From a virus: DNA of 54,970 nt. The stretch covers positions 1 through 54,970 of IMG/VR virus record IMGVR_UViG_3300009068_000049; one strand, given 5' to 3'. The position numbers and the translations under genes are program-made. The notes below the pieces were generated by a model, which was given only the letters and a program-made list of their open reading frames with translations, was not told where the DNA came from and searched no databases. Of the stretch, positions 1 to 54,970 are shown one piece after another (positions within the stretch are counted from its first letter, which is position 1; each line of letters starts with the position of its first letter).

Positions 1-317
1 GAAGATCCACTTGTTCCTCTAGTTCCTGAAGATCCTGAAGATCCACTGGTTCCTGAAGATCCACTAGTTCCTGAAGATCCACTAGTTCCCGAAGTTCCAC
101 TAGATCCTGATGATCCTGAAGAGCCGCTAGATCCTGAAGAGCCGCTAGATCCTGATGTTCCTGAAGATCCGCTAGTTCCTGAAGATCCACTAGATCCACT
201 TGTTCCCGAAGATCCACTTGTTCCTCTAGTTCCTGAAGATCCTGAAGATCCACTGGTTCCTGAAGATCCACTAGTTCCTGAAGATCCACTAGTTCCCGAA
301 GTTCCACTAGATCCTGA
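1..317. repeat. 110-bp direct repeat inside collagen-like block
   Basis: Bases 1-110 recur identically at 208-317, an offset of 207 bp, inside the Gly-X-Y coding region. The copies diverge directly after the shared ACTAGATCCTGA. This looks like recent duplication or recombination within the triplet array and implies length variation between phage isolates. Confidence 0.85.
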
Positions 318-1937
318 AGAGCCTGAAGATCCACTAGATCCGGATGTACCGTTTATCCCATTGTATACCCATGATATTGTACATATATCTGATATGGTAC
401 CATTCGCCACAAGTGGCGTATCGACTTGAAACTCGTAAACACCACCTGTCGAAGTAATGGATATGACTCTCCAAATACCGATAATATTGTTAGAACCTAC
501 TTGTGTGATTTGTAAATAGACAGGGTAACCGAGATCATGCATACTGTCTACTCCGGAAAGCCATGTAGAATAATCTGCTCCGTTTGCCGCATCTGTATTT
601 ATATAGGCATATTCAATTAAACTCATTACAGAATCATCCGTTCCAAAAATTCCACTTCCAGGAGTAGTAGTGGCAGCATAAATCCATCTACCGCTATTTG
701 AGGAATCATTACCGTCTATGCCCGGGGTGCCGTCTGTACCTGAAGTTCCTGAAGATCCGCTACTTCCTGAACTACCCGATGTTCCATTTGTTCCCGACGA
801 TCCGCTAGTTCCTGATGAACCGCTAGTTCCAGAAGTTCCACTAGATCCTGAAGAACCTGATGTTCCACTAGATCCTGGGTTTCCACTTGGCCCTATTCCT
901 CCAGAAGTTCCACTAGTTCCTGATGAACCGCTAGTTCCAGATACTCCTGATGAACCGCTAGACCCGGATGTACCAGATCCCGATGTTCCCGATGTTCCTG
1001 ATGTTCCTGAGGATCCTGAAGAACCTGATGTTCCCCCAGATCCAGAAGTTCCTGATGACCCAGATGTACCACTAGATCCTGATGTACCACTAGATCCTGA
1101 AGAACCCGATGTTCCACTAGATCCTGGGTTTCCACTTGGTCCTATTCCCCCAGAAGTTCCGCTAGTTCCTGAAGTACCCCTAGTTCCTGAAGTACCAGAA
1201 GATCCTACACCACTAGTGCCACTAGTACCACTAGTAACTCCGAAAAAAGAAGTCCCAGAAGTACCGGATGATCCAGCAACACCAGAAGTTCCTGAAGATC
1301 CGTCACTTCCTATTCCACTAGTACCAGATGATCCGCTAGTACCTGTTCCTGTACCGGATGTTCCACTAGTTCCAGCAGTTCCTCCCCCAGAAGGAGCTGG
1401 TGGTGTAAATGTTGGGGATATAAAAGTTGACTTTGATTCGTCAAAGAATATTATTGAATTTGTGTCAAATGTAGTAGGAGAAATAGTTGCCGTTGGGTAG
1501 CACATTAGAAAATCAGAAACACCAGCTACAGAATTATTTCTATCATTGTTTTTGAAATAAATGATCGGACATTTAACCTTAGCTATTACACCAGCGGTTT
1601 TTTGTGTTAATTCAGGGGATGCAAAAGGATTATCTTTAGAGAAATAATTAGGAATACCACTAACTAAATCAGATATAGATGTATCAATAGTAGCACTGGT
1701 TACACCTGTTACTAAACATGCAGGTATTCTGACTATATTATCTGTAGAAAATAATGTACCATTCCATTCTGCACAATAGAAAAAATCAACAGAAGCTGAA
1801 AATTGTTCTCTATTGTAACCCGTCCAGAATCTTAAACTTGAAATACCTGTATCTATGACTTTAGCAAGTACCGGGTTTATAGAAATCTCGTATGTTTCTG
1901 GGTTGTATGTTCTCCCCGTTATTACTAATCCAATCAA
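1..1937 (-). CDS. Collagen-like repeat fibre protein (C-terminus beyond window)
   Basis: Open minus-strand frame running off the left edge, so the C-terminus is missing. From the N-terminus (about 1937) it reads a globular part of about 170 residues. Then comes a block of Gly-Thr-Ser/Gly-Ser-Ser triplets (about 1400-720), a globular insert of about 120 residues (about 720-345, with motifs such as GRWIYAATTTPGSGIFG), and a second triplet block to position 1. Gly-X-Y repeats of this kind are known from phage tail and head fibres and fold as collagen-like triple helices. The Ser/Thr-rich Y positions could be O-glycosylated; three glycosyltransferase genes lie in the window. No in-frame ATG lies near the 5' end; a TAA lies just upstream, so I chose TTG at 1937. 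Virion role inferred from repeat type. Confidence 0.8.
   Translation of the reverse strand, partial: MIGLVITGRTYNPETYEISINPVLAKVIDTGISSLRFWTGYNREQFSASVDFFYCAEWNGTLFSTDNIVRIPACLVTGVTSATIDTSISDLVSGIPNYFSKDNPFASPELTQKTAGVIAKVKCPIIYFKNNDRNNSVAGVSDFLMCYPTATISPTTFDTNSIIFFDESKSTFISPTFTPPAPSGGGTAGTSGTSGTGTGTSGSSGTSGIGSDGSSGTSGVAGSSGTSGTSFFGVTSGTSGTSGVGSSGTSGTRGTSGTSGTSGGIGPSGNPGSSGTSGSSGSSGTSGSSGTSGSSGTSGSGGTSGSSGSSGTSGTSGTSGSGTSGSSGSSGVSGTSGSSGTSGTSGGIGPSGNPGSSGTSGSSGSSGTSGTSGSSGTSGSSGTNGTSGSSGSSGSSGTSGTDGTPGIDGNDSSNSGRWIYAATTTPGSGIFGTDDSVMSLIEYAYINTDAANGADYSTWLSGVDSMHDLGYPVYLQITQVGSNNIIGIWRVISITSTGGVYEFQVDTPLVANGTISDICTISWVYNGINGTSGSSGSSGSSGSSGTSGTSGSSGTSGSSGTSGSSGSSGTRGTSGSSGTSGSSGSSGTSGSSGTSGSSGSSGSSGSSGSSGSSGTSGTSGSSGTSGSSGTSGSSGSSGTRGTSGS
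868..1160. repeat. Repeated non-canonical module in collagen-like block
   Basis: A segment encoding Gly-Gly-Ile-Gly-Pro-Ser-Gly-Asn-Pro-Gly occurs twice, near 880-920 and 1120-1160, about 240 bp apart, with nearly the same flanking triplets. It marks an internal duplication of about 80 residues. The Pro-containing triplets interrupt the otherwise monotonous GTS/GSS array. Confidence 0.7.
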
Positions 1938-2006
1938 TTTGACAGCTTATTTTATTGTATATATTATACACTAAAACTTGGAAAATAATTCGTGGATATA
2001 TACAAT

Positions 2007-2765
2007 ATGCCAAATGAACAATTAGAGAAATTAATAGAGTATCTTTCAGGTAAGCAGAAAGTGCTATTTTTAACAACCTCCAACAGATGGGAAGGGAGTA
2101 AGGAGATTCCTAAATCTACTCTTCTTGCGATGGATATTCAGAAAAAACTTAAAGAGACAACTGATGTAACTCTTTTGGAAATACCAAAATTAAAGATATT
2201 CCCTTGCGAAGGTAATGTATCTGGTGTTGATGGTAATAATTGCGGGGTTAAAGATGCACAACTAAATGACGAAGAGAAGGATCCTTCAGGAAATCATAGA
2301 TGCTGGGCTTCTCTTAATAATAAAGAAGATGAACTTTGGAAGGTTTCCAAAGAACTTTTTGAATCAGAAGCTGTTGTTTTCTTTATAAGTGTTAGATGGG
2401 GTCAAGCAAACGCTTTTTACCAGAAGTTAATTGAAAGATTAAACTGGATTGAAAATAGGGCATCCACATTAGAAGATATAAACATAGTGGAAGGAATAGA
2501 TGCAGGGTGTGTTATCATAGGACAAAACTGGAATGAATCCGAAGTTTTAGAAACACAAAAGCAAGTTTATGAATTTTATGGCTTTAATGTACCTGATGAA
2601 ATTTCTTTTAGCTGGCAATTTACTCAAGATTCAAATGACGAAAGACAGAAATCATATAAAGAAGCTCCTGCTGCATTTGGGAAAGAATTTGAAATTTCAA
2701 TTACAAGATTAAAAGAGTCTTTATCAAACCGCTATAGAGGTATCAAAAGACTCTTCGAATTTTAA
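2007..2765 (+). CDS. NAD(P)H-dependent FMN reductase / flavodoxin-like protein
   Basis: Flavodoxin-fold oxidoreductase of about 250 residues. Visible are a first strand KVLFLTTSNRW followed by a phosphate-binding Ser/Thr loop, a Cys-rich segment (IFPCEG, NNCGV, HRCWAS), and the AVVFFISVRWGQANAFYQKL segment typical of iron-sulfur-flavoprotein and FMN-reductase families. The family transfers electrons from NAD(P)H through FMN; the phage substrate is unknown. It is divergent from the fibre gene and ends overlapping the next minus gene by 4 bp. I chose ATG 2007; GTG at 1992 would add five residues. Confidence 0.7.
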   Translation: MPNEQLEKLIEYLSGKQKVLFLTTSNRWEGSKEIPKSTLLAMDIQKKLKETTDVTLLEIPKLKIFPCEGNVSGVDGNNCGVKDAQLNDEEKDPSGNHRCWASLNNKEDELWKVSKELFESEAVVFFISVRWGQANAFYQKLIERLNWIENRASTLEDINIVEGIDAGCVIIGQNWNESEVLETQKQVYEFYGFNVPDEISFSWQFTQDSNDERQKSYKEAPAAFGKEFEISITRLKESLSNRYRGIKRLFEF

Positions 2766-3007
2766 TCTAATATTTCAAAATATGTTTTATTGAAAACAGA
2801 TATACATTTATTTTCTGAATGTATAATCTTTAAGTAATGTCCAGACACATCGCTTTGATCTGGATGAAGATAAATTTCGTCACCATTTTGTAAAGGAACG
2901 AATATATGTTTCATCCAAGACATATCTCCTACGCCTTTTTTAACGATTGCTTTTTTAAGAGATCCTGTGTCTCCTTCGTAGATGTTTAGATAATTTTTTA
3001 AATCCAT
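2762..3007 (-). CDS. Hypothetical protein, 81 aa
   Basis: Not recognised. A small soluble protein with no membrane segment; the middle reads FVPLQNGDEIYLHPDQSD, suggesting a small beta-rich fold. It is tail-to-tail with the flavodoxin-like gene (4-bp overlap) and 12 bp downstream of the 145-aa gene, in the run of minus genes down from 4252. Confidence 0.6.
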   Translation of the reverse strand: MDLKNYLNIYEGDTGSLKKAIVKKGVGDMSWMKHIFVPLQNGDEIYLHPDQSDVSGHYLKIIHSENKCISVFNKTYFEILD

Positions 3008-3019
3008 AGTTTTTAAATT

Positions 3020-3457
3020 TTATGCTGGGAAATTGATCGAGTCAAATGATTCCCATATTTGTTCTATCTTTTTTTCAAAGAATTCTATATTAATTAAAGA
3101 ATCTACATTCTTTCTAAAATCCCATTGTATAGTTTCTATACCTATTATACCTCTTCCTGTTTCTAGTTGGACTTCGAAACAAAATTCAAATGCCTCCGGA
3201 TTTTCGACTAATTCCTTAAGATCATAGCAATAACAATAAATGCTATACTTTAGACCTTTATCGTTTTCGAAATCTTTGTAATAAGCATCATAACAAGTAT
3301 CGCCTTTTATTTTCTTAGCATCGAACTTAACGTACTTTTTGGCTACAAGGAGATTTCTAAAGAATCCTGAGGAATCAGTTCCTTTTTGTAATTCATCAAT
3401 AAGTAGAAAACTTTCCTTCGGAAAATCTGATTTCGACTGGTCTGTTTGTTGGCTCAT
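3020..3457 (-). CDS. Hypothetical protein, 145 aa
   Basis: Not recognised. Soluble, mixed charge, with aromatic-rich segments (YDAYYKDFEND, YSIYCYCYD) and a long C-terminal helix. Its ATG lies 62 bp inside the end of the upstream phosphoesterase gene, a long overlap, but no later Met start exists. Co-transcribed with its neighbours by position. Confidence 0.6.
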   Translation of the reverse strand: MSQQTDQSKSDFPKESFLLIDELQKGTDSSGFFRNLLVAKKYVKFDAKKIKGDTCYDAYYKDFENDKGLKYSIYCYCYDLKELVENPEAFEFCFEVQLETGRGIIGIETIQWDFRKNVDSLINIEFFEKKIEQIWESFDSINFPA

Positions 3458-4067
3458 ATCTTCTGTTTAAGACACTACAATTTATAAATATAGTTTGACC
3501 ATCATCATGAAGTCCATAGCCTTCGTGAATGTGCCCAAACGCGCTTATTTTAGGGTTAACTCTCTTCTTGATTGTATTATATAGATCCTCACATCCAACA
3601 TCTTCACCCTCCATAACCATTGATAAATAATTTTCCATGTAAGCAGGAGGCCCGTGAGTTAACAGAACATCTACAACATCTGGGATTTTATTCCAATGGT
3701 GTTCAATCTCTGATCCCCTATATCTATTAAAAGCCCAGCTGTGGAACCATGGAGTTATAGGAGATCCCCAAAATTTTATTCCTTCTATCTCAACACCAGA
3801 ATCTATAAGACATATTATATCTCTTGACTCTAATATATTCTTTGCTTTATCATAATCTCTTTCGAAAAGAAAATCATGATTGCCAGGAATCATTATTTTG
3901 TGTTTATGAGGTAATGAAGAGAACCAATCTGAAAAGTCTATGATTTCATTTTCTGATCCTCTATACGAAACATCACCACAATGAATAATAAAGTCACCAT
4001 CTGGAACATCTATTATATTGTGCTTCGTATGAGTATCCGATATAAAAACTAGTTTCTTTTCTTCCAT
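3396..4067 (-). CDS. Calcineurin-like metallophosphoesterase (MPPED-like)
   Basis: All metal-binding motifs are present in order: SDTH near the N-terminus, HCGDVSYRG, GNHDFLF, THGPP and FGHIHEG. The arrangement PHKHKIMIPGNHDFLF resembles the MPPED1/2 (239FB) subgroup. These enzymes hydrolyse phosphomonoesters or phosphodiesters with two metal ions; the physiological substrate in phages is unknown. Length (223 aa) is normal. ATG 4067 directly abuts the stop of the 61-aa gene upstream, suggesting translational coupling. It is one of three phosphoesterases in the window. Confidence 0.85.
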   Translation of the reverse strand: MEEKKLVFISDTHTKHNIIDVPDGDFIIHCGDVSYRGSENEIIDFSDWFSSLPHKHKIMIPGNHDFLFERDYDKAKNILESRDIICLIDSGVEIEGIKFWGSPITPWFHSWAFNRYRGSEIEHHWNKIPDVVDVLLTHGPPAYMENYLSMVMEGEDVGCEDLYNTIKKRVNPKISAFGHIHEGYGLHDDGQTIFINCSVLNRRYEPTNRPVEIRFSEGKFSTY

Positions 4068-4252
4068 TAGATCTTAATAATACTATTTTCTAAAGCTTCA
4101 TCAATTTCTTTCCAAGAGTATTTTTTATAAATATTCATTAGAAGTTCAAACTTCATTGCATCATCTAGGGTTTTGATTTTAATCTCGTTTTCTAAATGCC
4201 CAATAACTCTTGGTAATGTAATTCTAGCAATGTCTTCTGTATTTTCCCACAT
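4067..4252 (-). CDS. Hypothetical protein, 61 aa
   Basis: Not recognised. A small, mostly helical soluble protein. Its stop overlaps the ATG of the phosphoesterase, and it is the first gene of the minus-strand run that ends at 2762. A divergent AT-rich region (4253-4332) separates it from the plus gene at 4333. Confidence 0.55.
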   Translation of the reverse strand: MWENTEDIARITLPRVIGHLENEIKIKTLDDAMKFELLMNIYKKYSWKEIDEALENSIIKI

Positions 4253-4332
4253 AATGTAAATTGTTTTAAATCTTATTTATGTATTAGTAAATTGTTTCGG
4301 AACAAAACCAGATTAACGGGGTAAGATTTAAT

Positions 4333-4641
4333 ATGACAACAGTAATGAAAAACAAAGTTAATCCGGATTACTTAGAAGATTGGTTGGTTAAAAACCCAGA
4401 GGAGGTTTATAAAAGATCCGTTGAAACTGCTTTAAGACTATTAAATAGCACAAAAAAAGAAGAAGCTTTCCTAGAATTCTATTGGGAAAATGAAGTCTAT
4501 TCTAAGATATACATGAAGAAAAGCGATATACCAACAGCAATGGATAAAGCAATAGAATATTTCGTTTCTCAGGAGTTATATGAACATGCCGTACAGGCAA
4601 AAAAAGCAAAAGATTCTTTCAACAATTTAGAAAATCTTTGA
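4333..4641 (+). CDS. Hypothetical protein, 102 aa
   Basis: Not recognised. Predominantly helical, with many Glu and Lys and no membrane segment or Cys motif. It has its own upstream intergenic region, in which TAAATTG near 4290 resembles a weak -7 box. It is followed by an 89-bp AT-rich gap before the next plus gene. Confidence 0.6.
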   Translation: MTTVMKNKVNPDYLEDWLVKNPEEVYKRSVETALRLLNSTKKEEAFLEFYWENEVYSKIYMKKSDIPTAMDKAIEYFVSQELYEHAVQAKKAKDSFNNLENL

Positions 4642-4730
4642 AAAAACGCGATTTTATTTTTTTTATTAACATCTTATTGTTAATTTAGCCTCAAGATATT
4701 AAGGAATATATCTAAGTTTAACTAAATTTA

Positions 4731-4943
4731 ATGATAATGGAATCAAAAAGAAATTCCTTCAAGATGGAAGGAATTGACGTAAGAGACGAGAGAGAATTCA
4801 AACTCTGGGTTAAATTTATCGCATCAGTTCATAAAGATGGTGGAGATATAAATAAGCCTGTGGACATCTTATGGAAAAGCGTACAATCTGAAATTCAATT
4901 AACAGAAAGGAAGCTAAAAAAATATAAATTCTCTCTTATTTAA
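4731..4943 (+). CDS. Hypothetical protein, 70 aa
   Basis: Not recognised. Small basic soluble protein. Two Met codons lie at 4731 and 4737; either may start it. It ends convergently with the GT2-like gene (8-bp overlap) inside a palindrome that can terminate both transcripts. Confidence 0.55.
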   Translation: MIMESKRNSFKMEGIDVRDEREFKLWVKFIASVHKDGGDINKPVDILWKSVQSEIQLTERKLKKYKFSLI

Positions 4944-4954
4944 AGGGAGAATTT
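4926..4954. terminator. Bidirectional hairpin terminator at convergent gene ends
   Basis: AAATTCTCTC (4926-4935) pairs with GGGAGAATTT (4945-4954) over 10 bp with one G-U pair and a 9-nt loop. On the minus strand it is followed by ATATTTTTTT; on the plus strand by ATTTCT. It spans the overlapping stop codons of the two convergent genes. Confidence 0.55.
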
Positions 4955-5499
4955 ATTTCTCTATTAACTATTCTAATATTTTTGTTGATAATTCCCTTAT
5001 CAATATCTATGCGGGTTCCTGTATCGAATTTTATAGAATTAAAAAAGTTCTTATGAATCAATAATGACGATATATTGGTTTTTCCTAGAATCAAGCTTTT
5101 GCGTGGGAAAAGTATTTCTTTAATACTTCTTTTTTTAGGAAAAGGAAAAATGTAGATATTTTCTTCGGATAGGATATTGTTTAAACTATCCAATATAAAA
5201 TCATTAGATTTAAAATTTGTTCCTGGTAATACAGAAAGAACGTAAAGACTATTTATATTATTAATAGTTTCCCAAATTTTACTAGGATCGTATTTTATAG
5301 ATTCTATTTTTAAAGTTCTAATATATTCAGATGATGCTTGTGCTGCATATTGATAGGATCCATCTTTAGAACCTAGATCTAAAACTAATACCCTTGTGGA
5401 ATTTATTTTTGTTTGGGTAACTATATTCTCTATAGTTGATTTTAGCTCGTTTACGGAGTCTTTACACGGTATTACTATCGTTAATAAGGTAGATATCAA
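4936..5499 (-). CDS. GT2-fold glycosyltransferase-like protein
   Basis: The N-terminal 60 residues read as a GT-A fold nucleotide-sugar domain: LTIVIPCKDSVNELKSTIEN, then VLVLDLGSKDGS, the usual position for the D-x-S/G-S-x-D motif. At 187 aa it is shorter than full glycosyltransferases and the later acceptor-side motifs are weak, so activity is uncertain. TTG at 5499 is the only start that keeps the first beta strand. It could modify virion or host glycans. Confidence 0.6.
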   Translation of the reverse strand: MISTLLTIVIPCKDSVNELKSTIENIVTQTKINSTRVLVLDLGSKDGSYQYAAQASSEYIRTLKIESIKYDPSKIWETINNINSLYVLSVLPGTNFKSNDFILDSLNNILSEENIYIFPFPKKRSIKEILFPRKSLILGKTNISSLLIHKNFFNSIKFDTGTRIDIDKGIINKNIRIVNREINSPFK

Positions 5500-5505
5500 A
5501 ATAAG

Positions 5506-5826
5506 TTATTTAAAAAAGATTTGGTGAATCATTAAAGCTACTGACCAAACAAATATAACTCTAAATAATCTGTTTATACTCGGTCCTGATATTTCTTTTA
5601 TGAAATCCTTATTTGTAGTATTCTCGTCTCTCATCTTAATTCTATTTCTAGTCATCATGTAAATGAAGCTTAATCCAAGAATTTGATAATATTGGAAATT
5701 AATGAAGTAAGGGATCTCGTATATGGAGATAATACAATAGATCATTAAAGCTTCTAAAAATGCTAATGGTAAAGCTATAAGGAGAGCTAAAAGTATTGCT
5801 GATGAGATTCTTTTTATTAGTTCCAT
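5506..5826 (-). CDS. Small integral membrane protein, 106 aa
   Basis: Three hydrophobic segments are visible: residues about 10-33, 38-57 and near the C-terminus (VIFVWSVALMIHQIFF), with a charged loop between. Family not recognised. It lies 6 bp upstream of the GT2-like gene in the same direction, so the two may act together at the membrane. Confidence 0.65.
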   Translation of the reverse strand: MELIKRISSAILLALLIALPLAFLEALMIYCIISIYEIPYFINFQYYQILGLSFIYMMTRNRIKMRDENTTNKDFIKEISGPSINRLFRVIFVWSVALMIHQIFFK

Positions 5827-5838
5827 TGTAGTATATAT

Positions 5839-6252
5839 TTAAACAGTGTGAGGAATCTGTACTCTTATACAATTCTGAGGAAGTCTCTTATTCTTTAGAT
5901 AATTATTAATGTATCCCATCATATTGGCAGATCCTACTGGATTTGCACTATGTACTGTTATTGTTGGTAAATCTATCTCCTCATCTATACTCTTATTAAC
6001 TATCCATTTTGTGCAATCATATCCGGTTTTTTCATGAATATTATTGTAATCGATAATATAGTTTTTAGAAGTATTCTTAAAATACTCCCTTATTGCAGTT
6101 TGCCCTAAATCGTGATCTAAAGAAATCAATTCTATATTTTCGAGACCTGTGTCGCTAACCTTCTGCACAAATTCTTCATAATTCCTGCATATAACCCAAT
6201 CAGTCTCAAGAGGGGTTCTTATATCATCTAAATATATTCTTATTTTTTCCAT
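5839..6252 (-). CDS. Receiver-like protein of the cyclic-phosphate-processing (cREC) type
   Basis: Receiver-like alpha/beta protein of about 137 aa with IRIYLDDIRTP at the N-terminus, LISLDHDLG in the middle, TGYDCTKWI, and VHSANPVGSANMMGYI near the end. These blocks match the phage-borne receiver family that comparative genomics links to handling of cyclic phosphate ends of cleaved RNA. It is not a normal response regulator: there is no output domain or partner kinase. It sits 3 bp from the thioesterase gene. RNA-repair role is by family association and fits the RNA ligase, RlaP and macro-domain genes elsewhere here. Confidence 0.7.
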   Translation of the reverse strand: MEKIRIYLDDIRTPLETDWVICRNYEEFVQKVSDTGLENIELISLDHDLGQTAIREYFKNTSKNYIIDYNNIHEKTGYDCTKWIVNKSIDEEIDLPTITVHSANPVGSANMMGYINNYLKNKRLPQNCIRVQIPHTV

Positions 6253-6255
6253 ATT

Positions 6256-6705
6256 CTAATTGTCAGTATCATCACTAGCTTGTAATTCGATCATTCTATT
6301 TATTCTATTTCTTCCCTTCTCCCCAATAGGGATAGGGTTTCCTTCCTCGTCTATATGTACAAATGTGATTTGAGTCTTTAGAACAAGTACTTGTTTACCG
6401 GTATAAACGTTATGTGCTCTTGCCTCCATGTAAAGAGTCACCGAACAATTACCTATCTTTGAAGGAAGCCCATATATCTTAAGAAGCTGGCTTTCTCTAG
6501 CAGGTTTTTCGAAATTACATTTATCTATAGATACAGTTACCATTCTTGGCGTATCACATATCTGCATAGAGTAACCAGCAGCAGCAGCATCAATCCATTT
6601 TAATAATTGACCACCAAAAAGATTTCCATGAAATCCAAGATCTGATTTTTTAACAGGGTGCTGTGATATCATCTCCATATTTTTCGAATTTATTTCTGTT
6701 TGCAT
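6256..6705 (-). CDS. Acyl-CoA thioesterase, hotdog fold (YciA/BACH type)
   Basis: Single hotdog domain of normal length (149 aa). The central motif FGGQLLKWIDAAAAG and the strand TVSIDKCNFEKPA match acyl-CoA hydrolases of the YciA/cytosolic thioesterase group, which cleave acyl-CoA to free fatty acid and CoA. Rare in phages, so a role in altering host lipid or CoA pools is inferred. ATG 6705 lies within the end of the small zinc-finger reading frame (16-bp overlap). Confidence 0.85.
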   Translation of the reverse strand: MQTEINSKNMEMISQHPVKKSDLGFHGNLFGGQLLKWIDAAAAGYSMQICDTPRMVTVSIDKCNFEKPARESQLLKIYGLPSKIGNCSVTLYMEARAHNVYTGKQVLVLKTQITFVHIDEEGNPIPIGEKGRNRINRMIELQASDDTDN

Positions 6706-6814
6706 TTATCTTCGTGCCATCTTTTTAAATTACCTGCGTTCATTTTTTTTCCACATTTTGTACATTCTATTTTTTTGTGTATTTTATCAGATTTTTCTTT
6801 AATGATTCGCTCAT
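6690..6814 (-). pseudogene. Small zinc-finger ORF split at an A7 slippery run
   Basis: From ATG 6814 the frame reads 15 codons and stops at TAG directly after ACA AAA AAA. In the -1 frame, entered by slipping on A-AAA-AAA, it continues as IECTKCGKKMNAGNLKRWH and ends CKQK at 6690. C-x2-C...H-x4-C is the zinc-finger pattern common in phage proteins. With a -1 shift the product is about 41 aa. It may be a programmed frameshift, a homopolymer sequencing error or a decayed gene; the 16-bp overlap with the thioesterase start fits an intact gene layout. Confidence 0.5.
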
Positions 6815-6833
6815 TTTTTTCTTATATTTAAGC

Positions 6834-7223
6834 CTATATCTTATTTAATTCCCAACAAATTTCTGTAAGAAGATAATTTTTATTTTCTTGATCCTTTAGC
6901 AAATCCAATACGATTTCTTCTTTATGAGTTTCGCAAAAATTATGCGAATCATCTTTTCCGTACTCAACAATATCCCAATGATTAAGATATGCTATTCTTA
7001 CAAATTCATTATAATCTTTGTCTGCTATTCTTCCCTTTAATGGTACTACTCTACAAAGGCAAGAATCTAATGAGAATTTTCGACCATCGTAAAAAAGCCA
7101 ATAATAATCCATATCATCTTCGACTACAGCAACTAGTCTTTTTACTTTCCAATCGCCTGCTATGACGAACTGTCCTTTTAGAAATCCAAATTCTTCAAGT
7201 ATTATTTTTTTATTATCTGTCAT
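6834..7223 (-). CDS. Hypothetical protein, 129 aa
   Basis: Not recognised. Soluble mixed alpha/beta protein beginning MTDNKKIILEEFGFLKGQ, with a beta-rich centre (RLVAVVEDDMDYYWLFYDGR) and helical C-terminus. Its ATG overlaps the stop of the 95-aa gene upstream, so the two are probably co-translated. Confidence 0.6.
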   Translation of the reverse strand: MTDNKKIILEEFGFLKGQFVIAGDWKVKRLVAVVEDDMDYYWLFYDGRKFSLDSCLCRVVPLKGRIADKDYNEFVRIAYLNHWDIVEYGKDDSHNFCETHKEEIVLDLLKDQENKNYLLTEICWELNKI

Positions 7224-7510
7224 TATCTTACATCTTTTTCGAATAAAGAAAATATAAATTCTTCCGCTATTTGATCACCATACGGAGTGTGCATATCTTC
7301 ACATAATTGGGCAGTAAGAAATACATTATTAACTCCGACCTGATCCCAAATTATCTCAGTATTAACACCAAGAGCTCCTAAGGGTAAAAATTCTGTGGGT
7401 TGGCTCCTAGACATTTCATCATCTAGAATATTAATTGTTACTCCTTCGATCGTGTTTTGAATAATTTTAATACCAGATCTTATAACTAATGATATTTTTT
7501 GATTTTCCAT
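7223..7510 (-). CDS. Hypothetical protein, 95 aa
   Basis: Not recognised. Soluble protein with an N-terminal beta-rich half (ISLVIRSGIKIIQN) and an acidic C-terminal helix. It starts 18 bp after the thymidylate synthase stop and ends overlapping the next ATG, placing it in the ThyA transcription unit. Confidence 0.6.
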   Translation of the reverse strand: MENQKISLVIRSGIKIIQNTIEGVTINILDDEMSRSQPTEFLPLGALGVNTEIIWDQVGVNNVFLTAQLCEDMHTPYGDQIAEEFIFSLFEKDVR

Positions 7511-7528
7511 TTTTGATTGTTTTAAAAA

Positions 7529-8590
7529 TTAATTAGATAAAGGTGCTTTAATTGCTTTATGTGATTGATAGTTAATCAACTCAAAATCATCAACCAACCA
7601 ATACTCGGGTGTGAACGATGGCTCGTTTTTAAAATGTAATTTTATATTTAGCTTAGCTAACTCGAATGGTTCTCTACCAATTTGTTCTTTAGCTTGTTCA
7701 ATATGATTCGAATATAAATGAACATCACCCAAATTTCCAATTAATTCATCAGGAACCATATTAACTTCCTTTGCAATGATTTCTAATAACAATCCGTAAG
7801 ATGCAATATTGAATGGTAAACCTAAGAATGTATCTACTGAACGTTGATTCCACATTAATGAGATTGCTCGTTTAGGAACATTTAATTTATCTAAATTTTC
7901 ATTATCAATATTATCTTCTGGGAAAACCGTATTACCATTTTTACTATACCAATAAAGATTTCTTTCCCTTAAACTCAACTCTCTTGTATAAACTTGAAAC
8001 CCATAATGACAAGGTGGAAGAACCATTTGGTCTAATTCACCAACATTCCAAGCATTAACCATTAATCGTCTTGAGTCTGGATTTGTTTTAAGGTCGTTGA
8101 TTAGGTTTGCGATTTGGTCTATCGGATTATACTTATAATAAGTAACCCCATCTATGTGTTCTCTTGAAGTTCCCCACGATCTCCACTGGTGACCGTAAAC
8201 CGGACCTAGATCACCCCATTTCTTAGCAAATTTTTCGTCGGATTTAATCATTTCAACGAAAGCTTCTTCTTTCGTTACGAATGGACCCCAATCAATTTCT
8301 CCTTCGTTCTTCTCATAGTTTTTCATTGCGTCTCCATTCCAAATATGACAATTGTTATCAACAAGGTATTTGATGTTAGTATCACCACGTAAAAACCACA
8401 GAAGTTCGGTTGTTATTGTTTTGAATGGCATTTTCTTTGTTGTCAATAAAGGAAAACCTTCGCTCATTTTATGCCTGATCTGTCTACCAAATACTGAAAT
8501 AGTACCGGTTCCTGTACGATCTTCTTTTTTCACTCCATTATCTAATATGTCCCGAAGTAATAATAGGTATTGTTTGTCTAGGCTGTTCAT
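7529..8590 (-). CDS. thyA: Thymidylate synthase
   Basis: Converts dUMP and methylenetetrahydrofolate to dTMP and dihydrofolate, feeding phage DNA synthesis. Visible motifs: EDRTGTGT and GRQIRHKM near residue 25-42, the phosphate-binding RRLMVNAWN, the catalytic Cys194 in LPPCHYGFQ, and NQRSVDTFLGLPFNIASY. At 353 aa it is longer than E. coli ThyA (264 aa). One insertion of about 50 residues (95-130) precedes GPVYGHQWRSWG, as in some lactobacilli, and a second (about 205-235) contains NLYWYSKNGNTVFPEDN. No dihydrofolate reductase gene was seen in the window. Confidence 0.95.
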   Translation of the reverse strand: MNSLDKQYLLLLRDILDNGVKKEDRTGTGTISVFGRQIRHKMSEGFPLLTTKKMPFKTITTELLWFLRGDTNIKYLVDNNCHIWNGDAMKNYEKNEGEIDWGPFVTKEEAFVEMIKSDEKFAKKWGDLGPVYGHQWRSWGTSREHIDGVTYYKYNPIDQIANLINDLKTNPDSRRLMVNAWNVGELDQMVLPPCHYGFQVYTRELSLRERNLYWYSKNGNTVFPEDNIDNENLDKLNVPKRAISLMWNQRSVDTFLGLPFNIASYGLLLEIIAKEVNMVPDELIGNLGDVHLYSNHIEQAKEQIGREPFELAKLNIKLHFKNEPSFTPEYWLVDDFELINYQSHKAIKAPLSN

Positions 8591-8600
8591 CTATTTTTTA

Positions 8601-8810
8601 TTAGTGTGTTCCGTTAGCTATTGATATTCCATGATTTAACCCGGATATGAAATCATCTTTCTCCCATCCTAATGAATAGTTGGAAAGATATTTTCCCAGA
8701 ATTATTCCTATTTCGTTTCCTATATCTGAAACGTCCCCATTATCATACGGGAGGTTAGATAATCTTTCAGATATTTCAAGTGATATCTTTTTAAATTCTT
8801 TTATTTCCAT
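8601..8810 (-). CDS. Hypothetical protein, 69 aa
   Basis: Not recognised. Acidic helical protein starting MEIKEFKKISLEISERLS. A GTG at 8852 would lengthen it by 14 residues, but ATG 8810 gives a 10-bp overlap with the membrane protein stop, the usual arrangement here. It lies just upstream of thyA. Confidence 0.55.
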   Translation of the reverse strand: MEIKEFKKISLEISERLSNLPYDNGDVSDIGNEIGIILGKYLSNYSLGWEKDDFISGLNHGISIANGTH

Positions 8811-9151
8811 ACAAGCTGTATTATTAATATTGCTGCAGATAACATGAGACACACTAATGTTTTAGTTGTTATTGGTTCATTAAATACAGACCAGCTAAGC
8901 GCAGTAAAAACAATTGCTCCTATACTAAATCCTATTAAGCGTGAAGGCCACATTTGACCGTCAAAAGCCATTACCATATTTTTAACCGAATACATAAATA
9001 ACATAGAAATAGGAATACCCATTAGTACATTTATCCAGTAATATTTTTTAAGCAAGTCGTATTTTAAGGGACCTTGTAATTGGAAAAAAACTAAAACCTG
9101 TGCTAATAAACCTATCAGTATACCAGATATAATTAAAAAAGGATTCGTCAT
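8801..9151 (-). CDS. Four-helix membrane protein (EmrE/EamA-like)
   Basis: A 116-aa protein with four hydrophobic segments, spaced as in small drug/metabolite transporter units: about residues 5-25, 42-60, 72-88 and 98-115. Between them lies GQMWPSRLIGFSIGAIVFTA. Proteins of this size and spacing occur in many marine phages; transport function is unproven. It overlaps the DUF1937 gene by 4 bp and the following gene by 10 bp. Confidence 0.65.
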   Translation of the reverse strand: MTNPFLIISGILIGLLAQVLVFFQLQGPLKYDLLKKYYWINVLMGIPISMLFMYSVKNMVMAFDGQMWPSRLIGFSIGAIVFTALSWSVFNEPITTKTLVCLMLSAAILIIQLVWK

Positions 9152-9777
9152 ATTTTTACTTCCGAGGGTTTTATGTATTCTATCTTAATATTATTTTCTT
9201 CTGCATATTTTATCTCTTGTGCTACACCTCTCGATTTTTCCCACCCTACCATGGTATTACATACTAGAATTTTATCACATTTTTCTAGTAGTGTTAGACA
9301 GAAATTCTCCCAGAATTCCCAATCAGTAGGCATTTTAGCATGATCTAGCAATACGTGTCCGTATGTTATAGGCGATATTACAACGTGTCCTCTAGAAACT
9401 AAATCTGCAGCTATCTTTGTAACAATAAGATAATTCTCATGTCTAACTCTATCATCGGGATGTGAATAAGGAGAAGCTAAATAGACTAGGCTACTAAGTC
9501 TGCTTTTATTTTTTCCATTGAACCATCTTTTTAATGAAGTCTCGTCAACCTTCATAGAATCTGAAATTCTAGACCATATCATTTCTTTCCCATCTGTATA
9601 GGTGATAGGAAAGTCATTGAATATAAAGTCGTTAAACTCTTCGTTTGTTAGTATCTCTACTATTTCATCATGTGTATTATACAGAACTACTCCATCATCA
9701 GCTTTTTTAGCTTTAAGAACGGGTCCTTCACTATTTAGAAGTACTATTTCTTTCTCTTTCAATTCTTTTGATTTCAT
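9148..9777 (-). CDS. DUF1937-type nucleoside deoxyribosyltransferase-like protein with N-terminal extension
   Basis: Residues about 95-205 form a Rossmann-like domain: LVYLASPYSHPDDRVRHEN, VISPITYGH, WEFWENFCLTLLEKCDKILV and GWEKSRGVAQEIKYAE. These are the hallmarks of DUF1937, related to nucleoside 2-deoxyribosyltransferases. The N-terminal 90 residues are an unrecognised extra domain. A role in nucleotide salvage or modified-base supply is inferred. The start overlaps the 71-aa gene upstream by 47 bp. Confidence 0.75.
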   Translation of the reverse strand: MKSKELKEKEIVLLNSEGPVLKAKKADDGVVLYNTHDEIVEILTNEEFNDFIFNDFPITYTDGKEMIWSRISDSMKVDETSLKRWFNGKNKSRLSSLVYLASPYSHPDDRVRHENYLIVTKIAADLVSRGHVVISPITYGHVLLDHAKMPTDWEFWENFCLTLLEKCDKILVCNTMVGWEKSRGVAQEIKYAEENNIKIEYIKPSEVKI

Positions 9778-9946
9778 CTAAAAATATATTATTGTTACTG
9801 TCAAAAATTCCAAAATTATGTGTTGTGAAAATTTTATCTGATGGACAAAACAGTCTAACCATAAGGTATCCTAATTCGCTAATAAAGACTTCCTCTACTT
9901 CGTATTCTTTATCGTTTAGATTTAATTTTGGTTGAATCTTTACCAT
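9731..9946 (-). CDS. Hypothetical protein, 71 aa
   Basis: Not recognised. Small beta-rich protein (YEVEEVFISELGYLMVRLF). It overlaps the preceding gene by 7 bp and the following one by 47 bp; the latter is a long overlap, but both frames have strong protein-like composition. Confidence 0.5.
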   Translation of the reverse strand: MVKIQPKLNLNDKEYEVEEVFISELGYLMVRLFCPSDKIFTTHNFGIFDSNNNIFLDEIKRIERERNSTSK

Positions 9947-10431
9947 TTCTGTTTTTTAATTATTTGTTGTAGAACGGAGAAAGGAAAAATAAATCCTGCT
10001 ATATTCTTAATAGCTTTTAAAAAAGTACTTTCTACTTTCTTAATTTCTTTTTTATTGTTTCCCTCTTTCTTCTTTTCTATCTTAACAGGATTATTCTGAA
10101 TTTTATTTTTCGGAAGAAATTCTTTTTTTATCTCTGTTTCAAGTTTAGTTTTTGGTAGGGTTTTCTGATACAGATCCCAATCATGAATGGAAGCTAAGTC
10201 TGCAGTGAACATGGATTCATCGATGCTGTTCCTTCCTTCGTTAACATATTTATTATAAAAATCTGGATTTCCATCTGTTCCTGATGAGCCGTAATATTCA
10301 GAATCGTCAATTACTAATTTAACCATTCTTCTTCCAGTAAGAGGATCTATACCCATATTAATCTCTTTGGTTTTTAGTGTTCTCTCTGGTAATCCTTTTA
10401 GTTTTTTATCGTTTATGTTAATGTGTGCCAT
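9940..10431 (-). CDS. Hypothetical protein, 163 aa, possible virion component
   Basis: Not recognised. The N-terminal half contains GIDPLTGRRMVKLVIDD and SSGTDGNPDFYNKYVNEG. A Lys/Glu-rich linker follows, then a hydrophobic end FLKAIKNIAGFIFPFSVLQQ. The basic linker and hydrophobic tail suggest membrane contact or assembly, but no function can be assigned. Confidence 0.6.
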   Translation of the reverse strand: MAHININDKKLKGLPERTLKTKEINMGIDPLTGRRMVKLVIDDSEYYGSSGTDGNPDFYNKYVNEGRNSIDESMFTADLASIHDWDLYQKTLPKTKLETEIKKEFLPKNKIQNNPVKIEKKKEGNNKKEIKKVESTFLKAIKNIAGFIFPFSVLQQIIKKQKW

Positions 10432-10437
10432 TTTATT

Positions 10438-10758
10438 TTATTTTAACGTGTTACGAAAATACGAATTATCCACTAAATAACTATGTAAACCTTTCAAATC
10501 TTTACATATTTCTTTTTCATTATCCCAAGCTTTCATATCCTTCCTCATCTTCTTATCTATACCTCCCTTTTCATAAAGAAACCACGATAACCAATCATTT
10601 CCCTCGATCGTAAGTATTTCTTCCAAAAGAATAGTTATAGCTTTATCATAAGGCTCAGTATAATCTATCATATCTACACCTATCTTATAAGCCTTCCTAT
10701 TCCTCTCGGTCATATCAGAAAGACAATCTACAAAAGCTTTAAATTTCACATATTCCAT
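10438..10758 (-). CDS. Hypothetical protein, about 106 aa
   Basis: Not recognised; the segment YKIGVDMIDYTEPYDKAITI recalls a protein seen in several large phages. A GTG at 10848 would extend it by 30 residues into the divergent phosphoesterase gene. ATG 10758 leaves a 67-bp divergent promoter gap and is preferred. Confidence 0.6.
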   Translation of the reverse strand: MEYVKFKAFVDCLSDMTERNRKAYKIGVDMIDYTEPYDKAITILLEEILTIEGNDWLSWFLYEKGGIDKKMRKDMKAWDNEKEICKDLKGLHSYLVDNSYFRNTLK

Positions 10759-10813
10759 AGATATTTTATCGTTAAACACGGTTAAAGTTCCGGAACTAAT
10801 TATGGAATTTTCG

Positions 10814-10821
10814 TATAATTG
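10814..10821 (+). promoter_or_regulatory. -7 box 4 nt before the start codon
   Basis: TATAATTG is followed by CGAT and then ATG 10826. The same spacer CGAT and spacing occur at the Pth2 gene (21337-21348), and the preceding bases are also alike. With the Bacteroidetes rule of a start site a few bases after TAnnTTTG, the transcript would begin at or near the ATG. Confidence 0.5.
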
Positions 10822-10825
10822 CGAT

Positions 10826-11431
10826 ATGATATACTTTACTTCAGACACCCACTACGGGCACAAAAACATAGTTTCAGGAATAAGCAAATGGGATGATAAA
10901 TCCGGATGCAGAAATTTTAAAACATTAGAGGATCATAACAATATAATTGTTGATTCAATAAACTCTGTCGTTGGACAGGAAGATACTCTCTATCATTTAG
11001 GGGATTGGAGTTTTGGAGGGGTTGAGAATGTTTTTAGATTCAGAGAGAGAATCATATGTCAGAATGTTCACGTAATACTAGGAAATCACGATGAGAACCT
11101 CTATAAAAATAGAGATAATTGCCACGAGGTTTTTGAGAGCGTTAATTCATATCTAGAACTAAATATCGGTGACGATCATATTGTACTAAGTCACTGGCCG
11201 ATGAAAATATGGAATAGGTATCATAAAGGATCTTGGCATCTACACGGTCACACTCACGGGAATCTAAAACCTGATGAATGGTGGATTCAAAAACAATCTA
11301 AGAATAGAAGAAGAACTATGGACGTAGGAGTAGATACAAATGGATTTCTCCCTTACTCTTATAATGATCTTAAGAGAATATTAGATAAGCTTAATGATTA
11401 TCCCACAGATCTAGATCACCACGAAGCTTAA
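10826..11431 (+). CDS. Calcineurin-like metallophosphoesterase
   Basis: Single phosphoesterase domain with all metal motifs: FTSDTHYGHKN, HLGDWSFGG, ILGNHDEN, LSHWPMKIW and HLHGHTHGN. The subgroup resembles phage and bacterial YfcE-unrelated enzymes with a conserved SHWP block; the substrate is unknown. An in-frame ATG at 10802 would add eight residues, but the domain starts directly at 10826 and the -7 box supports this start. It converges with the 354-aa gene (4-bp overlap). Confidence 0.85.
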   Translation: MIYFTSDTHYGHKNIVSGISKWDDKSGCRNFKTLEDHNNIIVDSINSVVGQEDTLYHLGDWSFGGVENVFRFRERIICQNVHVILGNHDENLYKNRDNCHEVFESVNSYLELNIGDDHIVLSHWPMKIWNRYHKGSWHLHGHTHGNLKPDEWWIQKQSKNRRRTMDVGVDTNGFLPYSYNDLKRILDKLNDYPTDLDHHEA

Positions 11432-12492
11432 ACTGAGATATTAATCTGTGTTATTAATCCCTCCATCGTTTTATTCTCTATACTGTTCCAAACTTTATTA
11501 GGAGTTACTAAGGGATCATTTGTCATTTCTAAAGCTTTATTAGACCATTCTGTTTTCACTGCAAGATTTAAAGCTTGTATCTCAGAAGTAGATCCAATAT
11601 GATCTTTATCTACGCTTTCCAATAATATAGAAGAAGCCTTAGAAATTAATTCGCTGCAGCAAATTTCATGTTTTTTGTCACATAGTGTAGAATGGAATTT
11701 AAAGATGTCATCTACATAATTTGTATTCTCCTGGCCGTTTATTTTGGCTAGAAAAGCATTCCCTATTTCTAGATATGTTTGTTTCTTGTGAGCCTCTATC
11801 TCATCTTCAGTATTTGCTTTTAAACTGCTTATAAGATCCGCATGTACTTCTATGATGGTATTTATTGCTTGTATGTTTTTAGCTCCTTCTACACCATCTA
11901 ATGTGAGTTTAACGTGGTCGTGATTAAACATTAAAACCGGATCTATTTTTTCTAATGGAATTCCCGAAAAATCAGGGAGATATTCCAAAACAAGATTCAT
12001 TGCTTCTTCTGGAATTCTTGTCGGGGTATTAATCCATATATGATTAGCTATATGGGTCACTGGAGTAATAGCATGGTATTTATGAAAAAACTCTGCATCA
12101 ACTGATAGCTCACCTTTATACGGAAGACCATTCACTGCATCAATTCCTCCTGATATTATTATCTGTCCCGCACCAAAACTTCTAGGAACTATAAATCTTC
12201 CGTCTGTGCCGGTAAAAGTAGTTTTAACTGGAGAACCGCTTCCTGCATAAACAAAAGTAACTGTTGCACCTACTAATACAGCATCAGAAACTACTCCATG
12301 TGTTCCATCTATATCTAGAGCTCCGTCGTACATTCCAGATTCTCCATCATCATCATCTTTACTGAATGGATTTCTTCTCTTAAGAGATTCCAAAAGATTC
12401 TTTTCCCTTTCTTTTTCTCTTTCCCAAAGCTTATACTTAATTCTAAGTTGCTCTTCGGATAAACCTTGATATTTTTCTCTAAAGCTTTTCAT
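11428..12492 (-). CDS. Putative structural/adhesin-like protein with carboxypeptidase-regulatory-like domain
   Basis: Residues 1-45 are a charged coiled coil. Residues about 55-105 (ALDIDGTHGVVSDAVLVGA, TTFTGTDGRFIVP) form a CarboxypepD_reg-like beta sandwich. The next segment, ISGGIDAVNGLPYKGELS with ITPVTHIANHI, resembles repeats in large bacterial calcium-binding adhesins. The remaining 200 residues are helical. A virion or host-surface role is likely but unproven. The upstream region contains a palindromic AT stretch at 12493-12530. Confidence 0.6.
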   Translation of the reverse strand: MKSFREKYQGLSEEQLRIKYKLWEREKEREKNLLESLKRRNPFSKDDDDGESGMYDGALDIDGTHGVVSDAVLVGATVTFVYAGSGSPVKTTFTGTDGRFIVPRSFGAGQIIISGGIDAVNGLPYKGELSVDAEFFHKYHAITPVTHIANHIWINTPTRIPEEAMNLVLEYLPDFSGIPLEKIDPVLMFNHDHVKLTLDGVEGAKNIQAINTIIEVHADLISSLKANTEDEIEAHKKQTYLEIGNAFLAKINGQENTNYVDDIFKFHSTLCDKKHEICCSELISKASSILLESVDKDHIGSTSEIQALNLAVKTEWSNKALEMTNDPLVTPNKVWNSIENKTMEGLITQINISV

Positions 12493-12530
12493 ACATAACT
12501 ATAGATTATATATCGGTGGTTATAATAAGT

Positions 12531-13418
12531 TTATTCTTTAGGTAATAAATGAGATAAAGAATCAAAAACATGCTCAGGTGTAATCGTTTTTGTACATTCG
12601 AACTGTTTTTCTGTTCCTTTGTGTACTGGACACCAAAACCAGTCACCAGAATCAAATTTATGCTGATAACTGTTTATACATCCGTGGCAAACCTCTTTGT
12701 TAATTAGTCTAACAGTATCATCCGAAAATTCGTTATTTTCTGATGTTACACCGGAGATCATAACTACTGGTTTTCCTAAAGCGTGAGCAACCCATGTTAG
12801 GCCACTACTTAATCCTATAAAAAATTCAGAATGGTGTATGTAGTTTGTCATCTGTTTAAGATCCATTCCGTTCTTCTTAACACAAGATTTAGGAACCGGA
12901 TTCCAATTCCCTTCAGTCCCAAAGCTTTCGTGAACATCTATACAAACTGGAGTTATTCCTGTTTTTCTTAACATTCTACAAAGTTGATCCCAGCCATCTT
13001 CATAATTCCAATGTTTTGATTGTGCGGTTGAGTGCATAGAAAAACAGATGTATTTAGATTTTATAGGTCTTTCCCCTACGAAAGCATCTATTTTTGGCCT
13101 ATTCCATTCCTTTATATCTAATTGCTCTGCATAACCTTTTATTAAAGGCTTTTCAAACCTGTACATGATCTGCTTATACTCACCGTACTCTATTCCGTCA
13201 ATTACCCATTTATCAATTTCTGGGATATATTCTGGTGTTGAAGAGTGAGGATATATTTTAGTAATTTCTGGATAGCTATTTTTAAAATACTCCCCGCTTA
13301 AATTACAAATAACTGAAACATCGATAGAGTTTTTAGATCTATATGAATCTATTACTGCCATTGCACCTATGGTATCTCCAAGAGATGCTGAACATATTCT
13401 TATTAAAGATCTCTCCAT
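12531..13418 (-). CDS. GT9-type heptosyltransferase of the TibC/Aah family
   Basis: GT-B enzyme. The C-terminal half has SSGLTWVAHALGKPVVMISG (the heptosyltransferase nucleotide-binding site). It is followed by a four-Cys motif C-x2-C-x15-C-x11-C (VCHGC, WFWC, FEC) as in the iron-binding element of bacterial autotransporter heptosyltransferases. Those enzymes attach ADP-heptose to Ser residues of surface beta-helix proteins. ATG 13418 gives 295 aa and begins at the first strand SLIRICSASLGDTIGAM; an upstream Met at 13514 would overlap the ATPase gene. The acceptor here is unknown; the Ser-rich fibre repeats are one possibility. Confidence 0.8.
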   Translation of the reverse strand: MERSLIRICSASLGDTIGAMAVIDSYRSKNSIDVSVICNLSGEYFKNSYPEITKIYPHSSTPEYIPEIDKWVIDGIEYGEYKQIMYRFEKPLIKGYAEQLDIKEWNRPKIDAFVGERPIKSKYICFSMHSTAQSKHWNYEDGWDQLCRMLRKTGITPVCIDVHESFGTEGNWNPVPKSCVKKNGMDLKQMTNYIHHSEFFIGLSSGLTWVAHALGKPVVMISGVTSENNEFSDDTVRLINKEVCHGCINSYQHKFDSGDWFWCPVHKGTEKQFECTKTITPEHVFDSLSHLLPKE

Positions 13419-13425
13419 TATATTC

Positions 13426-14433
13426 TTAACTTCCAAACCCCAGTTTAGATTTCTTCTTGCTAGTAACTTTAGGTTTTTCTCCCATGCTGTTAAGAGTAGA
13501 AAGGGATTCATCAAAGTCTTTCCCCATTACTACTACCGAAATTACTAATTCTTTTAAGTGAGAGAGTGACATTCCATCAGTAACATCAATCCATTTTTCA
13601 AGATCTATTTTTTTAATATCACTTTTTGTCAGCTTATTCTTTATGTAAGCTTCTCTAATTTCGGCTGAAGGCATTTGGACCTCGTATCTTCTATCAAATC
13701 TTGATGGACGATTAGTAATACGTTCTTGTAGTTTTTCTGGATAGTTTGTTGTTGCTATATAAACAACATTTTCTATCTGCTTAACCCCATCTAGGATATT
13801 AAGCAATTTAGTAGTTGAGTATCTGTCCTCTCCTGCAAGTGAATCTATATCTTCAAGAATAACTATTAAAGCTCTATCTGGTTCTATACTTCTTATAGTT
13901 GGAACAAAATCAACAAATGCTTTAAAGTCCTCGTCCTCTTTGATATTTATGACAATACCATTTTCATTCTCAATTAGGTCCTTTACGCAAAGTTGGATAA
14001 TACCAGATTTACCACACCCAGGATCACCATATAATAGAATACCTCTCTTATGAACAAAATTGTACTCTTTATAGGTTTCCCTCTTCTTCCAGAAAATCTT
14101 GATGTCATTTAAAATGCTTTCAATCTCCGGGGAAGGGAGTTCATATAGCTCATCAATATTTAGCTCTTGCTTAGCTACCACCCAAGTCTGTAAAGAACTG
14201 TTCCATTTCATTTCGTATAATCCGGAAGGAACTTGAGGGATCGAAACGAAAGAGGGCGCAAATTGATCATTCTGTAAAACTGACCACCTGGTATGTTTTT
14301 GTGTGTCGATTCCGTCTATGTCTTCTTCTGTAATTTCAATTCTTGGGATTTTTTTATTTCTCATCCTTTTGCTTATTTTGATTAAATTGTTTATTCTTTC
14401 TTTAAATTCTGATTCTTCTGGCTCTATCGTCAT
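13426..14433 (-). CDS. AAA+ ATPase
   Basis: Classical AAA module after a 120-residue N-terminal domain: Walker A GDPGCGKS at 136-143, Walker B LIVILEDID near 195, sensor-1 ATTNYPEKL and arginine finger region RPSRFDRRYEV. This order is closest to the Bcs1/FtsH-like classic clade that remodels proteins. The C-terminus is Lys-rich. It lies 1 bp from the RNA ligase gene and 7 bp before the heptosyltransferase gene. The target is unknown. Confidence 0.88.
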   Translation of the reverse strand: MTIEPEESEFKERINNLIKISKRMRNKKIPRIEITEEDIDGIDTQKHTRWSVLQNDQFAPSFVSIPQVPSGLYEMKWNSSLQTWVVAKQELNIDELYELPSPEIESILNDIKIFWKKRETYKEYNFVHKRGILLYGDPGCGKSGIIQLCVKDLIENENGIVINIKEDEDFKAFVDFVPTIRSIEPDRALIVILEDIDSLAGEDRYSTTKLLNILDGVKQIENVVYIATTNYPEKLQERITNRPSRFDRRYEVQMPSAEIREAYIKNKLTKSDIKKIDLEKWIDVTDGMSLSHLKELVISVVVMGKDFDESLSTLNSMGEKPKVTSKKKSKLGFGS

Positions 14434-14434
14434 A

Positions 14435-15457
14435 CTATTTCTCGTTTAATAAAAATTTATTGCTAATAACCTTAAATGATATCTTTCTATCAATGCTTCT
14501 TATAACAACACCTTCTCTATCGAAGGATGGATTGTGATAGGATTTTCCATCTGCATAAGATAAAAGTTCCTCTATTGTATCAGGAAGTGTAAATTCAGTT
14601 TCTAATTTAGGTACTGTATCAAGACTTAATCCGTGAATAATATTAACAAAATCAGTTAATCCCACATATTGATGTGTGTCAATATTAAATACATTAAAGA
14701 ACTTAACTGTTTGACCTAATATCTTATAAGGATTCCCTTGTATTCCTTCTCCGATTAACTCACCCTGAAAAGACACGTTATATCCTAAAGATTTCATTTT
14801 GTTTTCTAGATCTAAATTTCTTGCAACTTTCCAGAATGAATTACCTTCAGTTTCCAAAAGCTCTAAGTTTCTAGAGCACGCGCCAAACTCTCCGTCTTTG
14901 TAATAGTATGTAGCGGAACTTCCGTCTAGTTTTTCTGTCACATAGAATTTATGTCCTTCTTCTTTCCAGCTCTCAAAAACTGCAGATAAATTCTGAATTC
15001 TTTCCTCGTCAGTTTTAGGAATGAACCCCGGAAATAGTCCTTTAGCTACTCCAGATAATTCTGCAGGCATAGGAGGTTCATATTTAATGATTCCTAAAAT
15101 TTCAGATACGTCAGATCCCTCTTCAAATTCAACCATAAAATTCTTATATCTCATAAGGACATTTATTGGGATAATTAGACCTTGAGAAACCTGTCCTCTA
15201 AGTTTAATTGTTCTCAACCTAAATCCTTCAGTGCCATCTGCCATTTTTTTGTATGATGACTTTCTAAGAAATTCAAATTCTTCTTTAATTGGTAGGAATG
15301 AATCAATCTCACAGTAAATAACATAATCACCCTCTTTGTGTTCTACATTTTTTCCTACTACTACTTTCCATCCGTTTACAATTGCTAATTCAATAGCATC
15401 TGCGCCTTCAATAGGAAGGATTTCTTTAATTTTCTGAATCGTTGCTAGTTTTCTCAT
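14435..15457 (-). CDS. ATP-dependent RNA ligase, DRB0094/Rnl5-like
   Basis: Two parts are visible. Residues 1-130 are an OB-like N-terminal domain (LATIQKIKEILPIEGADAIE, GDYVIYCEIDSFLP). The nucleotidyltransferase domain follows with motif I EKLDGS (Lys177), then FQGELIGEGIQGN (motif III/IIIa area), REGVVIRS (motif IV) and ISFKVISNKFL (motif V). This is the architecture of the Deinococcus-type RNA ligase that seals 3'-OH/5'-phosphate nicks in duplex RNA. It overlaps the macro-domain gene by 32 bp, so the two are co-expressed. Likely repairs RNA cut by host nucleases. Confidence 0.88.
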   Translation of the reverse strand: MRKLATIQKIKEILPIEGADAIELAIVNGWKVVVGKNVEHKEGDYVIYCEIDSFLPIKEEFEFLRKSSYKKMADGTEGFRLRTIKLRGQVSQGLIIPINVLMRYKNFMVEFEEGSDVSEILGIIKYEPPMPAELSGVAKGLFPGFIPKTDEERIQNLSAVFESWKEEGHKFYVTEKLDGSSATYYYKDGEFGACSRNLELLETEGNSFWKVARNLDLENKMKSLGYNVSFQGELIGEGIQGNPYKILGQTVKFFNVFNIDTHQYVGLTDFVNIIHGLSLDTVPKLETEFTLPDTIEELLSYADGKSYHNPSFDREGVVIRSIDRKISFKVISNKFLLNEK

Positions 15458-16037
15458 CTATTAACTTATTTTGTTTGTATGCGTCTCCCATTATCTCGTC
15501 CAGTGACAATTTATTGTTTTCTTTCTTGTAGATCACTATAGTTACCTGACAGTCTCTAAGTTCCTTCTGTATAAGATATTTAATATGATCCCAATCACCT
15601 CCTGCAAGTCCTGCTCCTATCATAGGAAGTCCTATACGTTTACCTTGGAAAACCATATTCATTTTTCTTAGGCATAATGTCAAAGCTTCATAATCAATAG
15701 GTCTTAAAACACCATCTGAATGATTTCTTCCGTAGTTGTATTGTGTATAGGCATTAACCACAGTTAATTCTGGTTCATTACGATTGTTCTTTGCATCTTC
15801 CAAAGACCATATAGCATTCTCTCCAAGAACAAATGTTTGATAATCAATATTACCTAACTTGTTAACATCTGATCCTATAAGTTCCATTTCAAATTTATCA
15901 CATCCAAATGCTTTGGCCATTTGTGGAGCTAATCCAGCTCCCATAGTGGAAAGACAATTACAGCCATGTGCAATCACGTCAAATTTACCTTGCTTAGCAT
16001 ATTCGATTAGATCCCCTTCAATTTCCTGATATCTCAT
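15426..16037 (-). CDS. Macro-domain protein (ADP-ribose-phosphate/ADP-ribosyl hydrolase type)
   Basis: Macro domain in residues 1-160: VIAHGCNCLSTMGAGLAPQM (ADP-ribose-binding loop), VVNAYTQYNYG, and the second loop IGLPMIGAGLAGGDW. The C-terminal 40 residues are a polar tail. Relatives remove phosphate from ADP-ribose-1''-phosphate or reverse ADP-ribosylation. Overlap with the RNA ligase gene and the nearby PRPP synthetase suggests handling of ADP-ribose by-products of RNA repair or NAD metabolism. Confidence 0.88.
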   Translation of the reverse strand: MRYQEIEGDLIEYAKQGKFDVIAHGCNCLSTMGAGLAPQMAKAFGCDKFEMELIGSDVNKLGNIDYQTFVLGENAIWSLEDAKNNRNEPELTVVNAYTQYNYGRNHSDGVLRPIDYEALTLCLRKMNMVFQGKRIGLPMIGAGLAGGDWDHIKYLIQKELRDCQVTIVIYKKENNKLSLDEIMGDAYKQNKLIDEKTSNDSEN

Positions 16038-16040
16038 TAC

Positions 16041-16214
16041 TTATTTTTTTATATAAAATTCTCTATTTGGCTCATCGTAATCTAAAGACATATCTCTCAC
16101 GAGAGCTGAATAAACCCAATCAGCAAGCATTTCTGTTGGGCATTGACATATCATTTCATCTCTCGTAATGCTACCAGTATCAGGATCAACGTCTTTATAT
16201 CTAATTTCTACCAT
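16041..16214 (-). CDS. Hypothetical protein, 57 aa
   Basis: Short ORF between the PRPP synthetase and macro-domain genes in the same direction. It starts MVEIRYKDVDPDTGSITRDE and ends FYIKK. Acidic, with two Cys (ICQC). The tight fit (7 bp and 3 bp to neighbours) supports it as a real gene. Confidence 0.6.
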   Translation of the reverse strand: MVEIRYKDVDPDTGSITRDEMICQCPTEMLADWVYSALVRDMSLDYDEPNREFYIKK

Positions 16215-16221
16215 ATTATGT

Positions 16222-17112
16222 TTATTGGAATACGTTAAACTGCTTTAAAAAATCTTTACCTACTGTGTAGTCGCTGTGATGCTCTACATCGATATCAGAA
16301 TAGCTATTAGAACTATAGACTTTCTTTAGTTCTCTACTTAGTTCTAAGAAGCTCTTACTAAAAATTCCATGGGTTACAACTAGATAAACCTCTGCTGTTG
16401 GTCTGCTTCCGTGAATAGCTTTTGCTAATTCTAAGAATGTACGTCCGCCGTCGCAGATATCATCTACAATAACATATTTGATTTTTTCATGCTGGTCTAA
16501 AACTGGGATCTCAGTATGTAGGATTTTACCAGTTCTAATATCACGGACCTTTGTAGCAGTAATAACCTTATCAATACCGAATTTCTGTGCAACGTCAAAG
16601 ATCTTCTTATATGCTCCAGCGTCAGGAGATACTAAACAGATTCTTTCTTGAGCATCGTTCTTGTTGTCGATGTCAGTAAGAGCGCGTTTAACAATCTCAT
16701 GATTACTCGTTTTTTCAAAATTATCCAAGCAAGCTTCAAGAACATCTGAATGTGGATCTAGAACCATTACTGACTCGAATTTTTGAGCATTGATGATTGG
16801 ACAGATAACTTGTTTTAGATAATTAACATCGCCCTCAGTAAATCTCCTGTCTGATCGAGCACCCATAAAGTATGGAGCATATAAAGAAATACTCTTGACC
16901 CCTAGATTTCTAAGAGCTGCAGTAGCACAGATGATTATTTCGAGATCACGGAAGGTGTTAAGTCTGGCTTGTATTTTTACTTCTTCCTCATGCTTTGCTA
17001 TACTAAATATCCGATCGATTTCAATAGTTACTGATTGTTGTCCATCTGGAAATTTATTGATTTTGAAGTTGATATCCGATTTTTCAGGATACGCTAGATT
17101 CAGAATTTCCAT
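16222..17112 (-). CDS. prs: Ribose-phosphate pyrophosphokinase
   Basis: Makes PRPP from ribose-5-phosphate and ATP. Motifs: PYFMGARSDRRF (ATP/metal region), VMVLDPHSD (metal loop), SPDAGAYKK (flexible-loop region) and the PRPP-binding VIVDDICDGGRTFLE. The length of 296 aa is slightly below the bacterial enzyme (about 315 aa). In other large phages this gene pairs with nicotinamide phosphoribosyltransferase (nadV) for NAD salvage; no nadV is seen in this window. Its start overlaps the upstream gene by 29 bp. Confidence 0.9.
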   Translation of the reverse strand: MEILNLAYPEKSDINFKINKFPDGQQSVTIEIDRIFSIAKHEEEVKIQARLNTFRDLEIIICATAALRNLGVKSISLYAPYFMGARSDRRFTEGDVNYLKQVICPIINAQKFESVMVLDPHSDVLEACLDNFEKTSNHEIVKRALTDIDNKNDAQERICLVSPDAGAYKKIFDVAQKFGIDKVITATKVRDIRTGKILHTEIPVLDQHEKIKYVIVDDICDGGRTFLELAKAIHGSRPTAEVYLVVTHGIFSKSFLELSRELKKVYSSNSYSDIDVEHHSDYTVGKDFLKQFNVFQ

Positions 17113-17635
17113 CGTTTTGTTTTTTAATTTGTTTTTCTATGTAGTCTGCGATAATAATTACCGCTTCGTCTTGTATCCACCAATGTTGATGACCGTTGAT
17201 GGTAATCGAAAAATCTCCGTCGGTTGGATCTAACACCACTTCATCTATAGTGACGACTGGATTTTGGTTTCTTTTTCTTGCTTTATCGAATTTCAAAAAG
17301 ATGTCATTGGCATTACGGTAATCTTTCTTTCGTATTCTTTCCTTGTAAGCATAATAATGAACGGCATCACCTGTTGGCCCGTGAATAACAACCACCTCTA
17401 TATCACTCCAGTTTTTTACCGTCTTCCAGTTATTAAGAATGTAGCTTTTTGCAATATTTGCTAAGTGCCCCATTCCTGCAATGTGTTTCTCGTATTCGTT
17501 GCGAAAATCTTTTTCCACGTAAAAGACTGAACTTTTGTATGCCTCTTCGAATTCGGGCTCAGTCATAAAACATGGACTGAAACCACCACCTCCTATTAAT
17601 TGGGGAAAATGTTTTTTTCTACCTCTTTTTGACAT
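17084..17635 (-). CDS. Hypothetical protein, 183 aa
   Basis: Not recognised. Starts MSKRGRKKHFPQLIGGGGF, a basic Gly-rich tail, followed by an alpha/beta body with VVVIHGPTGDAVHYYAYKE and a C-terminal HQHWWIQDEAVIIIADYIE. No catalytic signature is certain. Overlaps both neighbours (29 and 17 bp), so it belongs to the PRPP synthetase transcription unit. Confidence 0.6.
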   Translation of the reverse strand: MSKRGRKKHFPQLIGGGGFSPCFMTEPEFEEAYKSSVFYVEKDFRNEYEKHIAGMGHLANIAKSYILNNWKTVKNWSDIEVVVIHGPTGDAVHYYAYKERIRKKDYRNANDIFLKFDKARKRNQNPVVTIDEVVLDPTDGDFSITINGHQHWWIQDEAVIIIADYIEKQIKKQNDGNSESSVS

Positions 17636-17993
17636 ATTCTTTTCTTAAATTATCGATTTCTTCAAAATAAATGTCCACGTTATCGTGCCACATGTCGACT
17701 GTTTTATAAACAGCTACATCTTCTACTTCCTGGATCTTTTTTATTTCATTAAAAATCCATTCTTTGTCAGATTCTTCTTTTAATCCCCCTATAAAGAAAG
17801 AATATTTCTCGTGATCCCCTCCTCCGGTTAAATACATTCTCTTTTTAATAACCAGGGGGATAATTGCATCTATAATATGTCCTTCAGGATCTGGTCCACA
17901 ATAAACATCGAGAATAAATCCATATTCTCTAAATTCACCAAGCCTTCGTTTCTTTCTAATTCTCCTGCTATATTTGCTTCTTATAAATTCCAC
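17619..17993 (-). CDS. Hypothetical protein, about 124 aa
   Basis: Not recognised. Basic start (RRIRKKRRLGEF), then FILDVYCGPDPEGHIIDAII and a Gly-rich loop. The open frame extends to 18128, but the promoter motif at 18010-18046 lies inside that extension, so translation must begin downstream of it; GTG 17993, 16 nt past the -7 box, is the best start. First gene of the long minus unit 18.0 to 12.5 kb. Confidence 0.6.
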   Translation of the reverse strand: MEFIRSKYSRRIRKKRRLGEFREYGFILDVYCGPDPEGHIIDAIIPLVIKKRMYLTGGGDHEKYSFFIGGLKEESDKEWIFNEIKKIQEVEDVAVYKTVDMWHDNVDIYFEEIDNLRKEYVKKR

Positions 17994-18009
17994 TTCGATA
18001 ATTTTTTCA

Positions 18010-18046
18010 TAAAGATAGAAATTTCTTGTTAAACTAAAAAATGATT
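18010..18046 (-). promoter_or_regulatory. Phage promoter motif (AATCATTTTTT ... TTTCTATCTTTA)
   Basis: On the minus strand AATCATTTTTT (18046-18036), 14 nt, then TTTCTATCTTTA (18021-18010). Same two blocks and spacing as five other sites in this window. Drives the unknown gene at 17993 and probably the genes through the RNA ligase. Confidence 0.7.
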
Positions 18047-18069
18047 TTGGGAAGTTGGATAAATACTTT

Positions 18070-18654
18070 ATGAAATACCCCAAAAAATACCTATCTACCA
18101 ATCCCAATGTGATGAAAAGGGAGATCAAAAAGCATGGGGATAAAGCAGATTCAGACTCTTCTGCTTATGGACCATGGGATGCTGATTATAAATCTCGTAA
18201 AGCTGGAAAGGGTAAAGCGGTAAAAACTAAAACGAGCAAATACACTAAAAAATACAAAGAAATGTTTGGGGAAAATCTTATGACAGACCCTTACCAATTC
18301 ATGAAAGTCCTAGAGGAATTAGAATTGGAGTTTATAGAAATTTTAGAATCCCTATCAGAAAATGAGATCCTAGAGATTGAGGGATTCTTAAATGAAGGAG
18401 TAACTTCTGCTGGTAGTCCAGTAAAAAAAGCTTTAAAGAATAAATCGGATAAGACTGGATTTCCTCAAGGTATATTAACTCAAGTATGGAAAAGAGGATA
18501 TGCAGCTTGGAAAAAAGGTCATATTCCGGGAACAACTCCTCAGCAATGGGCTATGGCTAGAGTAAATTCTTTTGTGACTGGTGGTAAAACAACAAAAATG
18601 TCGGATAAGGCTCTTTATAAACAAGCAAAAGCTAATAGGAAGGATAAAAAATAA
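18070..18654 (+). CDS. Phage/large-virus conserved protein of unknown function (DUF5824-like)
   Basis: Two recognisable blocks. The first is KREIKKHGDKADSDSSAYGP with a Lys-rich follow-up ending KKYKEMFGE. The second, near the C-terminus, is GFPQGILTQVWKRGYAAWKK and GTTPQQWAMARVNSFVTGG, a short motif shared by many phages and giant viruses. Between them is an acidic helix. Very basic overall, so nucleic-acid binding or capsid packaging is possible. ATG 18070 chosen; TTG 18055 would add five residues. It overlaps the start of the next gene. Confidence 0.65.
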   Translation: MKYPKKYLSTNPNVMKREIKKHGDKADSDSSAYGPWDADYKSRKAGKGKAVKTKTSKYTKKYKEMFGENLMTDPYQFMKVLEELELEFIEILESLSENEILEIEGFLNEGVTSAGSPVKKALKNKSDKTGFPQGILTQVWKRGYAAWKKGHIPGTTPQQWAMARVNSFVTGGKTTKMSDKALYKQAKANRKDKK

Positions 18655-19238
18655 TGAGAAAATTCCAATCATTGAAAAAGTTTTCTAATTTTGTGTTAGA
18701 AAATGAAAATATGAATCTACAGCAAGCTTTAGAAAAGATAGCATCTCTAGAATTAGAAATAGATGATCTTAATGATCAACTAACAGATGTCAATCAAGAA
18801 TTAGAAGACACCAGATCAGAGCTAGACACTATGGGATGGGACAAGCAAGCTCTAGTAGATGAAGTGGGAGATTTAAAGAGTACTCAAAAACAATTGGAAG
18901 AACTTCAAGAAAATTATGAGGAATTAAAAGAGGAAAAAAAGGATCTACAGGAATCTTACGATAACCTAGAGGGTGAGAAAGATGATATGGAGAGTAGATT
19001 AGAAACTTTAGATGCTCTTGAGGAATGGGACGTGAATTTTAATTCAGGTGATCTAGAAAAAATGAGAGTAGTGTATGATTTTTTATGCGACCTTCTAAAC
19101 GTATTTGAAGATTATCCACTAGAAATGGCTAAGGTTTATCAGGGGTATCCAAGAAAAATAATGGACCGAGTATTGAATCCTGAAATTGTAAACACAATAA
19201 AAAGCTCAGGAGCAAGTTTAATAAACAGATTCGAGTAA
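18654..19238 (+). CDS. Coiled-coil protein with capsid-targeting-like leader
   Basis: Residues 1-18 (MRKFQSLKKFSNFVLENE) follow the leader pattern shared by seven proteins here, with Phe at position 10 and [ILV]-x-E at 14-16. Residues about 22-125 are an uninterrupted, highly acidic coiled coil with heptads of Leu. The C-terminal 70 residues are globular. This resembles scaffold/core or internal head proteins of T4-like phages, but that is inference. Confidence 0.65.
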   Translation: MRKFQSLKKFSNFVLENENMNLQQALEKIASLELEIDDLNDQLTDVNQELEDTRSELDTMGWDKQALVDEVGDLKSTQKQLEELQENYEELKEEKKDLQESYDNLEGEKDDMESRLETLDALEEWDVNFNSGDLEKMRVVYDFLCDLLNVFEDYPLEMAKVYQGYPRKIMDRVLNPEIVNTIKSSGASLINRFE

Positions 19239-19239
19239 T

Positions 19240-19569
19240 CTATTTATAAAAGGGATTATCCCTTAGGGCATCTACAATATTTTCAGCTTCTTTGCATGAA
19301 TCTATAAATCCCAATACCTGTTCATTAGTTAAATAAAAGAATTCGTTCTCCGAAAGTGTCTTTTGTGTGGCATATTTTCTATGCAATATCCTTTCAATCT
19401 TTTTATAGTTACGGCTTCTATAAACTTTTAAAACATCCAACTCGTTAGAATTACCGGTTTTTAGTTTTCTAAGTCTTTCTCGAGGGGAATTCTTTGTTAT
19501 CCCTATCTTATATTTCTCTTCCCCGTATTGATCTCCTTCAACTATTAAATAGACATATCCATCTGACAT
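19240..19569 (-). CDS. GIY-YIG nuclease-like protein (T5orf172/MUG113 type)
   Basis: Small domain of 109 aa with GYVYLIVEGDQYGEEKYKIG followed by ITKNSPRERLRKLKTGN and HRKYATQK, then NEFFYLT. These are the GIY-YIG-like strand, Arg helix and Glu position of the T5orf172 family. Stand-alone members are found in many phages and may act as DNA endonucleases. Convergent with the coiled-coil gene, 1 bp apart. Confidence 0.75.
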   Translation of the reverse strand: MSDGYVYLIVEGDQYGEEKYKIGITKNSPRERLRKLKTGNSNELDVLKVYRSRNYKKIERILHRKYATQKTLSENEFFYLTNEQVLGFIDSCKEAENIVDALRDNPFYK

Positions 19570-19631
19570 AATCTATTTATCCAGAAACTAAATTCTTATT
19601 TTTGGATAGAAAAATAATAAAATCAGTCCGA

Positions 19632-20096
19632 ATGGCTAAAAAAATAAAAAAATTATCCGATTGGGAATGGACATTAACTTGGTCATCCCTAAGATATTTT
19701 TGTGGAAGATACACAATAGCTTCTGCATATTATCCAACTGACTTAGTAAAGAATTACGGAGAAAGACTCTCAGATGACCAGAGAAAATCATTAGCAGAGG
19801 AGATTGAAAAACAAATAGATCACGCAAAAATCCATGGAGATAATATGTGGCTAAATATTGACATGGAGCCATGGAGTGCTTTAAGAAATTTCCTAGATGG
19901 AACAACCTGGAGAGATCTTGTCTGTGAAGGACCAGATATCGAACAAACCATAGTTACAGCATTTCCTTGTGAATACAAAGAAAAAGAAGAACTTAAGACT
20001 AAATGGATTCCGGCTGGAGATTATCTCAAATCTGGATCCACTAGGACTTCAGTATACGAACCATATATTAAACAAATAAAAGAAATAAATGAGTAA
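19632..20096 (+). CDS. Hypothetical conserved phage protein, 154 aa
   Basis: Not assigned. Contains WSSLRYFCGRYTIASAYYPT followed by a helix KNYGERLSDDQRKSLAEEI, a pattern I have seen in other large phages. Acidic and Trp-rich. ATG 19632 preferred; a TTG at 19602 lengthens it by ten residues. It overlaps the next gene by 8 bp. Confidence 0.6.
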   Translation: MAKKIKKLSDWEWTLTWSSLRYFCGRYTIASAYYPTDLVKNYGERLSDDQRKSLAEEIEKQIDHAKIHGDNMWLNIDMEPWSALRNFLDGTTWRDLVCEGPDIEQTIVTAFPCEYKEKEELKTKWIPAGDYLKSGSTRTSVYEPYIKQIKEINE

Positions 20097-20370
20097 GGAT
20101 TTAAGCGATTTAAAACTAACAGTAGTATTAGCAGAGAAATTTAATACTTTAGACTCTGATAGCATCGAAAAAGAGTGGAAAGACATCGAAGCAAAAGGAG
20201 ACGATGCTACACAAGAAATGGTGGAAGATATTCTAAAAAGAACTCCTGGATTTTCTATGATCGATATGGTAAACTTTGGCGAATATTGTCGCAAAGGATT
20301 TACCGATTATGAATGGGACGATGCTAGCATTGAGGATCACTTTATCAACTGGTTACAGAAAATAAAATGA
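20089..20370 (+). CDS. Hypothetical protein, 93 aa
   Basis: Not recognised. Acidic helical protein with IDMVNFGEYCRKGFTDYEWD. Overlaps the preceding gene by 8 bp and the next ATG by 4 bp, so it is part of a tightly coupled four-gene run from 19632 to 21306. Confidence 0.6.
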   Translation: MSKDLSDLKLTVVLAEKFNTLDSDSIEKEWKDIEAKGDDATQEMVEDILKRTPGFSMIDMVNFGEYCRKGFTDYEWDDASIEDHFINWLQKIK

Positions 20371-20531
20371 TAAGAAAAATACGTACCATTTACGATTTCT
20401 TTCGCTTGTGGATTATGTGGGGTGATAGAAAAGAAGCATGGCAAGATGCTAATACCATAAACGATCCTGACTTCAGAGAAACGATGAAGGAATTTGATAA
20501 GAACATAGAAAACTATTTAGATAATGAGTAA
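20367..20531 (+). CDS. Hypothetical protein, 54 aa
   Basis: Short ORF linked by an ATGA overlap to the previous stop and by 8 bp to the next start. It begins MIRKIRTIYDFFRLWIMWGD: a basic amphipathic helix rich in aromatic residues, followed by an acidic tail. The first part could lie on a membrane. Coupling supports expression. Confidence 0.6.
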   Translation: MIRKIRTIYDFFRLWIMWGDRKEAWQDANTINDPDFRETMKEFDKNIENYLDNE

Positions 20532-21306
20532 AGAAAACTTAACATTAGCTCAGGCTATAGAAAAATACCACAAGCCTGATTCTGCACCATTTGAGAGGGT
20601 CCATAAGATTTTCGATATAATGATCGATAAAAAATTATATCCGGTATATTCAGTACCTGGATATGAACACCGATTAGGAAAAGATAACGGATGTCCAGAT
20701 ACATGGTGGTTGGACTGGTCAGATTATGAAGCAACTTCTGATGAGGATGGGGATATACACGAACCTTGTATACGTGAATTAATCCCATATATCGATAATG
20801 GAACACACAGAACGTGCTGGGAAATCAGATATCGCCAGTTCAATCGTATGAAGCATAAATGGGACGAATGGGATATCAGAAACGGAGGTACTTGTGAAAT
20901 GTATGCAAACGGAAAATTGGTCTATAAATTTTTCTCTAGAGAAATTGGATATGCTCTTTCAAAAGCTCAATCTCTAGAAGTTACTCTTTTAGAGCATCCT
21001 TTTGACTTCTTAAACCAAGAAAAAGAAGCTGGTAGAAAAATATGGTATTATGGATTACCTGCAACTATTAGACTTGGTGTTGAACCTGGAGAAATTGGAA
21101 TTGTTCCAGACTATTCTTACATGAGTAAATCTGACTGGTGGAGAGAACTTAAAAACAAAAAAACTAAGATCACTCCTGATGATTATAAAAAGAGCGATGA
21201 TGATTTCATGGACGATGATGATTTCAATGAAGATATGAGAATGGATTCTTGGATAAACCACGGTGATGCTCTTTGGGACGGAATGATCTGGTGGTTCAGA
21301 GATTAA
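20524..21306 (+). CDS. Hypothetical protein, 260 aa
   Basis: Not recognised. Trp- and Asp-rich soluble protein: DNGCPDTWWLDWSDYEA, then YRQFNRMKHKWDEWD, with a strongly acidic end containing a run of Asp (DDDFMDDDDF). It is the last gene of the 19632-21306 unit and ends 1 bp before the promoter of the Pth2 gene begins. Confidence 0.6.
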   Translation: MSKENLTLAQAIEKYHKPDSAPFERVHKIFDIMIDKKLYPVYSVPGYEHRLGKDNGCPDTWWLDWSDYEATSDEDGDIHEPCIRELIPYIDNGTHRTCWEIRYRQFNRMKHKWDEWDIRNGGTCEMYANGKLVYKFFSREIGYALSKAQSLEVTLLEHPFDFLNQEKEAGRKIWYYGLPATIRLGVEPGEIGIVPDYSYMSKSDWWRELKNKKTKITPDDYKKSDDDFMDDDDFNEDMRMDSWINHGDALWDGMIWWFRD

Positions 21307-21307
21307 A

Positions 21308-21344
21308 AATCATTTTTTATTTTAAATAGCAATTTCTATATTTG
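21308..21344 (+). promoter_or_regulatory. Phage promoter motif before Pth2 gene
   Basis: AATCATTTTTT (21308-21318), 14 nt, TTTCTATATTTG (21333-21344). The best match to the six-site consensus. The ATG of the Pth2 gene follows after only CGAT, so the mRNA is probably leaderless. Confidence 0.75.
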
Positions 21345-21348
21345 CGAT

Positions 21349-21756
21349 ATGGAAAAAATACCAAAACAAGTTATTGTTGTTCGAAAGGATCTTAATATGA
21401 GGAAAGGAAAGATGGTGGCTCAGGGAGCTCATGCATCTATGGCAGCAATACTTGATCAGATGACATTAAGACATTGTCCAACTGGAGTTCAAGAAAAAAC
21501 ACTCATATTAGAAAGTGAAACACCAATGGAGTCTTGGATTAATGGACTATTCACTAAAGTTTGTGTTTCAGTAGATTCTGAATCAGAATTGATAGAGATA
21601 TACGAAAAAGCTAAAGCTGCTGGACTTGTTGCATCGATAATTACTGATGCGGGTCTTACAGAATTTAATGGTGTACCAACGAAAACGTGTATTGCCATCG
21701 GACCTAATTGGTCAGAAGAAGTTAACCAAATAACCGGACATTTAAAACTGTTATAA
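21349..21756 (+). CDS. pth2: Peptidyl-tRNA hydrolase, Pth2 family
   Basis: Full-length Pth2 of 135 aa: KQVIVVRKDLNMRKGKMVAQ with GAHAS, then VCVSVDSESEL, and the end TKTCIAIGPNWSEEVNQITG. Pth2 frees tRNA from peptidyl-tRNA released by stalled ribosomes; it is mainly archaeal/eukaryotic but spread among bacteria and large phages. Catalytic-site residues of the first Lys-Gly-Lys-x2-Ala-Gln block are present. Its promoter -7 box ends 4 nt before the ATG. Fits the tRNA-maintenance set in the window. Confidence 0.92.
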   Translation: MEKIPKQVIVVRKDLNMRKGKMVAQGAHASMAAILDQMTLRHCPTGVQEKTLILESETPMESWINGLFTKVCVSVDSESELIEIYEKAKAAGLVASIITDAGLTEFNGVPTKTCIAIGPNWSEEVNQITGHLKLL

Positions 21757-21797
21757 ACAAAGTAAAAAAGTAAAATTATTAACAAAAAAAGAAAAAA

Positions 21798-22193
21798 ATG
21801 GAAGAATTTAGAGAAGAAAAAAGATTTGTAAAGAAAATTGTTTACTGGATCATTGGATTAACTTTGGTCTTATCGGCCTCTAGTTACGTTGTACACAAAG
21901 TACGTGAAGCTACTAAAATTGATACTGCGGTGATTCACTACGAAGAATACCAAGAGATCTACAACACCTGTGCTAAAATAAACACCGACATCTGCAACAT
22001 GAAGGATGTACCTGAAACAGATCCGATGTTTAGTCAATTCAGTAAAGCACAAAGAATTTTGGCTTTAAGAACAAACCTTAACCGATGGGTTGAAGAGTAC
22101 AATGCTAGGTCAAAGATGTGGGGCAGATCATTGTGGAAGTCAAGTAGTTTACCATATCAATTAAGTAATCAAGAGTTTAACTGTAACAATTAA
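21798..22193 (+). CDS. Single-pass membrane protein, 131 aa
   Basis: Basic N-terminus (residues 1-13), one transmembrane segment (about 14-32, IVYWIIGLTLVLSASSYVV), then an extracytoplasmic helical part. Two Cys lie in NTCAKINTDICNM. Family not recognised, though similar short proteins beside a lipoprotein gene are frequent in phages. It lies 5 bp before the lipoprotein gene. Confidence 0.7.
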   Translation: MEEFREEKRFVKKIVYWIIGLTLVLSASSYVVHKVREATKIDTAVIHYEEYQEIYNTCAKINTDICNMKDVPETDPMFSQFSKAQRILALRTNLNRWVEEYNARSKMWGRSLWKSSSLPYQLSNQEFNCNN

Positions 22194-22198
22194 AAAAA

Positions 22199-22774
22199 AT
22201 GAAACAATTATTAGCAATTTTAGTACTGATGTTTATGTTAACGTCATGCTGGGAAAGAAAATTAGATAATACTTCTGCTTTAGACGAGCAAAAGAAAACA
22301 GAAGCTAATCAAAGAGACTTAAATGCAGTTCAACCTGCACCAAAAATTTCATGGTCATTAGAAAGAGATAACTTGATCAAAAGATTTAAGTTGCAGAATG
22401 ACAGATCGATTTCTTTTTATATGTATGTGTTCGTAGAAGGTGTAGGCGAGCCTATTGGTTATTACCAAGTTAATAAGGTATCTTCAGTGAATTCGCAACT
22501 TACTAATACTGAGCAAATTGTAACTTATACATCACCTAGTGCTGGCGATGGATGGGGTCAACACGTGTTACCAAGTCCTGCAGAAGACGGTTCATACGGA
22601 ACAAACGGAGATGCTGTCTTTGGATTTACACCTGAAGATATTTACATTGAACATAACATGCACTACATGGTTTCTACGGTACCTCTATCATTCTCAAAAC
22701 CTGTTAATAGATTAACCATCATTAACGTTGAGACTGAGAAAGAGTTGAAAGCGATGATGGATAAAATTAGATAA
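22199..22774 (+). CDS. Phage-encoded lipoprotein, 191 aa
   Basis: Lipoprotein signal peptide: MKQLLAILVLMFMLTSC with the lipobox Cys at position 17. The mature part has a beta-rich core, IGYYQVNKVSSVNSQL and GWGQHVLPSPAEDGSYGTNG. Similar lipoproteins occur widely in phages and are suspected superinfection-exclusion or lysis accessory factors; no activity can be read from sequence. Paired with the upstream membrane protein. Confidence 0.75.
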   Translation: MKQLLAILVLMFMLTSCWERKLDNTSALDEQKKTEANQRDLNAVQPAPKISWSLERDNLIKRFKLQNDRSISFYMYVFVEGVGEPIGYYQVNKVSSVNSQLTNTEQIVTYTSPSAGDGWGQHVLPSPAEDGSYGTNGDAVFGFTPEDIYIEHNMHYMVSTVPLSFSKPVNRLTIINVETEKELKAMMDKIR

Positions 22775-22782
22775 CATTGATT

Positions 22783-22864
22783 AGTCAGGTGGCGTAAAGA
22801 GGTGTGGTACCGAATCCATCCGTTAAGGATGGAGCCAATACAGGTTCGAATCCTGTCCTGACTA
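22783..22864 (+). tRNA. tRNA-like RNA, 82 nt, anticodon unclear
   Basis: Perfect 7-bp acceptor stem AGTCAGG/CCTGACT and perfect T arm ACAGG-TTCGAAT-CCTGT, discriminator A, no encoded CCA. The middle is not standard: no good D stem is visible, while TGGC (22790-22793) can pair with GCCA. A 7-bp hairpin TCCATCC-GTTAA-GGATGGA takes the anticodon-arm place. Read as a normal 5-bp stem with a 7-nt loop (CGTTAAG), position 33 is G and the anticodon would be UUA. Treat as a divergent tRNA or tRNA-like structure; a CCA-adding enzyme is encoded in the window. Confidence 0.65.
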
Positions 22865-22891
22865 CAAATAAATATTAAAAATATAATTATA

Positions 22892-24082
22892 ATGTTACAA
22901 GAATTTTTAGATCTTATAGAAAGCAAGTCTCCCGGAGCTCAGCCTCTTCTTATTGTTAAGAGAGGATCACAGGCTTATGGTACTGCTATTCCCACATCGG
23001 ATATTGATTATGCTGGGGTTTACATTCAGCATATAGATAATATATTGGGTTATGGGTATAAAGAGCAGATCAACGATGACACTAACGACACTGTTTTCTA
23101 TGAGATTAAAAGGTTCTTAGATCTTGTATCTACAAATAACCCGACCATTTTAGAGCTCTTAAACACGCCAGAAGATTGTATTCTATATAAACACCCATTA
23201 ATGGATGAAATACTTCAGCATAAGGACAAATTCATCACTAAGAAGTGTTCTAATTCATTTGCTGGATATGCTATTCAGCAAATTAAGAAAGCTAAGGGCC
23301 AAGATAAAAAGCAGAACTGGGAAAAAGATAAAGTTACACGTAAAGATGTACTTGATTTCGTTTATGTAATTGGAGGTGAAAAATCTATTCCGTGGAAAGA
23401 GTGGAACAAACCGAAAGGATATGATGAAAAATTCATCGGTGCAGTAAATGTTCCAAATGCTAGGGATGTTTATGCTCTCTATTTTGATGAAGGTGCATAT
23501 TCTTGCTTCTCTGAGAATCTTAAAGAAAATATAAGAGAATTTCACAAAAGAAGAATGATAGAAGAAAATAAGCCTATGGGATTTGGATATAAGGGGCTTG
23601 TTAAAGTAGGTGAGGTGGAAAATGAATCTGAATCTAATCAACTTAGATTATCATCTATACCAAAAGGCGAAACCCCTATATGTAATATTATTTACAATAA
23701 GGATGGATACACCATGCACTGTAAAGATTATAATGAATATCAAGAATGGTTAGAAAAAAGAAATCTACAAAGATGGGTTGATGTAGAAACACACGGTCAA
23801 AAGATCGACGGTAAAAACATGATGCACTGTCGTAGGCTTCTTGAAATTGCTAAAGAAATTGCTGAGGGTAAAGGTATTCTTGTAAGAAGAGAAAATGCAC
23901 AAGAACTCCTTTCTATTAGAAGAGGAGAAATTGATCTACAAAGCTTAATCGATAGAGCTGAAAGTGACATAGTAGAAATCGATAAATTATTTAAAGAATC
24001 AAATCTTCCAGATTCTGTTGACCCAGAATTCGTAAACAATTTACTCGTTTCTATAAGAAAGGAATTTTATGGATTATCATAA
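22892..24082 (+). CDS. RlaP-type nucleotidyltransferase (RNA-repair DNA polymerase beta superfamily)
   Basis: The N-terminus has the Pol-beta nucleotidyltransferase signature KRGSQAYGTAIPTSDIDYAG with a third acidic position in VFYEIKRFLDL. Then comes NNPTILELLNTPEDCI and a helical C-terminal domain with MMHCRRLLEIAKEI. This is the RlaP family, predicted by comparative genomics to join RNA ligase in RNA end repair. Length 396 aa is typical. Only 27 bp separate it from the tRNA-like RNA upstream. Substrate unproven. Confidence 0.82.
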   Translation: MLQEFLDLIESKSPGAQPLLIVKRGSQAYGTAIPTSDIDYAGVYIQHIDNILGYGYKEQINDDTNDTVFYEIKRFLDLVSTNNPTILELLNTPEDCILYKHPLMDEILQHKDKFITKKCSNSFAGYAIQQIKKAKGQDKKQNWEKDKVTRKDVLDFVYVIGGEKSIPWKEWNKPKGYDEKFIGAVNVPNARDVYALYFDEGAYSCFSENLKENIREFHKRRMIEENKPMGFGYKGLVKVGEVENESESNQLRLSSIPKGETPICNIIYNKDGYTMHCKDYNEYQEWLEKRNLQRWVDVETHGQKIDGKNMMHCRRLLEIAKEIAEGKGILVRRENAQELLSIRRGEIDLQSLIDRAESDIVEIDKLFKESNLPDSVDPEFVNNLLVSIRKEFYGLS

Positions 24083-24099
24083 AGGATATATAGTCTTAT

Positions 24100-24672
24100 A
24101 TGAGACACATAGAAGCTTATAGCTCATTTAAAAACGACTTTATATCAGAAAATCTATCTTATCATCTTAATGAAGGTGTAGGTATATTAGAAAGCGTTTT
24201 TAGATTAGAATCAGAAAGTTGGTTAGATCTAGTTAACGAATCAAGAGATTTATATTATTCAGGAAAAATTGGTCTAACCGAAGATGAAATTTGGTTGGTC
24301 GGAACAGACGCTGGCAAAAAGGGAATCTATGAGGGAAGAGAGGTTCTTCTCGACATACCTTTTGAAGATGTGGAAGAACTACACGAAGCAGAGTATAGAG
24401 GTAGAAAAGTAGACCTCAATCGGCCATTCAGAACACCTTCGGGACCTAGGAAATTCGGTGTATACACCAAAAATGAAAAAGGCAATGTTGTTAAAGTGGG
24501 ATTTGGCGAACCTGGTATGAGAGTTAACAATAATGATCCTAAAAAAGCAAGATCATTTCAGAAAAGAATGAGATGTGATAATCCTGGTCCTAAATGGAAA
24601 GCTAGATACTGGGCTTGTAACACTGCAAGATACAGAAAGCTTTTAGGAATTAAATCAAGTAACCCGTGGTAA
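24100..24672 (+). CDS. Phage protein with capsid-targeting-like leader and CNPGPKxKARYWAC domain
   Basis: The leader MRHIEAYSSFKNDFISE has Phe10 and Ile-x-Glu at 15-17, as in the shared leader family. The C-terminal half carries a block found at the end of many large-phage proteins: PSGPRKFGVYTKNEKGNVVK, FGEPGMRV, then CDNPGPKWKARYWAC. The Cys pair may bind metal. Possibly processed and packaged into the head; function unknown. Confidence 0.68.
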   Translation: MRHIEAYSSFKNDFISENLSYHLNEGVGILESVFRLESESWLDLVNESRDLYYSGKIGLTEDEIWLVGTDAGKKGIYEGREVLLDIPFEDVEELHEAEYRGRKVDLNRPFRTPSGPRKFGVYTKNEKGNVVKVGFGEPGMRVNNNDPKKARSFQKRMRCDNPGPKWKARYWACNTARYRKLLGIKSSNPW

Positions 24673-25013
24673 TGGAACATATAGAATTATACGAGAATTT
24701 TAATCAGAGAACTATGATTCTCAAGCACATGAATTTTGGTGAGATTAAAGTTGAATTAGAAGGAAGTCAAATAAAAGAAGTTGTAAACAATTCTAATACT
24801 AATTTTCCTTTTCAAGTCGGATCATCATGGAACAGATCTATAGAATCATGGGCATGTAACAACAATTTTGTTAAAATCCAAACATGGATGAATAGCAGAA
24901 TGGTTAGAGAAATGGATCCATGTCCAGAACAGAAGATATTTGGGGTGAGAACAAAGGACGTTCCACAAGGCCACGAATGGAGAAGTATATTCCCTAATAA
25001 ATTTAGGCGATAA
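24672..25013 (+). CDS. Hypothetical protein with short leader-like N-terminus, 113 aa
   Basis: Begins MEHIELYENF, matching the leader pattern (hydrophobic at 4, aromatic at 7, Phe10) but with L-x-E at 6-8. The body is not recognised: SWNRSIESWACNNNFVKIQT and PQGHEWRSIFPNKF. ATG 24672 overlaps the previous stop; it converges with the GH19-like gene (11-bp overlap). Confidence 0.55.
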   Translation: MEHIELYENFNQRTMILKHMNFGEIKVELEGSQIKEVVNNSNTNFPFQVGSSWNRSIESWACNNNFVKIQTWMNSRMVREMDPCPEQKIFGVRTKDVPQGHEWRSIFPNKFRR

Positions 25014-25806
25014 GAGTGAATTTATCACCCTGTTCTTTTGCTCTTTGTAAAGATCCTAAGAAATCAGTATTGATATCATTACCCCATCCCGCATTTGCAT
25101 TAGTCATTGCCTTATAAGCTGTTTCCTGATCTCTAAATCCATTTATATCACTAACTCCATATTTTTGAGCCATCTTCGGATCTCTAGCTCTATCTAAGAA
25201 ATAAAGAACTGCAACCTCAGCTGCAACATCAATATCGTTAAGTGAATCGGGATTATTAACTATATCTACTTTTCTACCAAGTTTTCCTATGCCATCAAGA
25301 AGTTTTTGCATTTTCTGGTATATCCCCTTAAAAGTGATACCGTTAAATCCCCTACCTCTATATTTGTAACCCTCGTCAGGTGCATTACCATATTTTCCTC
25401 CATAAATGGTATTATAAAAAGATTCATCATTTGCTTTTAATGAATCGACTTGTGCATCGCTCATTCCACCTAGTTTTGTTTTAAATATACTTTTAATTCT
25501 AGAAGCTGATGTATTAGAATAGCTTGTTTCATTTTTCGGGACAAATCCAGATTCTTTACCAATAACACCTAAAATAGCTCTTTGTGTATAGGGATTAGTA
25601 ATACCCTGTCTTTTCATTGCTTCTATAACTGCCTGAGCATTTTTTGCTCTATCTGCAGGAATTGCTGTGGTAACACCTACCGCTCCACCCACTGGGGATT
25701 CGCCTGGTTTTTTACCTGCTAGTAGATCCATTATACCGGAATACATATCTCCGAAAAGTTGTTCGTTAACAGATTTAAATTCCTCTATAGATTTTAAGTG
25801 CTTCAT
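25003..25806 (-). CDS. GH19-like lysozyme/chitinase-fold enzyme with capsid-targeting-like leader
   Basis: Residues 1-15 (MKHLKSIEEFKSVNE) are the shared leader. After a linker, residues about 60-265 form a GH19-type lytic domain: ILGVIGKESGFVPKNETSYS (catalytic Glu), TIYGGKYGNAPDEGYKYRGR and GFNGITFKG, then AVLYFLDRARD. GH19 phage enzymes cleave peptidoglycan glycan strands. A second GH19 enzyme with a peptidoglycan-binding domain is at 35309. The leader suggests this copy travels inside the virion rather than acting as holin-released endolysin. Confidence 0.78.
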   Translation of the reverse strand: MKHLKSIEEFKSVNEQLFGDMYSGIMDLLAGKKPGESPVGGAVGVTTAIPADRAKNAQAVIEAMKRQGITNPYTQRAILGVIGKESGFVPKNETSYSNTSASRIKSIFKTKLGGMSDAQVDSLKANDESFYNTIYGGKYGNAPDEGYKYRGRGFNGITFKGIYQKMQKLLDGIGKLGRKVDIVNNPDSLNDIDVAAEVAVLYFLDRARDPKMAQKYGVSDINGFRDQETAYKAMTNANAGWGNDINTDFLGSLQRAKEQGDKFTLIA

Positions 25807-25830
25807 GTTGAATTGTAAATATTTATTATA

Positions 25831-25838
25831 TATCTTTG
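25831..25838 (+). promoter_or_regulatory. -7 box TATCTTTG
   Basis: TATCTTTG, exact to TAnnTTTG, in the 66-bp divergent gap and 34 nt before ATG 25873. No AATCATTTTTT block lies at the expected distance, so this may be a host-type promoter. Confidence 0.4.
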
Positions 25839-25872
25839 CGGAACATTAAACGTTATTAAGCGTATAAGAATT

Positions 25873-26469
25873 ATGGAAGTGAAATTTGCAGATAGCTTTT
25901 GGAAAAGCCTAGATAAAATGAATAAAAGGGAGAGATGGTATTGGAAAACATGGGATTTTTTCAGATATGATCTACCTAAAGGAATAAAGAATATCATTTT
26001 CTTTTGGGAGGTGATATGGAATTACAGACCTTGGGATAGTACATACAGTCTAAGAATTCTATCAAGATCTTTGGAGGCTTTAAAAGATTCAATAAATAGA
26101 GGATACGAGATAGACGAGACCAGATTAAAAAAAGTTGCAAAGATAGAAAGAGCAATAGAGATTCTTAAAAATATAACCGAAGATCTCTACATCGATATTG
26201 CTGAATCACAGCTAGGATATGAAGTAGATACAGCTTTTACTTTTAGAGATGATGAACCGGAGGAGGTAAAAAATGCAAATCGGAAAATTTACGATCTTTC
26301 ACGAGAGATCGAGAATAAAGAGTGGAAAGAGCTATGGACTATTTTTCAAGGCCAAGAACACACTCATTATGTAATGCTATTGGATAGAATGTCAGAAGAG
26401 GAAAAGAAAAAAGGTGACGCTTGGAATAAATGGTTCGACGGTAGTGATATGCGAGGATGGTGGGATTAA
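25873..26469 (+). CDS. Hypothetical conserved phage protein, 198 aa
   Basis: Not assigned. Strongly helical; residues about 40-65 read NIIFFWEVIWNYRPWDSTYS, followed by LRILSRSLEALKDSINRGYE. This layout is common in unknown proteins of large phages. The C-terminus is Trp- and Asp-rich. Stop overlaps the convergent 49-aa ORF by 4 bp. Confidence 0.6.
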   Translation: MEVKFADSFWKSLDKMNKRERWYWKTWDFFRYDLPKGIKNIIFFWEVIWNYRPWDSTYSLRILSRSLEALKDSINRGYEIDETRLKKVAKIERAIEILKNITEDLYIDIAESQLGYEVDTAFTFRDDEPEEVKNANRKIYDLSREIENKEWKELWTIFQGQEHTHYVMLLDRMSEEEKKKGDAWNKWFDGSDMRGWWD

Positions 26470-26615
26470 AACAATAATCTTCTAATTAAATATAGGGGCC
26501 AAAAGTTAATTACGAATAATGACCCGATAGGATTAGGATAATCAGAGTAATTGTAAAGAACCACTACTCCTATTCCTTGGTAAATCGTATAAAGGAGATA
26601 GTATAGAAATATCAT
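26466..26615 (-). CDS. Small membrane protein candidate, 49 aa
   Basis: Minus ORF filling most of an otherwise empty gap: MIFLYYLLYTIYQGIGVVVL, then YSDYPNPIGSLFVINFW and PLYLIRRLLF. Two hydrophobic stretches with a Pro/Asp turn, and a 4-bp stop overlap with the convergent gene as seen elsewhere here. No homology known to me. Confidence 0.5.
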   Translation of the reverse strand: MIFLYYLLYTIYQGIGVVVLYNYSDYPNPIGSLFVINFWPLYLIRRLLF

Positions 26616-26711
26616 TGTTAGTTTTATCTATCTATTTAAACCGCATTTTGTTAAAAAGTTTCTGAAGATTATATTATTTATAATTCTTAAATTAACGAAA
26701 AATCTATACAT

Positions 26712-26873
26712 ATGAAAATCAAATTTTTGGAAATGGATCTATGGCTAGATCAAAAAGTTGGATGGTTTTTTACTAACGGAATGAAACAGCACAAATGGAT
26801 TGACCGTATAAAAGATAAGGAAAGGGAATTAAAGAAACTAAAGAAAATACAAAATATAAAGAATGACAAATAA
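26712..26873 (+). CDS. Hypothetical protein, 53 aa
   Basis: Short ORF starting MKIKFLEMDLWLDQKVGWFF and ending in a Lys-rich helix (KDKERELKKLKKIQN). An 11-bp overlap with the next plus gene supports it. No function visible. Confidence 0.55.
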   Translation: MKIKFLEMDLWLDQKVGWFFTNGMKQHKWIDRIKDKERELKKLKKIQNIKNDK

Positions 26874-27180
26874 AAAAGCTTACCTAATTAAAGGAGGAAT
26901 TATAGAATTCGAAAATATTACAGAATGGATCGAGAAAATAACAACATCACAAATTAAGGCTAAAAAAATAACCAAAGATCTAAATAACCTTCTGTTGGAA
27001 AATATTATCGAAGGAAGAGAAGTATTTGATAGATTTATTAAGCCAGAGACATCTGAATTAGAATGGGGTAAGATGGAATTCTTTACAGAGAAAATGAACG
27101 ATGATGAATATACAAAATTTTGTAACTATAGATACGGTAAACAAGTGCCTTTTAAAATAGCTGAGGTTGAGCTAAGTTAA
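26863..27180 (+). CDS. Hypothetical protein, 105 aa
   Basis: Not recognised. Charged helical protein ending KQVPFKIAEVELS. Coupled to the 53-aa ORF and ending with a 4-bp overlap against the convergent sigma-factor gene. Confidence 0.58.
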   Translation: MTNKKAYLIKGGIIEFENITEWIEKITTSQIKAKKITKDLNNLLLENIIEGREVFDRFIKPETSELEWGKMEFFTEKMNDDEYTKFCNYRYGKQVPFKIAEVELS

Positions 27181-28055
27181 AAAGAATCTTTACTTATTTT
27201 CTTTCTTATAGCTTGGTATTTCATTATTCTTTCAGCTTTATTAGCTATCAGTCTAATACCTTCAGGAGTTCTTTCGAGTTTTTCTGCTATTTGCGAAAAA
27301 CTCATAGGTTCTTTATAGGATTCTCCTAATCCATATTTAAGCTCCATTATTTCTCTTTGCATAGGACTTAGTGCTTTTAAAAGCTCATTAATTATCACTT
27401 TCATATCCTCGCTAATTGAATAATTGTCAGTATTATATTCCGACTTTATAAAATTAGCTGGTGAAAATACTGATTCATCGTCCCAAGATCCAGTATTTTC
27501 GAATGGAACTGAAGTTGGCTTATTCTTTATTGCTTGTATTGTGGAATAAGATATAGGATCACCGTTACTTTCCATAATGTCTAATATCTCATCAACTGAT
27601 GGTTCTCTCCCGTTATACGAAACAAAAGTATCTTCTAGCATTTGATATTTTCTCATCTCGTTAGTCACATTAGTTGGAATTCTAACAGATCTAGATAAAT
27701 TATTGATGTATAAGAAAATGTACTTTCTAATATGCCATACAGCATAACTAATGAATTTAAATCCAGTCGAAGGATCGAATAAATCAGCAGCCTCTATTAG
27801 TCCTTTATTACCTTCAGATATTAGATCCTCTAGAGGGATATTATTCGTTGCATAAGCTTTAGCTACTGATACCACGAATCTTAAATTAGATCTAACTAGT
27901 TTATCTTTAGCCTTCTCATCTCCTCCCCTAACCAAAAATGCTAATTCAGCTTCCTTTTCTGGTGTAAGAATTTCTTCTTTAGATATCTCAGTAAAATATC
28001 TTGATAAACTTTCGGTGGGATTAGCGTATCTAACTAAGATTTTAAAATCTCTCAT
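27177..28055 (-). CDS. RNA polymerase sigma-70 factor, primary-type (Bacteroidetes RpoD-like)
   Basis: All conserved regions are present. Region 1.2: SLSRYFTEISKEEILTPEKE. Region 2: KLVRSNLRFVVSVAKAYA, LEDLISEGNKGLIEAADLFD, FKFISYAVWHIRKYI. Region 3 starts SRSVRIPTNV. Region 4: LSPMQREIMELKYGLG and a helix-turn-helix FSQIAEKLERTPEGIRLIAN. At 292 aa it matches the short primary sigma of Bacteroidetes, with changes in regions 2.4 and 4.2. It probably directs host RNA polymerase to phage promoters; the six-site motif in this window is the obvious candidate target. Confidence 0.92.
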   Translation of the reverse strand: MRDFKILVRYANPTESLSRYFTEISKEEILTPEKEAELAFLVRGGDEKAKDKLVRSNLRFVVSVAKAYATNNIPLEDLISEGNKGLIEAADLFDPSTGFKFISYAVWHIRKYIFLYINNLSRSVRIPTNVTNEMRKYQMLEDTFVSYNGREPSVDEILDIMESNGDPISYSTIQAIKNKPTSVPFENTGSWDDESVFSPANFIKSEYNTDNYSISEDMKVIINELLKALSPMQREIMELKYGLGESYKEPMSFSQIAEKLERTPEGIRLIANKAERIMKYQAIRKKISKDSF

Positions 28056-28113
28056 TTCTTTTGTTTTCTATCATTCTTAGAAGTAGAAACAAATTTTGTT
28101 ACAATGTAATTAA

Positions 28114-28332
28114 TTAAAGTCCTTGATTTTTTTGCTTTTCTATCCACATCTTAGCTCCGTTTCCTAGCATATCAAAAATATCATTAGAAGGCATAGAGTT
28201 ATTTTGGTTACCAATATGTTGTTGTAATTGTTTATTTGCTTCAGGATCAACACCTGCTGCTTTATTCATAGCATCCAGCTTTCTCTTAATGTTTTCGATA
28301 TACTCGTTATAGCTCTGATTCATTTTTTTCAT
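28114..28332 (-). CDS. Hypothetical protein, 72 aa
   Basis: Not recognised. Starts MKKMNQSYNEYIENIKRKLD; helical with a Gln/Asn-rich middle (KQLQQHIGNQNN). It lies 58 bp upstream of the sigma-factor gene in the same direction and may be co-transcribed. Confidence 0.55.
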   Translation of the reverse strand: MKKMNQSYNEYIENIKRKLDAMNKAAGVDPEANKQLQQHIGNQNNSMPSNDIFDMLGNGAKMWIEKQKNQGL

Positions 28333-28353
28333 TTATATATGAATTTTTTCAAA

Positions 28354-28390
28354 AATCATTTTTTATTTCAAAAAGAAATTTCTAACATTG
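28354..28390 (+). promoter_or_regulatory. Phage promoter motif (AATCATTTTTT ... TTTCTAACATTG)
   Basis: AATCATTTTTT (28354-28364), 14 nt, TTTCTAACATTG (28379-28390). Precedes the unit 28409-31156 encoding the deoxyribosyltransferase-like protein, capsid paralogue and GT17 enzyme. Confidence 0.7.
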
Positions 28391-28408
28391 CACTATAAAC
28401 AAAAAGAT

Positions 28409-28471
28409 ATGACTCCTAAGAGTGATTACAATTGGAAGAAATACGAAACAATCCACCGGCTGAGACTCTAA
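28409..28471 (+). CDS. Leader peptide-sized ORF, 20 aa
   Basis: ATG 18 nt after the -7 box encodes MTPKSDYNWKKYETIHRLRL and stops 7 bp before the next ATG. It may be a real micro-gene or an upstream leader ORF that sets translation of the deoxyribosyltransferase gene. Confidence 0.35.
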   Translation: MTPKSDYNWKKYETIHRLRL

Positions 28472-28478
28472 AATAAGT

Positions 28479-28955
28479 ATGTCAATACAAATTTTAAAAC
28501 CAACAGACAGTGATCTCGAAAATATCGGGGTCACTGTTTTTCTTGCAGGATCTATAGAAATGGGAGCAGCTGAAAACTGGCAAGATGAAATAACTCATAA
28601 ACTTTCAGAGTTAGATTTAGATGTTACTCTATTTAACCCTAGAAGGGATTCTTGGGATTCTTCGTGGAAACAAGAAGAATCTAATCCTGAATTTAATCAC
28701 CAAGTTAATTGGGAGATGAACAAGCTGGATGAATGTGATATTATATTTATGTACTTCTCGCCTAACACTAAATCACCAATATCATTATTAGAGCTGGGAT
28801 TATATGCAGCGTCTAGCAAAATAATAGTTTGTTGTCCAGATGGATTTTGGAGAAAGGGAAATGTACAAATCGTTTGTTCTAGATATAGCATACCTCTTTA
28901 TGGAAATTTAGAAGAAGCTTTCGGAGGATTATTAACACAAATAAAAAAATCATAA
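28479..28955 (+). CDS. Nucleoside 2-deoxyribosyltransferase-like protein
   Basis: A 158-aa Rossmann-like fold: VTVFLAGSIEMGAAENWQDE, LFNPRRDSWDSSW, the helix QVNWEMNKLDECDIIFMYFS, and ISLLELGLYAASSKIIVCCP. The Glu in the SLLELG block is the usual nucleophile position. The family swaps bases on deoxyribonucleosides; in phages it may serve nucleotide salvage or breakdown of defence signals. One base separates it from the next gene. Confidence 0.82.
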   Translation: MSIQILKPTDSDLENIGVTVFLAGSIEMGAAENWQDEITHKLSELDLDVTLFNPRRDSWDSSWKQEESNPEFNHQVNWEMNKLDECDIIFMYFSPNTKSPISLLELGLYAASSKIIVCCPDGFWRKGNVQIVCSRYSIPLYGNLEEAFGGLLTQIKKS

Positions 28956-28956
28956 T

Positions 28957-29826
28957 ATGAAATTTTTAGAAACAGCTTGTAATTTAAACACTGATACGAC
29001 AACTAATACTATTTGGTATCTTGATTTAGAGGATCGTGAAAATAACGAGATAAAACTATCAACTCAAAATGAGCATATAAGCTTACAAAACTTTAGGATT
29101 GCAGCAAAATTCAATACTTCGATAGTACAGGATCTTAAGCAATTCCATTCAGTAGACGGTGAAGCTATGATTATGAATGCTTTAGAATCTGAATCATTAG
29201 CAAACAAACAAAAAAAATTATCTGAACTCTATCATAAGCTTGGTGATATGTCAGATAAAGAACTTCTTTCTAGATGGAAAAAGACTATTAAAAAGATTTT
29301 TCCTAAAATAACATTTCAAGATTATATCTACATCTCTTCAAGAGAAGCCTCTGAAAATCTTTTTAGAAAGATTATGACTAGCTCATATACGATAACTTCA
29401 AGAAGCTTAAGAGCAAGCGCAGATTTTATTCTATGTGGAAGATCTACTGCATCTTTAATTCAGGGTCATGCATCATTTATTATTGACCCCAATGATATTT
29501 CATTATCTAATCCACAGGAGATAACTTCCATTGGTACATTAAATGGAAGAATAATGGTATTTGTAGACAATAATATGAAATTCTCAGACAATACCATAAT
29601 AGTAGGAGGATTTACTAAAAATAGCGAGCCTGGGGTCTACATTGTAGAAAACAAAGGTGCTAGATCGATAATAGAAAATTCGCCAACATCAGATCAATCG
29701 GATAAAAAAATATATCTTGTAGAAAAATTGGCTTTTCACGCAACAAAAAATGCACATCTTAATTTCATCAAGTACGAAGTTTCTTTTACCAAGAGACCAA
29801 TATGGAAAAAAATTCTAGGTATCTAA
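28957..29826 (+). CDS. T4 gp23/gp24-like capsid protein paralogue
   Basis: Segments line up with the HK97-fold major capsid protein of T4-like phages. FNTSIVQDLKQFHSVDGEAM corresponds to the 'QDLKA-HGLD' spine helix. Then come SYTITSRSLRASADFILCGR (the 'RRGxGNF' region), and IGTLNGRIMVFVDN with TIIVGGFTKNSEPGVYIVEN near the C-terminus. At 289 aa it lacks the long N-terminal and insertion parts of gp23 (521 aa). It sits among non-structural genes, so a vertex-type paralogue or domesticated copy is possible. Assignment rests on motif likeness only. Confidence 0.58.
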   Translation: MKFLETACNLNTDTTTNTIWYLDLEDRENNEIKLSTQNEHISLQNFRIAAKFNTSIVQDLKQFHSVDGEAMIMNALESESLANKQKKLSELYHKLGDMSDKELLSRWKKTIKKIFPKITFQDYIYISSREASENLFRKIMTSSYTITSRSLRASADFILCGRSTASLIQGHASFIIDPNDISLSNPQEITSIGTLNGRIMVFVDNNMKFSDNTIIVGGFTKNSEPGVYIVENKGARSIIENSPTSDQSDKKIYLVEKLAFHATKNAHLNFIKYEVSFTKRPIWKKILGI

Positions 29827-30618
29827 ATGAAAACCGTAGTAGATTGTTTTACGTTTTACAACGAGCTAGAGCTTCTAGAGCTAAGGTTTAACGAGCTTTA
29901 CGATGTCGTAGACAAGTTTATTATAGTAGAGGCAAACAAAACATTTAAAGGAGATTTTAAACCCTTTATACTTGAAGAAAACAAATGGAGATTTGAAAAG
30001 TGGTGGGACAAAGTAGCACATATAAAAATCTATATCCCGGATAATCTTACTGATGCGTGGAGTAGAGAAAAATATCAAAGAAATTCTTCATTACCATTTC
30101 TTCATTCAATGTGTCTGAATGATAATTCTGTAGTTATTATCACAGACATAGATGAAATCCCTAATTCAGAAAGAATAACATACATCAAAGAAAAATATAA
30201 TCTTGATGGAATTTTCAAATTGGAAATGGATAACTACTTCGGTTCTCTTTTGAATAGACAAAAAGAGAAATGGTACCATCCTAAAGTTATAAACTGGGGC
30301 AATCTTAAATCTAGAAGTATAGAGGAATGCAGATTAACTTTCGATTGCCAATGGTGGGAAAAAGGAGGCTGGCATTTTACTTATTTTGGAGGTCCCTCTA
30401 GAATATCTGCAAAGCTAAATGATTTTTCTCATCAGGAATATAATACTGATTATTACAAAGATGAGAATTACATCTTTGACAAGATAAAAAACGGAGAGGA
30501 TCTTTTTGGAGAGTGGAGAAAATTTGATCGGATAGATCCAGAAAAAAACGAATTCCTTCCAAAGAACTGGAGGATTCTACAAAAATTCAACGAAAAAATA
30601 TACAGCGATGAGAGATAA
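29827..30618 (+). CDS. Glycosyltransferase family 17-like enzyme
   Basis: Reads as a GT17 (beta-1,4-N-acetylglucosaminyltransferase-type) domain: VVDCFTFYNELELLELRFNE, VVDKFIIVEANKTFKGDFKP, SREKYQRNSSLPF, then the DxD-like VVIITDIDEIPNSE, and GGWHFTYFGG. Length 263 aa is normal. It begins immediately after the capsid-like gene. Could decorate virion proteins or host surface glycans. Confidence 0.85.
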   Translation: MKTVVDCFTFYNELELLELRFNELYDVVDKFIIVEANKTFKGDFKPFILEENKWRFEKWWDKVAHIKIYIPDNLTDAWSREKYQRNSSLPFLHSMCLNDNSVVIITDIDEIPNSERITYIKEKYNLDGIFKLEMDNYFGSLLNRQKEKWYHPKVINWGNLKSRSIEECRLTFDCQWWEKGGWHFTYFGGPSRISAKLNDFSHQEYNTDYYKDENYIFDKIKNGEDLFGEWRKFDRIDPEKNEFLPKNWRILQKFNEKIYSDER

Positions 30619-31156
30619 GATATTTAAAAAAATAGAAGAATTACAAAGAAGAGAACCAACTTTAAAAAAGTTTTTTGTATTTAGCTTAGAAGACCTACAG
30701 GATGATCCGGAAGGATGTTTAGAAGTTATTGAAGATTTCCTTGAAACTAACAAGGATAAGATTGAAGATTTTGAATTCGAGAATTGGATTGATGAAGCAA
30801 CTTTTTCTCCTGTTCTAATGATGAAGGTTAGCCTTGTCCCTACTATGTCCTTACACTTAACGAATAACAAGCTTTTTAATATGTTAGTTCCCTCTTCTGT
30901 TGAATCAGATCTGCTAAGAGAAGAGATACAGAGTGTTTTAGCTAGATATCAATGGGAATTTAATACTGAAGAAACCCGTAAATCCATGATTAACGATTTA
31001 TCGTTTAGGTTAGGTACTCTTGATATAGAGGACAGAACTACAACAGATAATGTAGATCAACAGATACTAAATATTATCATTAAAAAAGACGGTAAAGATC
31101 TTACTCTATCGGAATATTTAGATCTAATATCAGGAAAGAAAAGATTTGAAGATTAA
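30608..31156 (+). CDS. Hypothetical protein, 182 aa
   Basis: Not recognised. Helical acidic N-terminal half; the C-terminal half contains YQWEFNTEETRKSMINDLSF and a beta-rich end. The WEFN-x-TR part is faintly like a segment in T4-like tail sheath proteins, but this is not enough to assign it. Overlaps GT17 by 11 bp and converges with the next minus gene by 4 bp. Confidence 0.55.
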   Translation: MRDKIFKKIEELQRREPTLKKFFVFSLEDLQDDPEGCLEVIEDFLETNKDKIEDFEFENWIDEATFSPVLMMKVSLVPTMSLHLTNNKLFNMLVPSSVESDLLREEIQSVLARYQWEFNTEETRKSMINDLSFRLGTLDIEDRTTTDNVDQQILNIIIKKDGKDLTLSEYLDLISGKKRFED

Positions 31157-31560
31157 ATATCTATCTTATCTATTCTTATCACTGATCCTTGTCCGTGCAT
31201 AACCTGGATCACGTAAGAACCTATATAATAAGCTTCACCAGTAAACATATTCAGGTATTTCTCGTCTGTACACTCTTTGCAATATTTTTCTGCATAATTA
31301 AAGGCTATCCATAGTAATTTTTCTCTTGGTTCGTATCCAAGAGAATATTCTCTCCTTACGTATTCATCAGAATCGTATTTTTTAATTAACCTAGATAGAG
31401 CAGAGTCTATATCTGGTTCTGCTAATTCCCTGAATTTTTCGATCCATCTATCCCTTCGCTCATCTTCTCTTTTCATTTTTTCTCCAAATTCTTGTATAGA
31501 TTTTTTACCCTCTTCAGAATCTAAAAAATCCATCATTTTTTTAAACGTGTCATCACTCAT
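31153..31560 (-). CDS. Hypothetical protein, 135 aa
   Basis: Not recognised. Highly charged helical N-terminus (GEKMKREDERRDRWIEKF), then EYSLGYEPREKLLWIAFNYA and a beta-rich end. It overlaps the CCA-adding enzyme gene by 4 bp (ATGA), so it is co-translated with it. Confidence 0.6.
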   Translation of the reverse strand: MSDDTFKKMMDFLDSEEGKKSIQEFGEKMKREDERRDRWIEKFRELAEPDIDSALSRLIKKYDSDEYVRREYSLGYEPREKLLWIAFNYAEKYCKECTDEKYLNMFTGEAYYIGSYVIQVMHGQGSVIRIDKIDI

Positions 31561-32291
31561 AACTCAAATGTTGGTTTTAGCCATAGTCCCCTACTAAAAA
31601 CTAATTTAGTAAAACCAGGTAATGTTTGCTCGACTTCCCTAAATAGTTCAAGAGTTTTTACTGTATCAGCTTTCATCATTTTGAAAGCTTCTTCCCTAAT
31701 TCTTTCTGCAGAAACAACCTTTTCTAGTTTTTCTAGAATCTCTGGTTGAGTCATTGCAGCTATGATATCGGAATGTATATCGAACCCTTTTGTGATAGAA
31801 AATCTCAAAGCTCTTAAGAATCTCAAAGGATCATCCATCATAGTGATATGTGCATCTAATGGAGTTCTAAGAAGACCCATTCTTAAATCTTCTTGTCCTC
31901 CAAAAAGATCTATTAAATTTCCATCCTGAGCAATTGCTAAAGCATTAAGGGTAAAGTCCCTTCTAATAAGATCATCTTCAAGAGTTCCCAATTCCAAAAT
32001 AGGCTGTCTTGTTCCTTCTTTGTATCCCACTTCTTTTCTAGCAAGAACAAAGTCAGCTACAAGACCTTCGTTTGGATCACCCTTAGGAAATTTTGCTCTA
32101 ATAGTAAACATTTCAGGAGTGGAAAGAAATATAGTAAACTCCTTGTGTTCTAGCCACTGTGTCATTATATCAAATCCTTCCTCTACTGTTCTATCTAGGT
32201 TATCAAGTACAAATGTGAAATCAATATCTTTAGAATCTATTCCTAGGATCCCATCTCTTACACATCCTCCTACTTTAAATATCTGTGGCAT
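31557..32291 (-). CDS. cca: tRNA nucleotidyltransferase / poly(A) polymerase family (CCA-adding)
   Basis: Class II nucleotidyltransferase head and neck: FKVGGCVRDGILG, SKDIDFTFVL (catalytic Asp pair), then LIRRDFTLNALAIA, DLFGGQEDLRMGLLRTP, and FLRALRFSI. These match bacterial CCA-adding/PAP enzymes. At 244 aa it lacks most of the body and tail domains (bacterial enzymes exceed 400 aa). ATG 32291 is chosen; an upstream TTG lies within the promoter -7 box. Would restore CCA ends of damaged tRNA or mature the tRNA-like RNA that lacks encoded CCA. Confidence 0.88.
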   Translation of the reverse strand: MPQIFKVGGCVRDGILGIDSKDIDFTFVLDNLDRTVEEGFDIMTQWLEHKEFTIFLSTPEMFTIRAKFPKGDPNEGLVADFVLARKEVGYKEGTRQPILELGTLEDDLIRRDFTLNALAIAQDGNLIDLFGGQEDLRMGLLRTPLDAHITMMDDPLRFLRALRFSITKGFDIHSDIIAAMTQPEILEKLEKVVSAERIREEAFKMMKADTVKTLELFREVEQTLPGFTKLVFSRGLWLKPTFEL

Positions 32292-32306
32292 TTCTTTTAT
32301 TTTTTG

Positions 32307-32343
32307 CAAAGATAGAAAAAACTAATTAAATTAAAAAATGATT
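32307..32343 (-). promoter_or_regulatory. Phage promoter motif before CCA-adding enzyme
   Basis: Minus strand: AATCATTTTTT (32343-32333), 14 nt, TTTCTATCTTTG (32318-32307). Start codon ATG 32291 is 15 nt further. One of six sites with the same blocks and spacing. Confidence 0.72.
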
Positions 32344-32405
32344 TCTATTTAGTATTTAGTATTTTTACACAAATTATTGGTTTTAGTTTTTAAAATATAT
32401 AAAGC

Positions 32406-32672
32406 ATGAGCGAATTACCATTCGAAGAATCCTGGGTTTCTGATAAAGTATCTTTAAGATCTTTTAGTCCTGATCTAATGGACGAAGAACTTAAGTGGCA
32501 TATAGATATGGAGGATCGAGTAGTAGAGATACTAAACGATAACGACTGGAAATTTCAATTCGACGACAAACTTCCAATTAAAATGGAAGGTGTTATAGAA
32601 ATAAAAAAAGGGGAATGGCACCGGATTATAAAAGGCTCCACTCCCCTGAATGTTAAGATTACTAGAATTTAA
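32406..32672 (+). CDS. Hypothetical conserved phage protein, 88 aa
   Basis: Family unknown. Reads KWHIDMEDRVVEILNDNDWK, then FQFDDKLPIKMEGVIEIKKG and EWHRIIKG. A protein with this KWH-x2-E/DDR and WHR-x-IKG pattern is widespread in marine and T4-like phages and looks like a small beta-barrel or cupin. Converges with the L,D-transpeptidase-like gene (4-bp overlap). Confidence 0.6.
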   Translation: MSELPFEESWVSDKVSLRSFSPDLMDEELKWHIDMEDRVVEILNDNDWKFQFDDKLPIKMEGVIEIKKGEWHRIIKGSTPLNVKITRI

Positions 32673-33268
32673 GCTTTAATATCCGTAGATTCAATTAAAG
32701 TATAAGTAAAAGAATTACCGTGTAAATCTTTTGATTTTCTACAAATTTTCATAAACTCTTCAAAATCAGCGGATTTTTTAAATACCTGACATCCTTCTGA
32801 CCAGTTTTCAACATAAGTAGAATCTGCACCAGCTTTATGAATATTGATACCAAAAACACCCTCTTGAATTTTATTCTCGTCATAATTTAGGTCTTTGTTA
32901 GCGTCTCTATAAACTTTAACGTTTTTAGCTTGACCTAATGCTTCATATTTACCTTGGTGTAATCTAATTGTATGAGATCCTCTATATTGTCCCTCTACCA
33001 ATCTAGCAACACCAGCTGCGTTATGATATTCTAAAACCCCTTTCTTTCCTGGATCAGTTGTAGCTGGCCATTCGTGATATTTCCAAGCTCCAGTTTCATC
33101 CTTGTATGATATAGTTAATAGATCATCAAAAGCATTAGTAACATTCTGTCCGGTAGAAGAATTTCGGATCCCAATAATGTTAACATCAAATCCTTTGTTG
33201 TTAGCGTCTTCAAAATAGACATAACCTTTAGCTTTAATAGCACCTTCAATTTGTTCTCTTGTGTACAT
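32669..33268 (-). CDS. L,D-transpeptidase-fold or related cell-wall protein
   Basis: Residues about 125-165 contain FGINIHKAG and VENWSEGCQVF: His followed by S-x-G-C, the active-site arrangement of L,D-transpeptidase (YkuD) folds. Upstream are GVARLVEGQYRGSHTIRLHQ and a beta-rich body. Phage proteins of this type lie in lysis regions and may cut or modify peptidoglycan peptides. Last gene of the minus cell-wall cluster. Substrate not determinable. Confidence 0.65.
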   Translation of the reverse strand: MYTREQIEGAIKAKGYVYFEDANNKGFDVNIIGIRNSSTGQNVTNAFDDLLTISYKDETGAWKYHEWPATTDPGKKGVLEYHNAAGVARLVEGQYRGSHTIRLHQGKYEALGQAKNVKVYRDANKDLNYDENKIQEGVFGINIHKAGADSTYVENWSEGCQVFKKSADFEEFMKICRKSKDLHGNSFTYTLIESTDIKA

Positions 33269-33306
33269 TTTTTTTAGTTTTATTTAATGCTATTTATCCA
33301 ATTATT

Positions 33307-33882
33307 TCAATAATTCTTGTACCTGAAATTCATACTTATAACAATTCTCTGTTCATTACTTAAATTTTTAGATACGTAATGTGGTAATGTGCTGTCAAAC
33401 ATTGCAAATTTACACGGTTTAGCTTCAATCTCTTCTTGACGAACTTTATACGGATTAACATTATATTGGAATACTAGGTTACCACTATTAGGAGGAACTT
33501 GTACCCATATAGCTGCACTAACGTGAGCACCGCTTTCATAGTTGTCCGATGTTTCGTGTGAATGCAGATTAGTTGATTCGTTTGGATTGTGTATCACTGC
33601 CCAGAATGATGAATTAGGATCCTGTCCTTCTTTATTTTGCCAGCATAATTCGATTTCTTTACCAAATGATTCATACCATTCATCGCAAAGTTTTTTTGCA
33701 ATTCTTTGTATCTGTGGGGTAAAATTTATTCGGATGTCCTCGTATCTTATATTGGTAATATCCTTAGACATGTTCCTACCCTCGTTATAATTGGATAGGA
33801 TCATGTCTATTATCGGATTAGGATCTTCATCTAATTGACCAATTAAATACTCAGTTTTTGTTAGAGTAACTATCTCAGCCAT
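33307..33882 (-). CDS. 2-oxoglutarate/Fe(II)-dependent oxygenase-like protein
   Basis: A jelly-roll oxygenase of 191 aa: NLHSHETSDN (iron-binding His), VSAAIWVQVPPNSGNLVFQ, and FAMFDSTLPHYVSKN with a distal His, then NEQRIVISMNFR giving the 2-oxoglutarate-binding Arg. This resembles the putative 2OG-Fe(II) oxygenases common in large phages and cyanophages, often near structural genes. Substrate unknown; modification of a phage structural protein is plausible. Confidence 0.78.
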   Translation of the reverse strand: MAEIVTLTKTEYLIGQLDEDPNPIIDMILSNYNEGRNMSKDITNIRYEDIRINFTPQIQRIAKKLCDEWYESFGKEIELCWQNKEGQDPNSSFWAVIHNPNESTNLHSHETSDNYESGAHVSAAIWVQVPPNSGNLVFQYNVNPYKVRQEEIEAKPCKFAMFDSTLPHYVSKNLSNEQRIVISMNFRYKNY

Positions 33883-33886
33883 AATA

Positions 33887-35008
33887 TTACCACTTAAAAG
33901 CTTTCTTAAATCCTTTGTCTATTGATTTACCGGTATCTTTAAAGCCTTTATCTATATCATTACCTACGTCCTTAGCAGTATTGGCAGCTTCGTTAGCTAA
34001 TCTCTCAGCTTCTCTAGCAGCATCATCTGCAGCTTTTTGTGTAGCAGCAGCAGCTTCGTTAGCTAATCTTTCAGTTTCTCTAGCAGCATCATCAGCAGCT
34101 TTTTGTGTAGCAGCAGCAGCTTCTTTTGCTAGTCTATCTGCTTCAGCAGCTTGTTCAGCAGCTTGATCTGCTAATTTTTTAGCTTCATCTACACCATTTT
34201 CAGCTAGATCTATTGCTGGATTAAGATCAAGATCCACATTAACATCAGCATCTAAGCCAACAAGTAAAGCAGCTTCGCCGCTAATACCAACGCTTACTTC
34301 TCCGTCGTTATATGTAGCGTGTGCTTCGCCTTCTGCACCAACTTGTAATCCTACACTAGCTCCTACTTCTCCGCTTGCTTCCGCTCCTCCTAATGGAGTA
34401 TCTACACCAGCTTTACCGCCAGCTTCTACACCAGCACCAGCACCAGCCATAGCACCACCTCCTACATCAACACCATGTTCGCCTACGCTCGCATGTCCTT
34501 CCACTCCAGCGTGAGCTTCAGCGTAAGCTCCAGCATGTCCTTCAGCATCAGCTTCAACTTTAACCTCACCTAGTGGAGTATCAAGTCCTGCTTCAGCGTG
34601 AGCTTCTGCACTTGCTTCAACTTCAACTCTAGCGCTAACTTCTGCACCTGCTTCAATCTTAGCATCAGATCCGTCCCATCCCGCTTCTGCGTGTGCTTCC
34701 GCACTTGCCTCTGCGCTTGCGTGTGCTTCTGCGTGAGCATCAGCTTCTGCTTCAGCACTTACTCCACCACCTAAATCTTGGCTTGCGTGAGCTTCTGCAT
34801 TTGCTTCTGCACTTACTTCAGCACTTACACCTGCTTCTGCACTTGCGTGAGCCATAGTACCATCGATACCTGCTTCTGCACTTGCGTGTGCTTCTGCTGA
34901 AGCATCATAGCTTGCATCTGCACTTGCTCCTACATTTTCATTTCCTGTTTGAGTAGCCGCACTTCCGTTTGTAGATGCGCTTGCTCCTGTTTCTACTTCT
35001 TCGTTCAT
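33887..35008 (-). CDS. Ala/Glu/His-rich repeat protein with helical tail
   Basis: About 373 residues of extreme composition. The first 240 are built of repeated A-E-A-H-A-S-A-E-A type units mixed with Gly-rich stretches. Then comes VGLDADVNVDLDLNPAIDLA, followed by two nearly identical 22-residue heptad units (AATQKAADDAAREAERLANE) and an end VGNDIDKGFKDTGKSIDKGF. No signal peptide. ATG 35008 preferred over an upstream TTG inside a Lys codon run. Possibly a fibrous or disordered virion component; function unknown. Confidence 0.7.
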   Translation of the reverse strand: MNEEVETGASASTNGSAATQTGNENVGASADASYDASAEAHASAEAGIDGTMAHASAEAGVSAEVSAEANAEAHASQDLGGGVSAEAEADAHAEAHASAEASAEAHAEAGWDGSDAKIEAGAEVSARVEVEASAEAHAEAGLDTPLGEVKVEADAEGHAGAYAEAHAGVEGHASVGEHGVDVGGGAMAGAGAGVEAGGKAGVDTPLGGAEASGEVGASVGLQVGAEGEAHATYNDGEVSVGISGEAALLVGLDADVNVDLDLNPAIDLAENGVDEAKKLADQAAEQAAEADRLAKEAAAATQKAADDAARETERLANEAAAATQKAADDAAREAERLANEAANTAKDVGNDIDKGFKDTGKSIDKGFKKAFKW

Positions 35009-35024
35009 CTTTTTCTTTTTCTCT

Positions 35025-35306
35025 TTATTTTGCTTTTTCTTCTTCAATTGTACTCTCCACGAATTTATCCCTTTGATCTTGAAGATAGTTGATTCTGTCT
35101 AATAGAATTTGTTTATCACTTTCGGTAGTTTTTTTAATATAAGCCTCTTTCTCCTCATATTGCTTTTGCCAAAATCCTACCCTTTCTTCCATTAATCTAT
35201 TTTGATAATATATTACACCAAGCATAAGGATAATCACAAATGATTGCTCCTTAAGCTTAGACATAAAAACATCAAAAAATCCTCCCACTGGGGTTTTAGA
35301 TTCCAC
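35025..35306 (-). CDS. Membrane-anchored coiled-coil protein (spanin/holin-like candidate)
   Basis: One transmembrane segment (about residues 22-36, SFVIILMLGVIYY) followed by a charged coiled coil to the end (WQKQYEEKEAYIKKT, LLDRINYLQDQRDKF). This topology, next to an endolysin and a small lipoprotein gene, resembles an inner-membrane spanin or holin partner. GTG start at 35306. It lies 2 bp downstream of the endolysin gene. Confidence 0.6.
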   Translation of the reverse strand: MESKTPVGGFFDVFMSKLKEQSFVIILMLGVIYYQNRLMEERVGFWQKQYEEKEAYIKKTTESDKQILLDRINYLQDQRDKFVESTIEEEKAK

Positions 35307-35308
35307 GA

Positions 35309-36145
35309 TTACTTAAGTAATGAGTAATACTCCTTAAAGTGTTTAATTCTATCAGGTAATCCAATAGTTCCACCGTTTACTCTTTTTGTTACTGCTGTAA
35401 CTGTAGCATCGTCTGCTCCTTTATCACAAATACTCCAAAGACTATTGTTATTAAAGAAGAATGCTGCAGACATTAAAGGGTATTTAGTAGCAACTAAATC
35501 AGGATTTCCTAGAATATCATCATCTACGAATTTATCAAAAGAAGCATAGTTAGATTTACCAGTTAATTGGATATAACCTCTACCTCTAAATTTAAATCCT
35601 TCCTTAGAAGCTTCGTCGCCGTTACCCATTCTGCTTCCGTAAACTCTAGAAGCAATCTTTTCTGGCTGTCTTGCATAAGACTCGTTAAGATTGCCAGGAA
35701 AATATTTAGGGAAGATCTTTTTAAGACCGTCAGCAGAGTAGTTAAGATTTTCTGAAACTGCTTTAAAACCTCCAGACTCGTGTCCACACTGTGCTAAGAA
35801 GTGTGCAAGTCTTAAAGTATTTGTAATATTAAATTTAGCTGCTGTATCAGGGATCTGCGCAAGAACTGCATCAGGAACATGTCCCTTTAAATTTTCTAGC
35901 TTGAAAGCTGAAGGTGGTATAGAAACAGGAGTTGCTGTAACTGGAGTTGCTGCAACCGGAGCTGATCCAAACATTTTAGACCAAGTTCCGTCACCAACTA
36001 TACCATCGGCTGTTAGTCCGTTAGCTGATTGCCATTCTTTAACTTTTGATTCTGTACCAGGACCAAAAGAACCATCTGCGGCCAGTCCTAATTTTTCTTG
36101 GAGTTTTTTTACATCTTCTCCTTTAGATCCATTTTTAAGTAACAT
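35309..36145 (-). CDS. Endolysin: peptidoglycan-binding domain plus GH19 domain
   Basis: Residues 1-65 are a PG_binding_1 repeat (LLKNGSKGEDVKKLQEKLGL, DGIVGDGTWSKMFG). A Pro/Ala/Thr linker follows, and residues about 85-275 are a GH19 lytic domain: LAHFLAQCGHESGGFKAVSE (catalytic Glu), KFRGRGYIQLTGKSNY, FFFNNNSLW. Cleaves peptidoglycan glycan strands at lysis. No signal peptide, so release needs a holin. Neighbouring membrane and lipoprotein genes support a lysis cassette. Confidence 0.9.
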   Translation of the reverse strand: MLLKNGSKGEDVKKLQEKLGLAADGSFGPGTESKVKEWQSANGLTADGIVGDGTWSKMFGSAPVAATPVTATPVSIPPSAFKLENLKGHVPDAVLAQIPDTAAKFNITNTLRLAHFLAQCGHESGGFKAVSENLNYSADGLKKIFPKYFPGNLNESYARQPEKIASRVYGSRMGNGDEASKEGFKFRGRGYIQLTGKSNYASFDKFVDDDILGNPDLVATKYPLMSAAFFFNNNSLWSICDKGADDATVTAVTKRVNGGTIGLPDRIKHFKEYYSLLK

Positions 36146-36187
36146 AGGAATATATTTTTAATTATATATTCCCATTTTAAGATAAAA

Positions 36188-36442
36188 CTATCGATAGCTA
36201 ATCCTAGTAACGCCTATAGTGTCACCAACTTCATATTTAATCTTACTTCTAAAGGATCTTCCACAAGATGTTTGTAATCTATATCCAAGGGGACGATTTA
36301 TATCGTCATGTACAGATATGGGGTGAATCTCCTCACAGGAGGTAACTACGCATTTTATGATTTCTTCCTTTTTCTTAACTTCTAAACAAGATTGTAAGAA
36401 TGATAGAGAAATCAAAGATAATATTAGGAAAGATTTTTTCAT
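36188..36442 (-). CDS. Small lipoprotein, 84 aa (possible outer-membrane spanin)
   Basis: Signal MKKSFLILSLISLSFLQSC with lipobox Cys19; the mature part of 65 residues has three more Cys (CVVTSCEE, TSCGRSF). First gene upstream of the endolysin, so a spanin-like role in lysis is possible, although the mature part is not Pro-rich. Its start codon is 4 nt after a -7 box. Confidence 0.65.
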   Translation of the reverse strand: MKKSFLILSLISLSFLQSCLEVKKKEEIIKCVVTSCEEIHPISVHDDINRPLGYRLQTSCGRSFRSKIKYEVGDTIGVTRISYR

Positions 36443-36446
36443 ATAA

Positions 36447-36458
36447 CAAATGTAGAAA
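36447..36458 (-). promoter_or_regulatory. -7 box TTTCTACATTTG before lipoprotein
   Basis: TTTCTACATTTG on the minus strand ends 4 nt before ATG 36442. A T-rich block occupies the upstream position but lacks the AATCA part. Likely promoter of the lysis cluster 36442-32669, giving a leaderless mRNA. Confidence 0.55.
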
Positions 36459-36486
36459 TTTATATTTGAACAAAAAAAAGAAAATT

Positions 36487-36663
36487 CTATTTTTCTTGAA
36501 ATATCTCCTTATATACCTTAATTCTTTCGTCTGCTATCTGTAAACACATCTTCTTCTGCATTTCTTTGTTTCCCCCTGGATGTTTTTTTCTAAATAGTTC
36601 ATATAATTCTAATCTATCTTTCTCTAATTTTCTTCCCTGAGGTATTTCTATTTTTTCCACCAT
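36487..36663 (-). CDS. Hypothetical protein, 58 aa
   Basis: Short minus ORF starting MVEKIEIPQGRKLEKDRLEL; basic and helical (ELFRKKHPGGNKEMQKK). It fills the gap between the small RNA and the lipoprotein gene. Codon choice looks like its neighbours. Function unknown. Confidence 0.55.
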   Translation of the reverse strand: MVEKIEIPQGRKLEKDRLELYELFRKKHPGGNKEMQKKMCLQIADERIKVYKEIFQEK

Positions 36664-36711
36664 GATTTGTGATATATAATATAAGATTTATACTATCTAA
36701 GAACTAAAAAA

Positions 36712-36796
36712 TTTCTATCTTACACGGCTTAGGACCGTGATGTTACGCAAGTATCATCTAAGGGTCAAGGAATTCGCAACCACCTTGACCCTTTTT
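36712..36796 (+). ncRNA. Structured small RNA candidate with intrinsic terminator
   Basis: TTTCTATCTTAC (36712-36723) resembles the phage -7 box. After it come three palindromes. Hairpin 1 is CACGG-CTTAGGA-CCGTG (36723-36739). Hairpin 2 is ATG/CAT and TAC/GTA around a GCAA tetraloop with one U-U mismatch (36740-36757). Hairpin 3 is AAGGGTCAAGG/CCTTGACCCTT (36760-36793), followed by TTTTT. CTTAG (36728) can also pair with CTAAG (36758), giving an alternative fold. No known RNA family recognised. A 32-codon ORF starts at 36741, but it runs through the terminator. Confidence 0.65.
36760..36796 (+). terminator. Rho-independent terminator
   Basis: An 11-bp perfect stem AAGGGTCAAGG/CCTTGACCCTT with a 12-nt loop, then TTTTT. 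Strongest terminator in the window; it ends the small RNA and insulates the export operon at 36945. Confidence 0.8.
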
Positions 36797-36944
36797 AATT
36801 CTTTCATTTTAAGTATTTTAAGTATTTTATTCATTTAGCTCATTTTAATTATTTAAACATATTTTTAAATTTTTACATATATCACAACATTTTTTTGGCA
36901 TAAAAAAATATATAGATAGACAACCAATTAAATAACTAAAAAAA
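36797..36944 (+). other. AT-rich leader of the export operon
   Basis: 148 bp without an ORF. Contains a tandem AAGTATTTT repeat (about 36811-36829) and CATTTTTTTGG near 36888, which may be an upstream promoter element; no clear TAnnTTTG box follows. A-rich translation leader ACTAAAAAAA directly precedes ATG 36945. Confidence 0.4.
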
Positions 36945-38876
36945 ATGAGGACACTAAGAATGTTAGGTGTTTTGGCGTTTTTTATGACGCTAACACTTGA
37001 CTTATTTTCACAATCTGGACCGCCAGCACCTTCACCGGGTATTTGGGCCATAATCGACACTAACTACACTGTCGGTACAACAGCACAAGGAATTACAACC
37101 GCAAGGATTACTTCTAAAAACACTACGCTTACAAAGTATACGGGTGTTCAATTTAGAGTATTCTACGATAAAATAGCATTTACCAATGCTACAGTATCTC
37201 TTCTAGGATCTCCTACTAACTTAGATTTCCAGTACATAACCAATCCTGCAAACGGTTACATTACTATGACCTTAGTTTATACTGGATCAAGCTCCACGTA
37301 TACATTACCTGACGGTGAGAGATTTCAGATTACTTTTACTCACGCTGCTTCGTCAGTATTTAACAACTTAGCATCTATTACGCCATTAGCTTGGTCAGTT
37401 GTACCAGCAGCTAATACCTTCCAACAATATGCAGCTACCCAGGAAGGAGCAGATACAACTCTAGGTTTACATAATTACGGTGGTAACTTCGTATTTCAAA
37501 ACTTTGATTATCATGGAACATTTGCCAACGTAACTGGATCAGGAGCTAAGAATTTAACATTAGCTTTACAAACAAGACCAGCTGGCGGTAACACATGGTC
37601 ACAGCATTCAACATACGTTACAGATATAAACGGGGACTTTGCTATATCTGTTCCATTAGATACTACTTATTGGGACGTAAGATTAGCAATACAGGGTGAT
37701 TCAATGGCAGTAGGTAACGTTATTTCAACTGCAGATGCTCAATTGATCAACCAATGGGTATTAGGCAACGGTACAATGTCAGGATTCGATTATTATACAG
37801 CAGATGTTAACGAATCTGATAACGTAACTATCACTGACGCATACGGTGTATTTGGTAGAATATCAGGAAGATTCGCAGCATGGCCTAACAACACTAAAGA
37901 CGTTAAATTCTTTACACAATCAGAATACAACACAATCAACGCTTCTTCAACTAACTACACTTCATCAATTACAGGAGCAACTAACTTTACATTCGACATC
38001 TTACCAGGACAGCCGGATTCAGTTGTTTACTACGTGGTTGTACCAGGTGATGCTAACGGTACAGGTTATCATATGGCTCGTGTAACTCCAATCGAAGTAT
38101 TGGTTGGACCTGCACCAGGATTAGAGAATCAGATCTATAATGTAATAGACACTAAAGTAGAATATGATTTTCCAACATCTTCTATAGAAGTTAACGTTCC
38201 ACATATATCAGTTCAAGAGGGAAATTTAGTAAATATACCAGTTAAAATATTAACTAACGGTATAGAATTAAACTCACTACAATTTGGATTAAAATATAAT
38301 GAAGACTTACTTTCGTTCAAAGGAGTTTATTCATCATCAGCAGCAATGAGATGGTTAACTTATATTAATGCAAATGACGGAGAAATAGATTGGGGTGGAT
38401 ATGATATTACTAACAGTCAAAATACTCTAAAAAACGGGGACGAAATAGTAACACTGCAATTCGTAGCACTTCAGCCTCAAAACCAATGGGAGGAGAGTCC
38501 TTTATACACTACTAGAAAATTTGCAGGAAATGCAGCAAATTCTAAAGACTTAACGCTAACTCCAACAAATGGGATACTTCAGGTATTAAAGATATCTAAT
38601 GGACAAATAATAGACGCAAACTCTATGATAGTCTACCCTAATCCGTTCGAAAAAGATGTTACAATAACATTTAGCTTAGCCGAAACTACTAATGCTACAT
38701 TATACATATCGGATTTACAAGGAAGAAAGATAGCTACAATACTAACTGGACAAGTACCAAACGGACAATTTTCTTACTATACTGATCTTGGTAAATTACA
38801 ATCAGGATTATATTTCGTAACTCTAACTACAGAGAACGGAACACCTATAGTAGAAAAAATAGCTAAAATAAAATAA
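36945..38876 (+). CDS. Exported protein with cohesin/dockerin-like parts and T9SS C-terminal sorting domain
   Basis: Signal peptide in residues 1-23 (MRTLRMLGVLAFFMTLTLDL, then FSQ). Middle: beta-sandwich domains and a dockerin-like stretch with AQLINQWVLG and YYTADVNESDNVTITDAYGV. Residues about 410-530: a cohesin-like domain (VQEGNLVNIPVKILTNGIEL, LQFGLKYNEDLLSFKGV). Last 80 residues: type A sorting domain of the Bacteroidetes type IX secretion system (VYPNPFEKDVTITFSL, ISDLQGRKI, LQSGLYFVTL, KIAKIK). It would be exported by Sec, then moved across the outer membrane by the host T9SS. First gene of the operon to 45621. Confidence 0.85.
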   Translation: MRTLRMLGVLAFFMTLTLDLFSQSGPPAPSPGIWAIIDTNYTVGTTAQGITTARITSKNTTLTKYTGVQFRVFYDKIAFTNATVSLLGSPTNLDFQYITNPANGYITMTLVYTGSSSTYTLPDGERFQITFTHAASSVFNNLASITPLAWSVVPAANTFQQYAATQEGADTTLGLHNYGGNFVFQNFDYHGTFANVTGSGAKNLTLALQTRPAGGNTWSQHSTYVTDINGDFAISVPLDTTYWDVRLAIQGDSMAVGNVISTADAQLINQWVLGNGTMSGFDYYTADVNESDNVTITDAYGVFGRISGRFAAWPNNTKDVKFFTQSEYNTINASSTNYTSSITGATNFTFDILPGQPDSVVYYVVVPGDANGTGYHMARVTPIEVLVGPAPGLENQIYNVIDTKVEYDFPTSSIEVNVPHISVQEGNLVNIPVKILTNGIELNSLQFGLKYNEDLLSFKGVYSSSAAMRWLTYINANDGEIDWGGYDITNSQNTLKNGDEIVTLQFVALQPQNQWEESPLYTTRKFAGNAANSKDLTLTPTNGILQVLKISNGQIIDANSMIVYPNPFEKDVTITFSLAETTNATLYISDLQGRKIATILTGQVPNGQFSYYTDLGKLQSGLYFVTLTTENGTPIVEKIAKIK

Positions 38877-38885
38877 GATAAAAAT

Positions 38886-39224
38886 ATGAGCGAAGAAACA
38901 AATGCACCAGAGGCCAACGAGGGATCTTGGTCAGGATTAAAAAAGACAATCATAGGAACACTAACTACAGTAATTGCAGGGGGAGGAGTATGGTTAAGTA
39001 CTACTATGTTTGGTGGTGGTAGTGAAGAACCTTCAGAGGAGACTAAAACCGAACAAACTGGAGGACAAGCACCTATTACAATTAACGTTGAGCAGAATCA
39101 GGAAAATAAACAAAAGACTGAAAATGGCGGAGGTAATACAATTATACACGAAAGAGTTATTGAAAAACCTGCAGCAACACAAGAGCCTGTTAAACCTAAA
39201 AAAGAGGAAGAGGAATCTTGGTAA
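38886..39224 (+). CDS. Single-pass membrane protein with disordered acidic tail
   Basis: A 20-residue polar start (MSEETNAPEANEGSWSGLKK), one Gly-rich transmembrane segment (TIIGTLTTVIAGGGVWLSTT), then a Glu/Gln/Thr-rich disordered tail of 65 residues. Family not recognised. It lies 9 bp after the T9SS cargo gene. Confidence 0.65.
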   Translation: MSEETNAPEANEGSWSGLKKTIIGTLTTVIAGGGVWLSTTMFGGGSEEPSEETKTEQTGGQAPITINVEQNQENKQKTENGGGNTIIHERVIEKPAATQEPVKPKKEEEESW

Positions 39225-39246
39225 AAAAATAAAATAAGATATAAAA

Positions 39247-39891
39247 ATGTCAATGAAAAAATTCTTTAGCAGTAAAACAGATTACGTGAAAGTAGAAGAT
39301 AAAAATAGATTCTACTATATGCTTCAACAGATGCAAGCAAATAGATGGAGAATAACAGCAATTGTATTAGGATTATTTACCCTTATCATCTTGGGTATCA
39401 ATGCTGGAGTATTCTTAGGTAAAACAATCGGAGAAGATTGGAAAGAAATGCTATTAATCTTATTAGGAGCATTCGTAGGTAACTTAAATAAAGTTGTAGA
39501 TTACTGGTTCAACTCAGAAGATAGAGATAAAATGTTAATTCAAAAAGTTGACGAGGAAGATGGTGTAACACTTTCCAATGTAGCTGATGAATCTTATTCC
39601 GCCGAAAAAAAAACTAGTGTCGTAGACGAAGTTTACAAAGAGGAGCCTATAGTAGAAGAACATATCGTAGAGGAATCTATAGTAGAAGAACCTATCGTAG
39701 AAGAATTTGAAAAAGCTGAAGTCGATGAAGATGGCGACGGTGTAAACGATGGTTACGATACTGACGGAGATGGAGACATCGATGAATATTTCGAACACAG
39801 AAACTGTGATCACGTTTGGGGAGACTCAGATGGAGATGGTTTCGAAGAATGCCAAGAATGCGGATTACTAAGAAGCCAAATAGAAGAATAA
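39247..39891 (+). CDS. Two-helix membrane protein with Glu-rich repeat and Ca-binding-type tail
   Basis: Transmembrane segments at about 35-57 (ITAIVLGLFTLIILGINAGV) and 68-84, the second followed by NLNKVVDYWFNSEDRDK as in some phage holins. Then a repeat of P-I-V-E-E units. The tail contains DEDGDGVNDGYDTDGDGDID and SDGDGFEE, the Asp-rich loops of thrombospondin type-3/EF-hand calcium sites, plus a CDH...C-x2-C pair that could bind zinc. Might bridge membrane and envelope in a calcium-dependent way; the combination is unfamiliar. Confidence 0.65.
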   Translation: MSMKKFFSSKTDYVKVEDKNRFYYMLQQMQANRWRITAIVLGLFTLIILGINAGVFLGKTIGEDWKEMLLILLGAFVGNLNKVVDYWFNSEDRDKMLIQKVDEEDGVTLSNVADESYSAEKKTSVVDEVYKEEPIVEEHIVEESIVEEPIVEEFEKAEVDEDGDGVNDGYDTDGDGDIDEYFEHRNCDHVWGDSDGDGFEECQECGLLRSQIEE

Positions 39892-39893
39892 AA

Positions 39894-40640
39894 ATGAAAA
39901 ATCTAATAATCATAATATCTATATTAAGCTTATTCGGTTGTAAAACTTTACAGGCCCAGCCCCCTCAGAATAATGGCGGGGGCATTGGCTCTGTAAAAAC
40001 TGAACAATATCAAGCGGAGTTTGAGAAAAAACAATCTATCAATGATGTTGCTGATTATACAGATACAATACAAGTTCCTATACAGCTTTTAAAAATCGGT
40101 ATAAATGAAGAATTATATGAATTATATCCGGAGCTTAAAGACAAAAGAGTAGGTTTAGGTGTAACAAATATAGTTATAGAATATCTAGAGTATACTGGTA
40201 GATTCATATTTACAGAGGAGAAAGAAGATATCAAACAAAGAATGATTGCTCAGGATAAGGCTTCGGATAAAGGTATATCAGTTAATAAAATAGACGTTAA
40301 AGGGAATGTAATACTAGCCAAATATTTTGTATACATCGAAGTATATGACTTTAGTGTTTCTGAAGATGAGGTTGTTAAGATTAATGGGCAACAAACAACC
40401 ACACAAACAACAAGATTAGGATTACAAATAAAATTTGTAGACGCTGAAACAAGTCAAGTAATTGTAGGATCTGGATTAGGGGAAGCAAGCACAGTAAAAA
40501 CATCAAATATTTTAGGTGATATCTCAGATGATGTCAAATTTAACCAATCAACTATTGGTATATCTACCAAAAAAGCTTTAGAAACTGCATCGTCAAGGGT
40601 GGTAAGCAGACTAATTACAAAAGGCGTATTTAAAAATTGA
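39894..40640 (+). CDS. CsgG-like outer-membrane lipoprotein
   Basis: Lipoprotein signal MKNLIIIISILSLFGC with Cys16. The mature part follows the CsgG/curli-pore pattern: VGLGVTNIVIEYLEYTGRF, FTEEKEDIKQRM, VILAKYFVYIEVYDFS, TRLGLQIKFVDAETSQVI and a C-terminal helix pair. CsgG forms an outer-membrane secretion pore. ATG 39894 was chosen because the lipoprotein signal begins there, although the frame is open further upstream. Placed between exported partners, it may form the export route for operon products. Confidence 0.75.
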   Translation: MKNLIIIISILSLFGCKTLQAQPPQNNGGGIGSVKTEQYQAEFEKKQSINDVADYTDTIQVPIQLLKIGINEELYELYPELKDKRVGLGVTNIVIEYLEYTGRFIFTEEKEDIKQRMIAQDKASDKGISVNKIDVKGNVILAKYFVYIEVYDFSVSEDEVVKINGQQTTTQTTRLGLQIKFVDAETSQVIVGSGLGEASTVKTSNILGDISDDVKFNQSTIGISTKKALETASSRVVSRLITKGVFKN

Positions 40641-42451
40641 GACTTGATGCTATTATATTACTCCTATTTGTTTGTCTGTTTGGTTCTTATAAAATAAGCG
40701 CTCAGACTTACAACTATACCTATACAGATCCATGTACAGGTAATGATAAAACAATTATAGTTCCAATCAACGGAAACGTCACTGTGGGATATTATGGGGA
40801 AATTGGGTCATTTAGCTATAACGATTTTAATAATGGCGTATTTGAGTCTTGGGCAAGTAACATATTTTCGCAATATGGTACGAATAGTCCATGTTCAGAG
40901 ATTGTAGGATTAGGAACAGCAGTAAACATAACACAAAGTACTGCATTAAATGTAATAGGAATATTAAATTCATTATCGACAATATCAGATATTGCAGGAT
41001 CTACAAATATATTAGGGGGAGCAGTAAGCTCTGTATCTAATTCGGGAAACAGTGAGGGATCTAAGAAGAATAAAGGTAACAGTCAAAACAACGGGGAAGG
41101 ATCTAATAACAATAGCCAAGGAAATTCAACCAATTCTGGATCAAATCAGAATAGCTCGCAGGGACAAGAAAACTCGGGGTCTAATCAAGGAAATGCAGGT
41201 GGATCTACACAAGGGGGTGGAGAAAGTTCATCTCCTAGCGTATCAAATACGAACGGAAATACACAGGTGGTCACGCCGGTAAACAATAATACTGGAGCAT
41301 CCACTGGAGCTACTGGAACAACCAATGGAACTACTGTGACATCTAATGGATCATCTGCAGGAACTACTGGAGCATCCACGGGAACTACTGGAACATCTAA
41401 TGAATCATCCAACGGAACTACCGGAACAGCGTCAGGAAATAATACGCAAAACGGTACAGGAAATACTAACGGTGGGGGTACCTCCGGAACAGCACAAACC
41501 ACAGGAAATAGTACTACACAACAGGGATCACAATCTAACGGTCAATCAAGTACGCAGCCTGGAAGTCAAGGGACAGGTGAACAAACAAATAATCAATCAA
41601 CAGGAAATGGAGAATCTGGTAATAATGGTTCCAATGGGAATAATGGTAACACTGGGAATAGTGGGAATGGTTCAGGGAATAATAATTCTAACGGGCAAAC
41701 AGAACAAGGACAGACAAACACGCAATCTGAACAAGGACAAGGCAAAACAAATATAACAGGAGGTGCTTCTACTACAATTAAATCAACCCCAACTAGCAAG
41801 GAAGGTGGAAAACCAACTGTTGTTGGAAGTGCTGATTTTATAGGATTTAATTTTAAGAACTCTGAGGTTAGAACTGGTGCTAAAGCAACAGGAGGATATA
41901 CATCAATGAGATGGGACGGAAAAAGAAGCTATGGTGCTCTTGTAGATTACACATCAGCATTAAAAGGACCTAACATAACAACATTTTATGCTTGGATTAG
42001 ACCTAAATCTATAATATTGGCCTCAGGTACTTTAACAATAGGTTTTGAAGGTAATAAATCTCTATACGGAACATTTGCAGCTGGGCAGATGTTTAATTTA
42101 AAAAAGCCTAAAAATCTTAAATTGTTATACATGGGTACAGTTTCTTACGGAAGCGTATATAGAGAATCATTTTTAGGTACTGCATTAATTGTAGGAGCTA
42201 TGTACGATTTTAGGGTTGGTAAAAGATTTGATATAAAATTAATGAACCTGTTTGTTTATGCTCCTTACGTAAGCTATTACAATGATGTTGTTTTAAAATC
42301 ACCATACGTAATGCTTCCTAGCATAGGTACAAATATTAAAATATCAAAGAAATTTAAATTTAACATAAATGGCGGAGGAGCTTGGGATTTGAAAACAAGT
42401 GCTTTAAATTATACTATAACATGTGGTACAAGATTTGTAATTGGGCAATAA
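40637..42451 (+). CDS. Outer-membrane beta-barrel protein with long Gly/Asn/Ser/Thr-rich linker
   Basis: Signal peptide (AIILLLFVCLFGSYKISAQ), an N-terminal globular part to about residue 125, then about 250 residues of low-complexity Gly, Asn, Ser, Thr and Gln. The last 210 residues have alternating aromatic beta strands (FIGFNFKNSEVRTG to CGTRFVIGQ) typical of an outer-membrane barrel. TTG start at 40637 overlaps the CsgG stop (TTGA). The linker could display the N-terminal domain far from the membrane. Strong candidate for a surface-exposed protein that blocks or binds. Confidence 0.7.
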   Translation: MRLDAIILLLFVCLFGSYKISAQTYNYTYTDPCTGNDKTIIVPINGNVTVGYYGEIGSFSYNDFNNGVFESWASNIFSQYGTNSPCSEIVGLGTAVNITQSTALNVIGILNSLSTISDIAGSTNILGGAVSSVSNSGNSEGSKKNKGNSQNNGEGSNNNSQGNSTNSGSNQNSSQGQENSGSNQGNAGGSTQGGGESSSPSVSNTNGNTQVVTPVNNNTGASTGATGTTNGTTVTSNGSSAGTTGASTGTTGTSNESSNGTTGTASGNNTQNGTGNTNGGGTSGTAQTTGNSTTQQGSQSNGQSSTQPGSQGTGEQTNNQSTGNGESGNNGSNGNNGNTGNSGNGSGNNNSNGQTEQGQTNTQSEQGQGKTNITGGASTTIKSTPTSKEGGKPTVVGSADFIGFNFKNSEVRTGAKATGGYTSMRWDGKRSYGALVDYTSALKGPNITTFYAWIRPKSIILASGTLTIGFEGNKSLYGTFAAGQMFNLKKPKNLKLLYMGTVSYGSVYRESFLGTALIVGAMYDFRVGKRFDIKLMNLFVYAPYVSYYNDVVLKSPYVMLPSIGTNIKISKKFKFNINGGGAWDLKTSALNYTITCGTRFVIGQ

Positions 42452-44130
42452 TATTATTCACCTGGACTTCTTTAAGTGCACAGAGTGTTGTGGCACCAAG
42501 TGCATCATCATACCCGCAAAATACATCTAACCAAATTGTAAGTGGATTCTCGGTAACTGGATTTAATACCTCTTCAACTCTACTAATCACAATAGGATTG
42601 GTTAATCCCCCATCAGGAACAACATTAAGGCTAAATACAACTACAGGGGTAACTGCTAGCACGGGATACGCACTTGCATCAAACTTTACAAGAATAAGTT
42701 TTACAGGAACATTAGCTAATGTTAATACAGTGTTGGGTTCGCTAAGATTAAATACAGGATCATCCCCAGGTAATGTCTATATTGCAGTAACTGCTACAGA
42801 GAATCCTGTTGGATACTTTTATCTTCCGTCAAATGGGCATTTTTATAGGCCAATAGCAACTACTGCTTTTTATAATGCTGCTAAAACAGCCGCTGCAGCT
42901 ACAGCATTTAAAGGACAAGCAGGTTACTTAGTTACTATAACATCTTCGGACGAGGATTTGTTTATATACAATAACGTACCTCAAACAAACATATGGTTTG
43001 CACTCTCGGATGTTGCTCAAGAAGGTTATTGGAGAATAGACGCTGGTCCGGAAAACGGAACATTAATTAAAACTGCAAACGGTCAAACGGCAGGTAACAT
43101 AGCAGGGCAATATAATAACTGGGCAGCTGGGGAACCTAATAATTCTGGAGGTGAACATTATGCTGTTACAAAGTGGAACGGATCCCAATGGAACGATTTA
43201 CCAAACAATTACAATTGCGCTTATGTTATCGAGTACGGTACATGGACCGATCCTGCAAATCAAACTTTTACAGATTTCTTTACAGGATTTGTTACACACC
43301 AAATATCGTGTACTGCTGCAAATGCACCAGCTGCTCCTACCGGAGTTAATGGAAGCAGAATGCTAGCAGGAACGGTATCTTTATCCGCAACACCACCCTC
43401 AGGATCTACTGTTGATTGGTATGCTAATTCTATAGGAGGAAATGTTTTATCGGGAGGATTAGGCGTTACTACTTATACTACACCTAGTATTTCAAGCACA
43501 ACAACCTATTATGCTCAAGCGAGAAACACAACTAGTGGGTGTGTTAGTTCTAGTAGAACTGCTGTAGTTGCCACTGTAAATTATCCTATTCCATTTACTT
43601 ATTCAGGAACTATATACAACTCTAAAGCTGTCGCTGTTCAAGGCATATCAGTTAAATTGCTCTATAAACCAAAAGCTTCAGGATCGTATACTTTATTTCA
43701 AACTTATACAACTAACTCATCTGGTGTTTTTTCTATCACAACCTCATTAGATATTGCAGTTTATGATTTTCAGGTTGTTATCGACAATTTAACTATCAAT
43801 CAACCAAATAGTCAAGATATAACATTCTTTACAAATAAGGTTCTAAATAAGAATTTCGTTCCGATTGATTACTATAGAATGGATGCAAACGTCAATTCAG
43901 CAATGACAATTTCAGATATATACTTGATATACAAAAAAATCAATGGTAATTCTTGGCCATCTGGAGTACCTAACTATAGGATTCTGACACAGCAGGAATG
44001 GACATTAATAAATTCAGCAGTTGCTAATCTAGTACCTACATATCCAGGATCACAAAGTATAGCATTAACTAATCCGACAGCCGGTGGGTCTTCGGTATTT
44101 TATATAATAAAAACAGGAAAATCAGACTAA
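42421..44130 (+). CDS. Exported C-type lectin domain protein
   Basis: Signal peptide MWYKICNWAIILFTWTSLSA. Residues about 115-280 form a C-type lectin fold: FKGQAGYLVTITSSDEDLFI, NIWFALSDVAQEGYWRIDAG, WAAGEPNNSGGEHYAV and WNDLPNNYNCAYVIEYG, with the Ca/sugar-site EPNN and WND motifs. An Ig-like CHU-type domain follows, then a carboxypeptidase-regulatory-like and dockerin-like end (YYRMDANVNSAMTISDIYLI). Likely binds glycans at the cell surface. ATG 42421 overlaps the barrel gene by 31 bp. Confidence 0.8.
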   Translation: MWYKICNWAIILFTWTSLSAQSVVAPSASSYPQNTSNQIVSGFSVTGFNTSSTLLITIGLVNPPSGTTLRLNTTTGVTASTGYALASNFTRISFTGTLANVNTVLGSLRLNTGSSPGNVYIAVTATENPVGYFYLPSNGHFYRPIATTAFYNAAKTAAAATAFKGQAGYLVTITSSDEDLFIYNNVPQTNIWFALSDVAQEGYWRIDAGPENGTLIKTANGQTAGNIAGQYNNWAAGEPNNSGGEHYAVTKWNGSQWNDLPNNYNCAYVIEYGTWTDPANQTFTDFFTGFVTHQISCTAANAPAAPTGVNGSRMLAGTVSLSATPPSGSTVDWYANSIGGNVLSGGLGVTTYTTPSISSTTTYYAQARNTTSGCVSSSRTAVVATVNYPIPFTYSGTIYNSKAVAVQGISVKLLYKPKASGSYTLFQTYTTNSSGVFSITTSLDIAVYDFQVVIDNLTINQPNSQDITFFTNKVLNKNFVPIDYYRMDANVNSAMTISDIYLIYKKINGNSWPSGVPNYRILTQQEWTLINSAVANLVPTYPGSQSIALTNPTAGGSSVFYIIKTGKSD

Positions 44131-44720
44131 TGAAAAATATATTACTATCCCTATTAATAACACTACCATTACTTAGTTTATCACAAAAAAATCTAAGGGA
44201 TTCAATCTACGTTAAAACTAATATGTTTGAAATCGTATACTCTGAAAAATTACAACAGCCTAAATTTATTAGATACACGGTACAATGCCCAAATGGAACT
44301 GCTCCAAGGACTGGAATGGATTTTTATGTTTGTGATTCGATATTAACTTCAGACAATAAAGATTATGAAAATAACCCTTACGATAAAGGACATTTAGCTC
44401 CAGCAGCAGACTTTAATTGCACTAAAGAATCTTTATATAAGACATTCACATATTTGAACTGTTCGTTACAACAAGAAAATCTAAATAGAACAACTTGGAG
44501 ATTATTAGAAGTAAGAGAAAGAGAACTTGCTAAAACTAATAAAACAGTTACTGTTGAAATTAGATGTATTTTCTCTAACAAATCTACAGTTTTACCAACA
44601 GGAGCAACAATACCAGATGGATACATTAAAACTATAAAATACGGAAATAAGGTTGAAAAATATTATTTCAAAAACGAAAAGCCAGCATCAACAGACTACA
44701 CTAAATATATTATTAAATAA
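44130..44720 (+). CDS. Exported DNA/RNA non-specific endonuclease
   Basis: Signal peptide MKNILLSLLITLPLLSLS followed by a compact NUC domain. It has NPYDKGHLAPAADF with the catalytic His of the D-[RK]-G-H motif, and YLNCSLQQENLNRTTW with the metal-binding Asn. Relatives (Serratia nuclease type) cut DNA and RNA with Mg. Exported form would degrade nucleic acid outside the cytoplasm, for example DNA of a superinfecting phage entering the periplasm. One-base stop/start overlap with the lectin gene. Confidence 0.85.
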   Translation: MKNILLSLLITLPLLSLSQKNLRDSIYVKTNMFEIVYSEKLQQPKFIRYTVQCPNGTAPRTGMDFYVCDSILTSDNKDYENNPYDKGHLAPAADFNCTKESLYKTFTYLNCSLQQENLNRTTWRLLEVRERELAKTNKTVTVEIRCIFSNKSTVLPTGATIPDGYIKTIKYGNKVEKYYFKNEKPASTDYTKYIIK

Positions 44721-45172
44721 TGAAAAAATTTATCATATTTTTCGGACTTGTACTTCTTGGTATAACAGCACAAGCACAAGATTGTGTAAAGGTAGACACA
44801 GTCTACGTTACAGCAAAGCTTAGAGAGCTAGGATCTAGAGATATTAGATTCGGTATAAGACAAATAGTTGAAGAAGAATTATCGCAGAAGTTTTGTCTTT
44901 CTGATGAGGGAGAACCTGTTAAAGTTGAAATATTCTATTTCGGTCTACCTAAAACGACAATAAGAGTTGTTGGTATAGAAAAGAGTAATACAATAACTCA
45001 AGTAGGGGTTAGACTACACTATAAAGGAAATAAATACGAAGGAATAGGAGAATCTGATACAGAGATAAGAGCTATTATGATAGAAGTACAGGAAGGATCT
45101 ATACCTTTCGAAAAAATGACAGTGTCATCAGCTCTTAAAAAAGCAATACACGAAGCAGCATTAAAACTATGA
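44720..45172 (+). CDS. Exported protein of unknown function, 150 aa
   Basis: Signal peptide MKKFIIFFGLVLLGITAQAQ with two Cys in the mature part (DCVKV, KFCLS). The rest is an alpha/beta fold with GIRQIVEEELSQKF and VGVRLHYKGNKYEGIGES. Its size and place after a CsgG-like gene recall periplasmic partners of curli pores, but similarity is not demonstrable. Overlaps both neighbours. Confidence 0.65.
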   Translation: MKKFIIFFGLVLLGITAQAQDCVKVDTVYVTAKLRELGSRDIRFGIRQIVEEELSQKFCLSDEGEPVKVEIFYFGLPKTTIRVVGIEKSNTITQVGVRLHYKGNKYEGIGESDTEIRAIMIEVQEGSIPFEKMTVSSALKKAIHEAALKL

Positions 45173-45621
45173 TCAGGATATACTGGATTTTATTGTTCTT
45201 CTTTACCTTCACATTCTCCTATGGTCAAATTAAAGTAGCGGATGTTGGCGACGGATGGAAAAATAAAGTAGATAGTGCAATCTCGATCATTCAAAAATAT
45301 GATATCGAAAAATATAATTTCCTGATTGAAACGTGTACAAATATAGGATATTGGAAAGGAACTTTCTCCACAACAGAAGGTGATTCAATGATAACAATAG
45401 CTGTTAATGATATAAAGGGACCTAATATCTATAATATTGCTGCTATTCTAGTACATGAATCGATGCACCTTTACATTAAACAGCTTTACGTTAAATTGCA
45501 TCCCAATGTGGAAGAAGCTCTTTGCTATAAATACGAGCTTAATTTTCTCATGAAAATACCAGGAGTAGATCCTTGGCTATTATCAAATGCTGTAAAAATG
45601 ATAAATTACTACGAGAAATAA
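45169..45621 (+). CDS. Exported zinc metallopeptidase-like protein
   Basis: Signal peptide (YWILLFFFTFTFSYG) then a body with ILVHESMHLYIKQ, an HExxH zinc motif, and EEALCYKYELNFLMK about 20 residues later supplying a third ligand Glu and Cys. This is the pattern of small gluzincin/DUF-type peptidases. Last gene of the operon; it overlaps the convergent minus gene by 13 bp. Confidence 0.72.
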   Translation: MIRIYWILLFFFTFTFSYGQIKVADVGDGWKNKVDSAISIIQKYDIEKYNFLIETCTNIGYWKGTFSTTEGDSMITIAVNDIKGPNIYNIAAILVHESMHLYIKQLYVKLHPNVEEALCYKYELNFLMKIPGVDPWLLSNAVKMINYYEK

Positions 45622-45932
45622 ATCTTCTCTGGATATCTTCCAAAGACAAATTCAGTCACATAACAAAGCCAAATAGTGGATGGTCCATGCCATGCATCAT
45701 TATTATAATAGCCAGGTGTAGATTCGGTATGATCATAAGTTAATGTGCTACAGCCGTCAAATGGTTCGTCTCCAAACGTAACATAGCAATAATCTGAATT
45801 TCCAGATAATATATCTAAAAGTAAATCTGCACCCATTACCATCTCAAGATCTTCTTTTTCTCCCTCCCATTCAGGAAGTTCTACAAACCATTTATTATTT
45901 TCCTCCTTACAGAATTTAAATTTCTTTATCAT
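45609..45932 (-). CDS. Hypothetical protein, 107 aa
   Basis: Not recognised. Trp- and Asp-rich soluble protein (WFVELPEWEGEKEDLEMVMG, TPGYYNNDAWHGPSTIWLC). Overlaps the phosphoesterase gene by 4 bp (ATGA), so co-translated with it. Confidence 0.6.
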   Translation of the reverse strand: MIKKFKFCKEENNKWFVELPEWEGEKEDLEMVMGADLLLDILSGNSDYCYVTFGDEPFDGCSTLTYDHTESTPGYYNNDAWHGPSTIWLCYVTEFVFGRYPEKIYFS

Positions 45933-46750
45933 ATTTCAAGATCTAATATTAAAACATCATCATAATCACCCCAAAGACAATCTACTAAATAATGAGTAAC
46001 GTCTCCACAAACTATATCCTTTACCATTTTCTGCGGAGTGTGGCCAACTATCTGGTTAACTCCTTCTAAAGGAAATTCGTTTAGAATTGTTGGCCTAACC
46101 CATAAAGGTCCTGCCCACAAGTTGTACCCTCCACTATGTGCATCAACATTAAATAAATTATCTACTCTTAGCTCGAGCAGATTATTCAAAAACGTTTCAA
46201 GATCTTCAGCATCAAAATCCTTAGTTATTTCGTAGTGTCTGTATCTTGGGTTACAAAGATCTTTACAAGTATCTTTTAGCCATCTGCTAGTAACCCCAGC
46301 GTGGGTCCATAGATACTTAACACCAGTATTATTCTTTTCTAAATGAGCCATTTTAAAAAGATCCTTATTCTCTGTGAACAGTTGATAAAGGTCAGGATTC
46401 ATTTCTGCTCTATATCCACTGCATACCTCATTCGGAATAAAATATTGAATATCATGATTTCCTATCAATAGAACAACTTTGTCCGGAAGAGCTTTCTTAA
46501 ACTGAAGTATCTTCTTTAGATTATCAAGAATAACAACATTGCTTAAATCGTAGCTATCAACGTAATCCCCTACAAATACGGTCTTGTCATATTTAGTATA
46601 TGGCATTTCTTTCCAAAAATCATCAGCATTTTCAGGAACACCATTTTCAACCATCGTCACCCAATTGTTAAATTCATAAGGGCTTCCATGAGTATGGAAC
46701 ATCCATTTATCACGACCATGAACATCTCCTATAGTTAATATTTTTTTCAC
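45929..46750 (-). CDS. Calcineurin-like Ser/Thr-type phosphoesterase
   Basis: Motifs ILTIGDVHGRD, VFVGDYVDSYD, VVLLIGNHDIQYF, LWTHAGVTSRW and QIVGHTP, the order of bacterial PrpA/Ser-Thr phosphatase or Ap4A hydrolase-like enzymes. Length 273 aa. It differs from the other two phosphoesterases here in having the G-D-x2-D-x-Y block. Start codon GTG 46750, exactly 4 nt after the -7 box of the phage promoter motif. Targets unknown. Confidence 0.85.
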   Translation of the reverse strand: MKKILTIGDVHGRDKWMFHTHGSPYEFNNWVTMVENGVPENADDFWKEMPYTKYDKTVFVGDYVDSYDLSNVVILDNLKKILQFKKALPDKVVLLIGNHDIQYFIPNEVCSGYRAEMNPDLYQLFTENKDLFKMAHLEKNNTGVKYLWTHAGVTSRWLKDTCKDLCNPRYRHYEITKDFDAEDLETFLNNLLELRVDNLFNVDAHSGGYNLWAGPLWVRPTILNEFPLEGVNQIVGHTPQKMVKDIVCGDVTHYLVDCLWGDYDDVLILDLEI

Positions 46751-46754
46751 ACTA

Positions 46755-46790
46755 CAAATTTAATTTTAAAAGGTCAACAAAAAAATGATT
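46755..46790 (-). promoter_or_regulatory. Phage promoter motif (AATCATTTTTT ... TAAATTTG)
   Basis: Minus strand: AATCATTTTTT (46790-46780), then TAAATTTG (46762-46755); the -7 box position matches the other five sites within one base. GTG 46750 follows after 4 nt. Confidence 0.65.
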
Positions 46791-47225
46791 CTATTTCTTT
46801 TTGTTGTATCTGCAATTCTTGCATAGATTATAAAGCCATCCTTTTCCTATAGTTCTCACATTCTGATTTCCCCCGCATCTTTCACAAGTTCTGTAGCATT
46901 CATCCTCTGCTCTTTTTACTATTTCATCTATCTCAGGTCCAAAATATCCATAGATTCTAAGTCCAGCAAACTTGTCCTTAATATCAGTTACTATCTGTCC
47001 TTTAGTTAGCTTCTTTCTCAAGTTATACCAAAATCTATACTTAATCCTAACAACCGAATTACCAGTAGCTAAATAGTGTATTTTACGCTTAATAAACATA
47101 GGTATCCAACTAGGCCACATGGCTTTTTCGATATCCTCTATTGCTTTTTCAACTATATGTTGCCATCCTTTTGGAACGCCTGGATATGAATATCCTATAT
47201 GTTTATATTTTTCAGATATTTTCAT
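46791..47225 (-). CDS. Hypothetical protein with C-terminal zinc ribbon
   Basis: N-terminal basic helices (WPSWIPMFIKRKIHYLATGN, YNLRKKLTKGQ), then CERCGG and LCKNCRYNKKK, a C-x2-C ... C-x2-C zinc ribbon. Possibly nucleic-acid binding. It ends directly beside the promoter of the downstream phosphoesterase and overlaps the membrane gene upstream by 4 bp. Confidence 0.65.
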   Translation of the reverse strand: MKISEKYKHIGYSYPGVPKGWQHIVEKAIEDIEKAMWPSWIPMFIKRKIHYLATGNSVVRIKYRFWYNLRKKLTKGQIVTDIKDKFAGLRIYGYFGPEIDEIVKRAEDECYRTCERCGGNQNVRTIGKGWLYNLCKNCRYNKKK

Positions 47226-47554
47226 TCTTCTAAATTTTTATTTTCCCATTCTGCCATATATCTCAACGATTTAACCCATACGTATAAAAATATACAAGCT
47301 TCTATTTTTTTAGAAATCATAGTGTAACCCCCAATTAACATTAACACTAATGAAAACAATGATGTTATCCCTATTATACTTAATCCCTTGGTCCAAACAA
47401 ATGCGGGAATTCTACCAGACAAATAATTGAATATAACATATATCAATAAGAAAATATATACTATTTCTATTAAGGTGTTGTCTAATTCAAGTAAAACCCC
47501 TACGTTCATCGCTGTTGCTACAGAGAGAAATACTAGATAAAATCCTCTGCTCAT
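47222..47554 (-). CDS. Integral membrane protein, 110 aa
   Basis: Four hydrophobic stretches, for example FYLVFLSVATAMNVGVLLEL, IVYIFLLIYVIFNYLSG and GITSLFSLVLMLIGGYTM, and an acidic C-terminus. Family not recognised. Overlaps both neighbours by 4 bp, so it is translated as one unit with the lipoprotein and zinc-ribbon genes. Confidence 0.65.
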   Translation of the reverse strand: MSRGFYLVFLSVATAMNVGVLLELDNTLIEIVYIFLLIYVIFNYLSGRIPAFVWTKGLSIIGITSLFSLVLMLIGGYTMISKKIEACIFLYVWVKSLRYMAEWENKNLEE

Positions 47555-47832
47555 TTTTTTGAACTTACTTTGGATGTTCCGAATCCGAATCCGCCAACTC
47601 CTAACACGAATCCGAATGCGTACCAGGCTCCATTATTGTTTGGAGCATATACACAGACATCATCCCAGATAAGCATTCCGATAAAATCAAAAGGAGCTAT
47701 TAATCCGTGCCATAGACCTCCCCAGAATCCATATAAGTGACCGCTAACGCACTCATTTACGTTTTGACTATCTGCACATCCACTAAGGATTAAAAGTGCA
47801 GCAGCGACAAATAAAACTGTATATTTTTTCAT
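47551..47832 (-). CDS. Small lipoprotein with Gly/Trp-rich membrane segment
   Basis: Lipobox signal MKKYTVLFVAAALLILSGC, then SGHLYGFWGGLWHGLIAPFD and a C-terminal Gly-rich hydrophobic part (FGFVLGVGGFGFG). Similar short lipoproteins occur in Bacteroidetes genomes. First gene of a three-gene coupled unit. Confidence 0.65.
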   Translation of the reverse strand: MKKYTVLFVAAALLILSGCADSQNVNECVSGHLYGFWGGLWHGLIAPFDFIGMLIWDDVCVYAPNNNGAWYAFGFVLGVGGFGFGTSKVSSKK

Positions 47833-47871
47833 TTTAACCTTTTATATTGTAGAGGAAATATCTAAAATATT

Positions 47872-49302
47872 TCAAAACCTCTTAAGAACATATAATTTTT
47901 TACTAGATCTTGTGTAAGCTGTGTATTTAATTCTGTTTCTTTCAACAACATTTTGATTAACATCTATGTCGTCTTCAAGTACAAAAGCTGTAGTATATGT
48001 ACTTCCCTGAGATTTGTGAGCTGTGATAGCATAGGCATAACTAACATCAGCAAACCTTCTCAGAAAATCATAATATTTAATCCATGTTTTTTCTTTTCCC
48101 CTTTTTTCTATTGCTATTTTCTTAAGCTTACTAGCAATAACGTTAAAAAGAGATTCTGAATCTTCGTGAAGAATGTCTATGTAATAAACAACTCTTTTGT
48201 CATCATCATTTATAAAACTAACACCCGTTTCGTAAAACTTAATCTCATATTTTTCTCCTTCAATTCTAGTTGGCCATCTTTTAATATCGAACTTGTCAAC
48301 AGTAAACTCGTCGTTAGTATTAAATAGTATCTGGTTCATCTCTATGATTGGATTATTAGCTATAAGCTTTTCACCAATTAGAATTTTTTCTCCCACATTT
48401 TCCTCCCCGTAAATAACCTTTCTAACGACGTGGTTCATTTTTTCTACTGTCTTATTCCTCCAAGCTATGATCTTAGCATATTCGGGATCATCTTTAAATT
48501 CCTCGCTATTAAAATACTTTGATAAAATATCAGGGAATGTACTTCTTATATCAGAAGAATTAAGATTTAGAAATTCTACTCCTTCATCATTATCATTTAC
48601 CATAGTTTGTGTTCCGGTTTGAACGTAAGGATTTTCTAGATCGGTTCTGATTCTAACAGATTTTTCTATAATAGGGTTATCCTCCTTCTGCCTCATTATA
48701 GTTTTAAGATCTATCGTTTTAATACCATACATTTCAGAAAGCTCGTCTCTAAAAGGAATACAATCAGGCTTTCCAACAGGAGGTATCTGAGCAGGATCAC
48801 CCATACATATAATTTTAACTCTATCCCTATATTTAAGTATCTCGTGGAATAGGTCATCATTAAGCATTGAAACTTCATCAATAATTAGCAGTTTAGTCTT
48901 TTGTATCTGTGGTACAAAATCTCCTTGGTTTACAAACTCCTGTTGTCCATCAGAAGTTATTCTTTCTGTTAGACCTAGTAATTTGTGTATAGTTTGGAAA
49001 GTAACCCTAACATTTTTTATTCCCGTGGTCTTTTTTATCACTCTAACGGACTTGTTAGTTGGTCCAGTAACTGCTACTCTGTACCAATTCTTGGTTGGAT
49101 AAATCACATCAAGAACGTATTTAACTAGAAGGCTCACACAGAAAGTCTTACCCGTACCTGCCCATCCTTTTAAAACATAGATGCTGTCATCCTGTGCATC
49201 GTATATAAAATCCCTTAATTGGTCGAAAGCTTTTTTCTGATCATCATTTAAAACTGAAAGATCAAAAGTTGGCTCGTATTTTTTAATAGCAATTTTTGTC
49301 AT
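47872..49302 (-). CDS. dda: Dda-like SF1B DNA helicase
   Basis: Motifs in order: motif Ia-like KGWAGTGKTF (Walker A), GPTNKSVRVI, TIHKLLGL, LLIIDEVSMLNDDLF (motif II), IICMGDPAQIPPVG (motif III), TIMRQ, and YAITAHKSQGSTY with YTAYTRSSKKLYVL (motifs V/VI). T4 Dda unwinds DNA 5'-3' and acts in replication start and strand exchange. At 476 aa it is slightly larger than T4 Dda (439). A TAAATTTG box lies 23 nt before the ATG. Confidence 0.93.
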   Translation of the reverse strand: MTKIAIKKYEPTFDLSVLNDDQKKAFDQLRDFIYDAQDDSIYVLKGWAGTGKTFCVSLLVKYVLDVIYPTKNWYRVAVTGPTNKSVRVIKKTTGIKNVRVTFQTIHKLLGLTERITSDGQQEFVNQGDFVPQIQKTKLLIIDEVSMLNDDLFHEILKYRDRVKIICMGDPAQIPPVGKPDCIPFRDELSEMYGIKTIDLKTIMRQKEDNPIIEKSVRIRTDLENPYVQTGTQTMVNDNDEGVEFLNLNSSDIRSTFPDILSKYFNSEEFKDDPEYAKIIAWRNKTVEKMNHVVRKVIYGEENVGEKILIGEKLIANNPIIEMNQILFNTNDEFTVDKFDIKRWPTRIEGEKYEIKFYETGVSFINDDDKRVVYYIDILHEDSESLFNVIASKLKKIAIEKRGKEKTWIKYYDFLRRFADVSYAYAITAHKSQGSTYTTAFVLEDDIDVNQNVVERNRIKYTAYTRSSKKLYVLKRF

Positions 49303-49325
49303 AACCCAATCCTGTGGAATATTCC

Positions 49326-49333
49326 CAAATTTA
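49326..49333 (-). promoter_or_regulatory. -7 box TAAATTTG upstream of dda
   Basis: Exact TAnnTTTG match on the minus strand, 23 nt before the ATG of dda. An AATCAATTTATT-like stretch lies upstream but at shorter spacing than in the six-site family, so assignment is weaker. Confidence 0.4.
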
Positions 49334-49371
49334 AAACAAAATAAATAAATTGATTGATTATTATAGAGAAA

Positions 49372-50025
49372 TTATCGCAATGGGTTTCCCACCACGTCAA
49401 AAAGAATATCCATACTCTCTATTCTTTGTTCTATTCCTGCATCCTCGTATTCAGATTCTATGCTTTCAGTTATTCTATCTAGAACCTGACTCATATGAGT
49501 TTCCCACCTGTGAGTAGCATCATCAGCTTCTTTTTCCCAAAGCTCTATCTGACGTGGGGTAAAATCTTCTTCGTTCGATAGGAATTCGAATTCAATAGTG
49601 GTGTATGTGCCCTTGTCTAAAAATTCATAAGATGTATCATACCAAAATAAAAGTGAGAATCCAAGCCACGAAAAAAACATTTCTTCATGATTTACATCTA
49701 ATGCACTGGCACAATGTAAATAATAGTTCCTATCATCTTTAGCAACATAAGATATTTCTTTTCTTGTGTTACCTATCATTGGATTATCCTTAAGATCGTT
49801 GTTATATTTAGATCCAAAAACTTCCTCTAGTTCTTTATGTGTAGGCTCGAAAAGATAGTCATCATCTACTACCCATTCTGCTATATCGTATGCACCATAT
49901 TTTCCTTCGTACATACCTTCTCTGATATTCTCTATAGCTTTCTCCTTAGCCTCTTCTGAAAGTTGATCGAAGCTAAAAGATCCGTTCTGTTCAAAAAGAT
50001 TAAATGATGTCACGTTCTTTCCCAT
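49372..50025 (-). CDS. Hypothetical conserved phage protein, 217 aa
   Basis: Starts with FSFDQLSEEAKEKAIENIRE, a short motif found at the N-terminus of unknown proteins in many phages and some plasmids. The rest is acidic, with FFSWLGFSLLFWYDTSYEF and a helical end. No catalytic residues recognised. Confidence 0.65.
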   Translation of the reverse strand: MGKNVTSFNLFEQNGSFSFDQLSEEAKEKAIENIREGMYEGKYGAYDIAEWVVDDDYLFEPTHKELEEVFGSKYNNDLKDNPMIGNTRKEISYVAKDDRNYYLHCASALDVNHEEMFFSWLGFSLLFWYDTSYEFLDKGTYTTIEFEFLSNEEDFTPRQIELWEKEADDATHRWETHMSQVLDRITESIESEYEDAGIEQRIESMDILFDVVGNPLR

Positions 50026-50047
50026 CGATAGTATATATTCAATGGTA

Positions 50048-50620
50048 CTAAGCTATCACTTCATCAATCACTTTTAGTTTTAATGCTTCATCAGAATCCA
50101 TAAACCAATCTTTTTTGGTCTTGTAAATACGATCCAATTTTTTCTGTGTGATTTTTGTATTCTCTAATGTGATTTCTTCAATAATTGTTTGAAGTCTTTT
50201 AGTTTCAATTACATCCTCTTCGAGATCTTTAACTTTACCTATAGCTACAGATGATACCTGATGGTACATATAGGTTGCTTTAGGATATCCAAAACGCTTG
50301 TGACCCGAAACCGATATTAAGAACCCACAAGACATAGCACATCCTGTTACAATAGTATGTATTGGAGCTTTACTAGCTCTCATAATTCCCAATAATCCCA
50401 TACACTGATAAACATATCCACCATAAGAATCAACATAAAGCTTTATGGGTTTGGGGTTGTAAATTAAGTCGTGAGCGGAATATATTTTAGCAAGGTATTC
50501 GTCATCCTCGTTTATTTCTATAATAGCTTTGGAAATTGAATTAATCGAATCCTGATCTACTTGTTTAGCTAGAAAAAGATTTCTAGGAATTGGACTTGGT
50601 AGATTTAAGTTGTTTGACAT
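50048..50620 (-). CDS. ClpP-like serine protease
   Basis: Crotonase/ClpP fold: IKLYVDSYGGYVYQCMGLL (oxyanion loop), TIVTGCAMSCGFLISVSG with Ser97, ATYMYHQVS with His120, and a later acidic residue in VKDLEEDVIETKRLQ, forming the triad order Ser-His-Asp/Glu. Length 190 aa equals bacterial ClpP. No ClpX-type partner is adjacent; the AAA ATPase at 13426 is distant. May act as head-maturation or regulatory protease. Confidence 0.88.
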   Translation of the reverse strand: MSNNLNLPSPIPRNLFLAKQVDQDSINSISKAIIEINEDDEYLAKIYSAHDLIYNPKPIKLYVDSYGGYVYQCMGLLGIMRASKAPIHTIVTGCAMSCGFLISVSGHKRFGYPKATYMYHQVSSVAIGKVKDLEEDVIETKRLQTIIEEITLENTKITQKKLDRIYKTKKDWFMDSDEALKLKVIDEVIA

Positions 50621-50626
50621 TTATTT

Positions 50627-51157
50627 TTATTTGATGTTAGTAATATGAACTTTTAATTTATGTAGGCAGTCTTTACTGAAAAGATTAAATATCGGTATTC
50701 CCATATCTTTAGCTATTCGTAATGCTTGACCTGTTCCTCCTGATATTTTTCCTTCACGAGTCCAGCAAACAACGAAAGATATCGGAGTATTAAGATCATA
50801 GCCAAGAACTTGAAAAGTGTTTCTCGCCATTAGCTTTTTTGCTGCAGGTGAAAGATAGCTCCATCCGGGGTGATATTTTTTAGCTATTTCCCTAGCCTTG
50901 TAAACAATATTTTGATCCATGGTATCCAATATAAAGCTAGATTGATTATCGTTAAATTTACTCCATGGCAAATATATTTCCATCTCACCAGTACAATGCT
51001 TCTCGAACATAGAATCAGCGCCAGGTGCTCCACCAGATCTTAAAACAAATCCGAATCTACTAAGAAATCCTGCAGATTCCTCTATCAAAGGTTCTACTCC
51101 GGGAGGGGTTTCTCTCGAGCCTATACCTGCGTAATATCTAATCTTGTTTTGGCTCAT
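50627..51157 (-). CDS. SLOG/DprA-like Rossmann protein
   Basis: IRYYAGIGSRETPPGVEPLI opens the domain, followed by FVLRSGGAPGADSMFEKHC, the GGAxGAD phosphate loop of the SLOG/DprA superfamily, and later ISFVVCWTREGKISGGTGQA. Members bind nucleotides or ligands; phage copies are common and of unknown role. The open frame reaches 51277, but ATG 51157 fits the domain start. Overlaps the upstream gene by 20 bp. Confidence 0.75.
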   Translation of the reverse strand: MSQNKIRYYAGIGSRETPPGVEPLIEESAGFLSRFGFVLRSGGAPGADSMFEKHCTGEMEIYLPWSKFNDNQSSFILDTMDQNIVYKAREIAKKYHPGWSYLSPAAKKLMARNTFQVLGYDLNTPISFVVCWTREGKISGGTGQALRIAKDMGIPIFNLFSKDCLHKLKVHITNIK

Positions 51158-51440
51158 CCCTGAATGATTTATAAAGCTCCTTTCCTGATCCTTTAACATA
51201 TTGTACAGATACTCCGCCAGATGTATGAAGCTCAACAAATATAGGGTTACCGATAGCAAGGCAAATGTGTATATCACGGGAGCTAATCTTCATTTCAATC
51301 AAAGGCTCTCTATTCTTACCTAAGAATTTTATTTTTGCACCTTCTATATCTAACGACTCATCAATTTTAATATTGACACAATTATCATTTTCAACAAAAG
51401 CTTCCCAATCTTGAAATTTAGGATATTTGTGAGACTCCAT
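51138..51440 (-). CDS. Hypothetical protein, 100 aa
   Basis: Not recognised. Beta-rich soluble protein (IDESLDIEGAKIKFLGKN, VELHTSGGVSVQYVKGSG). Overlaps the HAD-like gene by 23 bp and the SLOG gene by 20 bp. Confidence 0.58.
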   Translation of the reverse strand: MESHKYPKFQDWEAFVENDNCVNIKIDESLDIEGAKIKFLGKNREPLIEMKISSRDIHICLAIGNPIFVELHTSGGVSVQYVKGSGKELYKSFRDEPKQD

Positions 51441-51828
51441 CTTTTTTAATTATATCCATATCTATTAGGATTTCTCTAACTTTTATCCAGTCTACATATG
51501 GTCTTTCTCCATTTTCAGGATAAATTAAAGGACATCCTAGAGATGCGTCGTCAATATACATTTCTGCATATGCCTTAGGGGAAGATGTCCAAGATGACTG
51601 AGTCGGATTGGTTTGCACTCCGTAAAGAGGTATTTCGTTATCTCTAAACCAGGATACGGCATCTTCCAAAAAATTGCCCTTATTATTATCGGATCTCATC
51701 GTAAAAACAATTAGTTGATTACCGTTTTCTACTAATTCTTTTAAAACGGGAACAGATCCAATATCCCTACCTACAAATGGAAATTCGTGTGTCACGCAAG
51801 TTCCGTCAAAATCTACACTAATTATCAT
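51418..51828 (-). CDS. HAD-like hydrolase
   Basis: Motif I ISVDFDGTCVTHEF with the nucleophile and acid Asp, motif II LIVFTMRSDNN, and motif IV-like EMYIDDASLG. Compact 136-aa form common in large phages. Probably a phosphatase on small substrates; partner unknown. Confidence 0.82.
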   Translation of the reverse strand: MIISVDFDGTCVTHEFPFVGRDIGSVPVLKELVENGNQLIVFTMRSDNNKGNFLEDAVSWFRDNEIPLYGVQTNPTQSSWTSSPKAYAEMYIDDASLGCPLIYPENGERPYVDWIKVREILIDMDIIKKDGVSQIS

Positions 51829-51955
51829 TTTGCTCTCTTTTTTTTTCTAAAGCTTTAGGTAAAAAAATCTCTCTTACCTTTTTTCCTAATTCGTTATCAT
51901 TAGGATATTTTACTACCAGCTCTTCTATCAATTCTAACAAATCATTCTCGTCCAT
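51818..51955 (-). CDS. Hypothetical protein, 45 aa
   Basis: Short acidic ORF (MDENDLLELIEELVVKYPND) with an 11-bp overlap to the HAD-like start, consistent with coupling. Helical; function unknown. Confidence 0.55.
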   Translation of the reverse strand: MDENDLLELIEELVVKYPNDNELGKKVREIFLPKALEKKREQNDN

Positions 51956-51992
51956 GCATTCTCTTTATAGATTATAGATAGAAAATCGTAAA

Positions 51993-52499
51993 TTATTTCG
52001 TCATTAAACTCTCTGCTGCTGACAAATAATCTAAAAGGTTGTCTGATCCCGATCCTCCTGAATTAACTTTTTGTTTATCCCAATGTTCGCTTAAAGAATC
52101 TTCCGAGAAAAATCCGGTGGGAAAAACACGTGTGCAAAAATCATCCATGTTCAAACTGGAAGAACCTATCGCTTTGTTTTTATAAGCAATATAATTAGCA
52201 TACATTACGCATTCACCGGGTGTCTTACAAGCCATTGAGGTAACAACAAGAGGACCTTTATCAACTGTGCAATTTAAAGATGCAAGTCTATCCTCTAATA
52301 TACTTAGAAGATGCCATTCACTTTTTGCTTTTCCGTATAATACATCCACATCTTCAGATTTAGAAGTAGCTAAATAGATTAGCAATTTCATCATGATCTC
52401 ATTTAAAGGAGCTCTTTTTCCATTTTCGTCTAATGGTTTACAAAAAAATTCCTCAATAGAATTCGGCTCCTGTATTACAGATTGATCTAGGTATTTCAT
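51993..52499 (-). CDS. Hypothetical protein, 168 aa
   Basis: Not recognised. Helical body with MACKTPGECVMYANYIAYKN; the C-terminus has a Gly/Ser linker (NSGGSGSDN) and helix LLDYLSAAESLMTK. Overlaps the upstream 71-aa gene by 4 bp. Confidence 0.58.
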   Translation of the reverse strand: MKYLDQSVIQEPNSIEEFFCKPLDENGKRAPLNEIMMKLLIYLATSKSEDVDVLYGKAKSEWHLLSILEDRLASLNCTVDKGPLVVTSMACKTPGECVMYANYIAYKNKAIGSSSLNMDDFCTRVFPTGFFSEDSLSEHWDKQKVNSGGSGSDNLLDYLSAAESLMTK

Positions 52500-52711
52500 A
52501 TTCTCTCGAATTTTAATTCGCCATCAACAAATACCTGTTTGATAGATGGATCCTTGGTGATTTTAGCTATATAAGCTTCCGGATTTTTGATTTTATCATA
52601 AACCAGTCTAAGACCTTCATCGTTGAAGATCTCAACTTCGTGTCCTCCTGGAACCAAACTTTCAGGATTGGTTCTAAAGTTGTCTGTTACTTTGATTATT
52701 TTTTCTGCCAT
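52496..52711 (-). CDS. Hypothetical protein, 71 aa
   Basis: Small alpha/beta protein (VTDNFRTNPESLVPGGHEVE) ending QVFVDGELKFERI. No function visible. First gene behind a strong phage promoter motif, heading a unit that may extend to the ClpP gene or beyond. Confidence 0.6.
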   Translation of the reverse strand: MAEKIIKVTDNFRTNPESLVPGGHEVEIFNDEGLRLVYDKIKNPEAYIAKITKDPSIKQVFVDGELKFERI

Positions 52712-52728
52712 ATTTAGATTTTAAGATC

Positions 52729-52764
52729 CAAATATAGAAACTTCGGTGTAAAGAAAAAAATGAT
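52729..52764 (-). promoter_or_regulatory. Phage promoter motif (AATCATTTTTT ... TTTCTATATTTG)
   Basis: Minus strand: AATCATTTTTT (52764-52754), 13 nt, TTTCTATATTTG (52740-52729); ATG 52711 is 17 nt further. The downstream box is identical to that of the Pth2 promoter. Confidence 0.75.
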
Positions 52765-52772
52765 TTTGTAAA

Positions 52773-53546
52773 TTATGCAATTTGCTGTGTAGGAGCCCAA
52801 GTTCTCTTGTAAGGTCCAACGTATCTAAATGCTGCAGTTTGTGATGGATTCCTATTAGCAACACTGTCCCAGCTATTAAGATTGTAATTCATTTCGACTT
52901 GTCCTTTTTGGTCCCCTTTAAATCCACCAGATGAATTTGAAATTATATTTCCTCCGTCTACTACTACACCAACGTGTCCAGGTCTTGATCCTCTTGCTGT
53001 TAATATTATATCACCAGGCTGTGATTCAGTTTTCCAGTTTGTTATTTTTCTCCAGACTCCGTTAGATTTTTTACTTTCCGCATCCATGTGTGACCAAAGG
53101 GATCCTGTACCTAAAGTTACTGCTCCAGATCCTGCAATAGCATATCCAGTAGCACGATAGAATATAATAGAAGCTGCTGCTGCACATCCTAGATTTCCTC
53201 CTTTTGTTCCTGGTATTTTTCTTGTTGATGTATTAAGATTAGCGTAAGCGGAGTTAACTATATTTCCTATAGGACCAGCCATCGGCTGTTGTATTTCAGC
53301 GTTATCGTTCTTATCTACTACTCCAACAGCAGATCCATACGAATCCATTTGATTTGTATCAACTCTAGCAACAGGAACTAAAGCCTGCCCCATTCCTACC
53401 GGGCTTTCTGCTGCAAATAGGTTAGGCTCTTCCATTCCAGTTTCTTCTACAGAAATACCCATTAGCTTGTTAAACTTTGATATCTCAGCAGCGAATAATT
53501 GCTCGTTTATCGCCTTAAATTGTTCTATGCTTTTAATGTGCTTCAT
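52773..53546 (-). CDS. CHAP/NlpC-like amidase domain protein with capsid-targeting-like leader
   Basis: Leader MKHIKSIEQFKAINE (Phe10, Ile-x-Glu 13-15). A linker of about 90 residues follows, then a papain-like domain: GGNLGCAAAASIIFYRATGY with the candidate Cys, and QPGDIILTARGSRPGHVGVV with the His, the CHAP/NlpC-P60 arrangement. Probably cleaves peptide bonds or amides in peptidoglycan. The gap to the next gene upstream is 5 bp. Confidence 0.75.
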   Translation of the reverse strand: MKHIKSIEQFKAINEQLFAAEISKFNKLMGISVEETGMEEPNLFAAESPVGMGQALVPVARVDTNQMDSYGSAVGVVDKNDNAEIQQPMAGPIGNIVNSAYANLNTSTRKIPGTKGGNLGCAAAASIIFYRATGYAIAGSGAVTLGTGSLWSHMDAESKKSNGVWRKITNWKTESQPGDIILTARGSRPGHVGVVVDGGNIISNSSGGFKGDQKGQVEMNYNLNSWDSVANRNPSQTAAFRYVGPYKRTWAPTQQIA

Positions 53547-53551
53547 AATTT

Positions 53552-54292
53552 TTAAATATATTTCATTAAGGATTCTACAGCATCGTTGTTAGTATCCATG
53601 TGGTTATTTTTAAGATTGGAAGAGGATTTACCCACTACTCCCGATATTGAATTTTTTGCCGTATTATTATTTGCTCCAAAACTAGTATAATAATATTCTA
53701 CCTTATTCCTATTATCCCTAGCTAATTTGGTGTAAAAATCAGATGATGTAGAATTACCCATCCATATATCAACCAAATATATCTTATCAAACTTATCTGC
53801 TCCTACGTTTTTTAGTAAATCCATACCTGGATTATATCCTCCGGAAAATAAATATAGGATCTTTTTAGAAGGTGATATACTACTTTGCTCTAATTTTTTA
53901 ATTACTGAATCGTATGATAGCTTACCATTAACCTTTGCATTAGCAGCAACAAAAAGATTATACTTATTACCCGTTTTATTGAAGTAATTGTACATATATT
54001 CTCCACTCTGTTTTCCGTTTTGTGGTATCCCACCAAAAACAATAACCAAAGGTGATGTTTTACTAGCTCCTTCGCTAAATTTTCCATAATCCCCTATATT
54101 TCCAGCAGATTTATCTGGAGGTGGACCAGATGCTGTACCTGCTGAATTGCTTGTACTAGAAGGATTACTTTCGCTATCTCCTGATTTAGGATCGAATATT
54201 TTCATAATTCCCTTTGATAACTGATTTACCTGGTTACCAAACAGTTGTTCGTTTACTTTTTTAAACTCATCGATAGATCTTAAGTGTTTCAT
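53552..54292 (-). CDS. Alpha/beta-hydrolase-like protein with capsid-targeting-like leader
   Basis: Leader MKHLRSIDEFKKVNE matches the CHAP and GH19 leaders almost residue by residue. After a Ser/Pro linker the domain has SPLVIVFGGIPQNGKQSGEY, ILYLFSGGYNPGMDLLKNVG (nucleophile-elbow-like S-G-G), an acidic site in IYLVDIWMGN and a late His in NNHMDTNND. An esterase/hydrolase is suggested but not certain. Adjacent to the CHAP gene, so the two may be packaged together. Confidence 0.62.
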   Translation of the reverse strand: MKHLRSIDEFKKVNEQLFGNQVNQLSKGIMKIFDPKSGDSESNPSSTSNSAGTASGPPPDKSAGNIGDYGKFSEGASKTSPLVIVFGGIPQNGKQSGEYMYNYFNKTGNKYNLFVAANAKVNGKLSYDSVIKKLEQSSISPSKKILYLFSGGYNPGMDLLKNVGADKFDKIYLVDIWMGNSTSSDFYTKLARDNRNKVEYYYTSFGANNNTAKNSISGVVGKSSSNLKNNHMDTNNDAVESLMKYI

Positions 54293-54377
54293 ATATTATA
54301 TATCTTAAAAAAAGGAATGATTTTGTAATCTTTGTTACTTATGTGAAATATTTTAAAGATTTCATACTATTATAATT

Positions 54378-54593
54378 ATGAAATCATATGAAAGACATTT
54401 AGAAGAGCTTGCAGAAGAAATAGCTGACGAGATCATTAGAAAAGAAAACGATCAATCCTATAAGGCTGTATTGGATCAAAATAGGGTTGCAAGATCCCTA
54501 TCAACTATACATGACGTTGGGCTGAGAAAATCTACCGAAGATCTTGATAAAGCAGTATACAAGGTTATTAAAAGATTAAGGGAAGACCAATAG
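54378..54593 (+). CDS. Hypothetical protein, 71 aa
   Basis: Not recognised. Helical, acidic start (MKSYERHLEELAEEIADEII) and basic end. It has its own 85-bp upstream region containing TAATCTTTG, a near -7 box. Function unknown. Confidence 0.58.
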   Translation: MKSYERHLEELAEEIADEIIRKENDQSYKAVLDQNRVARSLSTIHDVGLRKSTEDLDKAVYKVIKRLREDQ

Positions 54594-54690
54594 TATCTTT
54601 CTTCTTCACTATACTTTTTCTATTTAATTATAATTAGATCTAATCAAATTATTTCTTGATATATAATGAATAGAAATAAAATACAGTAGA

Positions 54691-54915
54691 ATGAAAAATA
54701 TTTTATCCTTCCAAAATTGGTCTGATCTAAACGAATCTAAGAATAATTCAAGGGGAAAAGATAAAAGCTCATATAAAGGCTGGGTCGATAAATTAAAAAA
54801 AAAGAAAGGAGAAATAATCCCAGGAGGTGTATTAAAATCTTTCTATTATAATGTTGTTAAGCAGGGAAAATCCTGCAACATGTCATCTAAAAAAACCAAA
54901 AAAGGAGCTTTTTGA
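54691..54915 (+). CDS. Small basic protein with capsid-targeting-like leader
   Basis: Leader MKNILSFQNWSDLNE with Trp in place of Phe10 and Leu-x-Glu at 13-15. The rest is Lys-rich (SRGKDKSSYKGWVDKLKKKK, then a tail KKTKKGAF) and would bind DNA. Size and charge match T4 internal proteins. The last 55 bases of the window hold no further ORF. Confidence 0.62.
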   Translation: MKNILSFQNWSDLNESKNNSRGKDKSSYKGWVDKLKKKKGEIIPGGVLKSFYYNVVKQGKSCNMSSKKTKKGAF

Positions 54916-54970
54916 GTAGCTAAAAAGTCATTAAGTAACTATTTATCAATGGGAGATAATTGTTATAATA

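Follow-up and report, generated by a model that had tools for sequence, protein, structure and literature searches.

What phage-encoded CsgG does has been disputed since a 2020 report in pelagimyophages, and we know of no established mechanism of outer-membrane opening in large Bacteroidota phages. Two kinds of described phage genes stand closest to the locus reported here, and both were already known, separately. The type VIII (curli) CsgG and CsgF of pelagiphages and of the Methylophilales phage Melnitz (PMC7029224, PMC9599517, PMC9004378) likewise belong to tailed phages, in which a CsgG-fold outer-membrane protein is encoded within a multigene block. The T9SS cargo of Cryophage (an endoglucanase, a GH39 enzyme and a PA14-domain protein) is likewise encoded by Bacteroidota phage genes with type A sorting domains that vary among phages (PMC7468147). 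A combination of CsgG-like proteins with T9SS cargo such as the one described below was not found in the literature searched. The present locus differs from the pelagiphage and Melnitz systems in that its CsgG-like protein is too diverged for the Pfam CsgG profile, CsgF is missing, a second, minimal CsgG-like protein is present, the apparent partners are a barrel and a T9SS scaffold together with dockerin-tailed lectins, and genes for an endolysin and holin-like proteins lie alongside; it differs from Cryophage in that the cargo is a cohesin/dockerin-like scaffold within a conserved operon.

The block occupies positions 36945-45621 of the window, by which we mean the whole 54,970-nucleotide stretch of virus DNA that was analysed, and consists of nine plus-strand ORFs (g1 to g9) adjoined by an endolysin gene:

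36945..38876, plus strand: g1, exported T9SS cargo
38886..39224, plus strand: g2, single-TM inner-membrane protein
39247..39891, plus strand: g3, two-TM holin-like protein
39894..40640, plus strand: g4, predicted CsgG-fold outer-membrane/periplasmic protein
40637..42451, plus strand: g5, exported, predicted outer-membrane barrel
42421..44130, plus strand: g6, exported C-type lectin with Ig_7 and a dockerin-like tail
44130..44720, plus strand: g7, exported DNA/RNA non-specific endonuclease
44720..45172, plus strand: g8, exported, minimal CsgG-like paralogue of g4
45169..45621, plus strand: g9, exported DA1-like metallopeptidase
35309..36145, minus strand: GH19 endolysin, adjoining the operon and divergent from it (phrog_181 3e-64; PG_binding_1 and Glyco_hydro_19)

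The tight packing of these nine genes, claimed in a preliminary description of the DNA, was confirmed (intergenic gaps of 2-22 bp, or overlaps of 1-31 bp), as was its count of seven exported and two membrane proteins. Export was called by a simple signal-peptide rule written for this analysis, which seven of the nine block proteins satisfy; g2 and g3, with one and two hydrophobic segments respectively and no export signal, are assigned to the inner membrane, the rule having flagged g2 because of its transmembrane helix. Elsewhere in the window the rule flagged seven of 71 other genes, about three of which look real. The start of g6 is an ATG at 42421, within a longer TTG ORF that begins at 42382. 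All nine genes are under purifying selection when compared with the nearest relative (L002), with dN/dS ranging from 0.02 for g4 to 0.22 for g5. Upstream of g1, promoter patterns of the Bacteroidota and sigma-70 types were at chance level or unconserved.

Sequence shows the block to be carried by phages and conserved within a lineage of large Bacteroidota phages. The same gene order recurs in approximately 78 IMG/VR contigs, and the collinear block is also present in the cultured Flavobacterium phage immuto, whose host is Flavobacterium sp. LMO8; among named phages, there are no DNA-level relatives of the window. Derivation from a host-chromosome surface locus, which the preliminary description had named as a refuting outcome, was rejected: one scan of GTDB genomes found no clear host-chromosome copy and only two MAG contigs with the block (254 kb and 12.6 kb), the larger of which also encodes a terminase and a GH19 endolysin.

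The gene with the strongest conservation is g4, with 78 relatives. Its AlphaFold2 model (pLDDT 69, monomer prediction) has CsgG as every one of its top 17 PDB matches in Foldseek (E from 3e-8; TM 0.42-0.50), its best viral match is annotated CsgG, and as modelled g4 has a CsgG fold. The Pfam CsgG profile does not match g4, and across 14 cassette-bearing records it produced one sub-threshold match (8e-5), compared with 1.8e-54 for the control HTVC008M. What had been called a CsgG-like lipoprotein keeps its fold, but lipidation is probably not general in the family: a lipobox is present in the window copy and in some relatives, mostly close ones; in g4 orthologues the signal mostly ends in AQ, directly before IGS. 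The 'small exported protein' g8 is exported as described, but that identity was incomplete: g8 aligns to the g4 profile with an hhalign probability of 97 (E 5e-11), and a g8 orthologue is picked up by the g4 HMM at 4.8e-5, making g8 a second, minimal CsgG-like protein paralogous to g4. Direct sequence comparison of g4 and g8 with solved structures gave no significant match. A complete curli system was rejected, CsgF being absent from the 14 cassette-bearing records (and found in HTVC008M), with no curlin subunits CsgA/CsgB or adaptor CsgE among the nine block proteins.

At 75 of 78 loci g4 is accompanied by g5, a predicted outer-membrane barrel. In its AlphaFold2 model an N-terminal domain (residues 24-120) is followed by a disordered Gly/Ser/Asn/Thr linker of ~270 residues (~122-390) and a 12-strand barrel (394-603), in agreement with the 'barrel with long linker' first reported. 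Foldseek matches it to FapF and autotransporter barrels (E ~1e-6), and g5 shares with FapF (of Pseudomonas amyloid export) and classical autotransporters the arrangement of N-terminal domain, linker and C-terminal 12-strand barrel; however, the likeness shown is one of fold, not of sequence, and g5 has a long, disordered linker. Because barrel folds match so broadly, these matches do not establish homology.

The remaining membrane proteins lie just upstream of g4. A hydrophobic segment (aa 21-37) in g2 precedes a charged/Gln-Asn periplasmic tail with a conserved W at its end, the orientation is likely N-in, and the gene occurs at 67 of 78 loci, always directly before g4 or g4's neighbour. In the slot between g2 and g4, two-TM proteins of three groups substitute for each other, two of the groups being distantly related. 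The window's occupant, g3, has TM segments at aa 36-52 and 68-84; its kinship with the other family of this slot is unsupported (probability 2.7), and it has no relatives among named phages. The 'calcium-type loops' reported for this membrane protein belong to an Asp-rich tail confined to the near clade. In L030, L031, L033, L034 and L035 the gene immediately before the endolysin belongs to one or other of two of these groups, and in immuto the homologue gp192 comes immediately before endolysin gp191 and the annotated holin gp190. Proteins of this slot did not match curated holin families, nor did g2 match a spanin family, its likeness to spanins being one of topology alone. Two-component spanin/holin-endolysin cassettes likewise bring together an endolysin, a small two-TM protein, and inner- and outer-membrane partners, whereas the block proteins have no homology to curated holins or to spanins already known.

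Both marks of T9SS cargo, a signal peptide and a type A C-terminal sorting domain, are present in g1, which comprises an N-terminal domain, a dockerin-like module (~aa 186-390), a putative cohesin (~400-560) and the sorting domain (563-640; Por_Secre_tail 1.9e-12, TIGR04183 4.7e-11). Alignment with PDB profiles gave cohesin 6kg8 (E 0.0025), CTD 8glj (0.0099) and dockerin 4uyp (0.024), of which the cohesin and dockerin matches are weak. The middle module of g1 is homologous to the tail of g6 by BLAST, and g6 itself matches Ig_7 (3.3e-16) and C-type lectins in the PDB (E 7.8e-5). Between phages the N-terminal part of g6-type proteins is swapped, while the dockerin-like module at the end is nearly always kept. 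Diversification of the lectin by a retroelement was rejected, with no reverse transcriptase (RVT_1) in 15 records. In cellulosome scaffolds a cohesin on an anchored scaffold is likewise combined with a dockerin-like module on several co-encoded proteins, although the matches are weak here, lectins stand in place of enzymes, and cohesin-dockerin pairing is putative. The exported enzymes are g7 (Endonuclease_NS 2.7e-19; PHROG nuclease 2.1e-17; motif DKGHLAPA) and g9, in which the motif HESMH...VEEALC is read from the sequence. Profiles thus bore out, in part weakly, the T9SS tail, nuclease, C-type lectin and cohesin/dockerin parts of the preliminary description, and of its 'HExxH peptidase' the motif holds, g9 resembling the DA1 peptidase family at an E-value (PF12315, 0.0012) under the Pfam cut-off.

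That description had missed the dockerin-like module common to g1 and the g6 slot, the CsgG-like nature of g8, and the association with genes for endolysin and holin-like proteins. A GH19 endolysin lies <=5 kb from g4 in 9 of the 13 long records having it, on either side and either strand, and also in 25 of the 40 loci whose flanks were long enough at both ends. Among all 36 loci having the endolysin it is upstream on the minus strand in 20, upstream on the plus strand in eight and downstream on the plus strand in eight, and on the g4 tree this layout changes up to 16 times, with 'none found' counted as a state. It is this association with lysis genes, holin-like ones included, that points to the block acting around lysis or egress. 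Counting against this, the endolysin is 45-154 kb distant in three long records, and in immuto the block is ~27 kb from the holin and endolysin, beside replication genes and ribonucleotide reductase. The block follows ribonucleotide reductase in L031 as well, and with such neighbours its expression may therefore be middle, rather than late. Nor is the use of T9SS export and lectins in lysis obvious; and g6 has no T9SS tail, which leaves its putative route to the surface unaccounted for and counts against display at lysis.

The functions that we give the block proteins are all inferred. As a tentative, quite possible reading we propose that these large Bacteroidota phages encode a module for envelope export and display, which they use around lysis or egress. 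The host T9SS would anchor the g1 scaffold on the surface of the infected cell, and swappable dockerin-tailed proteins (lectins) would dock onto it. Rings of g4 and g8 at the outer membrane, together with g5 and linked through g2 to the inner membrane, would form an export or opening complex that works with the holin-like protein and endolysin. At lysis the outer membrane would give way, leaving a lectin coat on the surface of the cell or debris, and the secreted nuclease and peptidase would then clear debris from the progeny. The least certain step is that the lectin coat would serve egress, by blocking re-adsorption to debris or by capturing neighbour cells. Independent work on Melnitz (PMC9004378) also proposed that phage CsgG acts in lysis, which supports this reading. 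The stronger version, in which cellulosome-like cohesin/dockerin display via the host T9SS and a CsgG-pair/barrel machine replacing spanins make up one lysis-coupled egress apparatus, we consider unlikely.

The surface-remodelling system first suggested survives as envelope and surface export with a central CsgG-like protein, though nothing singles out either superinfection exclusion or aggregation, two of its examples. Under superinfection exclusion or surface disguise, the scaffold and variable lectins would mask receptors and a periplasmic nuclease would cut rivals' DNA, endolysin closeness reflecting only co-regulation of envelope genes. The lectin slot is indeed the most variable gene of the block, g7 is exported, the neighbourhoods in immuto and L031 suit such a role, defence against superinfection has been proposed for phage curli (PMC9599517), and superinfection is raised in connection with Cryophage T9SS cargo (PMC7468147). 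This account nevertheless leaves unexplained why the block has come to lie with the endolysin again and again, in differing orientations, and why it contains holin-like genes, and g7 is missing from many members; we regard it as possible but somewhat unlikely.

It is also conceivable, but distinctly unlikely in our estimation, that the block is a spanin replacement only, in which a trans-envelope complex of g2, g4, g8 and g5 would rupture the outer membrane once the endolysin has acted, with g1, g6, g7 and g9 as passengers. In distant relatives the minimal core comprises g2, g4 and g5, plus a holin-like protein in most cases, and several have the endolysin alongside; g4 is the most constrained protein, and the topology of g2 resembles that of an inner-membrane spanin. 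Yet g1 is nearly as widespread as g4, which is mostly not a lipoprotein, and a spanin family match is absent. Improbable indeed is cell-cell adhesion ('sibling capture'), put forward for pelagiphage curli (PMC7029224), in which lectins of infected cells would keep neighbouring cells near, within reach of the progeny as hosts: swappable lectins on a T9SS scaffold would suit it, but the nine proteins include no amyloid subunit, the records searched hold no CsgF, and Melnitz showed no clumping (PMC9004378).

The block represents a second, unrelated phage lineage with CsgG-like proteins beside lysis genes, and it offers conserved partners for testing as well as a cultured phage and host pair, immuto and Flavobacterium sp. 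LMO8. It suggests that phage may display swappable lectins through the host T9SS, and that a conserved envelope block, usually beside cell-bursting genes, readies the surface of the infected cell for virus release.

The nine genes of the operon (g1-g9, plus strand) were found at the coordinates claimed in the preliminary description, with 2-22 bp gaps or short overlaps between them, in a 54,970-base viral fragment (IMG/VR) that also encodes a major head protein, a tail fibre, endolysins, a Dda-like helicase, thymidylate synthase and an RNA ligase. The seven thought to be exported all pass a simple signal-peptide rule of our own, and g2 and g3 are membrane proteins. Because dN/dS is 0.02-0.22 against the nearest relative (L002), all nine are judged functional. 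An inverted repeat read by eye at about 36762-36796 (GGGTCAAGG...CCTTGACCC, then T residues) is probably a terminator 5' of g1, in which case the operon would be transcribed as a separate unit. Elsewhere in the window, a second protein (25003-25806, minus strand) shows endolysin-profile similarity (phrog_181, 2.7e-20), and a head domain like that of poly(A) polymerases plus, separately, a phage nucleotidyltransferase (31557-32309 and 22892-24082), together with the RNA ligase (14435-15457), suggest tRNA-end repair.

Relatives of g4 number 78 among viral contigs (53-97% identity, contigs up to 373 kb), in which the block is collinear; g1, g2, g4, g5 and g8 occur in nearly all of them, whereas g3, g7 and g9 are present in some and missing from others. 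A terminase profile matched 11 of 13 cassette-bearing records tested, as well as the cultured Flavobacterium phage immuto, which carries the same block as gp012-gp019 directly 3' of a ribonucleotide reductase and a resolvase-like gene. A ribonucleotide reductase is likewise immediately 5' of the block in one contig (L031:5981-7705). One scan of GTDB genomes returned only two MAG contigs (254 kb and 12.6 kb), the larger most likely a phage since it has both a terminase and a GH19 endolysin.

The first 17 PDB matches to an AlphaFold2 model of g4 (28 input sequences, pLDDT 69) were all CsgG (E from 3e-8); PelC and LptE-type folds ranked next, and TM-scores were modest, at 0.42-0.50. A lipobox occurs in only a minority of g4 relatives, mostly near ones. 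Since g8 aligns to the g4 profile (probability 97, E 5e-11) and a g8 orthologue is picked up by the g4 HMM (4.8e-5), the operon encodes two CsgG-like proteins. Pelagiphages (PMC7029224, PMC9599517) and Melnitz, with a proposed role in lysis (PMC9004378), are known to encode CsgG/CsgF, and Cryophage a T9SS cargo (PMC7468147). Pfam CsgG did not match g4 and CsgF was not found in 14 records, whereas both were detected in the control pelagiphage HTVC008M. No description of this combination of genes was found in the open-licence literature searched. The g5 protein is predicted to comprise an N-terminal domain, a disordered linker and a 12-strand barrel matching FapF and autotransporter barrels; such folds are common, so we claim no homology. 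The g7 product is a non-specific nuclease, and g9 resembles DA1 peptidases.

A T9SS sorting domain is present in g1, whose family profile matched cohesins, a T9SS tail and a dockerin among solved structures, each at the expected position with weak E-values. The tail of g6, a C-type lectin, is homologous to the middle module of g1, and the protein encoded in the slot after g5 nearly always ends in this module, whereas its front part varies between phages. In immuto, g1 is divided into two exported proteins (gp014 and gp015, L105:11598-13422), one with the dockerin-like module and the other with a cohesin and T9SS-like tail, an arrangement to be expected if these modules are able to function as independent partners; a similar split occurs in L061. 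The most distant relatives have a g1-like protein without the tail, and between it and g2 a small protein that has a lipobox-like signal and resembles a free-standing sorting domain:

L070:8989-9378, small lipobox-signal protein
L072:8938-9303, small lipobox-signal protein
L073:9255-9626, small lipobox-signal protein

Some phages have additional genes between g5 and g8, which hints at further exchangeable cargo:

L009:8250-9119, extra gene
L009:10052-11059, extra gene
L028:13364-14158, extra gene
L061:13318-14133, extra gene

A GH19 endolysin adjoins the operon in the window. Of the 13 long records having this endolysin, nine have it no more than 5 kb from g4, against about one expected for random placement in 100-373 kb records (our own estimate, which ignores relatedness). 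Its side and strand relative to the operon vary (upstream or downstream, either strand), and with 'none found' scored as one of the states there are as many as 16 changes on the g4 tree. Between g2 and g4, the slot is occupied by two-helix proteins from three groups, of which two are distantly related, with up to 16 swaps on the tree, at least one of which is a clustering artefact (L043 does have g3). Curated holin models match none of these proteins. A holin-like role is nevertheless supported by gene context, because two-helix proteins of this type immediately precede the endolysin in five loci and the immuto homologue gp192 is directly 5' of an endolysin and an annotated holin. In many loci a 199-residue phrog_3000 family protein (L015:1825-2421 and relatives; 23 loci in the cluster), partially similar to an endolysin profile, is found between the endolysin and g1.

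Two points speak against a purely late role: in immuto and L031 the block sits next to ribonucleotide reductase, and it is distant from the endolysin both in immuto and in three of the long records. On sequence grounds, the selected function may be any of outer-membrane opening, debris masking, exclusion and neighbour capture. The best-supported reading is of an envelope module working around lysis. In it, g2 would tether an outer-membrane complex of the g4/g8 pair and the barrel, and exchangeable lectins would be displayed on a scaffold anchored through the T9SS; g6, which has no T9SS tail, may cross the outer membrane through the g4/g8/g5 complex or by riding on g1.
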